Assembly (NCBI GenBank): GCA_003242955.1 | Contig: QJPH01000425.1 | Location: 1-42,363 of the forward strand | Length of the DNA stretch: 42,363 nt | Direction of reading: 5' to 3' | Source of the DNA: Candidatus Methylumidiphilus alinenensis | GTDB lineage: Bacteria > Pseudomonadota > Gammaproteobacteria > Methylococcales > Methylococcaceae | Part shown: positions 1-42,363 of the stretch, one piece after another | Numbering within the stretch: position 1 is the first letter of the stretch | Layout of the letters: every line of letters starts with the position of its first letter | Translations under genes and position numbers: made by a program | The notes under the pieces: model-generated | What the model was told of the DNA's origin: nothing | What the model saw: the letters and a program-made list of their open reading frames with translations, nothing else | Databases searched by the model: none

Positions 1-3
1 CCT

Positions 4-88
4 TAGGGCGAAATAGCGAAGCGTATTGCGCCGCATGATTAAACCTCGCATTCGGCGCAATACGCGGAGTACCGCTATTGCGCCCTTG
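4..88. repeat. Palindromic intergenic repeat (copy 1)
   Basis: Inverted-repeat unit: a left arm reading AGCGAAGCGTATTGCGCCG pairs imperfectly with a right arm reading CGGCGCAATACGCGGAGTA. A half copy lies at 1811-1870 and a diverged full copy at 35522-35594. It is a small non-coding repeat of unknown mobility. The following 89-350 is AT-rich, contains no gene, and probably carries the promoter of the protease; no convincing -35/-10 pair was picked. Confidence 0.75.
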
Positions 89-350
89 GCTCTAAACAGC
101 TTTAATTTTAACATTAAAGCTATTTAATTTATGTGAAAAATTACCCATATAATTCGGTAATATTTACGTATATATTTTATTTTCATTGGCCTAATATTTT
201 GTCCTACATCCATTGAATAAATGGCTGTCTGACGGGCGGTATTTCAGGCTGCTTACATAAATCGACCATAGTATTTTGTTCTCCCAGCATAAGGAAAGGC
301 CGGTGACTAAGCGCCATTACGTTTTTAACCTAACAGCAGAGGAACCTGTA

Positions 351-1550
351 ATGAACACTAATTCAACCTTCTTAAAATCATCGCGCATTACCTCGTTGGT
401 GTTGGCCTGCGTCGTCTCGGCGGGCGCTTTTGCCGGCCCGCAAGCGAGCAAGGTGAGCGGGGTCACCGTGCTGACCCTGGCTGCGGCCGCAGTGAAGAGC
501 ATCGACTACGCGAACGCCATCTCCCTTGATGTTCCCCAGGCGCTGTTCCAATCGGGTTCGCAGCTCGACTCCTTGCTTGAAGCGCAGGCGGGTGGTGCGT
601 CTTCGTCCTCCGGCGTGGCGGGCGGTTCGGGTACGCCCGCAGGGGCCGGGAATTCCGCTGCTCTCGGCTTTTCCGCCGGCGGCGCGGGCAGCGGCAAGTT
701 GAACCCGGTGACTTTGATCGTGGGCTCGAAGGCATTGGCCAGCCAAGCGGGCGGGGTCGCGCCGCAAGACTTCGGCACGTCCAACCACGTGTACACCGAG
801 GCCAGGACCAACGCACTCGGCGACCTGACCACCCGCTATTACCCGTTCCGGCCCACCGGCAAGCTATGGTTCAACATCGGCGCCAGCAGCTATGTTTGTT
901 CGGCCTCCCTCATCAAGCCGGGGGTGATCGTGACGGCGGCCCATTGCGTGGCGAATTTCGGGGCAAGCCAATTCTATTCCAATTGGCAGTTCGCCGCCGC
1001 CTATGACGGAGGCGTGGCCCCCTACGGCATCGCCACCGCCAAGCAGGCGAGGGTCATTACAGGGTATTTCAACGGCACGGATTCCTGCGCTCAACGCGGC
1101 GTCGTCTGCCAGAACGATGTCGCGGTCATCGTCCTGAACAGTAATGTGGGCAGTTCCGCCGGCTGGTACGGTTATGGCTGGAACGGCTACAGCTACTCCA
1201 ACAACCAGGCGCAAATCACCCAACTGGGCTACCCGCAGTCCATTGACGGCGGCTCTTGGCAGGAGCGCACGGATTCGCAGGGCTATGTGAGCGGCAGCAT
1301 GTCCAACAACACCGTCATCGGCTCGGCAATGACCGGCGGCTCCAGCGGTGGGCCGTGGTTGGTCAACTTGGGTGTAGCGGGCTCCAACCAAGGGGCCGGG
1401 TTGGCCCCGAACGGCAACATTGTCGTGGGCGTCACCAGTTGGGGCTATACCGCCGCCGGCATCAAAGAACAGGGCGCCAGCCCGTTCACCTCCAACAACA
1501 TCGTGCCGCTGGTCAATGCGGCCTGCTCAGCCTACCCCGGCTCTTGCTGA
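351..1550 (+). CDS. Secreted trypsin-like serine protease (S1 fold)
   Basis: Predicted exported serine endopeptidase of 399 residues. I chose ATG 351 because AGAGGAA lies just upstream and a signal peptide begins directly after it (basic start, hydrophobic SLVLACVVSAGAFA core, then Ala-Gly cleavage region). A longer frame opens at TTG 276 but has no ribosome site and would bury the signal. The catalytic triad is visible: His in VTAAHCV, Asp in NDVAVIVL, Ser in GGSSGGPW. Paired cysteines (SYVCS, DSCAQRGVVC, near C-terminal Cys) suggest an extracytoplasmic, disulfide-bonded protein. Between the signal and the protease domain lies a Gly/Ala/Ser-rich stretch, probably a propeptide or flexible spacer. 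Trypsin-like proteases occur in some MoxR-vWA conflict systems, but the signal peptide and the 1-kb repeat block make membership in the downstream operon unlikely. Its substrate is unknown. Confidence 0.88.
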   Translation: MNTNSTFLKSSRITSLVLACVVSAGAFAGPQASKVSGVTVLTLAAAAVKSIDYANAISLDVPQALFQSGSQLDSLLEAQAGGASSSSGVAGGSGTPAGAGNSAALGFSAGGAGSGKLNPVTLIVGSKALASQAGGVAPQDFGTSNHVYTEARTNALGDLTTRYYPFRPTGKLWFNIGASSYVCSASLIKPGVIVTAAHCVANFGASQFYSNWQFAAAYDGGVAPYGIATAKQARVITGYFNGTDSCAQRGVVCQNDVAVIVLNSNVGSSAGWYGYGWNGYSYSNNQAQITQLGYPQSIDGGSWQERTDSQGYVSGSMSNNTVIGSAMTGGSSGGPWLVNLGVAGSNQGAGLAPNGNIVVGVTSWGYTAAGIKEQGASPFTSNNIVPLVNAACSAYPGSC

Positions 1551-2350
1551 CAGCCTTCCTGGCCTTCCTTTAGGGGGGGGCGGGCAGGGACGTGCCCCTC
1601 AATGCTGTTGAATTAAGCCGTTCGTGCTGAGCCTGTCGAAGCATGAACGGCTTAATTTCAGAACACCTGTCCCCTTGGTCCAACCCAAGCGGTGGGTGTT
1701 AAGGGTGAACAGCTTATAAATCAAAGATGTGCAGGCCATATGACGATTAAAAACGGCTGATGGCTTGGTGTGGCGGTTGGATTTTGAGTTTATACCGTTT
1801 TTCGCCAGCCCAAAGGGCGCAATAGCGAAGCGTATTGCGCCGCATGATTAAACCTCGCATACGGCGCAATGAACAGTCCTTGCCTTTGCCGTTCATCGCA
1901 GACGATATTTTTATCAATTACGATGATGACCGGTCAAAAGCCGGGTTGCCATGAAAGTACGGTATCCAAGTAGGGTACGCTGTGCGTACCATTGTAAGCC
2001 CTTGAAGGTACGCACAGCGTACCCTACGGCTTTCATCGTCGGGGGTGCAAACCAATTTGCATGACTGTTGGGGGCTCTCGCAAAACTGTCTGAAAAAACT
2101 CAGGTCATCTTTCTAAGCCACCATGATCACTTGACCCCTAAAGTTAAGGAAATATTTGGAGAAAACGTGAACATTGTTTACTGCTGATGAACATGGTTGG
2201 GTTTGGCGAGTCTTTTTGCGCCGTAACCCAACAGGTGGGAGCCGGATTTGTCGGGTTACGGCGCACTCAGGCTGAGTCATGACCAGGCAGAATGTTCAGA
2301 TGTGCGCCTAACCCGACACTATTATCTAATAGTCGAGTGAAATGGAAGTA
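1551..2350. other. Repeat-filled intergenic region without a gene
   Basis: No credible coding sequence is seen. Four hairpin-forming repeats occupy much of it: 1611-1657 (AATTAAGCCGTTC arms around the common TGAGCCTGTCGAAGC loop), 1811-1870 (half copy of the unit at 4-88), 1971-2026 (arms TAGGGTACGCTGTGCGTACC, perfect 20-bp inverted repeat) and 2218-2264 (arms around GCGCCGTAACCC). Any could terminate transcription, but none has a clear U-tract. Confidence 0.7.
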
Positions 2351-2526
2351 AGCTTGCAGCAATTCTCATTTTGAAAAAAACCGGGCGGGTTTGGAACCCG
2401 CCCCTACGAATCGACATTCCGCATCCTGTTCATAATGCATTGATAATTCAAAATTAAATTGCTTGCGTAGGGGCGGGTTCCAAACCCGCCTTTACAATCT
2501 TTGCCAAAATGAGAATTGCTGGTAAG
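2351..2526. repeat. MITE-like element A (copy 1)
   Basis: Terminal inverted repeats AGCAATTCTCATTTT and AAAATGAGAATTGCT bound the element, extended outward by AAGCTT on both sides. Inside is a second inverted pair reading GGGCGGGTTTGGAACCCGCC and its complement. The interior matches, in reverse orientation, the element at 32349-32513. It codes for nothing; a spurious reading frame opens at its right end. It ends about 50 bp before the TIR gene and may influence its expression. Confidence 0.8.
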
Positions 2527-2573
2527 CTTGACTTTAATCTCCACCGGAGCAAAACAACTCACTGGAAAGCATC

Positions 2574-4007
2574 ATGCGGGATTCGATTTTCATCAGTTAT
2601 AGCCACAAGGATAAAAGATATCTGGATGAATTCCAGACCATGCTCAAGACTTATCAGCGCATTGGTTCAGTCAATGCTTGGGACGACACAAAAATCAAAG
2701 CCGGTGGGAAGTGGCAGGATGAGATTCAACACGCTTTGACGGATGCTAAAGCCGCCGTATTGTTGGTCAGCACCCATTTTCTAGCCTCCGATTTCATTGC
2801 GCAGCATGAATTGCCGCCGTTGTTGGAAGCCGCCAAGCAGGACGGGTTGACTGTGTTCTGGGTCTGTTTGAATACCTGTCCGTATGAAAAAACCGAGATT
2901 TTTTCCTATCAATCTGTCCACGATCTGACCAAACCACTCAGCCGTTTGTCACCGGATAAGAGGAATATAGTGTGGAAGGGTCTTTGCCAGCAGCTTGAAG
3001 TGGTGGGTAAGCGCTTTATGCCTTCTCCTATTACTTTAACGGGTAACCAAACAACCGAGGAAATCAAAATTGAAGATGTTGATCCCCTGCTGTTGAAAAT
3101 GGTCGTCGCCATCTTGGATCAAAGCAAAGAAGCTACGGAGCAATTAGCCAATGATTTTGGATTGGAATACGAAACGATTGATGACTGCCGGGAAAAGGTA
3201 GCGCGAAAAGCGGTCACAACACCCTTGTATAAACTAGTTGATTTAGCCAGAGAGTGTCAAGTCGCCTTGCGTATAAAAAAACCGCCAGCAAAACTGGCAG
3301 CGGCTGTCATCGCAACATTCATGGCGATGGTTTTTCCCACCCAAGACTCGGCCAGAAGGCGACAGAATAATTCCGGTGGTAACGGGGACTGGCGCAATGA
3401 TAACTTTCAATTGCTAGTCAGTCGGGCCACCTTGGCGGAAATCAGAATGGCGGCTCTAGACAAAAGACTTGCTCAATTTATTTTTACTCAAGACGGCAAA
3501 CATAAGGGAAAGGGACATTTTGGCGAAGCAGAGCCTTGGGAAGTTGGCAGGGATCCAGATTGGATTCAGTTTGAAATAGATTTGGTCGATTTTTTATGTA
3601 AGCAATTTGAAGATAAATTTGATCAAGATTGGCGACTTGTCACAAATAAAAGCTTTAGGGATCATTTTGAAGAAAGAAAAGGCATGTCACCAATCGGGGA
3701 AGATGAATGGTTGAAGAATATGATTAGTCGTGTAATAGAAGCAAAAGCTAGAGATATCGCCAATAAGATCAGTGAAGATAGCGGGATCAAATGTAAAGCC
3801 TTTACTTTCTATTTTTTAATTAAAACGCCGATTTGGATGACACAGGAAGAGATAACGAAGCAAGATGCCGTCTTACAAAGATTGAGAATGTGGTTTACCC
3901 CTATCGCTTTTTTGCGACTAACCCCGGAAACCGAAGAATCAGCCTTGGACATGGTGCCTTTTTTAAACCTGCACAAACTGCTCAACCCCAACGAGGGAGA
4001 TATTTAA
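2574..4007 (+). CDS. TIR-domain effector of a MoxR-vWA conflict system
   Basis: A 477-residue cytoplasmic protein. Residues 1-130 form a TIR domain: FISYSHKDKRYLDEF is the first strand and helix, VNAWDDTKIKAGGKW the BB-loop region, and Glu79 in FIAQHELPPLL matches the catalytic glutamate of NAD-cleaving TIR enzymes. Residues about 165-240 are helical with a TPLYKLVDLAREC segment resembling effector-associated adaptor domains, which couple effectors to partners (inference). Residues 270-477 form an unrecognised alpha/beta region. The gene starts the operon and ends in TAATG, overlapping the MoxR start by one base. A GGAAAGC ribosome site precedes ATG 2574. It is visibly more AT-rich than the next two genes, suggesting a separate origin. 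The expected role is NAD depletion or nucleotide signalling upon activation. Domain identity is firm; the enzymatic activity is inferred. Confidence 0.88.
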   Translation: MRDSIFISYSHKDKRYLDEFQTMLKTYQRIGSVNAWDDTKIKAGGKWQDEIQHALTDAKAAVLLVSTHFLASDFIAQHELPPLLEAAKQDGLTVFWVCLNTCPYEKTEIFSYQSVHDLTKPLSRLSPDKRNIVWKGLCQQLEVVGKRFMPSPITLTGNQTTEEIKIEDVDPLLLKMVVAILDQSKEATEQLANDFGLEYETIDDCREKVARKAVTTPLYKLVDLARECQVALRIKKPPAKLAAAVIATFMAMVFPTQDSARRRQNNSGGNGDWRNDNFQLLVSRATLAEIRMAALDKRLAQFIFTQDGKHKGKGHFGEAEPWEVGRDPDWIQFEIDLVDFLCKQFEDKFDQDWRLVTNKSFRDHFEERKGMSPIGEDEWLKNMISRVIEAKARDIANKISEDSGIKCKAFTFYFLIKTPIWMTQEEITKQDAVLQRLRMWFTPIAFLRLTPETEESALDMVPFLNLHKLLNPNEGDI

Positions 4008-5008
4008 TGGACTTCATCCCCGTCAAACCCCAAACCGTCGAACTGGCTTCCGCCAACCCCAACTTGCCCCTGCGCCATCAATTTGAACTGCGCCAGATCA
4101 AAGCCATCAACGCGGCGCTGTCCGCTTGCCGTCCTTTGCTGGTCAGGGGGGAGCCGGGGGTGGGCAAGAGCCAGTTGGCCCGTGCCGCCGCGAATGCTTT
4201 GGGGCGGGTGTTTTTGCAGCATGTGGTGGATTCTCGCACCGAATCCCGCGACCTGCTGTGGCATTTTGACGCGGTGGGGAGGCTAGCCAAAGCGCAGATC
4301 ATGGGGGCTTTGCAATTCGGCACGGAGAAAAAGGCCATGAACGTCTTGGAAGAAGAACTGGCCGTGGATCGTTTCCTCCATCCCCGCGCCCTGTGGTGGG
4401 CCTTTGATTGGGAAGGGGCTTTGGAACAAGCCGAAAAGCTCAAGGAGGGCGGGCCGCCCAATCCCGACAGGGGAGACCCGGCCACGGGCAGTGTCGTGTT
4501 GATCGACGAGATCGATAAGGCCGAGCCGGATGTGCCCAACGGCCTGCTGGAAGCCTTAGGCAACGGTCAGTTCACGCCGCAGGGCTTCGGACGGCCCGTG
4601 GTCGCCAGCGGCATACCGCCCTTGGTGGTCATTACGACCAACGAAGAGCGCACCCTGCCCGATGCCTTTATCCGCCGCTGTCTCGTTCTGCACTTAGATT
4701 TGCCGAAGGAGCCGGACAAGCTCATCGCCAAGTTGGTGGAACGGGGCAAGACCCATTTCGGTGACAAGACCACTGCTGCGGTGCTTAAGAAAGCCGCCGA
4801 ACTGCTGGCCCAAGACCGCGCCGAAGCCGTTCAGCGCCATTGGCGGCCTTTGCCGGGGCAAGCCGAATACTTGGATTTGCTGCGAGCGGTCATAGGCTTG
4901 TCCCAAGGCAAGCCTAAACATCAGGAGCGTCTGATCGACGAGGTGGCCCGCTTTGTCCTGAAAAAGCATCCCGAGGCCGCCCAGCCCGAAGACGGGGAGG
5001 AGGCTTGA
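4007..5008 (+). CDS. MoxR-type AAA+ ATPase
   Basis: A 333-residue AAA+ ATPase. The frame stays open upstream to 3833, but ATG 4007 overlaps the TIR stop (TAATG) and gives the normal N-terminus, so translation is probably coupled. Walker A is GEPGVGKS (residues 48-55), Walker B VVLIDEIDKA (about 162-171), sensor 1 VVITTNEER (about 207-215), followed by the paired arginines of FIRRCL expected to act as arginine finger. MoxR ATPases work as ring chaperones with vWA-domain partners. Here the next gene has a vWA-like region, matching the MoxR-vWA couple. An insert around residues 100-150 (WWAFDWEGALEQAEKLKEG) lies between Walker A and B. The probable job is to threshold or remodel the sensor/effector complex in an NTP-dependent way. 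The family call is strong; the role in this system is inferred. Confidence 0.9.
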   Translation: MDFIPVKPQTVELASANPNLPLRHQFELRQIKAINAALSACRPLLVRGEPGVGKSQLARAAANALGRVFLQHVVDSRTESRDLLWHFDAVGRLAKAQIMGALQFGTEKKAMNVLEEELAVDRFLHPRALWWAFDWEGALEQAEKLKEGGPPNPDRGDPATGSVVLIDEIDKAEPDVPNGLLEALGNGQFTPQGFGRPVVASGIPPLVVITTNEERTLPDAFIRRCLVLHLDLPKEPDKLIAKLVERGKTHFGDKTTAAVLKKAAELLAQDRAEAVQRHWRPLPGQAEYLDLLRAVIGLSQGKPKHQERLIDEVARFVLKKHPEAAQPEDGEEA

Positions 5009-8000
5009 ACAGTCTACCGCCCCGCCGTGGCATCCTAAGCCGCGCCGATTTGGTGGCGGCATTAGCCGCAGCGGAGGGTGGGCGGCCCGACGCGACCGCC
5101 CTGATCATTGCCGATGCCATCGGCTTGGAATGGGTGTCGCCCCTGCCCAAACCCCGCGCTGATAAAACCAAGCGCGACGTTGCCCCGCAAATACTGACCC
5201 CACCGATTAACCAAGCACCGCTATTGGAAACCCGGTTCTGGCGGGTGGAAGAGGCAGAATTCTTCTCTGACCCGGATACACCCGAACCGCCAACTGAAAT
5301 CACCGTTTTCGAAAAATGGCGCAACCCGCCCAAAACCTTGCCCCGTTTCCAGCCTTTGTCCGTCTGGGCCGAACTGGCCCCGCGCCTGCGCAAAGTGCTT
5401 AGTCAATATCGCGAAGGCCGGGCCATCGACCTGAGCCTGACGGTCCGCCAAATCAGCCGAGGCCATTTGTTGGAACGCTTTCCCCGCGAACGCCGCCGCC
5501 GCTGGGGGCCTGCCTTGCTGTTGATCGAAGACGACAGCCACCGGCTGGTTCCATTCCGCGACGATAAGCACTTAGTGCGCAGGGCCATCCAGAGCCTGTT
5601 GCCTCGGCATAGCCTACTGTGGGCACTGATGGACGAACAGCGGACGCGGCCCGAACGCTTGGGCCAAGGGCAAGCCGACTGGCCTCCGCTGCCCGGCACC
5701 TTGGTCTTGGCACTGAGTGATCTGGGGTGTTTCTCAAGGGCCGACGAAAGGCTTAGGCAACGCTGGCTAGACATCGGCAAGGAATTGCAAAAAGCCGGCT
5801 GCCATCCCATCGCCCTGTTTCCCGGCCCTTTAGGCCGTTGCATGCCGGAACTGGCCGGTGTTTGGCAACTCGTGCCTTGGGAACGCCCGCGCCCCGATGA
5901 CGGCTGCACAGGGGACGAACGGGCCGAGCGCTTGTTGCGCCTTCTTGCCCCGGCCTCGCGCATTACGCCGGGTTTGCTTCGGGCCGTCCGCTTGCTGTTG
6001 CCGGAGGCTCAAGCCGACGCTGGCACCGAGTCCGATGTTTGGCAACACGGGGATTTCAACAGCCATTGGGTTGTCCCCAGCCTTGTGCCGGAACGCGCCC
6101 TAGCCCTACGCCGGGAACTGGCCAGCCAACCGGGCGAGGCAGCCCGTGCCTTGCGCGCCCGTTTGATCCGTTGCCTCAAAGGCTTCCGCTTTTTTCTACA
6201 GCCGGAAATTTGGTTCGACGAAGTGCTGAACTTCGACCCTTCCGCCCTAGACAGCCAGGAACTGGCGGAAGACCGCGAAGACGCGCAAGCCTACTTCGCC
6301 GCTTTTTGCGATGCAAACCCCGATTTGTCCAATCTGTCCATGCCGGGCGGCGACCGCGCGTGGTTCCTCCGCGTCAAGGCCCGTTCCCCCGAACTGCTCT
6401 GGTATGACGAAAAAGTCGGCAAGCGGCTGGCCCAACTAGCCCTAGCGTTGGAACCGGACGGCGCTCCGCCTGCCGGCATCGGTGCCCGCGACATCCCCCA
6501 CGGAGGCAGACCTGAGTGCAAGGTCTATCTGGTGCAAAGGGGTTCCCAACTGGCGTTCAACGGTGACGCGGCGCAATCCCAAGGCTTGGGCAGTGCCTTA
6601 GGTCAAATGCCCAACCGCAACGGCTTGGTGGAAATCACGCTGGACGACAACACCTTCTGGGAATCTGGCCAGCCGCCTAGCTGGGCCGAGGCTTGGGGTT
6701 GGGATGAGTTTGGGGCTTGGGTTGAGTTTTCGGTGAGGACTGACAGCGCGTGGCGATATGAAGGAACCGTGAAACATGGACGCAAAGACAGCCAACGGGT
6801 CACCCAGCGCATGAGATGGATAGAACCGGGAAGTTTTCTGATGGGTTCGCCGGCAACGGAGGCCGAGCGTTTTGATTGGGAGGGCCCACAGCATGAAGTC
6901 AACATCAAAGAAGGCTACTGGCTGTTCGACACCGCCTGCACCCAGGCTTTGTGGGAAGTGGTCATGGGCAATAACCCTAGCCGTTTCAACGATGAAGATG
7001 GCAAAAAGCCCGTCGAACAAGTGAGTTGGGACGATGCGCAAAAATTCATACTAGCCCTGAACCAGAAGATGCCGGGGCTGGATTTGGGCTTGCCGACCGA
7101 GGCGCAATGGGAATATGCCTGCCGAGCCGGAACCACCACGCCATTCAGCTTTGGCGACAACATCACCCCGGAGCAGGTCAATTACAACGGCAACTACCCC
7201 TATACCGGTGGCAAGCAAGGCTTGTATCGGCAAGAGACGGTACCGGTTAAGAGTCTGCCCGCGAATCCATGGGGCTTGCATGAGATGCACGGCAATGTTC
7301 GGGAATGGGTGCAGGATGCGTGGCACGGCAATTACAACGGCGCACCGACCGATGGCAGTGTTTGGGAGTCTGCCGAAACTGGCGCGGCCCGTGTGGTTCG
7401 CGGCGGGTCCTGGTACTTCAACGCGAGGCTCTGCCGTTCTGCGTGCCGTTACTACTACGACCCCGTCTCCCGCGGCAACGGCACTGGCTTTCGTTGCGCC
7501 CGAGTTCAGGGTCGTGAGCCAGGCAAGCAGGAGGCGGGCCGGGGCAAGGCAGACGCGGAGCGGAGCGGAGCCAGTCTGCCGAGGCCCCGGCCTGCCGCGC
7601 CGGTATTTGATCGTTCCCACGCTCTGCGTGGGAACGCAGCCGATGGCGCTCCGCGCCAAGAAATAGGCCGGAATAAGCCCGCCCCGGCGGGCGTTTCCGG
7701 CAAACTGACTGGTTCCCAAGCAGGAGCTTGGGAACCAGCGCGTTTACTCCGCCTCGACACCACCCCTGTGGCAACCGCAACCTTGCCACAGTGCCGCGCC
7801 TTCGTCATCCTCACCGACTGTGAAAGGCTGACAGTGCGGCAAATCGTCAAGCCATCATGGGCCAAATCCATGGGCCGCGACCGCTTCGGGCTGTGGGCCG
7901 ACATCGCCGTCGAAGCCAATCAAGGCGAGCCGGTCATCCAACGTTTACGCTGGATTCCGCCAGGACGGTTCATGATGGGTTCGCCGGATAAAGAGCCGGG

Positions 8001-8709
8001 GCGTTGGAGTCCCGAAGGTCCACAGCACCCAGTCACGATCAGCCAAGGTTATTGGCTCTTTGACACGCCCTGCCCACAGGCACTGTGGGAAGCGGTGATG
8101 CCTTCCAACCCTAGTTATTTCAAAAGCCCTTTGCGCCCGGTCGAACAAGTCAGTTGGGACGATGCCAAGACCTTCCTGCAACGCATCAATGAGAAATACC
8201 AAGGGCTGGCCTTGGCCTTACCGAGCGAGGCGCAATGGGAGTATGCTTGCCGTGCCGGGACCGAAACGGCCCTGTACACCGGCGGAATCGAGATTCTGGG
8301 CGAAAGAAACGCCCCGGCCTTGGACCCAATTGCTTGGTACGGCGGCAATAGCGGCGAAGGTTACGAATTGCCGGGAGGGTATGATTCATCGGACTGGAAG
8401 GCGATGCAATATCAAAACCCAAAGTCCGGCACCCGCGAAGTCGGTCAGAAACAACCCAATCCGTGGGGGTTGTATGATATGCTCGGCAATGTTTGGGAAT
8501 GGGTGGAAGACCCGTGGCATTCAAACTACGAGTTAGCACCGATGGATGGCAGCGTTTGGCAATCTGACGAAGCTGGCGCGGCCCGTGTGGTTCGCGGCGG
8601 GTCCTGGTACTACGACGCGTGGGGCTGCCGTTCTGCGTGCCGTCACTACGACGGCCCCGGCGGCCGCGGCATCAACGCTGGCTTTCGTTGCGCCCGAGTT
8701 CAGGCGTGA
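5005..8709 (+). CDS. vWA-like protein with two C-terminal FGE/lectin-fold domains
   Basis: A 1234-residue protein, probably the vWA partner of the upstream MoxR and the ligand-sensing part of the system. Start TTG 5005 lies in TTGA, overlapping the MoxR stop by 4 bases, after a strong GGGGAGGAGG. Residues 1-580 resemble the N-terminal region of SAV_2336-type proteins. A degenerate vWA-like fold is suggested by ALLLIEDDSHRLVPF (about 171-185) and TLVLALSDLGCF (about 232-243). FGE domain 1 spans about 555-836 and FGE domain 2 about 960-1234, each with RWIxPGxFxMGSP, SWDDA, LPxEAQWEYACRAGT, NPWGL, GNVxEWV and RGGSW...GFRCARV motifs. The copper-binding Cys pair of true formylglycine-generating enzyme is not conserved: the first position is Phe or Tyr, so I expect a binding fold rather than an oxidase. 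Each domain ends in a candidate DGR variable region. The linker 837-955 is translated hairpin/REP-like repeat DNA, an apparent gene fusion. Confidence 0.85.
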   Translation: MNSLPPRRGILSRADLVAALAAAEGGRPDATALIIADAIGLEWVSPLPKPRADKTKRDVAPQILTPPINQAPLLETRFWRVEEAEFFSDPDTPEPPTEITVFEKWRNPPKTLPRFQPLSVWAELAPRLRKVLSQYREGRAIDLSLTVRQISRGHLLERFPRERRRRWGPALLLIEDDSHRLVPFRDDKHLVRRAIQSLLPRHSLLWALMDEQRTRPERLGQGQADWPPLPGTLVLALSDLGCFSRADERLRQRWLDIGKELQKAGCHPIALFPGPLGRCMPELAGVWQLVPWERPRPDDGCTGDERAERLLRLLAPASRITPGLLRAVRLLLPEAQADAGTESDVWQHGDFNSHWVVPSLVPERALALRRELASQPGEAARALRARLIRCLKGFRFFLQPEIWFDEVLNFDPSALDSQELAEDREDAQAYFAAFCDANPDLSNLSMPGGDRAWFLRVKARSPELLWYDEKVGKRLAQLALALEPDGAPPAGIGARDIPHGGRPECKVYLVQRGSQLAFNGDAAQSQGLGSALGQMPNRNGLVEITLDDNTFWESGQPPSWAEAWGWDEFGAWVEFSVRTDSAWRYEGTVKHGRKDSQRVTQRMRWIEPGSFLMGSPATEAERFDWEGPQHEVNIKEGYWLFDTACTQALWEVVMGNNPSRFNDEDGKKPVEQVSWDDAQKFILALNQKMPGLDLGLPTEAQWEYACRAGTTTPFSFGDNITPEQVNYNGNYPYTGGKQGLYRQETVPVKSLPANPWGLHEMHGNVREWVQDAWHGNYNGAPTDGSVWESAETGAARVVRGGSWYFNARLCRSACRYYYDPVSRGNGTGFRCARVQGREPGKQEAGRGKADAERSGASLPRPRPAAPVFDRSHALRGNAADGAPRQEIGRNKPAPAGVSGKLTGSQAGAWEPARLLRLDTTPVATATLPQCRAFVILTDCERLTVRQIVKPSWAKSMGRDRFGLWADIAVEANQGEPVIQRLRWIPPGRFMMGSPDKEPGRWSPEGPQHPVTISQGYWLFDTPCPQALWEAVMPSNPSYFKSPLRPVEQVSWDDAKTFLQRINEKYQGLALALPSEAQWEYACRAGTETALYTGGIEILGERNAPALDPIAWYGGNSGEGYELPGGYDSSDWKAMQYQNPKSGTREVGQKQPNPWGLYDMLGNVWEWVEDPWHSNYELAPMDGSVWQSDEAGAARVVRGGSWYYDAWGCRSACRHYDGPGGRGINAGFRCARVQA
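7379..7510 (+). other. Candidate DGR variable region VR1 (internal)
   Basis: This is the 3' end of FGE domain 1. The variable codons are 7414-7485 (residues 804-827), between RGGSW and GFRCARV. Most variable codons are NNC (TAC, TTC, AAC, CTC, TAC, GAC, GTC, TCC, AAC, GGC), as produced by adenine mutagenesis of AAC template codons. The tract 7379-7417 is identical to 8573-8611 and 7484-7510 is identical to 8678-8704; between them there are 15 substitutions, none at a third codon position. An internal, non-terminal VR is unusual. Confidence 0.8.
7533..7596. repeat. GC-rich hairpin downstream of VR1, translated
   Basis: Imperfect long stem: left arm 7533-7554 (GGCGGGCCGGGGC start, GGCAGAC end) pairs with 7574-7596 (GTCTGCC start), with a loop made of GCGGAG repeats. 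It occupies the same place relative to VR1 as the hairpins after VR2 and VR3, but here it lies inside the reading frame. It is followed at 7611-7640 by a CGTTCCCACGCTCTGCGTGGGAACG-type hairpin and at 7673-7710 by a GGAATAAGCCCGCC repeat. Confidence 0.75.
8573..8704 (+). other. Candidate DGR variable region VR2 (C-terminal)
   Basis: This is the 3' end of FGE domain 2. The variable codons are 8608-8679 (residues 1202-1225), 24 codons long as in the other VRs. Compared with VR1, residues at 14 or fewer codons change by 15 first- or second-position substitutions, while all interleaved constant codons (CGT TCT GCG, CGT, CGC, GGC TTT CGT) are identical at nucleotide level. The stop follows five residues after the conserved GFRCARV segment, the normal C-terminal placement of DGR targets. 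Confidence 0.83.
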
Positions 8710-8910
8710 GGCCGGAGGGCCAAGAGCGGAGCGCACGCAACCGGGGGCGGCCCGGCCGCGGAGCGGACAGGGCCGGGCCGCCCCCTGTTGCGTGGCGCGT
8801 AGGCCGGAATAAGCCCGCCCTGGCGGGCGTTCCCGGCGAAAAATACCATCATTGCCGGAACGACGAATGGCGTTCGTTCCCAAGCTCCCGTTCTTGCCGT
8901 TATACACAAG
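8710..8910. other. Post-VR2 spacer with REP-like unit
   Basis: After the hairpin 8731-8798 comes the unit AGGCCGGAATAAGCCCGCCC...GGCGGGCG (about 8800-8840), which also occurs after VR1 (7673-7710) and VR3 (about 10540-10575), then ATACCATCATTGCCGGAACG shared with the VR3 downstream region. No gene. Confidence 0.75.
8731..8798. repeat. Long GC-rich hairpin downstream of VR2
   Basis: About 27-bp stem: left arm 8731-8757 and right arm 8771-8798, with one bulge and one mismatch, around the loop GCGGAGCGGACAG (8758-8770). It begins 22 bp after the stop codon. The same structure follows VR3. DGR targets in phage BPP-1 need a hairpin/cruciform just after the VR for homing, so a comparable role is possible; a transcription terminator without U-tract is the alternative. 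A GGAATAAGCCCGCCCTGGCG repeat follows at 8802-8840. Confidence 0.8.
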
Positions 8911-9302
8911 TGTTGGATACCCGTCATTCCGGCAGGGATGCCGGAATCCAGCGTCCAAGGACGGCAACCTCCCGGTTTGACGTTCGCCCGAAAAATAGTG
9001 TTGGACACCCGTCATTCCGGCAGGGATGCCGGAATCCAGCGTGCAAGGACGGCAACCTCCCGGTTTGACGTTCACCCGAAAAATAGTGTTGGACACCCGT
9101 CATTCCGGCAGGGATGCCGGAATCCAGCGTCCAAGGACGGCAACCTCCCGGTTTGACGTTCGCCCGAAAAATAGTGTTGGATACCCGTCATTCCGGCAGG
9201 GATGCCGGAATCCAGCGTCCAAGGATGGCAACCTTCCGGTTTACGTTCGCCCGAAAAATAGTGTTGGATACCCGTCATTCCGGCATCCCTGCCGGAATGA
9301 CG
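8911..9302. repeat. Tandem array of 88-bp units containing CATTCCGGCAGGGATGCCGG
   Basis: Five head-to-tail units: the GTCATTCCGG landmark falls at 8923, 9011, 9099, 9187 and 9274 (spacing 88, 88, 88, 87). Units are nearly identical over their full length. The last is truncated and closes as a palindrome (GTCATTCCGGCATCCCTGCC followed by the complement). The core is the dispersed GTCATTCCGG palindrome found elsewhere in the window. The interval 9303-9523 to the next gene holds a short GGCGGCGGCGACACCGCCG palindrome and nothing else recognisable. Confidence 0.9.
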
Positions 9303-9523
9303 GTTTTTTTCTAGTTTTCAATACCTTTATGCAACTGCGATTTTTCACGATACCCATTTATGGCGGCGGCGACACCGCCGACGAGTTGAACCTGAACAGG
9401 CCGCCCTCACGGTGTCGGTTCGCCGTCGCCAAAACCCAAAGGCCCCCGGTGTGCTAGTAGCGGAAGGCGGATGCCCCGCGAACGCTCGCCGGTGGGCCGC
9501 TCCATTTTGAACGGTTCGATACG

Positions 9524-10447
9524 ATGCAAACCACACCCTTCATTGACACCGCTTGGCATCCACTGGCTTCCGGCAACCCGCCCGCATGGGCCAGCGAGTG
9601 GGGGCAGGATGAGCATGGCGTGTTTGTCGCCTTCACGTTTGGCGCTGTCACTCAACGCTTGCGCTGGATACCGCCGGGGCGGTTTATGATGGGCTCATTG
9701 GAGGAGGAGACTCGCGGCTTGGCGAAGGAAAGCTATGAAGAGGAATGGTTCAAGCGAGAGCATCCCCGGCACACCGTTTATATCACCAAAGGCTTTTGGC
9801 TGGCCGGCACCCCTTGCACCCAAGCCTTATGGGAAGCCGTGATGCATTCCAACCCCAGCCGCTTCAAAAGCCCTCGCCGCCCGGTCGAACAGGTCAGTTG
9901 GAACGACGTGCAAACCTTCCTGCAACGCATCAACGCCGAGATACCCGGCTTGGATTTGGTGCTGCCCACCGAGGCCCAGTGGGAACACGCATGCCGCGCC
10001 GGGACCGACACCGCGCTGTACTCAGGGCCGATTGAGATTCTGGGCGAACGAAACGCCCCGGCCTTGGACCCCATTGCTTGGTACGGTGGCAATAGTGGCG
10101 TAGGTTACGAATTGGATGAATTTTCCGATTCCTCAAGTTGGCCGCAGATGCAATACCTCAACCCCAAATCCGGCACTCGTGAAGTCGGCAAGAAGCACTA
10201 CAACTCGTGGGGCTTGCATGACATGCTCGGCAATGTCTGGGAGTGGTGCGCGGATGGGTTGAGGGTGTACACCGAAGACACGCAGATTGACCCGGTAGGC
10301 CCGGTGGACGCTGGGGCGGACCGTGTGTTGCGCGGCGGATCCTGGCGTGACTTCGCGTGGTACTGCCGTTCCGCGAGCCGTTTCGGTTCCCCATCCGTCA
10401 ACCGTGACTACTACGCCGGCTTCCGTTGCGCCCGAGTTCAGGCGTGA
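9524..10447 (+). CDS. Stand-alone FGE/lectin-fold protein (diversified target)
   Basis: A 307-residue protein of the SUMF1/FGE-like fold with no signal peptide. It contains WASEWGQDEHGVFVAF, an N-terminal module also seen before both FGE domains of the 1234-residue protein, then RLRWIPPGRFMMGS (about residues 45-58), VEQVSWNDVQTFL, LPTEAQWEHACRAGTDTALY, WGLHDMLGNVWEW and RVLRGGSW...GFRCARVQA at the C-terminus. Its body is closest to FGE domain 2 upstream (for example the ILGERNAPALDPIAWYGG segment is shared), so the two are duplicates. The catalytic copper-binding cysteine pair of true FGE is not conserved. ATG 9524 has no strong ribosome site; it may be transcribed separately from the operon, since 0.8 kb of repeats intervenes. 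The likely role is a hypervariable ligand-binding component of the same conflict system. Confidence 0.85.
   Translation: MQTTPFIDTAWHPLASGNPPAWASEWGQDEHGVFVAFTFGAVTQRLRWIPPGRFMMGSLEEETRGLAKESYEEEWFKREHPRHTVYITKGFWLAGTPCTQALWEAVMHSNPSRFKSPRRPVEQVSWNDVQTFLQRINAEIPGLDLVLPTEAQWEHACRAGTDTALYSGPIEILGERNAPALDPIAWYGGNSGVGYELDEFSDSSSWPQMQYLNPKSGTREVGKKHYNSWGLHDMLGNVWEWCADGLRVYTEDTQIDPVGPVDAGADRVLRGGSWRDFAWYCRSASRFGSPSVNRDYYAGFRCARVQA
10322..10441 (+). other. Candidate DGR variable region VR3
   Basis: Variable codons are 10346-10417, again exactly 24 between GSW and GFR. Variable codons include GAC, TTC, TAC, TTC, TCC, TCC, GTC, AAC, GAC, TAC, TAC. Unlike VR1/VR2 it has silent differences in the constant codons (GGA for GGG, TTG for GTT, TCC for TCT, TTC for TTT) and its proline sits one codon earlier, so it was either copied from another template or diverged long ago. 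The 3' end from CGTTGCGCCCGAGTTCAGG onward is identical to VR2. Confidence 0.72.
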
Positions 10448-10468
10448 GGCCGGAGGGCCAAGAGCGGA

Positions 10469-10536
10469 GCGCACGCAACAGGGGGCGGCCCGGCCGCGGA
10501 GCGGACAGGGCCGGGCCGCCCCCTGTTGCGAGGCGC
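10469..10536. repeat. Long GC-rich hairpin downstream of VR3
   Basis: Left arm 10469-10495, loop GCGGAGCGGACAG (10496-10508), right arm from 10509. The inner 21 bp pair perfectly. The whole 10439-10605 segment is almost identical to 8701-8868 after VR2, including the adjoining GGAATAAGCCCG repeat and the ATACCATCATTGCCGGAACG tail, so the downstream DNA was duplicated or homogenised with the VR end. Confidence 0.82.
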
Positions 10537-10621
10537 GAAGGCCGGAATAAGCCCGTTCTAGCGGGCGTACCCGGCGAAAAATACCATCATTGCCGGAACG
10601 ACGAATTATTTGATCGTTCCC

Positions 10622-11030
10622 ACGCTCCGCGTCACTCCCATTAAGTTAAGGGCTGATGTTACGCAGTTGGGTAAGCCGTAGCCCGGATGGAGCCGCTTGC
10701 GGCGAAATCCGGGTTGTGGCCAGATTCTCCCGGATTGCGCCGCAAGCGGCTCCATCCGGGCTACCACACTGTAATTCAACGGCACAAACCACGGTTCTGT
10801 TGTCGGCAAAGGGTTGCCGACCTACGGCGATTTGATTTGGAGTGTCAAGGCTTGCCTTGACAGGCAAAGCGAGCTTTGCCACTCCATGCGTAACATCAGT
10901 TAAGGGTTGCGATTAGCCAATGCCGGGAGTGCAAGGCTTGCCTTGCTAGGATTTACAGGTAGTTGGGAACCTCGCAAGGCAAGCCTTGCACTCCATTCGT
11001 GCTTAACTTAATGGCAGTGACGCTCCGCGT
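10622..11030. mobile_element. Composite MITE with 11-bp target duplication (element M1)
   Basis: Element 10633-11019 has terminal inverted repeats: CACTCCCATTAAGTTAAG on the left, and CTTAACTTAATGGCAGTG on the right. It is flanked by direct copies of ACGCTCCGCGT at 10622-10632 and 11020-11030. The uninterrupted target (CGTTCCCACGCTC-GCGTGGGAACG) exists at 7611-7640. Nested inside are a GTAGCCCGGATGGAGCCGC palindrome (10678-10764, relative at 33614-33705) and a segment at about 10790-10906 repeated in reverse at about 30886-31000. There is no transposase gene. IS4-family elements make duplications of this size, so mobilisation by such an enzyme is possible. Confidence 0.82.
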
Positions 11031-11315
11031 GGGAACGCATCCGAAGGCACTCCGCGCCTGGAAGTAGACGGCTGGAATGGGCCATGCCCACGATAAACTG
11101 CCTACAATTGCTGAGGGTTCAATCATTCGCGGGCATGGCCCGCCCCTATGCATAGTATGAAATATATTTATCAAGTAACTTAATAGAAATAGAAAACGCT
11201 GTAACTTAAAGCAGGCATGGGTGTCAAACCCGCCTAGGGCGCAGAAAAATGTTTGGCGGTGGATTCCCAGTGCTGGTGCAACCGACATAATTTGCGACTT
11301 CGTGTGTATATCCCG
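11031..11315. other. Intergenic repeats upstream of minus-strand ligase stop
   Basis: No gene. An inverted pair GGGCCATGCCCACGA / GGGCATGGCCCGCCC spans roughly 11077-11146. A solo MITE end GAAAACGCTGTAA lies at about 11192-11204, matching the ends of the CAGCGTTTTCA element family. The region lies at the convergent 3' ends of the FGE gene and the ligase. Confidence 0.6.
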
Positions 11316-14312
11316 CTAACTTCCCGCTTTATCCCGCCCTAAATCCGGCTCGCCTATGTGTCGCAGGATGTGTTCGCGGGCCAAGTCGCGCAGTTGGATG
11401 GCGGCTTTCCAGGCATCGCCGCCATTTTCTTGCATTATGAGCGAAGGATGGCAAGGCTTGCCGATAGTCACGCTGATGATTCCCTTGCGCGGAAACCAAC
11501 TATCGCCTCGGAGCATGGAGCGGGTTCCGCGCAAAGCGACCGGAATCACTGGCATACCCGCTTCAATGGCGGCGGCGAAAGCCCCTAGGTGGAACGGCAT
11601 CAGGCCGGGGCGGCGGGTGAATGTGCCTTCGGGAAAAAACACCAGGGGGTTGCCTTGCTTTAGCGTCCCGACCAGTCGCTTGGCATCCTTCACGCCTTTT
11701 TCGGCCTCAAAGCGTTCGACGAATTCGGTGCCGATGCCGCGCAAGGCCGGTCCCAGTAGTTTATTGCGGCCTAGTTCTGCCTTGGCGACAAAGACTAGTC
11801 GGCGGGGCAGGGCGGCGGTCAGCGCATAGACGTCGAGGTAGCTGGAATGGTTGGCGACTAGCACGAAAGCTTGGCCCTCGGGCGGCAAATTTTCCAATCC
11901 CGCCAGCGAAACAGGGGTGCCGGTTGCCCGTTGCAGCCAGCGTATGCACATCCGCATGGCTTGCCAGCGCAGGTTTAGCGTTGGCAAAGTCACCGCCGAG
12001 ACCCAAACGGCAGGGGCGAGCAGTGCGAAAAAACTCCAGGCATAGACGGCAAAAAACCATTCCCCGGACTTTATGATGCTGCGTCTGGTTTTTGCCAGCC
12101 AGCTTTCCATCAACAAACCAAGCACGTTTAGCCGGGTCGAATGCCGGGATTTGCCGATTCCGCCACGCTCGTAAAGTTCACGGATGGCGGCCCTCCGTAC
12201 TTTGCCGCTGGATGTTTTTAACACAGATCCGGGTGGGGCGAGTACGATGTCATCGGGCGGTTCGCCAAGGAGGCTGGTGACAGCCGAGTTGATCTTGGAC
12301 CGCAAGGCTTCGGATACTTGCAATTCCAAGCGCCGGGTTTCGGCCAGCACGATAAGCCGCTCGGTGCCTGTGGTCGGGTCGATGCAGCCAAACACTGCGA
12401 CGCAGCCTTTGCGCACGCCTTCGATTTCGCTGACCGTTTGCTCCACCTCTTGGGGGTAGATGTTGCGTCCGGCGCGGATGACGAGGTCTTTGTGGCGTCC
12501 GGTGACGAATAGTTCCCCGCCGCTGATGTATCCGAGATCGCCGGTTTTCAGCCATTCCCCGTCGAATAATGCCCGGGTTTGCCCACTATTGCGGTAATAG
12601 CCGCTGGTGGAGGATGGCCCACGAAACTCGATGCTGCCTTGGCGGCGTTCAGGCAATTCGCGTCCGGCTTCATCGACCACCCGAATCTGGTGGCCGGGCA
12701 ACGGCTGGCCGCAGCCGACAAAACGTAACACCGACTGGTCCTGGGCATCGGCGGGAGCCGCCAGTCCTTGTCGGCTGAATGTCTCGCGCTGGATGCGGTC
12801 GATCAACAGTCCCCGTTCCAGTGGCGGGAACCCCAAGCCCACTGAAGACTCGGCCAGCCCGTAGACCGGCATCATCGCCTCGGCGCGGAACCCTTGGGGC
12901 TTGAATCGCTCGATGAAGCGTTCGGCGGTCTCCGGCACCACCGCTTCCGCCCCATTGAAGGCCGCCCGCCAGCACGACAAATCCAAGCCCGCCGTATCTT
13001 TTTCTTCCAACCTGCGCAGGCAGATTTCATAGCCGAAATTGGGCGCGGCGGACAAGGTTCCGCGATAACGATGAATGGCATGAAGCCAGCGTTGGGGCCG
13101 GGAAATGAAGCTTAAAGGCGGCATGACCACTAAGGGGATGGCATGGTATAGGCTGCCCAGCCATGCGCCGATTAGCCCCATGTCGTGATAAAGCGGTAGC
13201 CAACTGACAAACACATCGTCGGGCCGGACACCGACGGCCACGCCCATGGCCCGGATGTTGGCCAATAAATTAGCGTGGGTCAATATCACTCCCTTGGGCG
13301 AGCCGGTGCTGCCCGAGGTGTATTGCAGAAAGGCAATGTCGCAGTTGCGAGGCAATCCGGTTAAATTAAGCTGATGCTCGTCGTTCCGGCATGGATCGCC
13401 GGAACCCAGATTCCATGGATGGTCCGGCCCCAGAACATCCCTGTAGCCTAGATTCCGGCGATCCATGCCGGAATGACGGCTTAATTCAACAGTATTGCCG
13501 TCGCCCTTGGCTGAACGGGAATTTATCGTGCCGGACAGCTCTTCGACGGAAACCAGTTGCGACAGGCTTCCCGCCAGTGAACACAGCAGTTTGGCGTGGC
13601 GTTTGCCTTCGGGCACGGTAATCATCATGGGAGCCGCGCAGTTGTCGAGAATCGCAACACAACGGCGGAGGTGCTCTTCAAGTTGGGACATGCGGGAGGG
13701 CGGGTACATCGGCACTGGCACTCCGCCGGCCAATAACACGCCAATGAAGCTGAAAAAATAGTCGGGACCGGTAGGCAGCATGATGGCGACCATTTGTCCC
13801 GGCTGCAAGCCCACATTTTGTAAGCCGGATGCCACTTTGACGGCTTCGGTATGCAGTTGATGATAGGTCAGCGTCAAGCCTTCATCGTTGTCGCTGTAAA
13901 AACGGATGTGCGGTCGGTCGGGATGCCGTGAGTTGTGCCATTCGAGGGCATCAACCAGCGTTTCGGCATGATTGGGGAAGGACTGGACCCCGCCAAGCAT
14001 GAGGTTGGCAAATTCCACGGATTCCTGCCTGCCATCTGCCGGACTGGCTTGAAGCAAAGCGCGCAACAGATCGCGCGGGGTTTCCGCTTCGGCAAATAAG
14101 TTTTCCGGCGGAATCATGTCGAAACGGCGTTCGATGCGGTGCATCAGTTCCACCCGGCCAAGGCTGTCTAGGCCCAAATCTTTGTCGAGGGTGCTATCTA
14201 GGGAGATGGCTGTCAACGACCTGCCGGGGTGGAGTTCGTCAACTAAGGTTTGCAGCACCGACAACAGGGCTTCGGCGGTTTCGCGTTGACCTTCAAACAG
14301 CGTTTTCAACAT
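11316..14312 (-). CDS. ACP-fatty acyl-AMP ligase-acyltransferase fusion
   Basis: A 998-residue three-domain protein. The N-terminal carrier domain (about 8-90) has the phosphopantetheine serine in LGLDSLGRVEL. The adenylate-forming domain (about 105-715) has YTSGSTGSPKG, the fatty-acyl-AMP-ligase-like LPLYHDMGLIGAW and GDLGYISGGELFVTGRHKD. The C-terminal PlsC-like acyltransferase (about 765-990) has HSSYLD (HX4D), FFPEGTF and a preceding hydrophobic segment (about 745-775). It likely activates a fatty acid, loads it on its own ACP and transfers it to a lipid acceptor at the inner membrane. I start at ATG 14312; TTG 14315 is also in frame. The first codons (MLKTL) are encoded by the end of a MITE (14297-14421). 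A GTCATTCCGG-type palindrome (about 13379-13484) is inserted in frame, giving SRHSGMDRRN...SGDPCRNDE near residues 277-311, shortly before the YTSGSTGSPKG loop; it may be tolerated or may impair function. Confidence 0.86.
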   Translation of the reverse strand: MLKTLFEGQRETAEALLSVLQTLVDELHPGRSLTAISLDSTLDKDLGLDSLGRVELMHRIERRFDMIPPENLFAEAETPRDLLRALLQASPADGRQESVEFANLMLGGVQSFPNHAETLVDALEWHNSRHPDRPHIRFYSDNDEGLTLTYHQLHTEAVKVASGLQNVGLQPGQMVAIMLPTGPDYFFSFIGVLLAGGVPVPMYPPSRMSQLEEHLRRCVAILDNCAAPMMITVPEGKRHAKLLCSLAGSLSQLVSVEELSGTINSRSAKGDGNTVELSRHSGMDRRNLGYRDVLGPDHPWNLGSGDPCRNDEHQLNLTGLPRNCDIAFLQYTSGSTGSPKGVILTHANLLANIRAMGVAVGVRPDDVFVSWLPLYHDMGLIGAWLGSLYHAIPLVVMPPLSFISRPQRWLHAIHRYRGTLSAAPNFGYEICLRRLEEKDTAGLDLSCWRAAFNGAEAVVPETAERFIERFKPQGFRAEAMMPVYGLAESSVGLGFPPLERGLLIDRIQRETFSRQGLAAPADAQDQSVLRFVGCGQPLPGHQIRVVDEAGRELPERRQGSIEFRGPSSTSGYYRNSGQTRALFDGEWLKTGDLGYISGGELFVTGRHKDLVIRAGRNIYPQEVEQTVSEIEGVRKGCVAVFGCIDPTTGTERLIVLAETRRLELQVSEALRSKINSAVTSLLGEPPDDIVLAPPGSVLKTSSGKVRRAAIRELYERGGIGKSRHSTRLNVLGLLMESWLAKTRRSIIKSGEWFFAVYAWSFFALLAPAVWVSAVTLPTLNLRWQAMRMCIRWLQRATGTPVSLAGLENLPPEGQAFVLVANHSSYLDVYALTAALPRRLVFVAKAELGRNKLLGPALRGIGTEFVERFEAEKGVKDAKRLVGTLKQGNPLVFFPEGTFTRRPGLMPFHLGAFAAAIEAGMPVIPVALRGTRSMLRGDSWFPRKGIISVTIGKPCHPSLIMQENGGDAWKAAIQLRDLAREHILRHIGEPDLGRDKAGS
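13379..13484. repeat. CATTCCGG palindromic repeat inside the ligase gene
   Basis: Arms GTCGTTCCGGCATGGATCGC (left) and GCGATCCATGCCGGAATGAC (right) form a long inverted pair. The extended flanks AATTAAGC and GGCTTAATTCAAC match those of the repeat at 1611-1657. It is a close relative of 18465-18563. It is read through in frame by the minus-strand ligase. Confidence 0.85.
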
Positions 14313-14421
14313 CAAAATATTTACTTGTTGATTGTAATGGTCGTGAGAGTGGGTTTAATCAAAGGGTTGTTTGGTAGTTGTCATTTTTAGATGCCATTTG
14401 AAAATGAAAACGCTGTTATTC
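14297..14421. repeat. CAGCGTTTTCA MITE (copy E1)
   Basis: About 125 bp with ends CAGCGTTTTCAACATCAAA and ATGAAAACGCTGTT in inverted orientation and an internal TTTTTAG. The same element is at 25917-26036. Its left end contains the complement of the ligase start codon, so the ligase promoter and translation start lie in or beyond this repeat. Confidence 0.75.
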
Positions 14422-14456
14422 CGATAAAGTCCGGTAGCAACTGCGCGAATCAGTCC

Positions 14457-15323
14457 TCAACGCCCCTTTCTGCGTTCTTTGGAACCTGCCTTTTTGTTTT
14501 TGGCACGACTTTTCCATTGCCAGAAGCCAAGAGGGGCAATGAAGGTAGCCCAAAGCCACTGCCAATTGCCTTTTATAAACTGGCTCGCTTTCTGAAGGGG
14601 CGTAACCTCCACCTCGATAACTTTATCAAATGTTTTAACAGACCTCATCATGTCCTTTCCATCTACTTCGAAATGTGCGGTTAGCGATAGATAAAGCCAC
14701 TGTGTCCCCTCCTTTTTTGGTACTACTTGCCATTCCCATGAGGTGATGCCCTTTGAGGCAATGGCCTGTTCTTTCGGAGTTATCGGCACAATATCAAAAG
14801 CAAGGCCAGTTAATGAAGCTTCCATTCGATCTGAAACTTTGATGTTAGCCCCCTCTTTGATGCCTAGCGCTTGGATTGTTGATTTCAATTCCTCAATAGA
14901 CTGGTCGAGAGACAGGACAAGTTGAATGTTTTCAGTTTTATCCATTTCCATGGTGTGAGGGGCATTAAAGGCGATGTTCCCTAGATTAAGCTGATCTAAA
15001 ACCTGATCTACTGCCGATTCCCTTGGTATGGTCAGTGGGGGAATTGGGAAGTCAGGAGGCTCCATCGACGATGGCACAGGCATCGGCGGTGCCACAGAGT
15101 TCATGTCAAATTTCCACATAGGTAACACTGTGATGCTGAGTATTACAAGAATGCCTATCGACGATATGAGCCAACCTGACAAACCGCTTCTGGAAGGTTC
15201 TTCGCGGACAAAAAAGCTTTTACCGCAACCGGGACAGACTGTGGGTAAATCCGCCTCAGAAAACATACGCCCACTTTTGGCAAAATCACAGCTTTCTATA
15301 TTTGCACATCTATAATATGCCAT
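14457..15323 (-). CDS. Zinc-ribbon membrane protein of unknown function
   Basis: I do not recognise the family. It has 288 residues. The N-terminus carries two Cys pairs or near pairs (RCANIESC at 5-12 and CPGCGKSFF at 30-38), typical of a small zinc ribbon. A membrane segment follows (about 48-68, LISSIGILVILSITVLPMW), then a Pro-rich spacer and an extracytoplasmic domain (about 95-250) with DQSIEELKSTIQALG and TSWEWQVVPKKEGTQWLYLSL. A second hydrophobic segment (about 262-278) precedes a very basic tail (KSRAKNKKAGSKERRKGR). The C-terminal domain has a beta-rich look, possibly Ig-like. It is more AT-rich than the ligase downstream on the same strand; 145 bp with a MITE separates the two genes. 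ATG 15323 follows a GGGGAG sequence on the minus strand. Confidence 0.72.
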   Translation of the reverse strand: MAYYRCANIESCDFAKSGRMFSEADLPTVCPGCGKSFFVREEPSRSGLSGWLISSIGILVILSITVLPMWKFDMNSVAPPMPVPSSMEPPDFPIPPLTIPRESAVDQVLDQLNLGNIAFNAPHTMEMDKTENIQLVLSLDQSIEELKSTIQALGIKEGANIKVSDRMEASLTGLAFDIVPITPKEQAIASKGITSWEWQVVPKKEGTQWLYLSLTAHFEVDGKDMMRSVKTFDKVIEVEVTPLQKASQFIKGNWQWLWATFIAPLGFWQWKSRAKNKKAGSKERRKGR

Positions 15324-15358
15324 TGTATTGCTCCCCTCACTTCATCACTTAGCTTTTT

Positions 15359-15472
15359 AACGTTGCGTCGTTGCGCCGTTGCGTGAGACTTTCTTTTTGC
15401 TTTTCTCGCCATGCTGCTGGGCTATTATGCCATAGGGCGAAGATTTGTTTGCCAAACGCAACGGCGCAACGT
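15359..15472. repeat. ACGTTGCGTCGTTGCGCCG inverted-repeat element (copy 1)
   Basis: Element bounded by AACGTTGCGTCGTTGCGCCG and its inverted partner ACGCAACGGCGCAACGT. Related copies lie at 18194-18312, 18636-18754 and 22318-22437. No coding potential. It is one of four dispersed copies, so likely a non-autonomous mobile repeat. Confidence 0.85.
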
Positions 15473-15571
15473 AAAAGAAGAAAGCAGGCAGCATGACATG
15501 ACGGTTAGGAAAATTTTCGCTCTTCCCTGTTCATCCGGCAAGTCTCACAAGGCTTAAACGGCATATCCATC

Positions 15572-15752
15572 GTAGGTTGGGCTAGGTGCGCACATCAAGA
15601 AATTTGACTTTTCACGGCACTTTCCGCGCACCGTAGCCCAACGAACAGTTTGGACGAACGTCAATGGTGGGCTACGGTGCGCGTCAAGCCCTATGCTTAA
15701 CTAAGAGATTCTTATAATGCGCACCTAGCCCACCCTACGTTTTTGCCTTGTG
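15572..15752. repeat. Nested double palindrome
   Basis: The outer pair CGTAGGTTGGGCTAGGTGCG (from 15572) and CGCACCTAGCCCACCCTACG (to about 15740) encloses an inner pair GCGCACCGTAGCCCA and TGGGCTACGGTGCGC. A TGAGAATTGCTG motif at 15750 matches the terminal repeat of MITE-like element A. The 15324-15873 gap otherwise holds only this and the repeat at 15359-15472. Confidence 0.7.
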
Positions 15753-15873
15753 AGAATTGCTGTGTTTATCCGGGTTTGGAAGGCCGGGGGGCTGATATGG
15801 TATTCTTACGAATAATGGCAGGCCCATTAGTTGGTTTAACCAGCCGATAGTCTAAACAACTGAGGAAAATAGT

Positions 15874-16131
15874 ATGAAATCCATTTTGACGGTTTTGGGG
15901 GCGTTGATTTTGATGCTGGCTTGCGTGGGGGACGCGCAAGCCGTCGTTTGTGCGCGGGGTGTTTATGGGGCGGGTTGTGCAGGGCCAAATGGGGCGGTGG
16001 TCGCCGGAAGGCCAATGCTCGTTGCGCCAAGCCGCCCCGTCGTGGTCGCACCGCGTAGGCCGGTGGTCGTCTCTCCGAGATATAGGCAGGGGCATTGTGG
16101 CTGGGTCAATGGGAGGCGGGTGTGCCGGTAA
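15874..16131 (+). CDS. Small exported Cys-containing protein
   Basis: An 85-residue protein with no recognised family. A clear signal peptide (MKSILTVLGALILMLACVG, cleavage near DAQA) precedes a mature part of about 62 residues that is Val/Pro/Arg-rich (repeated RPVVV segments) and carries four cysteines: VCARGVYGAGCAG near the start, and GHCGWVNGRRVCR at the C-terminus. The last motif, with two cysteines around GWVNGRR, resembles C-termini of small exported proteins of proteobacteria. An AGGAAAA ribosome site precedes ATG 15874. It stands alone between repeats; its periplasmic location is inferred from the signal. Confidence 0.7.
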   Translation: MKSILTVLGALILMLACVGDAQAVVCARGVYGAGCAGPNGAVVAGRPMLVAPSRPVVVAPRRPVVVSPRYRQGHCGWVNGRRVCR

Positions 16132-16193
16132 GGCGTTCCAAAAATGTTCCTGATTATGAAGATATGAAGATTCTTCAGCTTAACCGAACAGTG

Positions 16194-16308
16194 CGTCATA
16201 CCGGCAGGGAGAGCGAAGCGAGGGTTCGCCGGTATCCAGAACACAGGGAGGTGAATCTGGATTGCCCTCCATGGCTACTGGATTCCGGCAATCCCTGCCG
16301 GAATGACG
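16194..16308. repeat. GTCATTCCGG-type inverted repeat element
   Basis: The left arm GCGTCATACCGGCAGGGA is interrupted by an extra AGCGAAGCGAG tract. The right arm TCCCTGCCGGAATGACG ends at 16308. Interior spacer contains TCCATGG as in the copy at 35660-35800. It belongs to the dispersed GTCATTCCGG family. Confidence 0.8.
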
Positions 16309-16519
16309 AATACGGTTAGTTGTTATGAATTGGCTGAACAATCTTGCTAATCAGGTTTTTTTTGGCAATCCACTTAGAACGCCGTTTCTGGCTGTTTCAT
16401 TTATGTTTCAATGTTTCATTTTATGATGCGATGATGTTACACACGGGTCGCCAAATAATGGCTACACTCAAGCATTAAGTTTTTTTGTTGTTCAATATCA
16501 AGTTGTTGTTACGATGTCT

Positions 16520-16546
16520 TTGAGCTTTTTTAGTGTGGCATAATAT
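16520..16546 (+). promoter_or_regulatory. Possible sigma-70 promoter for the DUF2892-sqr pair
   Basis: TTGAGC (16520-16525) and TAATAT (16541-16546) are separated by 15 bp, in an AT-rich tract about 90 bp before the start codon. The spacer is shorter than the usual 17 bp, so this is tentative. Confidence 0.25.
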
Positions 16547-16636
16547 ATGCAATATACAAAAGATTAAGCAACTAGTGTCCACTTCAAAATCAATCAATAC
16601 AACTGCCGGATTTAGGATCATAAGGGGAACCAAAAC

Positions 16637-16849
16637 ATGACCACCCAACGCATCGTCAGAATCGTCGCCGGTACTTTTGTTTTGCTGTCCTTGGCGCTCG
16701 GGGCGCAGGGCAGTCCTCTGTTCCACAGCGTGAACTGGCTTTGGTTCACGGCTTTCGTCGGTGCCAACCTGTTGCAAAGCGGGTTTACGCGGTTCTGCCC
16801 ATTGGAGTTCTTTTTAAAGAAGGCAGGGTTCAAGGAAACCTGCGATTGA
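16637..16849 (+). CDS. DUF2892 inner-membrane protein
   Basis: A 70-residue two-helix membrane protein of the YgaP/DUF2892 type. Hydrophobic segments are IVRIVAGTFVLLSLALG and WLWFTAFVGANLLQSG, followed by the family signature FTRFCPLEFFLKKAG with its cysteine. AGGGGA precedes ATG 16637. It is 49 bp before the SQR start, on the same strand, and DUF2892 proteins are frequent partners of SQR and rhodaneses, so a role in handling reduced sulfur at the membrane is likely by context. Confidence 0.85.
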   Translation: MTTQRIVRIVAGTFVLLSLALGAQGSPLFHSVNWLWFTAFVGANLLQSGFTRFCPLEFFLKKAGFKETCD

Positions 16850-16898
16850 AGAATTGAATCTGGTCGAACATACAATAATTACTACTAGGAGAATCATC

Positions 16899-18173
16899 AT
16901 GGCTAAAATCGTCGTCATCGGCGCCGGCATCGGCGGCATCCCCATGGCCTTTGAAATGAAGGAAATCGCCCGCAAGGGGGACGAGGTCGTTGTGGTCGCC
17001 GACACCCCCACGTTTCATTTCGTGCCGTCCAACCCTTGGGTCGCGGTCAACTGGCGCAAGCCTGACGATGTCAAAATCGAACTCGTCCCGGTGTTCAAAA
17101 AGAAAGGAATCACCTTCATCCAACAGACAGTCACCAAGGTCAAACCGGAAAGCAACCAGTTGGAGTTGGCGGACGGCAGCACGGTTGATTATGACTACCT
17201 AGTCATCGCCACCGGCCCGAAGCTGGCGTTCGATGAAATCCCTGGGCTTGGACCGCAAGGCCATACCCAGTCGGTGTGCCATGTGGACCATGCCGGGGAG
17301 TCCGGCGAGTTCTGGGACAAATTCGTCCAAGACCCCGGCCCGATTGTCATCGGCGCGGTGCAAGGCGCGTCTTGTTTCGGTCCGGCTTACGAATACCTGT
17401 TTATCGCCGAGACCGACCTGCGCAAGCGGAAGATTCGCGACAAGGTGAAAATGACCTACGTCACCTCCGAGCCATACATCGGCCACCTTGGCTTAGGCGG
17501 GGTCGGCGACACCAAAGGCCTGCTGGAAAGCGAGTTGCGCGACAAGCACATCAACTGGATTTGCAATGCCAAGGTGGACAAGATCGAAGCGGGCATGATG
17601 TACGTCACCGAAGTGGACGAACACGGCCAGGAAAAGAAGAAACACGAACTGCCCTTCAAGCACAGCATGATGCTGCCTGCCTTCAAAGGCGTGGATGCCG
17701 TGTTTGGCGTGGACAAGCTGGTCAACCCGCGTGGCTTCATCTTGGTTGACAAGCACCAGCGCAACCCGACGTATAAAAACGTCTATTCGGTAGGCGTTTG
17801 CATCGCCATCCCGCCCTCGGAACAAACCCCTGTACCCACCGGTACGCCGAAAACCGGCTACATGATCGAGTCCATGGTGACGGCCACCGCCCATAACATA
17901 CGCGAACAACTGGACGGCAAGGAACCCAGCCACGAGGCCACATGGAACGCCCTGTGCCTGGCCGACTTCGGCGACAAGGGCGTGGCCTTCCTCGCCATGC
18001 CACAAATCCCGCCGCGCAATGTGCAATGGTCTTCGGGCGGACGCTGGGTGCATTGGGCCAAAATCATGTATGAATGGTATTTCATGCGCAAAGTGCGCAA
18101 AGGCGTTAGCGAACACACCTATGAGAGGGTTATGCTCAAGTTCCTGGGCATCATGCGGTTGAAGAAAAAGTAA
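16899..18173 (+). CDS. sqr: Sulfide:quinone oxidoreductase
   Basis: A 424-residue FAD-dependent enzyme at the inner face of the membrane, oxidising sulfide to polysulfide or sulfur and reducing quinone. GxGxxG FAD site: VVIGAGIGGIPMAFEM at the N-terminus; second nucleotide motif YDYLVIATGPK. The three redox cysteines align with Cys128, Cys160 and Cys356 of the Acidithiobacillus ferrooxidans enzyme: Cys127 (QSVCHVD), Cys159 (GASCFGPAYEY) and Cys353 (NALCLADFG). The signature PVPTGTPKTGYMIESM is present, and the amphipathic C-terminus (WAKIMYEWYFMRKVRKG) is the membrane anchor. I start at ATG 16899, preceded by AGGAG at 16887-16891; an upstream TTG at 16854 lacks support. Its presence implies sulfide oxidation or detoxification. 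Confidence 0.95.
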   Translation: MAKIVVIGAGIGGIPMAFEMKEIARKGDEVVVVADTPTFHFVPSNPWVAVNWRKPDDVKIELVPVFKKKGITFIQQTVTKVKPESNQLELADGSTVDYDYLVIATGPKLAFDEIPGLGPQGHTQSVCHVDHAGESGEFWDKFVQDPGPIVIGAVQGASCFGPAYEYLFIAETDLRKRKIRDKVKMTYVTSEPYIGHLGLGGVGDTKGLLESELRDKHINWICNAKVDKIEAGMMYVTEVDEHGQEKKKHELPFKHSMMLPAFKGVDAVFGVDKLVNPRGFILVDKHQRNPTYKNVYSVGVCIAIPPSEQTPVPTGTPKTGYMIESMVTATAHNIREQLDGKEPSHEATWNALCLADFGDKGVAFLAMPQIPPRNVQWSSGGRWVHWAKIMYEWYFMRKVRKGVSEHTYERVMLKFLGIMRLKKK

Positions 18174-18181
18174 GACTCTAA

Positions 18182-18331
18182 GTTTTTATTCTTTTACGTT
18201 GCGTCGTTGCGCCGTTGCGTGAGACCCTGTGTTTGGTTCTCTTGCAATGCGGTTTGGTTGTGCATCTGGGGGATTTTTTTCCTCACGCAACGGCGCAACG
18301 ACGCAACGTTAAGAGCAAAGAGCAATATTTT
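18182..18331. repeat. ACGTTGCGTCGTTGCGCCG element (copy 2), part of a direct duplication
   Basis: Inverted-repeat element 18194-18312 plus flanks. The whole 18182-18331 segment recurs almost unchanged at 18624-18773, 442 bp further on, in the same orientation. Confidence 0.88.
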
Positions 18332-18426
18332 GTTTGCTCGTTCCCAAAGCTCCAGCTTGGGAATGCAGACTTCAAAGCTCCAGCTTTCCGAAACTATGAG
18401 CAGGAGCTTGCGGATACTAGGTTCCC

Positions 18427-18595
18427 GAGTTGGAGCTTAAATGCCATTAAGTTAAGAAAAAGCTCGTCGTTCCGGCATGGATCGCCGGAACCTAGGCTCC
18501 ATGGATGGCATAGATTGTTGGCATCCCTGCAATCTGGATTCCGGCGGTCCATGCCGGAATGACGGCTTAACTTAATGGCAGTGGAGTTGGAGCTT
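18427..18595. mobile_element. MITE with 12-bp target duplication (element M2)
   Basis: Element 18439-18583 with inner terminal repeats GCCATTAAGTTAAG and CTTAACTTAATGGC is flanked by direct repeats GAGTTGGAGCTT at 18427-18438 and 18584-18595. Its interior is a CATTCCGG palindrome (about 18465-18563) closely related to that at 13379-13484. It has the same terminal repeat as M1 at 10633-11019 and the solo end at about 35463-35482. Confidence 0.83.
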
Positions 18596-18623
18596 GGGAA
18601 CCAGCGCAAACTTAATACGCTAG

Positions 18624-18773
18624 GTTTTTATTCTTTTACGTTGCGTCGTTGCGCCGTTGCGTGAGACCCTGTGTTTGGTTCTCTTGCAATGCGGTTTGGT
18701 TGTGCATCTGGGGGATTTTTTTCCTCACGCAACGGCGCAACGACGCAACGTTAAGAGCAGAGAGCAATATTTT
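18624..18773. repeat. ACGTTGCGTCGTTGCGCCG element (copy 3)
   Basis: Direct duplicate of 18182-18331. The two copies bracket M2 and could support deletion by recombination. Confidence 0.88.
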
Positions 18774-18859
18774 TTTGGAGTAATTTGACAGTTAAGGATT
18801 TGGTCAAAAACAGCTTCCCGAAAGAGGTCTGGATGGTATCCAAGTTCCGGCTCTCGCTG

Positions 18860-19090
18860 ATATACACAAGTCAGGGAAAGCCGTCATTTCGGCAGGGATG
18901 CCGAAATCCAGGCCATGGACGGTAATCAGCAGGTTGTGCAAGTGCTTGATTAAGGAGACTTGCCTAACCTTAGTTTACCGTCCGTGAATAAAATGGCATC
19001 TGTTGACCCACAGTTCGCCATCCTTGGACGCTGGATTTCGGCATCCCTGCCGAAATGACGGGCTTCTGTCTACTTGTGTATAACGATGGG
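18860..19090. repeat. Long inverted element with GTCATTTCGG arms
   Basis: The outer pair TATACACAAGT / ACTTGTGTATA encloses GCCGTCATTTCGGCAGGGATG and its inverted complement near 19035-19062, around a spacer of about 110 bp. The same outer motif borders the array at 8911 and the element at 35630-35845. 18174-19237 has no gene: it consists of these four repeats plus GGAGCTTGGGAA-type short hairpins. Confidence 0.78.
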
Positions 19091-19237
19091 AGTTCCTGCT
19101 TGACCGTTCTTCGGGAAGCAGGAGCTTCAAAAACCCCATTCCCAAGCAGGTGCATGGGAACGAGCAACAAGGAAGTTATTTTCGGCTATGTCCTAAAGAT
19201 ATGTCCAACTGACTTTCATGACTGAAAAGGCTAAACC

Positions 19238-19813
19238 ATGTCATCCGTATTGAAGCAAAACCGCCTGACCCACGAAGAATATTTTGCGTTGGAGCAAGCG
19301 GAAGACCAACGTTACGAGTACCACGCTGGGGAAGTGTTCGCCATGGCGGGTGGCACGGAAAGCCATGCTCTTATTTCCATGAATGTCGGTGCTGCATTGG
19401 TCAGTGCCCTGCGCGGCAAGCCCTGCCGGGTTTATGGCGCGGACATGAAGCTGTATGTCCGCGACTATGACAAGTTCTGTTATCCCGATGTGCAGGTGTT
19501 GTGCGAGAAAGGCATCCGCCATGGAGTGTCTGTAGAAAATCCACTTCTGGTGGTGGAAGTACTGTCTGATTCCACGGAATCCTATGACCGGGGCCGGAAA
19601 TTCCAACATTATCGCAGCATCGAAGCCTTGCAATATTATTTACTGGTCGACCAAAGCCGCAAGCATGTGGAATTATACGAGCGCGAATCGGCAAGCCGCT
19701 GGGTACTCAGCGATCCACAAGAACGGCTGGTTTTTAAAAGTTTGGATATTAGCCTGGACGTTGAAGAAATTTACCGGCAAGTGGAATTTATCTCTACAGA
19801 TAACACCCCTTAG
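19238..19813 (+). CDS. Uma2-family (DUF820) putative endonuclease
   Basis: A 191-residue protein of the PD-(D/E)XK-fold Uma2/DUF820 family. LTHEEYFALEQAEDQRYEYHAGEVF opens the domain, with the conserved Glu of YHAGE (about residue 32). YPDVQV (about 88) and LLVVEVLSDSTESYDRGRKF (about 105-125) carry the Asp and Glu expected in the active site. Family members are most common in cyanobacteria and in large gammaproteobacterial genomes, and no clear biological role is established. The stop is 19 bp before the TolC start; co-transcription is possible but probably fortuitous. Most native substrates are unknown, so only nuclease-fold membership is claimed. Confidence 0.88.
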   Translation: MSSVLKQNRLTHEEYFALEQAEDQRYEYHAGEVFAMAGGTESHALISMNVGAALVSALRGKPCRVYGADMKLYVRDYDKFCYPDVQVLCEKGIRHGVSVENPLLVVEVLSDSTESYDRGRKFQHYRSIEALQYYLLVDQSRKHVELYERESASRWVLSDPQERLVFKSLDISLDVEEIYRQVEFISTDNTP

Positions 19814-19831
19814 AGGAAAAAAAATTAGTTC

Positions 19832-21205
19832 ATGCTAACTATGCACCGCTTTCCCCCCTTTTTTCTTTTGGTGGTTGCCACAGTGGTAACTCAAGCCGCC
19901 GACCCGCCCTCCATGCAGGAAAGCCCCCGTCTGGTTTCCGCCAAAGCCGCCGCGTTGGGCTTGGAGCAACTATTAGATTTGGCCTTCGAGCGCAACCCGG
20001 ATTTGCAGGCCGCGCAAGAGCGCATCGGTCAGGCCGAGGCCCAAGTCGCCGAGGCTGCCGCTGCCTTTTATCCGAAACTCACCGGCGCGGTGGGTTATAG
20101 TTATACCAACAACCCGGCCTTGGCCTTCTCCGCCATCGTCTCGCAACGGCGCTACGAGCCGACGATGAACATCAACCAGCCGGGTTTTGTGGAAAACTTC
20201 CGCCCCGAGTTGATCGGAAGCATGTCTTTGTTTCGCGGCGGGCAGGATTACTACCGCAAAAAGGCGGCGGAGCTGGGTGTCGAGGCGGCGGAACTGGAAC
20301 GTTCCGCGCTGCACAACCGCCTCGCCGCGTCAGTGACAGCGGCTTATTACGCCGTGCTGGCCGCCCCCAAACAGGTCGAAGCGGCGCGACACTCACTGGA
20401 AGCCGTTGACAGCGAATTGAAAAACGCCCGCATCCTCCACAATGAAGGGGCTTTGTTGAAGTCTGACGTGCTATCCTTGGAGGTCAGGCGCTCGCAAGCC
20501 AGGGAAACCGAGTTGAAAGCCCTGAATGCGGTCGAATTGACCCGTTCCGGCCTTAGAACCTTGCTCGGGCTGGACACCTCCGAAGCTTTGGAAGTCCGCG
20601 AATCTGCCGATAAACCTTATCCATCCCAACAAGACAACTTGTCGGGGCTGATTACCCAAGCCTTGGTGCAACGCCCGGAAATGCAGGCGGCGGCGCGTCA
20701 GATCGAAATGCGCGAAAAAGAGGTCAGGGCCGAGCAAGGCGGGCATCTGCCTAGGGTTAATGCCTATGCCGCTTATGGCATCAATAACCGGACCCCGGCG
20801 TTCAATTTCAACAACGACAACCTGACCATGGGGGTCAACGCCGAAATCGACTTGTTTTCCGGCGGGGCCACCGTCGCACGGGTGGCGGGTGCCGAGCGCA
20901 AACTGGCTGAGGCCCAAGCCATTCGTGAACGCACCCGGCTGGAGATTGAGGACGACGTGCGCAAGGCACAGGCCAACCTAGTCGAGGCCCAGCAACGCAA
21001 GGAAGTGGCAGAGGCCGCCACCCATTCCGCAAGGGAGGCACTACGTCTCGTGCGCGAACAATATCGCGCGGGCGCGGCCACCGTGACCCGTTACTTGGAA
21101 GCCGAAGCCGACCAAGCGCAAAGTGAAATTCGCGAGGTGTCCGCCAACTATGATGCCAAGGTGGCGACCGCCTTTTTGCAACAAGCCATTGGAACGTGGA
21201 AATAA
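19832..21205 (+). CDS. TolC-family outer-membrane efflux protein
   Basis: A 457-residue outer-membrane channel. The N-terminus (MLTMHRFPPFFLLVVATVVTQA) is a signal peptide. Two OEP repeats follow, each with long coiled-coil helices rich in Ala/Glu/Gln (about 45-240 and 265-455), the usual TolC arrangement. AGAGGAAA precedes ATG 19832; a second ATG at 19841 is possible. It is followed after 4 bp by the periplasmic adaptor and then the RND pump, so the three make a complete tripartite efflux system. The substrate cannot be read from the sequence. Confidence 0.92.
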   Translation: MLTMHRFPPFFLLVVATVVTQAADPPSMQESPRLVSAKAAALGLEQLLDLAFERNPDLQAAQERIGQAEAQVAEAAAAFYPKLTGAVGYSYTNNPALAFSAIVSQRRYEPTMNINQPGFVENFRPELIGSMSLFRGGQDYYRKKAAELGVEAAELERSALHNRLAASVTAAYYAVLAAPKQVEAARHSLEAVDSELKNARILHNEGALLKSDVLSLEVRRSQARETELKALNAVELTRSGLRTLLGLDTSEALEVRESADKPYPSQQDNLSGLITQALVQRPEMQAAARQIEMREKEVRAEQGGHLPRVNAYAAYGINNRTPAFNFNNDNLTMGVNAEIDLFSGGATVARVAGAERKLAEAQAIRERTRLEIEDDVRKAQANLVEAQQRKEVAEAATHSAREALRLVREQYRAGAATVTRYLEAEADQAQSEIREVSANYDAKVATAFLQQAIGTWK

Positions 21206-21209
21206 ACCC

Positions 21210-22283
21210 ATGAGCACGGAAAATCATTCGTCCATCAGCAAACTCATTCAAGCCTTGGTTTCCATTGTGGGCTTGATACTTCTCTTAGTTTGGATGCAAG
21301 GCGGCTTCACGGCAAAAGTCCAGCCCGGAACGGCTCAAGCCGCCGAAAAAAACGAGCCGGTGCGCGGCCCCACTGCCAAGGTGATTCTAAAAGAAATCAA
21401 AGAAACCATGCTATGGCCGGGTACGGTCACTGCCCGGACGGTGGCCCGGATTGCGCCCAAAGTGCCTGCGCGGATTTTAGCCATCAGCGTCAATGCCGGC
21501 GATTTGGTCAAATCAGGCCAAATCGTGGCCCGGCTGGACGCGGAAGAATTGCAATCCCGCGTCAATCAGGCCCGTTCCGCGCTGGCGGCGGCAGAAGCAC
21601 AGTCTGCCAAAGCCGGGGCCGACCTGCGCCGCACCCAAAGCCTGTTTGCCCAAGAGGCGGCCACCCAACAAAGCCTGGAAACCGCACAGGCTGCCGCACG
21701 CACCTCGGAGGCCCAGGTCGCCGAGGCGCGGGCCGCCATCGCCACCGCCGAATCCCTGCTGACAGAAACGGTGTTGCGCACGCCGTTTGACGGGACTGTG
21801 CTGAAACGCAACTTGGAACCGGGGGACATGGCCATGCCCGGTACGCCAGTTCTTACCATTCAGTCGGGGCAACGCCTGCGCGTGGAGGCCGCCATCCCGA
21901 CAGCCTGCGCGGGCGATGTCCGTCTAGGCGATGAACTAAAAGCGCGTATTGCCGAACACAAATTTACCGTCAAAGTAGAAGAAATCACCCCCGCCGCCGA
22001 CCCCAAAACCAGTACGGTCCTTGTCAAGGCCAGCCTTGAAAACCCCAACGCCACCAAGCCGGGGTTGTTTGTCTGGCTTGAACAGAACTGCGGCAACCGC
22101 AAAGCCCTGTTGATTCCATCCGCCGCCGTGAGCCGCTCGGGACAGTTGGAAGCTGTGCAACTGGTACTGGACGGCGGAACCCGGCTGCGCCACATCCGCA
22201 CCGGCAAAGCCTATGACGGGTGGGTGGAAGTGCTTTCCGGCCTGAATGAAGGCGATGTGGTGTTGACAGGGGGCGGGAAATGA
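21210..22283 (+). CDS. RND efflux periplasmic adaptor (membrane fusion protein)
   Basis: A 357-residue HlyD/AcrA-type adaptor. ATG 21210 is 4 bp after the TolC stop; the frame extends upstream to 21123 but would overlap TolC by 80 bp. An N-terminal membrane anchor (LIQALVSIVGLILLLVWM, about 10-28) is followed by a lipoyl half (GTVTARTVARIAPKVPARI), a coiled-coil hairpin (about 105-170, LQSRVNQARSALAAAEAQ), the second lipoyl half (LRTPFDGTVLKRNLEPGDM) and a beta-barrel domain. It bridges the inner-membrane pump and the TolC channel. A repeat element (22318-22437) separates it from the pump gene, which is unusual for such an operon. Confidence 0.92.
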   Translation: MSTENHSSISKLIQALVSIVGLILLLVWMQGGFTAKVQPGTAQAAEKNEPVRGPTAKVILKEIKETMLWPGTVTARTVARIAPKVPARILAISVNAGDLVKSGQIVARLDAEELQSRVNQARSALAAAEAQSAKAGADLRRTQSLFAQEAATQQSLETAQAAARTSEAQVAEARAAIATAESLLTETVLRTPFDGTVLKRNLEPGDMAMPGTPVLTIQSGQRLRVEAAIPTACAGDVRLGDELKARIAEHKFTVKVEEITPAADPKTSTVLVKASLENPNATKPGLFVWLEQNCGNRKALLIPSAAVSRSGQLEAVQLVLDGGTRLRHIRTGKAYDGWVEVLSGLNEGDVVLTGGGK

Positions 22284-22317
22284 TTCTTCCAGTTTCCATG
22301 AAGCGGGCAATTCATTG

Positions 22318-22437
22318 TTACGTTGCGTCGTTGCGCCGTTGCGTGAATAAAAAATGGTTGCCCAACTGCACAGCCACCCAGCATGGCGAGGAAGCAAAAA
22401 GAAAGTCTCACGCAACGGCGCAACGACGCAACGTTAA
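22318..22437. repeat. ACGTTGCGTCGTTGCGCCG element (copy 4) inside the efflux operon
   Basis: Ends TTACGTTGCGTCGTTGCGCC and GGCGCAACGACGCAACGTTAA in inverted orientation. It sits in the 334-bp gap between adaptor and pump. The remainder of the gap (22438-22617) shows no gene; short frames there are not supported. Confidence 0.87.
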
Positions 22438-22617
22438 AGCCAACGCATTGTGGGTGATGATCGGCGTGGCGATTTTGAATCGGGGGCGTCAGGCATTTCT
22501 CAAGCTGGTCTGTCCCTTTGAAACGCAACCCCCGTCTCCACACCTGAATCACTACTTACCGTCCATGTCCCTTACTCCAGAAAAAAATGACGGAGTTTTT
22601 TATGTGGGGCATAGCCG

Positions 22618-25600
22618 ATGAACTCGACAGTACCCGTCAAACGCGGCTTCACCGCCGAAATCGTCCGCGTATTCATCACCTCCAAACTTTCCCTGCTATT
22701 GCTCATCGCCTCGCTGCTGGCGGGCATGGCTGCTTTGCTGCTGACCCCGCGCGAAGAGGAGCCGCAAATCGTGGTGCCGATGGCGGACGTGTTCGTCCAT
22801 ATGCCCGGTGCGTCGGCGGAAGAGGTGGAAAAACTCGCCGCCTCGCCGCTGGAAGCCAAATTGCGCGAAGTGGACGGCGTGGAATATGTCTATTCAGCCT
22901 CCCGCGAAGGCGAGGCCATGGTCACGGTGCGCTTCTATGTGGGCGAAAACCGCGAAGACAGCCTGGTCAAGGTTTGGAACAAATTGATGTCCAACCAAGA
23001 TGTCATCCCCCCCGGTGTCAAAGACTGGACGGTGAAACCGGTTGAAATCGACGATGTGCCGATTGTCACCCTCGCCTTGTCCTCCAGCAACCCAATCTAT
23101 GACACAGCCAATCTGCGCCGACTGGCCGACGAGATCAAGGACAAGCTCGGCGGGGTCAAGGATTCGGGCAAGATTTCCGTGGTCGGCGGCGAACTGCGGC
23201 GCGTATTGATCTACCCGGACCCGGTGCAATTGGCGGCTCACGGCCTGACCTTGACCGGACTGATGCAAACCCTGACCGCCGCCAATGTCAATGTCCGGGC
23301 AGGCAGTTTCGATGCAGCAAACCGCTCCGTGCTATTGGACGCCGGCCCTGCCTATCATAATGTGGACGAAATTGCCGAAACCGTGGTCAAGGCGGATTCG
23401 GACCGCCCGGTTTATCTGCGCGATGTGGCCGAAGTGCGCGACGGGCCAGCCGAAGTGGAGACCTATACCCGCATTGGGTTCGGACAAGCATCAGCCAACA
23501 GCAAGACCCTCGCGCTTCACCTTGAACCACCCTCTAAAGAACTGAAAACCGACTCGGTCTTGAAGACCGAGTCGGTTTTGAAACGCAGTCAGAATGAGTC
23601 GGGCGTGAGTTTCGGACCGGAGCGCCAATCCGTCACCCTGGCCGTGTCCAAGCGCAAAGGGGCGAATGCCGTGGCGGTGGCCGAAGACACCATCAAGACC
23701 ATGGAAGGGCTTTACGGCAAGCTGATTCCCGAGGATGTGACCGTCACCGTCACCCGCGATTACGGTGAAACGGCAAACCACAAGGTCAACGAACTGGTCA
23801 AGCATTTAGGGATAGCCATCGCCACCATCATCGTGTTGCTGGCTTTGGCCCTAGGGCCGAAAGAAGCCTTCATCGTCGCCATTGCCGTGCCGATGACTTT
23901 AGGTGTGACCTTGCTGTTCGATTTGATCTTTGGTTACACCATTAACCGAGTCACCTTGTTTGCTTTGATTTTGTCATTAGGGCTGTTGGTGGACGACCCC
24001 ATCGTGGACGTGGAAAACATCTACCGCCATTTCAAGCTGCACAAGGAGCCGCCGCTGGAGGCCACGTTGACCGCCGTGGACGAGGTGCGCCCGCCGACCA
24101 TCTTCGCCACCTTCGCCGTGATTGTGTCGTTCTTGCCGCTCTATTTCATCACCGGCATGATGGGTCCGTACATGGGCCCGATGGCCTTCAACGTACCCAT
24201 CGCCATGCTGATGTCGCTGCTGGTGGCCTTCACCGTCACCCCTTGGGCCAGCTACCACTTGCTGCAAAGCGAATATGGCAAAGGCGATGAAGCGCCCTTC
24301 AACCTGAAGGCAAGCCCGTCCTACAAGCTCTATGACCGCATCCTCGGTGGGCTGGTGCGAAACCCTAGCCGGGCCAAGTGGTTCCTGTGGGCCATGGCCG
24401 CCGCGATGGTCGGATCCAGCCTGATGGCCGTCTACCGGATTGTGCCGCTCAAGCTGCTGCCCTTCGACAACAAAAACGAGTTGCAACTGGTCCTCGACCT
24501 GCCGCGCGGCGCGACGCTGGAAGCCACCGACGCGCTGGCGCGTGATCTGGGCCGCTATCTGGCATCCGTCAACGAAGTCACCGATTACGAGACCTATGTC
24601 GGCCTCGCCTCGCCGATGGATTTCAATGGCATGGTGCGCCACTATTATTTGCGCCAAGACGGCTGGCTGGGCGACATTCGGATCAATCTGCTGCCGAAGG
24701 AAAAGCGTGCGCAGCAATCCCACCAAATTGCCTTGCGCATCCGCCCGGACATCGAGCGCATCGCCAAATCCCATGGCGCGAAAGCCAAGATCGTCGAAAC
24801 CCCGGCAGGGCCGCCGGTGTTGTCAACCTTTGTCGCCGAAGTGTATGGCCCCCTAGACAAGGACTATGCCGAATTGGCAGATGTCACCAAAGGGGTACGC
24901 AACGAAATCGAAAAAATTAAAGGTGTGGCGGACGCGGACGACAGGGTGGACGCACCCCAAGCCAAACTTAGCTTTCAACTGGACCGGCAGAAAGCCGCCC
25001 TGCACGGCGTGACGGTCCAAGACATCACCGAAACCCTCCAAGTGGCCCTGGCCGGGGGCATGGCGGGTACGGTGCATGAACCTTCGGAACGCCAGCCGCT
25101 GGAAATCACCGTCCGCTTGCCGCGTGCCGGACGCTCCAATACCGCCGACTTATTGGCCTTAAGGGTAAAGGCAAAGGAGGGTTCTCTGATCCCGCTGGGC
25201 GAGTTGGGGGCATTGACAGAAAACCAAGCCGACCTGACGATTTACCACAAGAACCTTAAGCGGCTGAATTACGTCACCTCGGACACCGTCGGGGTCAGCC
25301 CGGTGGAAGTGGTGTTCGATTGGTGGGACATTGAAAAAGCCAAGCCATTGCCTGCCGGTTACTCGGTGGACCTAGCCGGGGAAGGCGAATGGAAAATCAC
25401 CGTGGATGTGTTCCGTGACTTGGGGTTGGCGTTTGGCGCGGCCTTGTTGATGATCTATGTGCTACTGGTGGCGCAGACTGGTTCTCTGGGGATGCCGCTG
25501 GTCATCATGGTGGCGATTCCTTTGACCATCATCGGCATCATGCCGGGCTTCTGGATTCTAAACTTGTTCACCAGCCCGGTGGCCGGTTATGCCAACCCCA

Positions 25601-25947
25601 TCTTGTTTACCGCCACCGGCATGATCGGCATGATAGCCCTGGCCGGGATCGTGGTGCGCAACTCAATTATTCTCATCGACTTCATCGAACGCTTGCGCGA
25701 ACAGGGCTTGGAGTTGGTCGAAGCCTTGGTGGAGGCGGGTGCAACCCGTCTGAGGCCAATATTTTTAACCGCCGGCGCAGCCATGTTTGGTTCCTTCGTC
25801 ATCACCCTGGACCCGATCTTCTCAGGGCTGGCTTGGAGCTTCATCTTTGGCATTTTCGCATCGACGGCGTTTTCTTTGCTAGTGGTGCCGGTGGTGTATT
25901 TCCTGATTAACCGGGATACAGCGTTTTCAACATCAAAGAGTTACTAG
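22618..25947 (+). CDS. RND-family efflux pump, inner membrane
   Basis: A 1109-residue AcrB-fold proton-driven transporter, slightly longer than the usual 1030-1050. Twelve transmembrane segments are arranged 1+5+1+5 around two large periplasmic loops. The TM4 motif LLVDDPIVDVENIYRH (about 456-471) holds the paired Asp of the proton relay. The N-terminus LLLIASLLAGMAALLLTP and the IVVPMADVFVHMPGASAEEVE segment are typical. A perfect palindrome at about 23547-23581 is inserted in frame in the first periplasmic loop, encoding TDSVLKTESVLK (about residues 310-322). The last codons (TAFSTSKSY) are encoded by a MITE end (25917 onward), so the original C-terminus has been replaced or extended. ATG 22618 has only a weak upstream GGAG. 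Substrate unknown. Confidence 0.92.
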   Translation: MNSTVPVKRGFTAEIVRVFITSKLSLLLLIASLLAGMAALLLTPREEEPQIVVPMADVFVHMPGASAEEVEKLAASPLEAKLREVDGVEYVYSASREGEAMVTVRFYVGENREDSLVKVWNKLMSNQDVIPPGVKDWTVKPVEIDDVPIVTLALSSSNPIYDTANLRRLADEIKDKLGGVKDSGKISVVGGELRRVLIYPDPVQLAAHGLTLTGLMQTLTAANVNVRAGSFDAANRSVLLDAGPAYHNVDEIAETVVKADSDRPVYLRDVAEVRDGPAEVETYTRIGFGQASANSKTLALHLEPPSKELKTDSVLKTESVLKRSQNESGVSFGPERQSVTLAVSKRKGANAVAVAEDTIKTMEGLYGKLIPEDVTVTVTRDYGETANHKVNELVKHLGIAIATIIVLLALALGPKEAFIVAIAVPMTLGVTLLFDLIFGYTINRVTLFALILSLGLLVDDPIVDVENIYRHFKLHKEPPLEATLTAVDEVRPPTIFATFAVIVSFLPLYFITGMMGPYMGPMAFNVPIAMLMSLLVAFTVTPWASYHLLQSEYGKGDEAPFNLKASPSYKLYDRILGGLVRNPSRAKWFLWAMAAAMVGSSLMAVYRIVPLKLLPFDNKNELQLVLDLPRGATLEATDALARDLGRYLASVNEVTDYETYVGLASPMDFNGMVRHYYLRQDGWLGDIRINLLPKEKRAQQSHQIALRIRPDIERIAKSHGAKAKIVETPAGPPVLSTFVAEVYGPLDKDYAELADVTKGVRNEIEKIKGVADADDRVDAPQAKLSFQLDRQKAALHGVTVQDITETLQVALAGGMAGTVHEPSERQPLEITVRLPRAGRSNTADLLALRVKAKEGSLIPLGELGALTENQADLTIYHKNLKRLNYVTSDTVGVSPVEVVFDWWDIEKAKPLPAGYSVDLAGEGEWKITVDVFRDLGLAFGAALLMIYVLLVAQTGSLGMPLVIMVAIPLTIIGIMPGFWILNLFTSPVAGYANPILFTATGMIGMIALAGIVVRNSIILIDFIERLREQGLELVEALVEAGATRLRPIFLTAGAAMFGSFVITLDPIFSGLAWSFIFGIFASTAFSLLVVPVVYFLINRDTAFSTSKSY
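23547..23581. repeat. Perfect palindrome inside the RND gene
   Basis: AAAACCGACTCGGTCTT, one spacer base, then the exact complement AAGACCGAGTCGGTTTT. It is translated in frame. The sequence resembles short repetitive extragenic palindromes and is out of character with the surrounding codon pattern. Confidence 0.8.
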
Positions 25948-26036
25948 ATAGCTGGTATGATAGCGCAGGACATTCGATTAATTTTAAGGTTTAACTGAAT
26001 ATTCATTTTTAGGTAATTTTTAAACATGAAAACGCT
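25917..26036. repeat. CAGCGTTTTCA MITE (copy E2)
   Basis: Left end CAGCGTTTTCAACATCAAA, right end ATGAAAACGCTGTAA, interior TTTTTAGG. It matches E1 at 14297-14421. The left end contains the last codons and stop of the RND pump. Confidence 0.78.
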
Positions 26037-26174
26037 GTAATATTGAAAGCTGGATCTTCCAAGACCGCATTCCAGAACTGAAATCATCGTTGTTGTACAA
26101 AAGTCTAACAATAGCTGAAATGCTGTCATTCAGTCATGGATTGTAGGAGTCTATAAGCCATGGATTATCACTAT

Positions 26175-26411
26175 ATACAGCGTTTTTATCTTAACAAAGA
26201 AAAATAGTAAAGAACACCCAATCAAACCATCAATTGTGTGAATGGCCTTGCAGAATAACATAAAGTAACGTAAGCGTTCACCCCCCCCCCGCTTTTTCCC
26301 GGCAGCGCGGCCATCTTGGCCTCCATTTCAGCGGGCGAGACGCCCACGCTCCCAGGGGGGGGTGAACGCTTACAAAGTAACAAGTAACCTGTGATATTAA
26401 AAATGCTGTAT
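26175..26411. mobile_element. MITE B carrying a nested insertion
   Basis: Outer element: ends TACAGCGTTTTTATCTTAAC and TGATATTAAAAATGCTGTA. The same element without insertion is at 38836-38957. Nested element 26270-26373 (104 bp) has terminal inverted repeats GTAAGCGTTCACCCCCC / GGGGGGTGAACGCTTAC with 10-C and 8-G tracts, flanked by direct repeats AAAGTAAC at 26262-26269 and 26374-26381. The empty copy at 38836-38957 has AAAGTAAC once, supporting an 8-bp target duplication. Confidence 0.85.
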
Positions 26412-26449
26412 CAGAAGAACTAAAACATAAATGAAGAGGAGATAGAGAC

Positions 26450-28564
26450 ATGACCACCTTAACCAACCCTACACGCCGTAGTTTCCTGCAATATTCCAGC
26501 TTGGGATTGCTCACCCTGTCCACTTTTCCCGGCTGGCTGGCTGCCATGGAGGGGATGGGCAACATGCCCCCCATGCCGAAGATGGCACCCAACAAGGCAT
26601 CCCCCGATTTCAAGCCGGATGTGGAAATCGAACTTACCTGCAAGCCCGGTTCTGTATCCATTTTGCCGGGACAGGCGACCCGCGTTCAGCAATATTCCGG
26701 CCGATTGATTAAAGGGCCGGAAAACGCCCTGACGACATTGCCGGACTCCTATCTTGGACCCCTGATGCGATTTCAGCAGGGGCAGAAGGTCAGAATCACC
26801 CTGCGCAACGAACTGGCCGAGCCGACCATCACCCACTGGCACGGCCTAAACGTGCCCGCGCTGATGGACGGCCATCCGGTTTACGCAATCAGTCAAGGCG
26901 AGGCGTTCGTCTACGAGTTCGAGATTCGCAACCGGGCCGGGATGATCCTGTACCACCCGCACACGCACGGGGTGACGGGGGAACAGGTCTACCACGGCTT
27001 GGCGGGTGCCATGTTGATCAACGACGCCGAGGAGCAGTCCTTAAAATTGCCCTCCGGCGAATACGAAATCCCCATCGTCATTCAGGACCGGCTGTTCGAC
27101 GAAAAAAACCAGTTGGTTTACGCGCAGAGCATGCATGACCGCATGATGGGTTTCCACGGCGATAGAATCTTAGTCAATGGCCGTCCCGACTTCAGCCTCG
27201 ACGTGGCTAGCCGCGCCTATAGACTGCGGGTGCTCAACGGCTCCAATGCGCGTATCTACAAACTAGCCTGGGATGATGGCTCGCCCGTCACCGTGATCGG
27301 CGTCGATGGCGGGCTGTTGGAGCAGCCGGTGGTCAAGCCCTATGTCATGCTCGCACCCGGCGAACGGCTGGACGTGTGGGCGGATTTCAGCGGGCGCGCC
27401 GTCGGCTCGCAACTCGTCATGCGCAGCCGGCCGTTCACCGGCGTGTTGCCAAAAATGGCCGAGCGCATGATGCGCGGTGAAATGGGCGGGATGATGGGCG
27501 GGATGGACCATCAAGGAGAAGGCGGCAAGAAGCAGGAAGGCGGTCAAGCCATGGGTGGCATGGGGATGGGCGGCATGATGGGCATGATGGGCGGCGGCAT
27601 GGGCGGTCATCAGGGCGAAAGCGGCAAAAAGCCGGAGGGCGGCCAGGGCATGGGCATGATGGGTGGAATGGGGGGCATGCACGGGATGATGGGGAATAAA
27701 ATCCCCGTCGGCAGCGACTACCCCATTTTCACGGTTCGCGTCACGCGCCAAGGGAGCGACAGCCCCAGCCTGCCGACCCACCTATCGAAAATAACACGCT
27801 ATAAGCTCGAGGACACTGCCAACCCTGGCAAACCGGTGCCCATTGGCATTTCCGAAGGGCCCATGTCCATGCTGATCAATGGGCGGCCTTATGCCTACAA
27901 CGACATTCAGCCCAACGAGCGCATTCCCTTCGATACCGTGCAACTGATGGAGATTTTCCATGCCCATGGCGGCGAAGGCGGACATGGCGGCGGTGCAAAA
28001 GGCACCCCCGAAGCTGCTGCGGGTGGTCATGCAGAGGGCGGCAAACCAGCCGAAGGCCAAACTGGTGCGATGCAACAGGGCATGATGGGCGGCGGCATGG
28101 GCATGATGGGTGGTATGCACGGTCAGGGCAGTGAGGCCAAAAAACAGGAAGGCGGCCATGCCATGGGTGGCATGGGCATGATGGGGGGCATGGGTGGTCA
28201 AACTACCGAGGGCAAACCCAAGGGAGAGGGTCAAGCCATGGGCGGCATGGCGGGTGGTGGAATGGGTATGATGGGAGGCATGGGCGGAATGGGCATGATG
28301 ATGTCCATGGCCCATCCGATTCACCTGCACGAACAGCCCTTCCAGATCGTCAGCCGCACCATCGGCACCGAAGAAGCGGAGGACTATGCCACCGTGCATG
28401 AGGGCTTCATCGACAGCGGCTGGAAGGACACCGTGCTGGTCATGCCCGGCGAACGGGTGAAAATCATCAAGCCGTTCAAAGACTACAAGGGGCTGTTCAT
28501 GGTCCACTGCCATAACTTGGAACACGAGGACATGGGCATGATGCGCGAGTTCTTGGTGGAGTGA
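26450..28564 (+). CDS. Multicopper oxidase with Met/Gly-rich insertions (CopA/CueO-like)
   Basis: A 704-residue periplasmic oxidase. The Tat signal TRRSFLQYSSLGLLTLST precedes the mature protein. Copper ligands are in four motifs: HWHG (about 128-131), YHPHTHG (about 168-174), HPIHLHEQPF (about 622-631) and HCHNLEHEDMGMM (about 685-697), the last with the type-1 Cys and axial Met. Two long insertions (about 343-425 and 515-620) are repeats of GGMGMMGG-type units mixed with HQGEGGKKQEGGQ and related hydrophilic repeats. Such Met-rich segments in CueO and CopA bind Cu(I). The likely role is copper tolerance by Cu(I) oxidation. AGAGGAGA precedes ATG 26450. The repeats are of unusual size and make the gene prone to length variation. 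Confidence 0.92.
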   Translation: MTTLTNPTRRSFLQYSSLGLLTLSTFPGWLAAMEGMGNMPPMPKMAPNKASPDFKPDVEIELTCKPGSVSILPGQATRVQQYSGRLIKGPENALTTLPDSYLGPLMRFQQGQKVRITLRNELAEPTITHWHGLNVPALMDGHPVYAISQGEAFVYEFEIRNRAGMILYHPHTHGVTGEQVYHGLAGAMLINDAEEQSLKLPSGEYEIPIVIQDRLFDEKNQLVYAQSMHDRMMGFHGDRILVNGRPDFSLDVASRAYRLRVLNGSNARIYKLAWDDGSPVTVIGVDGGLLEQPVVKPYVMLAPGERLDVWADFSGRAVGSQLVMRSRPFTGVLPKMAERMMRGEMGGMMGGMDHQGEGGKKQEGGQAMGGMGMGGMMGMMGGGMGGHQGESGKKPEGGQGMGMMGGMGGMHGMMGNKIPVGSDYPIFTVRVTRQGSDSPSLPTHLSKITRYKLEDTANPGKPVPIGISEGPMSMLINGRPYAYNDIQPNERIPFDTVQLMEIFHAHGGEGGHGGGAKGTPEAAAGGHAEGGKPAEGQTGAMQQGMMGGGMGMMGGMHGQGSEAKKQEGGHAMGGMGMMGGMGGQTTEGKPKGEGQAMGGMAGGGMGMMGGMGGMGMMMSMAHPIHLHEQPFQIVSRTIGTEEAEDYATVHEGFIDSGWKDTVLVMPGERVKIIKPFKDYKGLFMVHCHNLEHEDMGMMREFLVE

Positions 28565-28702
28565 TTTGTCAACTTTGCCAATCAAAGATCGGCAAACTGG
28601 GAACGAATCGGGGAAAATACTGCCGTAAACACCGATATGGCTTGGGTTCTGTTACAACCGAGCCATTCGCAAACCTAACACTTGACCAATCGGAGGAATA
28701 AC

Positions 28703-29284
28703 ATGAGCAAAATTCTTGAAGAAGTACTGAGTGCAAACTCAAGCTATGTCGCCAGTTTCGCTGACAAAGGCGAACTAGCCCTGCCCCCGGCGCGAAGCTT
28801 CGCCATTCTCACCTGCATGGATGCGCGTTTGGACCCGGCCAAATACGCCGGATTGGCGGAAGGCGATGCCCATGTGATCCGCAATGCCGGTGGGCGGGCT
28901 AGCGATGATGCCATCCGTTCGCTGGTGATTTCCTACAAACTGCTGGGGACTCGCGAATGGTTCGTGATCCACCACACCAATTGCGGCATGGAATTGTTCA
29001 CCAACGAAATCATGAGCGGCCTACTGGCCAGCAGCCTGAAAACGGCATCCATTGATGCGAATGGCTGGCACGACTGCGGCGAAGGCCCCGGCTGCACCGA
29101 AGGCAAGTACATAAACTGGCTGACCATCAAAAGCCAAGAGGAAAGCGTGCTTGAAGATGTCAAACGCATCCGCAACCACCCCTTGGTGCCGACAGAAATC
29201 CCCGTCTACGGCTACATCTACGATGTAAAATCGGGAAAGCTGATCGAAGTGCCGGAGGCAACCCAAGCAGGCAAAGGCATCTGA
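28703..29284 (+). CDS. Beta-class carbonic anhydrase
   Basis: A 193-residue zinc enzyme interconverting CO2 and bicarbonate in the cytoplasm. Zinc ligands are Cys38 (LTCMDARLD), His91 and Cys94 (HHTNCGM); Asp40 and Arg42 form the catalytic dyad. It is of the short type with [14 protein letters not shown], like actinobacterial and many proteobacterial beta-CAs. ATG 28703 follows CGGAGGAATAAC; an in-frame TTG at 28682 has no such site. Possible imperfect hairpin at 29300-29338 (CCTTCCCCTCCGAA / TTCGGCGGGGAAAGG) lies after the stop and could be a terminator, without U-tract. Confidence 0.93.
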
Positions 29285-29458
29285 GGCCAAAGCCCCAACT
29301 TCCTTCCCCTCCGAAACCAAACACTTCGGCGGGGAAAGGCCAAGCCAATACTGTTGTATTAAGCACGCTCACGTTCCAAATCGTAGGGCGGCAACCCTTT
29401 GCCGCCGAGACAAACCGTATACCCAGTCGGCAGGATTGTTGGACTAAGCCTGCTGCCA

Positions 29459-30841
29459 TCACTCCGGCAACAGGCCCTCCAGTGCCGTTTTGTCCAATTT
29501 TTCCTTTTCCACCTTGAGATAGGCTACCCCGTCATCGGCCAATACCACCGCTTCAATAACACCGGGTACTAGCCGTAATTTGGCCGATATGGCAATGGCC
29601 TCACTCGCGCTTAGAATGCCGAAGTTGATTAATAGGGAACTGAGATGGCGGGGCGGGGCCATGCGCAGGGCGACCAAAGCCCAGATTAGGGCTAGGATGG
29701 AGCAGAAGGCAAATACGTAGGGGACTCCAAAGATGCCGTAGATTGTGCCGCCGGTGACTCCGCCGACAAAAGCGCCAAAAAATTGGGCGGCGGAATAAAC
29801 GCCCATGGCCGTGCCTTTCAATTCGGAAGGGGCGACTTTGGAGATCATGGAGGGCAGTGTCGCTTCCAGCAGATTGAAACCAGTGAAGAACACAAACAGC
29901 AGGAACCCAATGACATAGATGTTGTATGCCCCGAAAAACAGTCCGGCATCTGCGAGTGCGACGACGGCGATGAAAGAGACAAACACGGGCTTCATCTTGC
30001 GCTTCTTTTCCGCTAGGATTACAAATGGCACCATGCCGAACATGGACAGCAAGAACACTGGCAAATAAACCATCCAATGGCTGGCAGTTTCCAATTGCAC
30101 CGTATCGCGCAGAACCAATGGAACCACCACAAAGGTGGCTGTGAGAATGGCATGGAGGGAAAAAATGCCGAAATCTAGCCTTAGCAATTCCGGGTTTTTC
30201 AGCACCTTGCCAAATTGTGCCGGTTGCGCCTCGGCATCGCGGTGGAAGCGGCTGACGACTGGCGTGGGTACGATGAGATAAAGCACGGCGATGCCGGCCA
30301 GTGCCAGGCAACTGATGACCCAGAAAATGCCCTTCACGCCGATCAGCCCTTCCAAGACCGGTCCGGCAACCATGGAAACGGCGAAGGAAATGCCAATGCT
30401 GATGCCGATTAAGGCCATGGCTTTGGTGCGATGCTCCTCGCGGGTCAGGTCGGCGGCCAAGGCCATGACGACGGAAGCCACCGCGCCTGCACCTTGGATG
30501 GAGCGACCAAGGATCACGCCGTAGATGGAGTCGGCCAAGGCAGCAACCACGCTTCCCAAGGCAAAGACAAGCAGGCCAAAGGCAATGACTTTCTTTCTGC
30601 CCACATGGTCTGACCAAAGCCCGTAGGGAATGCCGAGCAGGGCTTGGGTTAGCCCGTAGGCACTGATGGCGAGGCCAATCAGAAAAGGGGTTGACCCTTC
30701 CAGATCGCGGGCGTAGATTGAAAACACGGGCAGGATCATAAACAGCCCTAGCATTCTGAGCATGTAGATCCCGGCGAGGGAAAGGCTGGCGCGCAATTCT
30801 GCGCGTGTCATCGGTGTGTCAATTTCCAACGCCTGCTTCAA
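29459..30841 (-). CDS. yajR: MFS transporter, YajR-like with C-terminal YAM domain
   Basis: A 460-residue 12-TM major facilitator, close in size to E. coli YajR. The family signature is present in the loop 2-3 region (LWSDHVGRKKVIAFG) and motif GRSIQGAGAVASVVMALAADLT in TM4. After TM12 (about residue 375) comes a 70-residue ferredoxin-like domain (NFGILSASEAIAISAKLRLV...DDGVAYLKVEKEKLDK) typical of YajR. The start is TTG 30841, with CAGGAG 8 bp upstream on the minus strand; ATG 30811 (MTRAEL) is the alternative. Substrate unknown. It converges with the carbonic anhydrase. Confidence 0.88.
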   Translation of the reverse strand: MKQALEIDTPMTRAELRASLSLAGIYMLRMLGLFMILPVFSIYARDLEGSTPFLIGLAISAYGLTQALLGIPYGLWSDHVGRKKVIAFGLLVFALGSVVAALADSIYGVILGRSIQGAGAVASVVMALAADLTREEHRTKAMALIGISIGISFAVSMVAGPVLEGLIGVKGIFWVISCLALAGIAVLYLIVPTPVVSRFHRDAEAQPAQFGKVLKNPELLRLDFGIFSLHAILTATFVVVPLVLRDTVQLETASHWMVYLPVFLLSMFGMVPFVILAEKKRKMKPVFVSFIAVVALADAGLFFGAYNIYVIGFLLFVFFTGFNLLEATLPSMISKVAPSELKGTAMGVYSAAQFFGAFVGGVTGGTIYGIFGVPYVFAFCSILALIWALVALRMAPPRHLSSLLINFGILSASEAIAISAKLRLVPGVIEAVVLADDGVAYLKVEKEKLDKTALEGLLPE

Positions 30842-30885
30842 AGCGGCTACTCCTGAGATTTAAGTGGTTGTCGGATAGCTTACTA

Positions 30886-31000
30886 ACTGATGTTACGTAT
30901 GGTGTGGCAAAGCTCGCTTTGCCTGTCAAGGCAAGCCTTGACACTCCAAATCAAATCGCCGTAGGTCGGCAACCCATTGCCGACAACAGAACTAAGGCAA
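30886..31000. repeat. Repeat shared with element M1
   Basis: Starts ACTGATGTTACGTATGG and contains CAAAGCTCGCTTTGCCTGTC and GGTCGGCAACCCATTGCCGA; the same segment lies inverted inside M1 (about 10790-10906). It fills most of the gap between the MFS gene start and the end of the next minus-strand gene, so it may lie in the MFS promoter. Confidence 0.78.
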
Positions 31001-31678
31001 TTTTTGGGCCTTGTCGTACTCGGAAAAGAAATTTTTCAGCCTTTCATTAATTTCCTGGGCGATGGGTTGCGCCAATGCATCCTGCCCACCCGCTGCGGCC
31101 TTGATGATTGTGCTTTCCCAGAGAATGGCATCCACATGTTGTGGAATGCTGGTGGGGTGTTTCGGCAGGCTGGAATCCTGCGGGCCAATTTCTGTTGCCC
31201 GGTTGATCGCATGGGCATAGTGAGCCAGCACACTGATGCGGGCGGTGATGGCCGAAGGTTCGCTGCCGGGTTCAGTGCCGACGACATCAATGATGACTTT
31301 AAGCCTGCCGGTCAAGTGGGGTAGCAGGGCGACATCATTGGCGTTGCGGGCTTTGTGGAACTTGACGTTATGTTCCACTGACTGGGCTTCCAGATTTTTA
31401 TAGCTGTCTTGGCAGATTTGCTTCAATGCGTTTGATTTCGATTCCTCGGCAGGGCAGTAAAAGATCATGCCCGGCCACCCTTTGAGCCGACCCAAGTTGG
31501 CCCCCATCATGTGTTCGATGATCTTCTGTTCGGCGACATCGGACACGACCGGAACGTCTTTGTGATCAGCCGCTGAGGGTTGCGTTTCAGCCAGACAGAA
31601 TGGCGCGAAGGCCATAAGTGCCAATACTAGCAGGGGATTGGCAAGGTGTGCGGCGGGGGTCTTGGTAAATTTCAACAT
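30992..31678 (-). CDS. Periplasmic protein of unknown function
   Basis: I do not recognise the family. ATG 31678 is chosen because GAGGAAA lies 5 bp upstream and a signal peptide (MLKFTKTPAAHLANPLLVLALMAFAPFCLA) follows directly; an upstream frame to 31753 lacks both. The mature part of about 200 residues has two cysteines (FYCPAEE, QICQDSYK), is mostly helical and has LTGRLKVIIDVVGTEPGSEPSA in the centre. Its stop lies at the edge of the repeat at 30886-31000. It is monocistronic by appearance. Confidence 0.75.
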   Translation of the reverse strand: MLKFTKTPAAHLANPLLVLALMAFAPFCLAETQPSAADHKDVPVVSDVAEQKIIEHMMGANLGRLKGWPGMIFYCPAEESKSNALKQICQDSYKNLEAQSVEHNVKFHKARNANDVALLPHLTGRLKVIIDVVGTEPGSEPSAITARISVLAHYAHAINRATEIGPQDSSLPKHPTSIPQHVDAILWESTIIKAAAGGQDALAQPIAQEINERLKNFFSEYDKAQKLP

Positions 31679-32348
31679 GACATTTCCTCGTTTTTTACTT
31701 AAGTTAAATTGTAACGGACAAACATGATCAGCCCTATCGTTCATCAATGTCAATCTGTCCAGTCAGGCGGCGGCGAATGTGGGACCAGGACATCCCGACA
31801 GCAAGAATGAAGGCTACAGGAACCCTGTCCAGTTAAAAGTGTCCTTGTACATATCGGTGATTGCATTATTGTGGTTACGATTTAAGCATTTAATATAAGG
31901 AGAGTAGGTTGAGTCAAGAAAAACAGATGCAATTGTCATTTTGCTCCGACAAGTGCCTCTGCATAGAGAGGGCTGATGCCAAGTTTGCACCTGCTTCGCT
32001 TACTATCAATCTGACATGGCTTTGGTCATCGTTCAGCCCACTAAATATGGAGTGCGGCGACTCGTCGCCGCTTTCAGAACCATGCGGCGACGAGTCGCCG
32101 CACTCCCCAAACTCACCTATCGGGCTTAACGATGACCAAGGCCATGTGACATTACTCTGACAGCACACGCTATAATGACGACAAATTTTCATCACCATGA
32201 GTTTTGCCGTGCGTAAAGTGCTAGATGTAATTTTAGTCCTCCTGTTCATGGAGTTTTGTTTTTTTCTTTTTAAGCTGGCGATGCGATGGTTTCCCGCTTA
32301 AAGATCACTGTTCTTTTCAGAAATTGTTTGATTGAGGCCGTTGGATTA
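31679..32348. other. Intergenic region with nested palindrome, possible short frame
   Basis: At 32006-32152 an outer pair (GACATGGCTTTGGTCATCGTT / AACGATGACCAAGGCCATGT-type) surrounds an inner pair GGAGTGCGGCGACTCGTCGC / GCGACGAGTCGCCGCACTCC. A short frame begins at TTG 31909 after AAGGAGAG (MSQEKQMQLSFCSDKC...) and runs into this palindrome; its first 35 codons could be a remnant of a small Cys-containing gene, but the rest is repeat-encoded. I do not call it a gene. Confidence 0.5.
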
Positions 32349-32513
32349 GCAGTTATCATTTTGGTAAAGATAATAAGGGCGGGTTTGGAACCCGCCCCTA
32401 CGCAGGAAATATAATTAAAAATTATCGATGCATTATAAACGGGATGCGGGATGTCGATTCGTAGGGGCGGGTTCCAAACCCGCCCGGTTTTGTCCAAAAT
32501 GAGAATTGCTGGC
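32349..32513. repeat. MITE-like element A (copy 2, inverted)
   Basis: Reverse-complement relative of 2351-2526: the right end AAAATGAGAATTGCTGG, GGGCGGGTTTGGAACCCGCC pair and the ATGCGGGATGTCGATTCGTA interior all match. The left end is degenerate (AGCAGTTATCATTTTG). 32514-32713 shows no gene. Confidence 0.8.
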
Positions 32514-32713
32514 ATTGGATCGGGCCTAAAAAACCTTTATTTTTGATGGTTCGCTCAGTGCGCGATTTGAAATGGGGAGGGATAGAAAGGTGGTTGGCAA
32601 GTGTCTATATTACGAGAGTATCAATGGTTGGTCTGCCCAGCCTTGAATTTGGCCTAATGGGCCATACATCAATTAACACCGCCATCGGCGGTTCGCAAAT
32701 AGCGAGGTACGAC

Positions 32714-33610
32714 ATGGAAATTTTAATTACCGGCGGGACCGGTTCCATAGGCCGGGTGCTATGCCGGACATTGACAGAAAAAGGCCATCGGTTGACGGTG
32801 TTAAGCCGCAACCCTACGAAGGTTAAGGCAATTTGTGGCGAAGGAACGGTCGCTATTTCTTCATTAGATGATCTACAGGAATCAGATCATTTTGATGCGG
32901 TGGTCAATTTGGCCGGAGAGGCCGTCATCGGAGCCTACTGGACGGAAAACAGAAAACAAATACTCTGGAATAGCCGTGTTGCCGTGACCAGGCAATTGAC
33001 AGATTTTATAAGTAGGGCGACTGTCAAGCCCCGCGTGTTCATCAGCACGTCTGCTGTGGGCTTCTACGGAAACGGAGGCGACAACATCATAAACGAGGAT
33101 TCCCCCGGTTCGGGTGGTTATGCGCATACCCTCTGCCAGGGGTGGGAAGATGCCGCGAGTCGGGTTAAGGAATTTGGCGTAAGGCTTTGCATTGTCCGTT
33201 TTGGCCTTGTTCTTATGTCCCACGGCGGTATGCTAAAGAGCATGCTGCCTTCGTTCCGTGTCGGGCTTGGTGCGAGGATTGGCAGTGGGCAACAATGGAT
33301 GCCTTGGATTCATTGTCAGGATTTGGTGTCCATGATTGAATTGCTTTTGGGCAATGCTGAATTGTGCGGCGTGTTCAATGGCGTTGCGCCAAATCCGGTC
33401 ACTAACCGCGAATTCACTGTTAGTTTGGCCCGTCATTTGAAACGGCCTGTCTTTCTTTTCGTCCCTGAATGGCTGCTTAAATTGGGCATGGGAGAGATGG
33501 GGCAACTGCTATTGGATGGTCAACGTGCAATCCCCAAACGGTTTCAGGAGGCTGGATTCGTGTTCCAGTATCCTAGCCTGGATTCTGCACTGACTGAGAT
33601 TATAGGTTAA
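32714..33610 (+). CDS. yfcH: TIGR01777-family NAD(P)-dependent epimerase (YfcH-like)
   Basis: A 298-residue SDR-fold protein. The N-terminal nucleotide site is MEILITGGTGSIGRVLCRTL. DAVVNLAGEAVIGAYWTENRKQ is the family-specific segment (usually LxGexIxxxrWtxxrK), and STSAVGFYGNGGD gives the region of the active-site Ser/Tyr. WMPWIHCQDLV and the C-terminal GQ-LLDGQRAIPKRFQEAGFVF match E. coli YfcH, which has almost the same length. ATG 32714 is taken, after GCGAGG; the frame opens earlier (32543) in repeat-derived DNA. The reaction catalysed is not established for this family. Confidence 0.9.
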   Translation: MEILITGGTGSIGRVLCRTLTEKGHRLTVLSRNPTKVKAICGEGTVAISSLDDLQESDHFDAVVNLAGEAVIGAYWTENRKQILWNSRVAVTRQLTDFISRATVKPRVFISTSAVGFYGNGGDNIINEDSPGSGGYAHTLCQGWEDAASRVKEFGVRLCIVRFGLVLMSHGGMLKSMLPSFRVGLGARIGSGQQWMPWIHCQDLVSMIELLLGNAELCGVFNGVAPNPVTNREFTVSLARHLKRPVFLFVPEWLLKLGMGEMGQLLLDGQRAIPKRFQEAGFVFQYPSLDSALTEIIG

Positions 33611-33613
33611 AGC

Positions 33614-33705
33614 CGTAGCCCGGATGGAGCCGCTTGGCGAGCGAAAATCCGGGTTTTGTGGCGCTGTTCCCCCGGATTACGCCTGGAAGGCTCCATCCGG
33701 GCTAC
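33614..33705. repeat. GTAGCCCGGATGGAGCCGC palindrome
   Basis: Arms GTAGCCCGGATGGAGCC and GGCTCCATCCGGGCTAC with internal ATCCGGG / CCCGGAT pair. Related unit inside M1 at 10678-10764. This repeat type is widespread in gammaproteobacteria. Confidence 0.88.
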
Positions 33706-33752
33706 GGCCTCATCAGTGTATAAAATTTCATCCACAACACAAAGAGAGATTT

Positions 33753-34733
33753 ATGAAAAAAACAAGCAGGTTTCTGCTAAGCATGTTGGTCGCATTTTGC
33801 TTGATGTCAGCATTCCTTGGCGAGGCTTATGCGGCTCGATTGGGCGGTGGCAAGTCCTTCGGGAGCCGTCCCTCCTATAGCACCCCTTACAACAATCGGT
33901 CGGGCGGATTTAACCAAGCAAGCCCTGCCCAGCAACCGGCCTATCAACAACCCGGCATGGCTGCCCAACGCAATCAGGCGGCCCGTGATGCAATGGGTAG
34001 GCGTGGCGGTCTGATGGGTATGCTAGGTGGGTTGGCATTGGGCGGGTTGTTGGGCGCGATGTTTTTCGGCGGCGGGTTTGAAGGCATCAATTTCATGGAT
34101 ATCCTGATTTTTGCAGGCATCGCCTTTGTGCTGTTTAAGCTCTACTCCGCCTACACCCAACGTGGGCAGCGGCAAGGAATGCCAGCAGGGCAGTCACCGG
34201 GCTATTCTGCGGGATCGGGTTACGAACCAGCCTATCAGCGTAATGCAGAGCCTGTAGAAAGGGTATCGAACAGGGCTGGGTTCAATACCGACGTGTTGTT
34301 CAATCGGGGTGGAAATGCACAAGCTAATGGATATAGGCCTGCCGCCCAGTCTGATTTGCCCGCCGATTTTGATGCGGCGACTTTCTTGAAAGGGGCCAAA
34401 TCGGCCTATGCCCATCTCCAACAGGCTTGGGATACCGGCGATTTGGCTGAATTGCGTGGGCTATGCACGGACAAGGTGTTTGGCGAGTTGCAGGATCAAC
34501 TGCAGCAGCGTGTCGGCGAAAACCGCACCGAATTGTTGAAAGTGGAGTCGGTGATATTGGCGGTTGAAGACGTGGGAGGGGATCGTGAAGTGGCGGTGTT
34601 GTTTGATGTGACACTGCGTGAGTCACCCGGACAAACGCCTGCCCAGGTAAAAGAAGTTTGGCATTTCACCCGTTCACGGGCAAGCAAACAGCCGACGTGG
34701 TTCCTTGACGGCATTCAGCAGATCGAAGAATAA
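33753..34733 (+). CDS. Tim44-like domain membrane protein
   Basis: A 326-residue protein. A signal-like N-terminus (MKKTSRFLLSMLVAFCLMSA, ending LGEAYA) precedes a low-complexity Gly/Pro/Gln/Asn stretch containing GGGKSFGSRPS. Then come two hydrophobic segments (about 90-108, GGLALGGLLGAMFFGGGF, and 112-130, FMDILIFAGIAFVLFKLYS) and a C-terminal Tim44-like domain (about 200-326) with DFDAATFLKGAKSAYAHLQQAWDTGDLAEL and EVWHFTRSRASKQPTWFLDGIQQ. This layout is typical of bacterial Tim44-like proteins of unknown membrane role. AAAGAGAG precedes ATG 33753. HemJ follows 5 bp after the stop region. Confidence 0.9.
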   Translation: MKKTSRFLLSMLVAFCLMSAFLGEAYAARLGGGKSFGSRPSYSTPYNNRSGGFNQASPAQQPAYQQPGMAAQRNQAARDAMGRRGGLMGMLGGLALGGLLGAMFFGGGFEGINFMDILIFAGIAFVLFKLYSAYTQRGQRQGMPAGQSPGYSAGSGYEPAYQRNAEPVERVSNRAGFNTDVLFNRGGNAQANGYRPAAQSDLPADFDAATFLKGAKSAYAHLQQAWDTGDLAELRGLCTDKVFGELQDQLQQRVGENRTELLKVESVILAVEDVGGDREVAVLFDVTLRESPGQTPAQVKEVWHFTRSRASKQPTWFLDGIQQIEE

Positions 34734-34738
34734 GCGGC

Positions 34739-35161
34739 ATGTGGCTAAAGGCGTTTCATTTGATTTTCATGGTGACTTGGTTCGCCGGCTTGTTTTACCT
34801 ACCGCGTCTTTTCGTTTACCACACCATGACCTCCGACGTGGTCAGCATCGAGCGATTCAAGATCATGGAACGAAAGCTTTATTTCGGCATCATGATGCCT
34901 GGAATGGTGCTAACCTTGGTGTTTGGCATTTGGATGCTGGTTGACTATGCTTGGGATTTGTACCGGACTAGCCACTGGCTGCATTTGAAATTGACCCTAC
35001 TAGTGCTGCTGGTGGCCTATCATTTTTGGTGTGGGAAATGGTTGCTTGACTTCAAACATGACCGTAATATACACAGCCATATCTTCTATCGCTGGATCAA
35101 CGAAATTCCGGTGATTTTTCTGTTCGCCATGGTGCTATTGGCGGTGATTAAACCGTTTTGA
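34739..35161 (+). CDS. hemJ: HemJ protoporphyrinogen IX oxidase
   Basis: A 140-residue membrane enzyme of the HemJ/UPF0093 family, which converts protoporphyrinogen IX to protoporphyrin IX. Four hydrophobic segments are visible. His7 in KAFHLIFMVTWFAGLFYLPR, the family signature, and the later HWLHLKLTLLVLLVAYH carry the conserved His and Lys residues. Start ATG 34739 is 5 bp after the Tim44-like stop and the FmdB gene follows after 14 bp, so the three are probably one transcript. Confidence 0.92.
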   Translation: MWLKAFHLIFMVTWFAGLFYLPRLFVYHTMTSDVVSIERFKIMERKLYFGIMMPGMVLTLVFGIWMLVDYAWDLYRTSHWLHLKLTLLVLLVAYHFWCGKWLLDFKHDRNIHSHIFYRWINEIPVIFLFAMVLLAVIKPF

Positions 35162-35175
35162 GGAGAAGTGAAAAA

Positions 35176-35382
35176 ATGCCTACTTACGATTACCAGTGTC
35201 AAACTTGCAAAAAAGACTTCACGGCCTTGCATAAAATCAGCGAGGCCGCACCGCCTTGCCCTGACTGTGGCGGCGAAGCAAAGAAGAAATTGTCCGCCCC
35301 GGCAGTGCATGGCGGGGGGCAGAAAGCCGCCCCGCCTCCAAGCGGGGGGTGCGGCATGGGTGGATGTGGGCATAGGCATTAA
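35176..35382 (+). CDS. FmdB-family zinc-ribbon regulatory protein
   Basis: A 68-residue protein. MPTYDYQCQTCKKDF and PPCPDCGGEAKKK make the two-CxxC zinc ribbon of the FmdB/CxxC_CXXC_SSSS family. The C-terminal GGCGMGGCGHRH tail adds further Cys and His. Start ATG 35176 follows AGGAGAAG. Function is not established beyond metal binding and presumed regulation. Confidence 0.92.
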   Translation: MPTYDYQCQTCKKDFTALHKISEAAPPCPDCGGEAKKKLSAPAVHGGGQKAAPPPSGGCGMGGCGHRH

Positions 35383-35600
35383 TCGGAACGCCAAGCCCCA
35401 GCTTGGCATCAGGGTGTACCGCGCCAAGCTGGGGCTTGGCGTTCCGTCAAAGGCTGATTTGACGTTAACTTAATGGCCGTGACCTAGCGCCTTTACCGCG
35501 TTGCCCGCAGACGGACATCCAAGGGCGGAATAGGCGGTATTCCGCCGCATGTGTAGCCATTCGGCGCAATACGCGAGTACGCTATTGCGCCCTTACCGCG
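35383..35600. repeat. Hairpin, solo MITE end and palindromic repeat
   Basis: Perfect hairpin 35386-35447 (GGAACGCCAAGCCCCAGCTT / AAGCTGGGGCTTGGCGTTCC) follows FmdB and may end its transcript. 35463-35482 is a solo copy of the CTTAATGGC-type end of M1/M2. 35522-35594 is copy 3 of the unit at 4-88. Confidence 0.75.
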
Positions 35601-35629
35601 CTGTATTACCACGCGGGAGCGCTCGCCGT

Positions 35630-35845
35630 TATAAACAAGTCCCTTCGGACCAAAAACGCCGTCATTCCGGCAGGGATTGCCGGAATCCAGAAGCCATGGA
35701 GGGCAAACTCGTCGCAGAGCAAGTGTTTGATTTTGTTAATTTGCAGCCCACAGTTTCACATCCCTGTGGACTGGATTCCGGCAATCCCTGCCGGAATGAC
35801 GTACCCCCTACACTTGTGTATAACGGCGAGCGCGGAAGCGTGGGA
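35630..35845. repeat. GTCATTCCGG inverted-repeat element
   Basis: Outer arms CGCCGTTATAAACAAGT / ACTTGTGTATAACGGCG-type and inner arms GTCATTCCGGCAGGGATTGC / GCAATCCCTGCCGGAATGAC, with a CATGGAGGGCAA spacer. Same family as 8911-9302 and 18860-19090. No gene in it. Confidence 0.85.
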
Positions 35846-35892
35846 ACGATAAAAAAAAGAGCAAAAAAGCCAAAGGGAAAAAGCACAAAGGG

Positions 35893-38787
35893 TTATAAGT
35901 CTTGGGCAAGACGGAAGCCGATGAAGTAGCTCCGGTCGTCCGTATCGTACCCGTAGCGGTGGGCCGAGCGGAGGTAGACCGGCCTGCTGTTCCAAGATCC
36001 CCCGCGAATCACTCGCCGGTCTGAGGCACATTCCGTGCCATCATCAAATATACCACCGTCATTGGGTGCGCCCTGATAGCTATCGTGATAGCAATCCTGC
36101 ACCCACTCCCAAACATTGCCCAAGGTATTGTGTAAGCCCCAGGCATTGGGCTCAAAGGCATCCGCCGGGGCCGTGAACGGAAAATCATCCGAACATTTAA
36201 ACGGTTCCCAGGTGATGCCGCCATAAGTGGCTTTAATCCTAGACTCATTGTTCTGGTCGAACACATTGGCATAGGTGCAGGCCGTGTCGGGTTCGCCTGG
36301 TGGGTTTTCGGCCCAAAACCGGGGCGTTGTCGTGCCGGCGCGGGTGGCATATTCCCATTCCGCCTCGGACGGCAGCCGATACCATTTTCCGGTGCGCTCG
36401 GACAGCCATTGCGCGTAGGCCACCGCATCGTCCCAACTGATATTGATGACCGGCCGATTGCCACGCCCCCAGCCTTGATCGTTCGGTTTGTCGCGGTCGG
36501 TGGCGGCGGCAAACAAATCGAACTCGTCAAAGCTGACTTCATAACGGCCCAGCGCAAAGGGTTTGGCGAATTGAACCGTGTGAACGGGTTTCTCGTCATC
36601 TTGCCCATTCGGATCGCCCATTTGGAAATCTCCTGCCGGTATCCTGACCATGGCCGGTTCGGTCAACGGCCAGAGTTGGTATTGAACCAATAGGGCTTTC
36701 GTTGCCAAGGCGGGCGGATAAAAAGATCGGCTGACATGGAAAAACAGGCCCAAGCCTAGAACCAAGCCGATGCCTGAAACGGCCCAACCGACTTGCATCC
36801 ATCGACTTTTGTTGTTGCAGGCGGTCAAATAAGCTTGCGCGGTTGCCGAGCGCGGTTCGGCCGCTTGACTATAGCCCTTGAGCAGGTTCCCGGTGCGCAA
36901 GCCCGCGTCCGGCTTTCCGGCCTTGTCCCATTCATCGGCGACCCGTTCCAAATCGCGGCGCAAACGCAGTGCTTTGGCAGCGTCTAAAATCCACAGCCGC
37001 AAGCGGTCCCAGCCGCTCAACACCGTTTCATGCGACACTTCCAGCGTGGCTTGGTTTTGTTCCCCGTTGCCGGACACCAACAGCCTCGCTGTGGTCAGGG
37101 CGGCGGCCAGTTTTTTCATGTCCCCGGTCAGGTCTTTTTGTAGCGCACGGCGACGGGTGGCGACTTCCTGCTCGTTGACTTCGACCAAGTACGCGAACAG
37201 CTTGGGCAAGGCTGTGTCTAGGTTTAGGGAATTTTTCAGCCCGGCCAATGCGGTGTTGGCACGTTTTTGGATGGACCCGGTCACGCCGCCCAGGCTTTCA
37301 TAGGCGGCGATGCTAAGGTAGTGCGAAGGCAGTTCCTGTTCGTATAATTGATTGAGCGTGTAAGCGATCAGTGCCATCGCCCCCGGTCCCCGGCCTGCCT
37401 CGTCCAGCAGCTTGGTTGCCAAGCCGTCTTGCAGTTCCACACCGGCCGCTTCGGCAGGGCGGGTAATCATTTGATGAATCGCGCCGGTCCCCGGCAAGTC
37501 GAGCGGGAAAGTGCCACGATCTTGGCGCAGAAGGTTGGCTAGAATGGGTTCGGTAATCGCGGTGGCGTAAAAATCGGCGCGTAAGGTCACTACCGCCCGG
37601 ATGCGCGGCAGCGACACAACACGCTCCAACAGCTTAATGAAATCCCCCGTCTCACTGGGCTTGCATTGGGTAAACAATTCTTCAAACTGGTCGATGACCA
37701 GTAATAGCTCTTTGGCTGGCGGATGGTTTGTCAGCAAGGTGTCCAGATGGCGTTGCGCAAGCCGCCCGTCAGCTTGCAGCGAGCCGGCCAGTTCGGCTTC
37801 GGTTTGATCGGTGAGTTTCAGTTGGTTTTTCAGGGTAACAGCCAATGCCAGAAAAGGGTTGTCCCCTTTCTCGCCGGGTTTGAAGATTATGTCTATCCAA
37901 GGGGCATGGTTAATCAGGCCGGTGCGCAGGTGCGGCAACAAGCCGGCCTTAACTAGGGATGACTTGCCGGACCCGGATACGCCGACGACGGCGACAAAAC
38001 GGACCTTAGTGTCGGCAAACTGATTCAGCAATTGATTGACCTCGCGCCCCCGGCCAAAATAAATCGGGGCTTGTTCCGGGGTGAATGCCTCCAAGCCGGG
38101 GTAGGGCGATTCGGTCCAGAGCGGTTTTACTAAAGGGTTGCCAGAAACATCGGAATTACTGGCGGGGGGCAAGGTTTCCAGCAACTTATCCAAGCGGTCG
38201 CGCAGAAAACGCTCGAATTGTTGGCTGAAGTCGTTGGGTGTGTCGTAGCGGTTAATCCCCCCATTCAGTGAGTTGTCAGGATTGGTGAAACCTGTAAAGA
38301 ATTTTTGCAGTTTTCCCCATTGCTCGACGATGGTTGAATATTGCGGATCATCCAAAGCGGGTTTGGGGACTTCCATGCGTTGGAACACCCAGATATTGCC
38401 GGGTTGTTGCTTTGTTCTAAAGCCTTTGATCGCATTCAGGTACTCCCATTCGGTGCCGGACAGATACGGCGTGCCGTCTGCCTTTAATTCAAAGTCGGCA
38501 GGTATTGGCGTGCCGATGCGCGACCAGAGGATGACCACCACCAAATCGCAATCCTCGGGTTTGGGTAGCCCCTGGGCAATGGCTTGTTGCGGGGTCAACC
38601 CGGCTTCCATCGCCACCGCCGCACCGGGTTGGTCCCACGCGACAATTTCACACCCGATTCGTCCACGAAATCGCCGTTCGCCATTGATGTGGTCGATGGC
38701 TTCGCGGGCCAGCTTGCGTTCAAACGACACATCACCGGGTGAGGCGAGAAATATCCGAAATCGCTTCAAAAGATTGGCATCGGTCAT
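35893..38787 (-). CDS. DUF4062-like/nSTAND ATPase/TM/FGE-fold conflict protein
   Basis: A 964-residue multidomain protein. Residues 8-200 resemble the DUF4062/TIR-like sensor-effector domain (FRIFLASPGDVSFERKLARE, EDCDLVVVILWSRIGTP). Residues 225-620 are a novel-STAND NTPase: YPGLEAFTPEQAPIYFGR entry motif, Walker A GVSGSGKSSLVKAG (about 265-277) and Walker B LLLVIDQFEELF (about 361-372). One transmembrane segment (about 662-683, SGIGLVLGLGLFF) precedes an FGE/lectin-fold domain (about 715-964: MVRIPAGDFQMGDP, SWDDAVAYAQWLSERTG, LPSEAEWEYATRAGT, GNVWEWVQDC, RVIRGGSW...GFRLAQDL). The topology suggests an exposed FGE-fold sensor on one side and NTPase/effector on the other. Its C-terminus is a candidate VR. 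ATG 38787 abuts a MITE end. It is the second conflict protein of this window. Function is inferred from architecture. Confidence 0.87.
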   Translation of the reverse strand: MTDANLLKRFRIFLASPGDVSFERKLAREAIDHINGERRFRGRIGCEIVAWDQPGAAVAMEAGLTPQQAIAQGLPKPEDCDLVVVILWSRIGTPIPADFELKADGTPYLSGTEWEYLNAIKGFRTKQQPGNIWVFQRMEVPKPALDDPQYSTIVEQWGKLQKFFTGFTNPDNSLNGGINRYDTPNDFSQQFERFLRDRLDKLLETLPPASNSDVSGNPLVKPLWTESPYPGLEAFTPEQAPIYFGRGREVNQLLNQFADTKVRFVAVVGVSGSGKSSLVKAGLLPHLRTGLINHAPWIDIIFKPGEKGDNPFLALAVTLKNQLKLTDQTEAELAGSLQADGRLAQRHLDTLLTNHPPAKELLLVIDQFEELFTQCKPSETGDFIKLLERVVSLPRIRAVVTLRADFYATAITEPILANLLRQDRGTFPLDLPGTGAIHQMITRPAEAAGVELQDGLATKLLDEAGRGPGAMALIAYTLNQLYEQELPSHYLSIAAYESLGGVTGSIQKRANTALAGLKNSLNLDTALPKLFAYLVEVNEQEVATRRRALQKDLTGDMKKLAAALTTARLLVSGNGEQNQATLEVSHETVLSGWDRLRLWILDAAKALRLRRDLERVADEWDKAGKPDAGLRTGNLLKGYSQAAEPRSATAQAYLTACNNKSRWMQVGWAVSGIGLVLGLGLFFHVSRSFYPPALATKALLVQYQLWPLTEPAMVRIPAGDFQMGDPNGQDDEKPVHTVQFAKPFALGRYEVSFDEFDLFAAATDRDKPNDQGWGRGNRPVINISWDDAVAYAQWLSERTGKWYRLPSEAEWEYATRAGTTTPRFWAENPPGEPDTACTYANVFDQNNESRIKATYGGITWEPFKCSDDFPFTAPADAFEPNAWGLHNTLGNVWEWVQDCYHDSYQGAPNDGGIFDDGTECASDRRVIRGGSWNSRPVYLRSAHRYGYDTDDRSYFIGFRLAQDL
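35896..36018 (-). other. Candidate DGR variable region VR4
   Basis: The 24 codons 35920-35991 (minus strand) lie between RGGSW and GFRLAQDL, the same length as VR1-VR3. They include AAC, AGC, AGG, GTC, TAC, CTC, CAC, TAC, TAC, GAC, GAC, AGC, TAC, TTC interleaved with constant CGC TCG GCC and CGC. This is the classic pattern, but there is no second copy to compare and no GC-rich hairpin like those after VR1-VR3. Confidence 0.55.
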
Positions 38788-38957
38788 ACAGCGTTCTCAA
38801 CATCAAAGAGTTACTTACAGCGTTTTCAGCATCAATTACAGCATTTTTTCTTAACAAAGGGTAATAATAAAGGACGATTAATCAAACCATCTTGCGTGTA
38901 TGTGCCTTGCAAAATAATATGACCTAAAAGTAACTCTCTGATATTAAAAATGCTGTA
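38788..38957. repeat. MITE ends and MITE B filling the intergenic gap
   Basis: From the start codon of the nSTAND gene: TACAGCGTTCTCAACATCAA (38787-), then TACAGCGTTTTCAGCATCAA (38816-), then complete MITE B 38836-38957 (TACAGCATTTTTTCTTAAC to ATTAAAAATGCTGTA). No other sequence lies between the nSTAND gene and the kinase stop, so any promoter for the nSTAND gene must be inside the repeats or the kinase gene. Confidence 0.8.
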
Positions 38958-38960
38958 GTT

Positions 38961-41900
38961 TCACCCGCCCAGTCCATCCAGCCCGACACCTACCTTTTGC
39001 AGTTCGGTAACGAGTACGGCAAGTGGTTCCGGGATTGCGCCGGGTTCAGCCTGCTTGACCGCCGCTTCCAGTTGGGCGGCAAGTTCACCGAGCAATTCCA
39101 CTCCAAGGGTACGGGCCGTACCCTTCAGCGAATGGGCCAGCCTTTGGGCAGTCTGCCAATCGCCGTTATCCAGCGCCCCTTGGAAGTTTGCCTCGAAGCC
39201 GTGGCAATAGCTGTCCCGGAATTTTCGCAGTAGCCTGAAGTAAAGCGCCTGATTATGGTTGGTTCTGGCCAATCCTACCCTCACATCAATCCCCGGCAGT
39301 TCGGCTATTGGCGGTTTAGGCGGGCTGGGTTTGGGCGTGATAGTTTGAACTTGGTCAGAAACCTGCGGTTTTATATGGCGGACTAGCAACCTAATGAGTT
39401 CGGTCAAGTCTACCGGTTTAGACAGGTAGTCGTTCATGCCTGCGGCTAGGCAGTTGTCCCTGTCGCTACTCAACGCATTGGCGGTCAGGGCGATGATGGG
39501 CAAATCTGCAAAGCGCTCTTGGGTGCGTAGCTTCCGGGTGGCTGCGTAGCCGTCCATGACGGGCATCTGGCAGTCCATCAGTATTGCATCGGGGGGCTTG
39601 GCTTCCACTTCCCGCAATGCTTCCAGGCCGTTCACGGCCCAACGCACCGATAGCCCCAAATCGCGGAGAAGTTCCACCATCATCTCACGGTTGATTTCAG
39701 TGTCCTCGACCAACAGAATGTCGATTTTGCCTAGGCTCTTGGCCATTAAGGCTGCATCGCCTAATGCGGGTGTTACGGCTCGATCGGGCCCAGCCGATAT
39801 ACCACTGCCTATCAGGTCGATGATTCGCTCCTCAAGCCTAGTCATCGTGATGGGCTTGAACAAAGCGCCCTCAATGCTATCGCTGCGGTGGTGCGAAGCC
39901 AGTGGAATCAGCGGCAAACCGTTTTTGGCGGCCCACTCCCGGAGTGGGCTGGCATTTTGGAATTCAGGCAGTTCTTCGTCGATCAATATGCATAGATAGG
40001 GGTCGTTTTCAGTGAAATGTTCTTTCGTAATTGCATCCCACGAGGCGTAGGTTTCTGCCACCAGCCCTAGATGCCGAAGTTGACCTTCCAAAGCACGACG
40101 GGTAGCCAAGTTCTTGTCTATCACCAGTAACCGCCTGCCTGCATGATGGGTCAGGGCCGGATTGGCGGAGGAGTCTAAGTCGGCCACGTCCAGCCTGATG
40201 GTGAATTGGAAGGTGGTGCCTTGGCCAAGCTCACTGTCCACCCAAATATGGCCTTCCATCATCTCCACTAGCCGCTTGCTGATTGCTAGTCCCAGCCCAG
40301 TGCCGCCGAACCGGCGTGTGGTCGAGGCATCCACTTGGTGAAAGGGGGTGAATAGCCCTGCCTGTTGTTCTGGTGACAGTCCGCAGCCCTCGTCACTGAC
40401 CGCCACCCTAAGCATCAAGGATTTCCCCTCCCATGATTCGACCCGGAGGCACACGATAATCGTACCCTGCTCTGAAAACTTGATGGCGTTGCCCACCAAG
40501 TTCATGAGTATCTGGCTTAGCCGCAGGGGGTCGCCAACCAAGCGGCGGGGCAGGTCGGCATCGCCGTCAAAGACCAACTCCAAACCGCGATTTGCAGCTT
40601 TGTCCCCCATGACTAGCCCCAAATTTTCCAGCACCCGATCCAGATCGAATTCCAATTCCTCCAAAGTCAGCATATCCGCTTCAATCTTGGAGAAGTCTAG
40701 GATGTTGTTGACGAGGCTGAGCAAGTGGCTGGAGGCTGTCTTGATCTTGGTCAGATAACCCCGCTGCCGTTCTGTGGGGCCGGCCCCAAGACCCAGGTCG
40801 GTGAAGCCCAGGATCGCGCTGACCGGGGTGCGAATTTCGTGACTCATGTTGGCGAGGAAGAGGCTCTTTGCTTCGGAGGCCGCCTCGGCGGCTTCCTTGG
40901 CCTCACGCAATGCCTGTTCAGCCAGCTTACGCCCGCTGATGTCCACCGCGAAGGCGATATGCCGCGCAGACAATCCTGCTTCAGATCCCTTATAGTGCAC
41001 CCTCAACTCCACAGAAAAGAGTTGTCCGTTCTTGTGCATTATCACCGTGTCGAAACGGATGAAACTTTTGGCGCGGATTTCTGCGGCAATTTTGAGATAG
41101 GTTTCCCTGCTGATGCTGGGGTCGATGTCAGTGACCGAAAGCTCGGTCATTTCGTCTTGCGTATACCCTAGGAGATTGGATGCATGTTGGTTGACAGACA
41201 GCAACTGGCCAGTGTCTGCCTCGACCCATAAAATGGCTGTGCCGACGCTTTCCAGCGCGAAGACCGTATCGCTCAGCTTTTGGTTGGCGTTTCGCAGTTC
41301 CAAGGTTCGCGTTTCCACTGTTTCCTCCAAGTGATCGCGGTGCTGTTGCAGTTCAGCCTCGGCCTTTTTGCGTTCGGTGATGTCCATGCCCGAACTCAAT
41401 ACGCCTTTCAACTGACCGTGGTCGTCGGCGAGGTAAGCATTCTCCCAGGCAATCAAGCGTTCAGTGCCGTCAGGGCAAGCCACGGGTGATTCATCTTTAG
41501 CGACGACGGGTTCGGCAGCGCTCATTATGGCAAGAAATCGGGGATAAGATGTTTCCATGCCCGAAGGCTGGGGTAGGGCATGTTCAAACCAATTGCGTCC
41601 CAGCAGTTCGCTCTCTTCTCGCCCTAAGAGTTCACACGCTTTGCGGTTAATCATCGTGATGCGACCGGTATTGTCCAGCAACACCATGACGCTTTGCGTG
41701 TTATCGAGATAATATTGCTTAAGGTCATGTTCTTGGCGTATGACCCGCTCACGGTCAAGTAGCCAGTTCAGCAGATTCCAGCCAAACAAGGCAAAAATGA
41801 GAGAGTATGAGGAATACGTCCAAATGGTATTCAGCCAAGTGATGGGATGGTGGGCATAAATCGGGTAGTCCAAATCGAATTCCAGCCTATGCCGACTTGC

Positions 41901-42305
41901 CGCAATACCGATCATTATTATAGAAAGGATATTGACGGCTATGAGCCACCAGGCTAGTTGATTGCCCAAAAACAGCACGGCAATGAATGAAAACGAGACT
42001 ACCAGTACCCCGGCCTGCGCTATTGGGCCAAACTGTATGAATCCGCCGGTGGAAACTATCCACAGTAAAGCCAGCAAACCCAAAATCCGTGTGCAATAAG
42101 AAATTAGGCGGCGGCCAAACCATAATGACCAAATCGAGACTAGCACCATGATGTGTAGTCCCATCACGGGTTTCCAGCCAATCACAAGGATTCTCGATAC
42201 CGACAAAGCCACCCCTAGAGTGGTGGTTACGCTGATCCACAGGATAATGTCGTTGAGCAGCTCGTTTTTTAGGGTCTGAAAATTATCTGTGTGGGTGTTT
42301 TTCAT
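38961..42305 (-). CDS. Hybrid sensor histidine kinase (BarA-like architecture)
   Basis: About 1114 residues from ATG 42305; GTG 42329 would add eight and cannot be excluded, as neither has a good ribosome site. Order: about six transmembrane segments (15-200), PAS (about 215-330, MVLLDNTGRITMINRKACELLG), PAS (about 355-470), HisKA with the phospho-His in NMSHEIRTPVSAILGF (about residue 487), HATPase (about 600-700, GNAIKFSEQ, DEGCGLSPEQ, FGGTGLGLAISKRLVEMM), a first receiver that is partly degenerate (LLVIDKNLATRR, ILIDEELP), a second canonical receiver (ILLVEDTEINREM, ILMDCQMPVMDGY with acceptor Asp about 911, LSKP) and an HPt domain (RLAHSLKGTARTLG, about 1055). The phosphorelay output partner is not encoded here. 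The 58 bp beyond, to the window end, hold nothing identifiable. Confidence 0.92.
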   Translation of the reverse strand: MKNTHTDNFQTLKNELLNDIILWISVTTTLGVALSVSRILVIGWKPVMGLHIMVLVSIWSLWFGRRLISYCTRILGLLALLWIVSTGGFIQFGPIAQAGVLVVSFSFIAVLFLGNQLAWWLIAVNILSIIMIGIAASRHRLEFDLDYPIYAHHPITWLNTIWTYSSYSLIFALFGWNLLNWLLDRERVIRQEHDLKQYYLDNTQSVMVLLDNTGRITMINRKACELLGREESELLGRNWFEHALPQPSGMETSYPRFLAIMSAAEPVVAKDESPVACPDGTERLIAWENAYLADDHGQLKGVLSSGMDITERKKAEAELQQHRDHLEETVETRTLELRNANQKLSDTVFALESVGTAILWVEADTGQLLSVNQHASNLLGYTQDEMTELSVTDIDPSISRETYLKIAAEIRAKSFIRFDTVIMHKNGQLFSVELRVHYKGSEAGLSARHIAFAVDISGRKLAEQALREAKEAAEAASEAKSLFLANMSHEIRTPVSAILGFTDLGLGAGPTERQRGYLTKIKTASSHLLSLVNNILDFSKIEADMLTLEELEFDLDRVLENLGLVMGDKAANRGLELVFDGDADLPRRLVGDPLRLSQILMNLVGNAIKFSEQGTIIVCLRVESWEGKSLMLRVAVSDEGCGLSPEQQAGLFTPFHQVDASTTRRFGGTGLGLAISKRLVEMMEGHIWVDSELGQGTTFQFTIRLDVADLDSSANPALTHHAGRRLLVIDKNLATRRALEGQLRHLGLVAETYASWDAITKEHFTENDPYLCILIDEELPEFQNASPLREWAAKNGLPLIPLASHHRSDSIEGALFKPITMTRLEERIIDLIGSGISAGPDRAVTPALGDAALMAKSLGKIDILLVEDTEINREMMVELLRDLGLSVRWAVNGLEALREVEAKPPDAILMDCQMPVMDGYAATRKLRTQERFADLPIIALTANALSSDRDNCLAAGMNDYLSKPVDLTELIRLLVRHIKPQVSDQVQTITPKPSPPKPPIAELPGIDVRVGLARTNHNQALYFRLLRKFRDSYCHGFEANFQGALDNGDWQTAQRLAHSLKGTARTLGVELLGELAAQLEAAVKQAEPGAIPEPLAVLVTELQKVGVGLDGLGG

Positions 42306-42363
42306 GGGTTCGGCGATGCGCTCTACCACAGTGGCAGAAAAAGTTTAAGGGACTGGGCAGGGC

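Follow-up and report, generated by a model that had tools for sequence, protein, structure and literature searches.

Organization of the locus

The window (the whole stretch of DNA analysed, contig QJPH01000425.1 of Candidatus Methylumidiphilus alinenensis, 42,363 nt, whose numbering is used for all positions not assigned to another contig) belongs to a draft genome, G000, of 597 contigs with 4.4% contamination. All window features described here lie on the plus strand. Two genes for possible effectors, a trypsin-like peptidase (276..1550; Pfam PF00089, E 5.6e-8) and a TIR-domain protein (2574..4007; PF13676, E 2.1e-12; PADLOC ThsB, E 4.8e-17), are followed by a MoxR-like AAA ATPase (3833..5008; PF07728, E 1.4e-11), the ORF of which overlaps the TIR gene and has an uncertain start codon. 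The DGR target gene (5005..8709) encodes an N-terminal region of about 600 aa of unknown kind and two FGE domains (PF03781, two stretches, E 7.9e-87). PF03781 was the sole Pfam match of this protein at E 0.001; a vWA domain was not detected by Pfam at this threshold, which a very divergent one could escape. Structure prediction with AlphaFold2 gave a mean pLDDT of 33 for the N-terminal region and 34 for the tandem FGE domains, and these models were unusable. The second FGE domain matches the Treponema denticola variable protein 2y3c (E 1.8e-17).

The first variable repeat (VR1, 7379..7508) is internal to the ORF and is followed, within the coding linker, by a GC-rich hairpin (7533..7596). The second (VR2, 8573..8702) lies at the 3' end of the ORF and is followed by a GC-rich hairpin with 24-bp arms (23 paired) and the 13-nt loop GCGGAGCGGACAG (8734..8794; z -4.25). 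Further downstream lie an array in which an 88-bp MITE-like repeat is present 4.3 times (8909..9285), a 63-bp stump of an HRDC accessory gene (9329..9391; junction in TTGAACC at 9386-9392) and a short FGE-only gene (9524..10447; PF03781, E 1.5e-36), the counterpart of the gene at 2487-3410 on contig C128; window positions 9377-10448 share 87% DNA identity with C128. One partial copy (52 nt) of the MITE-like repeat occurs at the equivalent place in C128, and 74 matches are listed genome-wide, the window array's own copies counted in. The short gene carries a third, decayed variable repeat (W3, 10311..10440), followed by a GC-rich hairpin with 22-bp arms and the same 13-nt loop as after VR2 (10474..10530; z -5.50).

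Template repeat and reverse transcriptase

A preliminary description of the window had read VR1 and VR2 as products of DGR mutagenic homing, and the genome check that it proposed was run. A template repeat (TR128; C128:3567-3696, minus strand) with AAC at the variable codons was found just downstream of a DGR-type reverse transcriptase (RT; C128:3725-4744, minus strand, PF00078); the reading is supported, with the correction that RT and TR reside on another contig than the window. The best solved-structure match of the RT is 8ub7_A (E 5e-44), which we take to be the BPP-1 bRT, with the IGxLTSQ and YMDD motifs, typical of DGR RTs, aligned. The RT is adjoined by an HRDC gene (PF00570, E 1.9e-15); HRDC can stand in for Avd as the accessory gene of a DGR. 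GAGTTCAG is present as IMH in 10 of 12 VRs (all but those of C65 and C137), versus GAGCTCAC as IMH* in the TR. The features by which a DGR is recognized were found: a DGR-type RT, a TR near it, VRs that end an FGE domain and differ at adenines only, a difference between IMH and IMH*, and HRDC.

Differences between the variable repeats

As first described, VR1 and VR2 are identical over 39 nt (7379-7417 = 8573-8611) and 27 nt (7484-7510 = 8678-8704) and differ by 15 substitutions, every one at a first or second codon position; at 8 of these sites A is retained in one of the two copies. The absence of third-position changes is a correct observation but weaker evidence than was thought, since the adenines of the TR themselves sit at the first two codon positions (13 at position 1, 14 at position 2, one at position 3); it was demoted from main evidence to a consequence of template composition. 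The stronger test is placement on adenines: of the 125 aligned TR-VR bases (28 A and 97 non-A sites), each of the 15 sites at which VR1 and VR2 differ coincides with an adenine of the TR (hypergeometric P 4e-12). Relative to TR128, VR1 has 16 of 28 A and 0 of 97 non-A sites changed (P 5e-13), VR2 18 of 28 and 0 of 97 (P 6e-15). The claim of a common template thus held at all 97 non-A sites compared in both copies, whereas the upstream flanks of VR1 and VR2 are identical at only 270 of 434 positions (62%, 500-base stretch).

FGE paralogs shaped by strong positive selection and occasional gene conversion, with no retroelement involved, might be thought of in a genome with 64 PF03781 matches (TRs and fragments counted in). 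Third codon positions are among the unchanged sites, the changes in VR1 and VR2 are confined to TR adenines and an RT immediately precedes the TR; this pairing and the adenine-only pattern already contradict such an origin, which we regard as extremely improbable.

VR1 has 2 nt more after it than the C128 copy C128c, and these would remove the stop, so that the two FGE domains share one ORF.

W3 has 20 of 28 A but also 15 of 97 non-A sites changed relative to TR128, and it could be assigned to none of the six TRs identified in the genome. It is identical to C128c at 439 of 500 upstream positions and at 82 of 97 non-A sites of the VR. It serves as a decayed VR and a natural negative control in the same window.

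Dispersed targets and a probably lost cassette

By their fit to six TRs, of which two are almost the same, 24 VRs of the genome fall into five classes. TR128 fits nine VRs besides VR1 and VR2, in eight genes on seven contigs, NACHT-, nSTAND1- and TIR-FGE proteins among them, which gives 11 VRs on eight contigs. The FGE proteins on C4 and C50 are distant (about 30% amino acid identity), yet their VRs match TR128 at 97 of 97 non-A sites; the VR on C6 has one non-A change, those on C65 and C137 have four and five. Searches of the fetched stretches around the C4, C50 and C6 VRs for RT and HRDC yielded nothing.

No TR was found in the window and no RT at its locus (seven RVT_1 matches genome-wide, none on C20, the window's contig). 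A broken RT on C317 was picked up by tblastn only. The HRDC stump of the window is fused directly to TR-downstream sequence; the stump region is 96.5% identical to C128, the TR-downstream region at 134 of 149 positions (alignment-end gaps counted). A local HRDC-RT-TR cassette was therefore probably deleted, the stump being its 5' end. With RT and TR on another contig, the window VRs are, to judge from these sequences, most likely served in trans by C128. The deletion may be recent, and part of the VR writing could therefore predate it. An ancient deletion common to the sister genome G003 was considered and is unsupported: the counterpart locus there, C173, has no HRDC stump. C173 also fits poorly.

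It is unlikely that the window's own TR wrote VR1 and VR2 before the deletion and that both have been static since. The apparent loss of the cassette and the decay of the third VR would agree with such fossil repeats, as would the DNA upstream of VR2, still identical to C128a at 477 of 500 positions, so that the interval may have been short. Drift like that of the flanks (about 5 to 15%) would, however, be expected of a separate local TR, and 0 of 97 non-A sites differ in either VR; furthermore, the VRs on C4, C50 and C6, with no RT or HRDC found in the fetched stretches around them, also fit TR128 (0, 0 and 1 non-A changes).

We consider it highly probable that VR1 and VR2 are DGR variable repeats written in trans from C128. 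Weighing against this are the non-A changes on C65 and C137, the poor fit of most G003 copies and of C173, and the draft state of the genome. The RT would make cDNA from the RNA of TR128, miscopying it at adenines, and this cDNA would replace VRs at the 3' ends of FGE domains. The process would act in trans at the window because the local cassette was deleted, with the window VRs rewritten since that loss and perhaps still today. Targets would probably be chosen via the common 3' IMH, which reads GCGCCCGAGTTCAG behind ten of the class's 12 VRs and GCGCCCGAGCTCAC in the TR, and the long hairpin just downstream perhaps also guides the choice. A MoxR/TIR/trypsin conflict system, with a presumed role in defence, probably uses the diversified protein as its sensor.

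Hairpins downstream of the variable repeats

The motif AGCGGA stands downstream of 11 of the 12 TR128-class VRs (decayed W3 included), of both VRs of the C172 class and of six of six VR copies from genomes G001, G002, G004 and G006, versus none of 15 control FGE genes. In 10 of the 12 TR128-class cases it sits in the loop of the top-scoring inverted repeat, which is strong in about half; these hairpins have 9-25 paired bases, loops of 13-19 nt in seven of the ten VRs with the motif in the loop, and stem-loops that covary among ten aligned. GCGRAGCGGAGC occurs eight times in 6.57 Mb (reversed pattern: three), six of these after VRs, including two overlapping occurrences at VR1.

We propose tentatively, at somewhat less than an even chance, that the long downstream hairpin, with its conserved apex, serves as a portable address tag for one central RT-TR, keeping dispersed sensors variable. 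If so, any gene gaining a VR end and a hairpin becomes a target; MoxR-linked, NACHT, nSTAND1 and TIR sensors vary in step under one mutator; and loci could lose their own cassette yet keep diversification. Alternatively, the hairpins could be common transcription terminators or scattered palindromes that play no part in homing, a possibility to which we give nearly the same weight. T runs follow some of them, and related copies may have inherited them through duplication. Another inverted repeat in its stretch scores better than the VR1 hairpin, whose energy is ordinary for its composition (z -0.87); the inverted repeats of C61 and C137 are weak (score 7, inside the control range of 4-14). Across the genome AAGCGGAGCG shows no enrichment (24 matches versus 22 when the pattern is reversed), AGCGGA is also present some 90 nt beyond TR128 but not within a strong hairpin, and only three of nine VR copies in G003 have it downstream. 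On the other hand, the hairpins of VR1 and C128b lie inside ORFs, where a terminator would truncate the protein, and the distribution of AGCGGA and GCGRAGCGGAGC over VRs and controls argues against the absence of a role. The idea that VRs decay upon loss of the hairpin is not supported: W3 is decayed yet keeps its hairpin, C65 has none and shows four non-A changes, and C137, with a weak one, has five.

Related genomes

At the eight sites where the TR of G003 differs, nine VRs of the genome studied here all carry the base of their own TR, whereas the G003 copies are mixed and some show the G000 base. Of ten VR-like copies in G003, only one fits that genome's known TR with no more than one non-A change, and the rest carry 4 to 13. 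Several G003 VRs share a CAG...CAG pattern that hinted at another TR there, but a pattern search allowing up to three mismatches found none.

A related RT (E 1e-40) occurs in eight genomes besides this one among 369 of the class. The TR-VR scan took in seven of the eight (all but L153) and found pairs in six; the pair in L162 lies at a contig end and has no downstream sequence. Next to the closest RT (59% identity) the VRs have GC-rich flanks, and AGCGGA follows one of three, outside the loop, so that the apex was dropped as a general rule beyond the genus. Pyrimidine-rich flanks follow the VRs of more distant RTs.

Comparison with known systems

Thiohalocapsa PB-PSB1 (Dore et al. 2024, PMC10907252) likewise has several DGR classes in its genome, CLec targets in tandem next to MoxR, TIR and trypsin-like genes, and MITE-like arrays where an RT was lost; the VRs of its DGR 4 and 5 match the TR of DGR 2 at all non-A sites, in trans. 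The likeness to clade 5A of the DGR RTs (PMC10907252) is one of gene arrangement only. Unlike in Thiohalocapsa, one TR here fits 11 VRs on eight contigs, the NACHT, nSTAND1 and TIR targets lie away from any RT found, and a deletion stump, a decayed VR and long hairpins after VRs are present. The word hairpin does not occur in that paper, which does mention stem loops for its MITE-like repeats.

The BPP-1 DGR (Guo et al. 2011, PMC3240598) likewise has an RT, a TR, an IMH and mutagenesis of adenines. Its VR, too, has a hairpin downstream, and what counts there is the structure of the stem, not its sequence. The BPP-1 type has a 7-10 bp stem and a 4-nt GRNA loop, whereas stems here are mostly longer and loops larger; the HRDC accessory gene and the trans targets are further differences. 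The remote variable proteins of cyanobacterial DGRs (PMC7517822) are also paralogous targets dispersed in the genome, and cis features such as cruciforms are suggested there to activate remote targets; those VRs, from another bacterial group, were called at >50% TR identity, whereas here few non-A differences were required. The hairpins of PMC10743442 are protein beta-hairpins and irrelevant to the DNA hairpins described here. The vWA-MoxR ternary systems (Kaur et al. 2020, PMC7159879) share a MoxR ATPase, peptidase and TIR effectors, FGE (FGS) and DGR; they differ in the vWA domain, which Pfam did not detect in the window target.

Conflict systems diversified by DGRs are already known; new here are the dispersed set of targets and the long hairpins. 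The locus offers a clear natural case of a DGR writing most likely in trans, with the decayed VR and the stump as internal controls, and a rule, open to testing, by which a single retroelement could locate its many genomic targets. As these targets resemble immune sensors, the case bears on the question whether bacteria maintain a pre-made, varied receptor repertoire.

Template repeat and its variable repeats

Querying the genome that contains the window (G000; 597 contigs totaling 6.57 Mb) with VR2 yielded 20 matches, among them a template repeat, TR128, at C128:3567-3696 (minus strand), full of AAC codons and directly behind a reverse transcriptase (RT) gene (C128:3725-4744); an HRDC gene (C128:4741-5223) belongs to the same locus. 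An AAC-rich template beside an RT, as foreseen in the preliminary description, was thus located. The two near-identical FGE ends which that description had reported in the target ORF (5005-8709), VR1 (7379-7508) and VR2 (8573-8702), indeed comprise 39 and 27 identical bases around 15 substitutions, none of them at a third codon position and eight with A kept in one copy; every one of the 15 coincides with an adenine of the TR (P = 4e-12). In an alignment of 125 bases (28 A and 97 non-A), VR1 differs from TR128 at 16 A sites and VR2 at 18, and neither differs at any of the 97 non-A sites, which bears out the proposed common template.

Eleven VRs belong to TR128, with 0 to 5 non-A mismatches per 125 bases: VR1, VR2, three on C128 (C128a, C128b and C128c), and one each on contigs C4, C50, C61, C6, C65 and C137. 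The nine outside the window occupy eight genes on seven contigs; the targets encode DUF4062-NACHT-FGE (C4), nSTAND1-FGE (C50), TIR-FGE (C61, C6 and C137) and an FGE protein without other Pfam match (C65). In a tally of nine VRs, from which C65, C137 and the decayed VR of the window (W3, 10311-10440) were omitted, variation was seen in 27 of the 28 A columns and 4 of the 97 non-A columns, and 56% of A sites were changed (67 times to G, 64 to T and 11 to C). No stop codon can be reached from any variable codon of this class, and the coding capacity of a single VR is about 6.6e15 peptides.

The whole scan, covering the window, 16 fetched regions and 30 loci given for 64 FGE matches, yielded six TRs (TR160 and TR317 being nearly identical) and at least 24 VRs, a lower bound because FGE pieces on several other contigs lie outside the scan. 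Another DGR class, on C160, C317 and C380 (L031, L042 and L043), comprises six VRs and two TRs that are almost the same; several of its VRs have a pyrimidine-rich stretch downstream in place of the apex hairpin. Some contigs of this TR160/TR317 class could be strain variants. A further FGE bearer in the window, an nSTAND1-FGE gene (35893-38787, minus strand), shows 18 non-A mismatches at its end to the nearest TR (TR107) and is therefore no current target of any TR found.

Homing and related genomes

Regarding the origin of the likeness among VRs, common descent was weighed against homing by comparing VR non-A sites with upstream DNA. Identities were 270/434 upstream and 97/97 in the VR for VR1 and VR2, 422/494 and 96/97 for VR1 and C128b, and 477/500 and 97/97 for VR2 and C128a, where the contrast is weaker (Fisher P = 0.016). 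Judged from these sequences, with non-A sites alike and upstream DNA divergent, the likeness is to be read as homing, not common descent. The exception among the window VRs is W3, which against C128c shows 439/500 upstream and 82/97 in the VR and has therefore drifted like its own gene body; it matches none of the six TRs detected in G000.

Comparison of the G000 TR with that of the sister genome G003 revealed eight differing sites in the stretch compared. At all eight, nine G000 VRs agree with the G000 TR, whereas C137 deviates from it at one site, C65 at two sites and W3 at four; site 149 is little informative, since G also occurs in 9 of 10 G003 copies. Among the ten VR-like copies of G003, one has 1 non-A change relative to the G003 TR and the other nine 4 to 13, and several of the eight sites show, in some copies, the base seen in G000, so the picture is mixed. 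A CAG...CAG pattern common to several G003 VRs (L075, L076, L078, L079 and L080) hints at a G003 TR absent from those found in that assembly.

TR-like DNA occurs in at least 7 of 61 genomes (at most 13 candidates per genome scored), six of them in the window's genus, its own genome included. A MAG of an uncultured Methylococcaceae contains a locus related to that on C128 (L044; RT 89% identical). In a different family, a related DGR (L161, genome G344; RT 59% identical) has one TR and three VRs with 1 or 2 non-A changes and GC-rich flanks, one of the three followed by AGCGGA.

Downstream hairpins

Most VRs of the TR128 class are followed by a GC-rich inverted repeat. The string AGCGGA (chance 0.035 per 140 nt) follows 11 of 12 VRs of this class (W3 included, C65 without) and both C172-class VRs, but none of 15 control FGE genes without TR match (Fisher P = 2e-7); 10 of the 12 have it in the loop of their best inverted repeat. 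Inverted-repeat scores exceed every control in six (VR2, W3, C128a, C128c, C4 and C6; 15-24 vs 4-14), the others scoring 13 (C128b), 11 (C50 and VR1), 7 (C61 and C137) and 5 (C65); short inverted repeats downstream of the six TRs score 5-8. Alignment of ten hairpins sharing a loop type, half of them from G000 and half from relatives and thus not a random selection, shows both partners altered in 10 of 20 pairs; none of 500 shuffles matched the observed values, and slid controls gave 2 to 6 pairs. DNA folding is unusual for VR2 (z = -4.25) and W3 (z = -5.50), not for VR1 (z = -0.87). In the whole genome GCGRAGCGGAGC is present 8 times (its reversed pattern 3 times), six of them after VRs, and AAGCGGAGCG 24 times (its reversed pattern 22 times), eight of them after VRs. 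The hairpins after VR1 and C128b lie inside a coding linker: 2 additional nt relative to C128c eliminate the stop codon behind the VR, fusing two FGE domains.

We tentatively propose that the hairpin with its conserved apex is an address tag marking dispersed genes as targets of one central RT-TR. That the hairpins are instead ordinary terminators or dispersed palindromes without a homing role is a serious possibility, though a doubtful one; it is favored by the weakness of the hairpins at C61 and C137, by AGCGGA following only 3 of 9 G003 copies (6 of 6 in G001, G002, G004 and G006) and by its presence about 90 nt after TR128, points which make the address-tag reading somewhat less likely. 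In BPP-1, according to the portions of PMC3240598 and PMC12875486 consulted, homing is supported by a hairpin behind the VR, and sequence changes in its stem are tolerated; the part of the hairpin and cruciform literature surveyed showed no long conserved-apex hairpin.

Missing cassette and comparison with known systems

None of the seven RVT_1 matches in the genome lies on the window's contig (tblastn alone revealed a broken RT, on C317), and VR1 and VR2 are most likely served in trans. Positions 9279-9392 match the region where the C128 HRDC gene begins (96.5%), and 9377-10448 continue as sequence downstream of the C128 TR, with the breakpoint within TTGAACC common to both loci (9386-9392); relative to C128, about 1.6 kb (the rest of HRDC, RT and TR) is therefore missing. 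The HRDC stump, whose leftover frame meets a stop after 42 codons, suggests a deletion in the window. Just upstream of it lies an array (8909-9285) of an 88-bp MITE-like repeat, for which the genome has at least 74 matches, copies in the array itself included (40 of 465 candidates scored).

The genes ahead of the target encode a trypsin-like peptidase, a TIR protein and a MoxR-like ATPase, company from which a defense role may be inferred. Among the library's publications on DGRs with methanotrophs, none concerned bacterial methanotrophs by title. According to the sections of Dore et al. (PMC10907252) consulted, in clade 5A MoxR neighbors a target whose N-terminal extension is of unknown type, and there is also a short CLec-only target, an organization which the window resembles in gene arrangement alone; in PB-PSB1, as described there, MITE-like arrays replace the RT at two loci, and the window likewise has a MITE-like array where the RT is absent.
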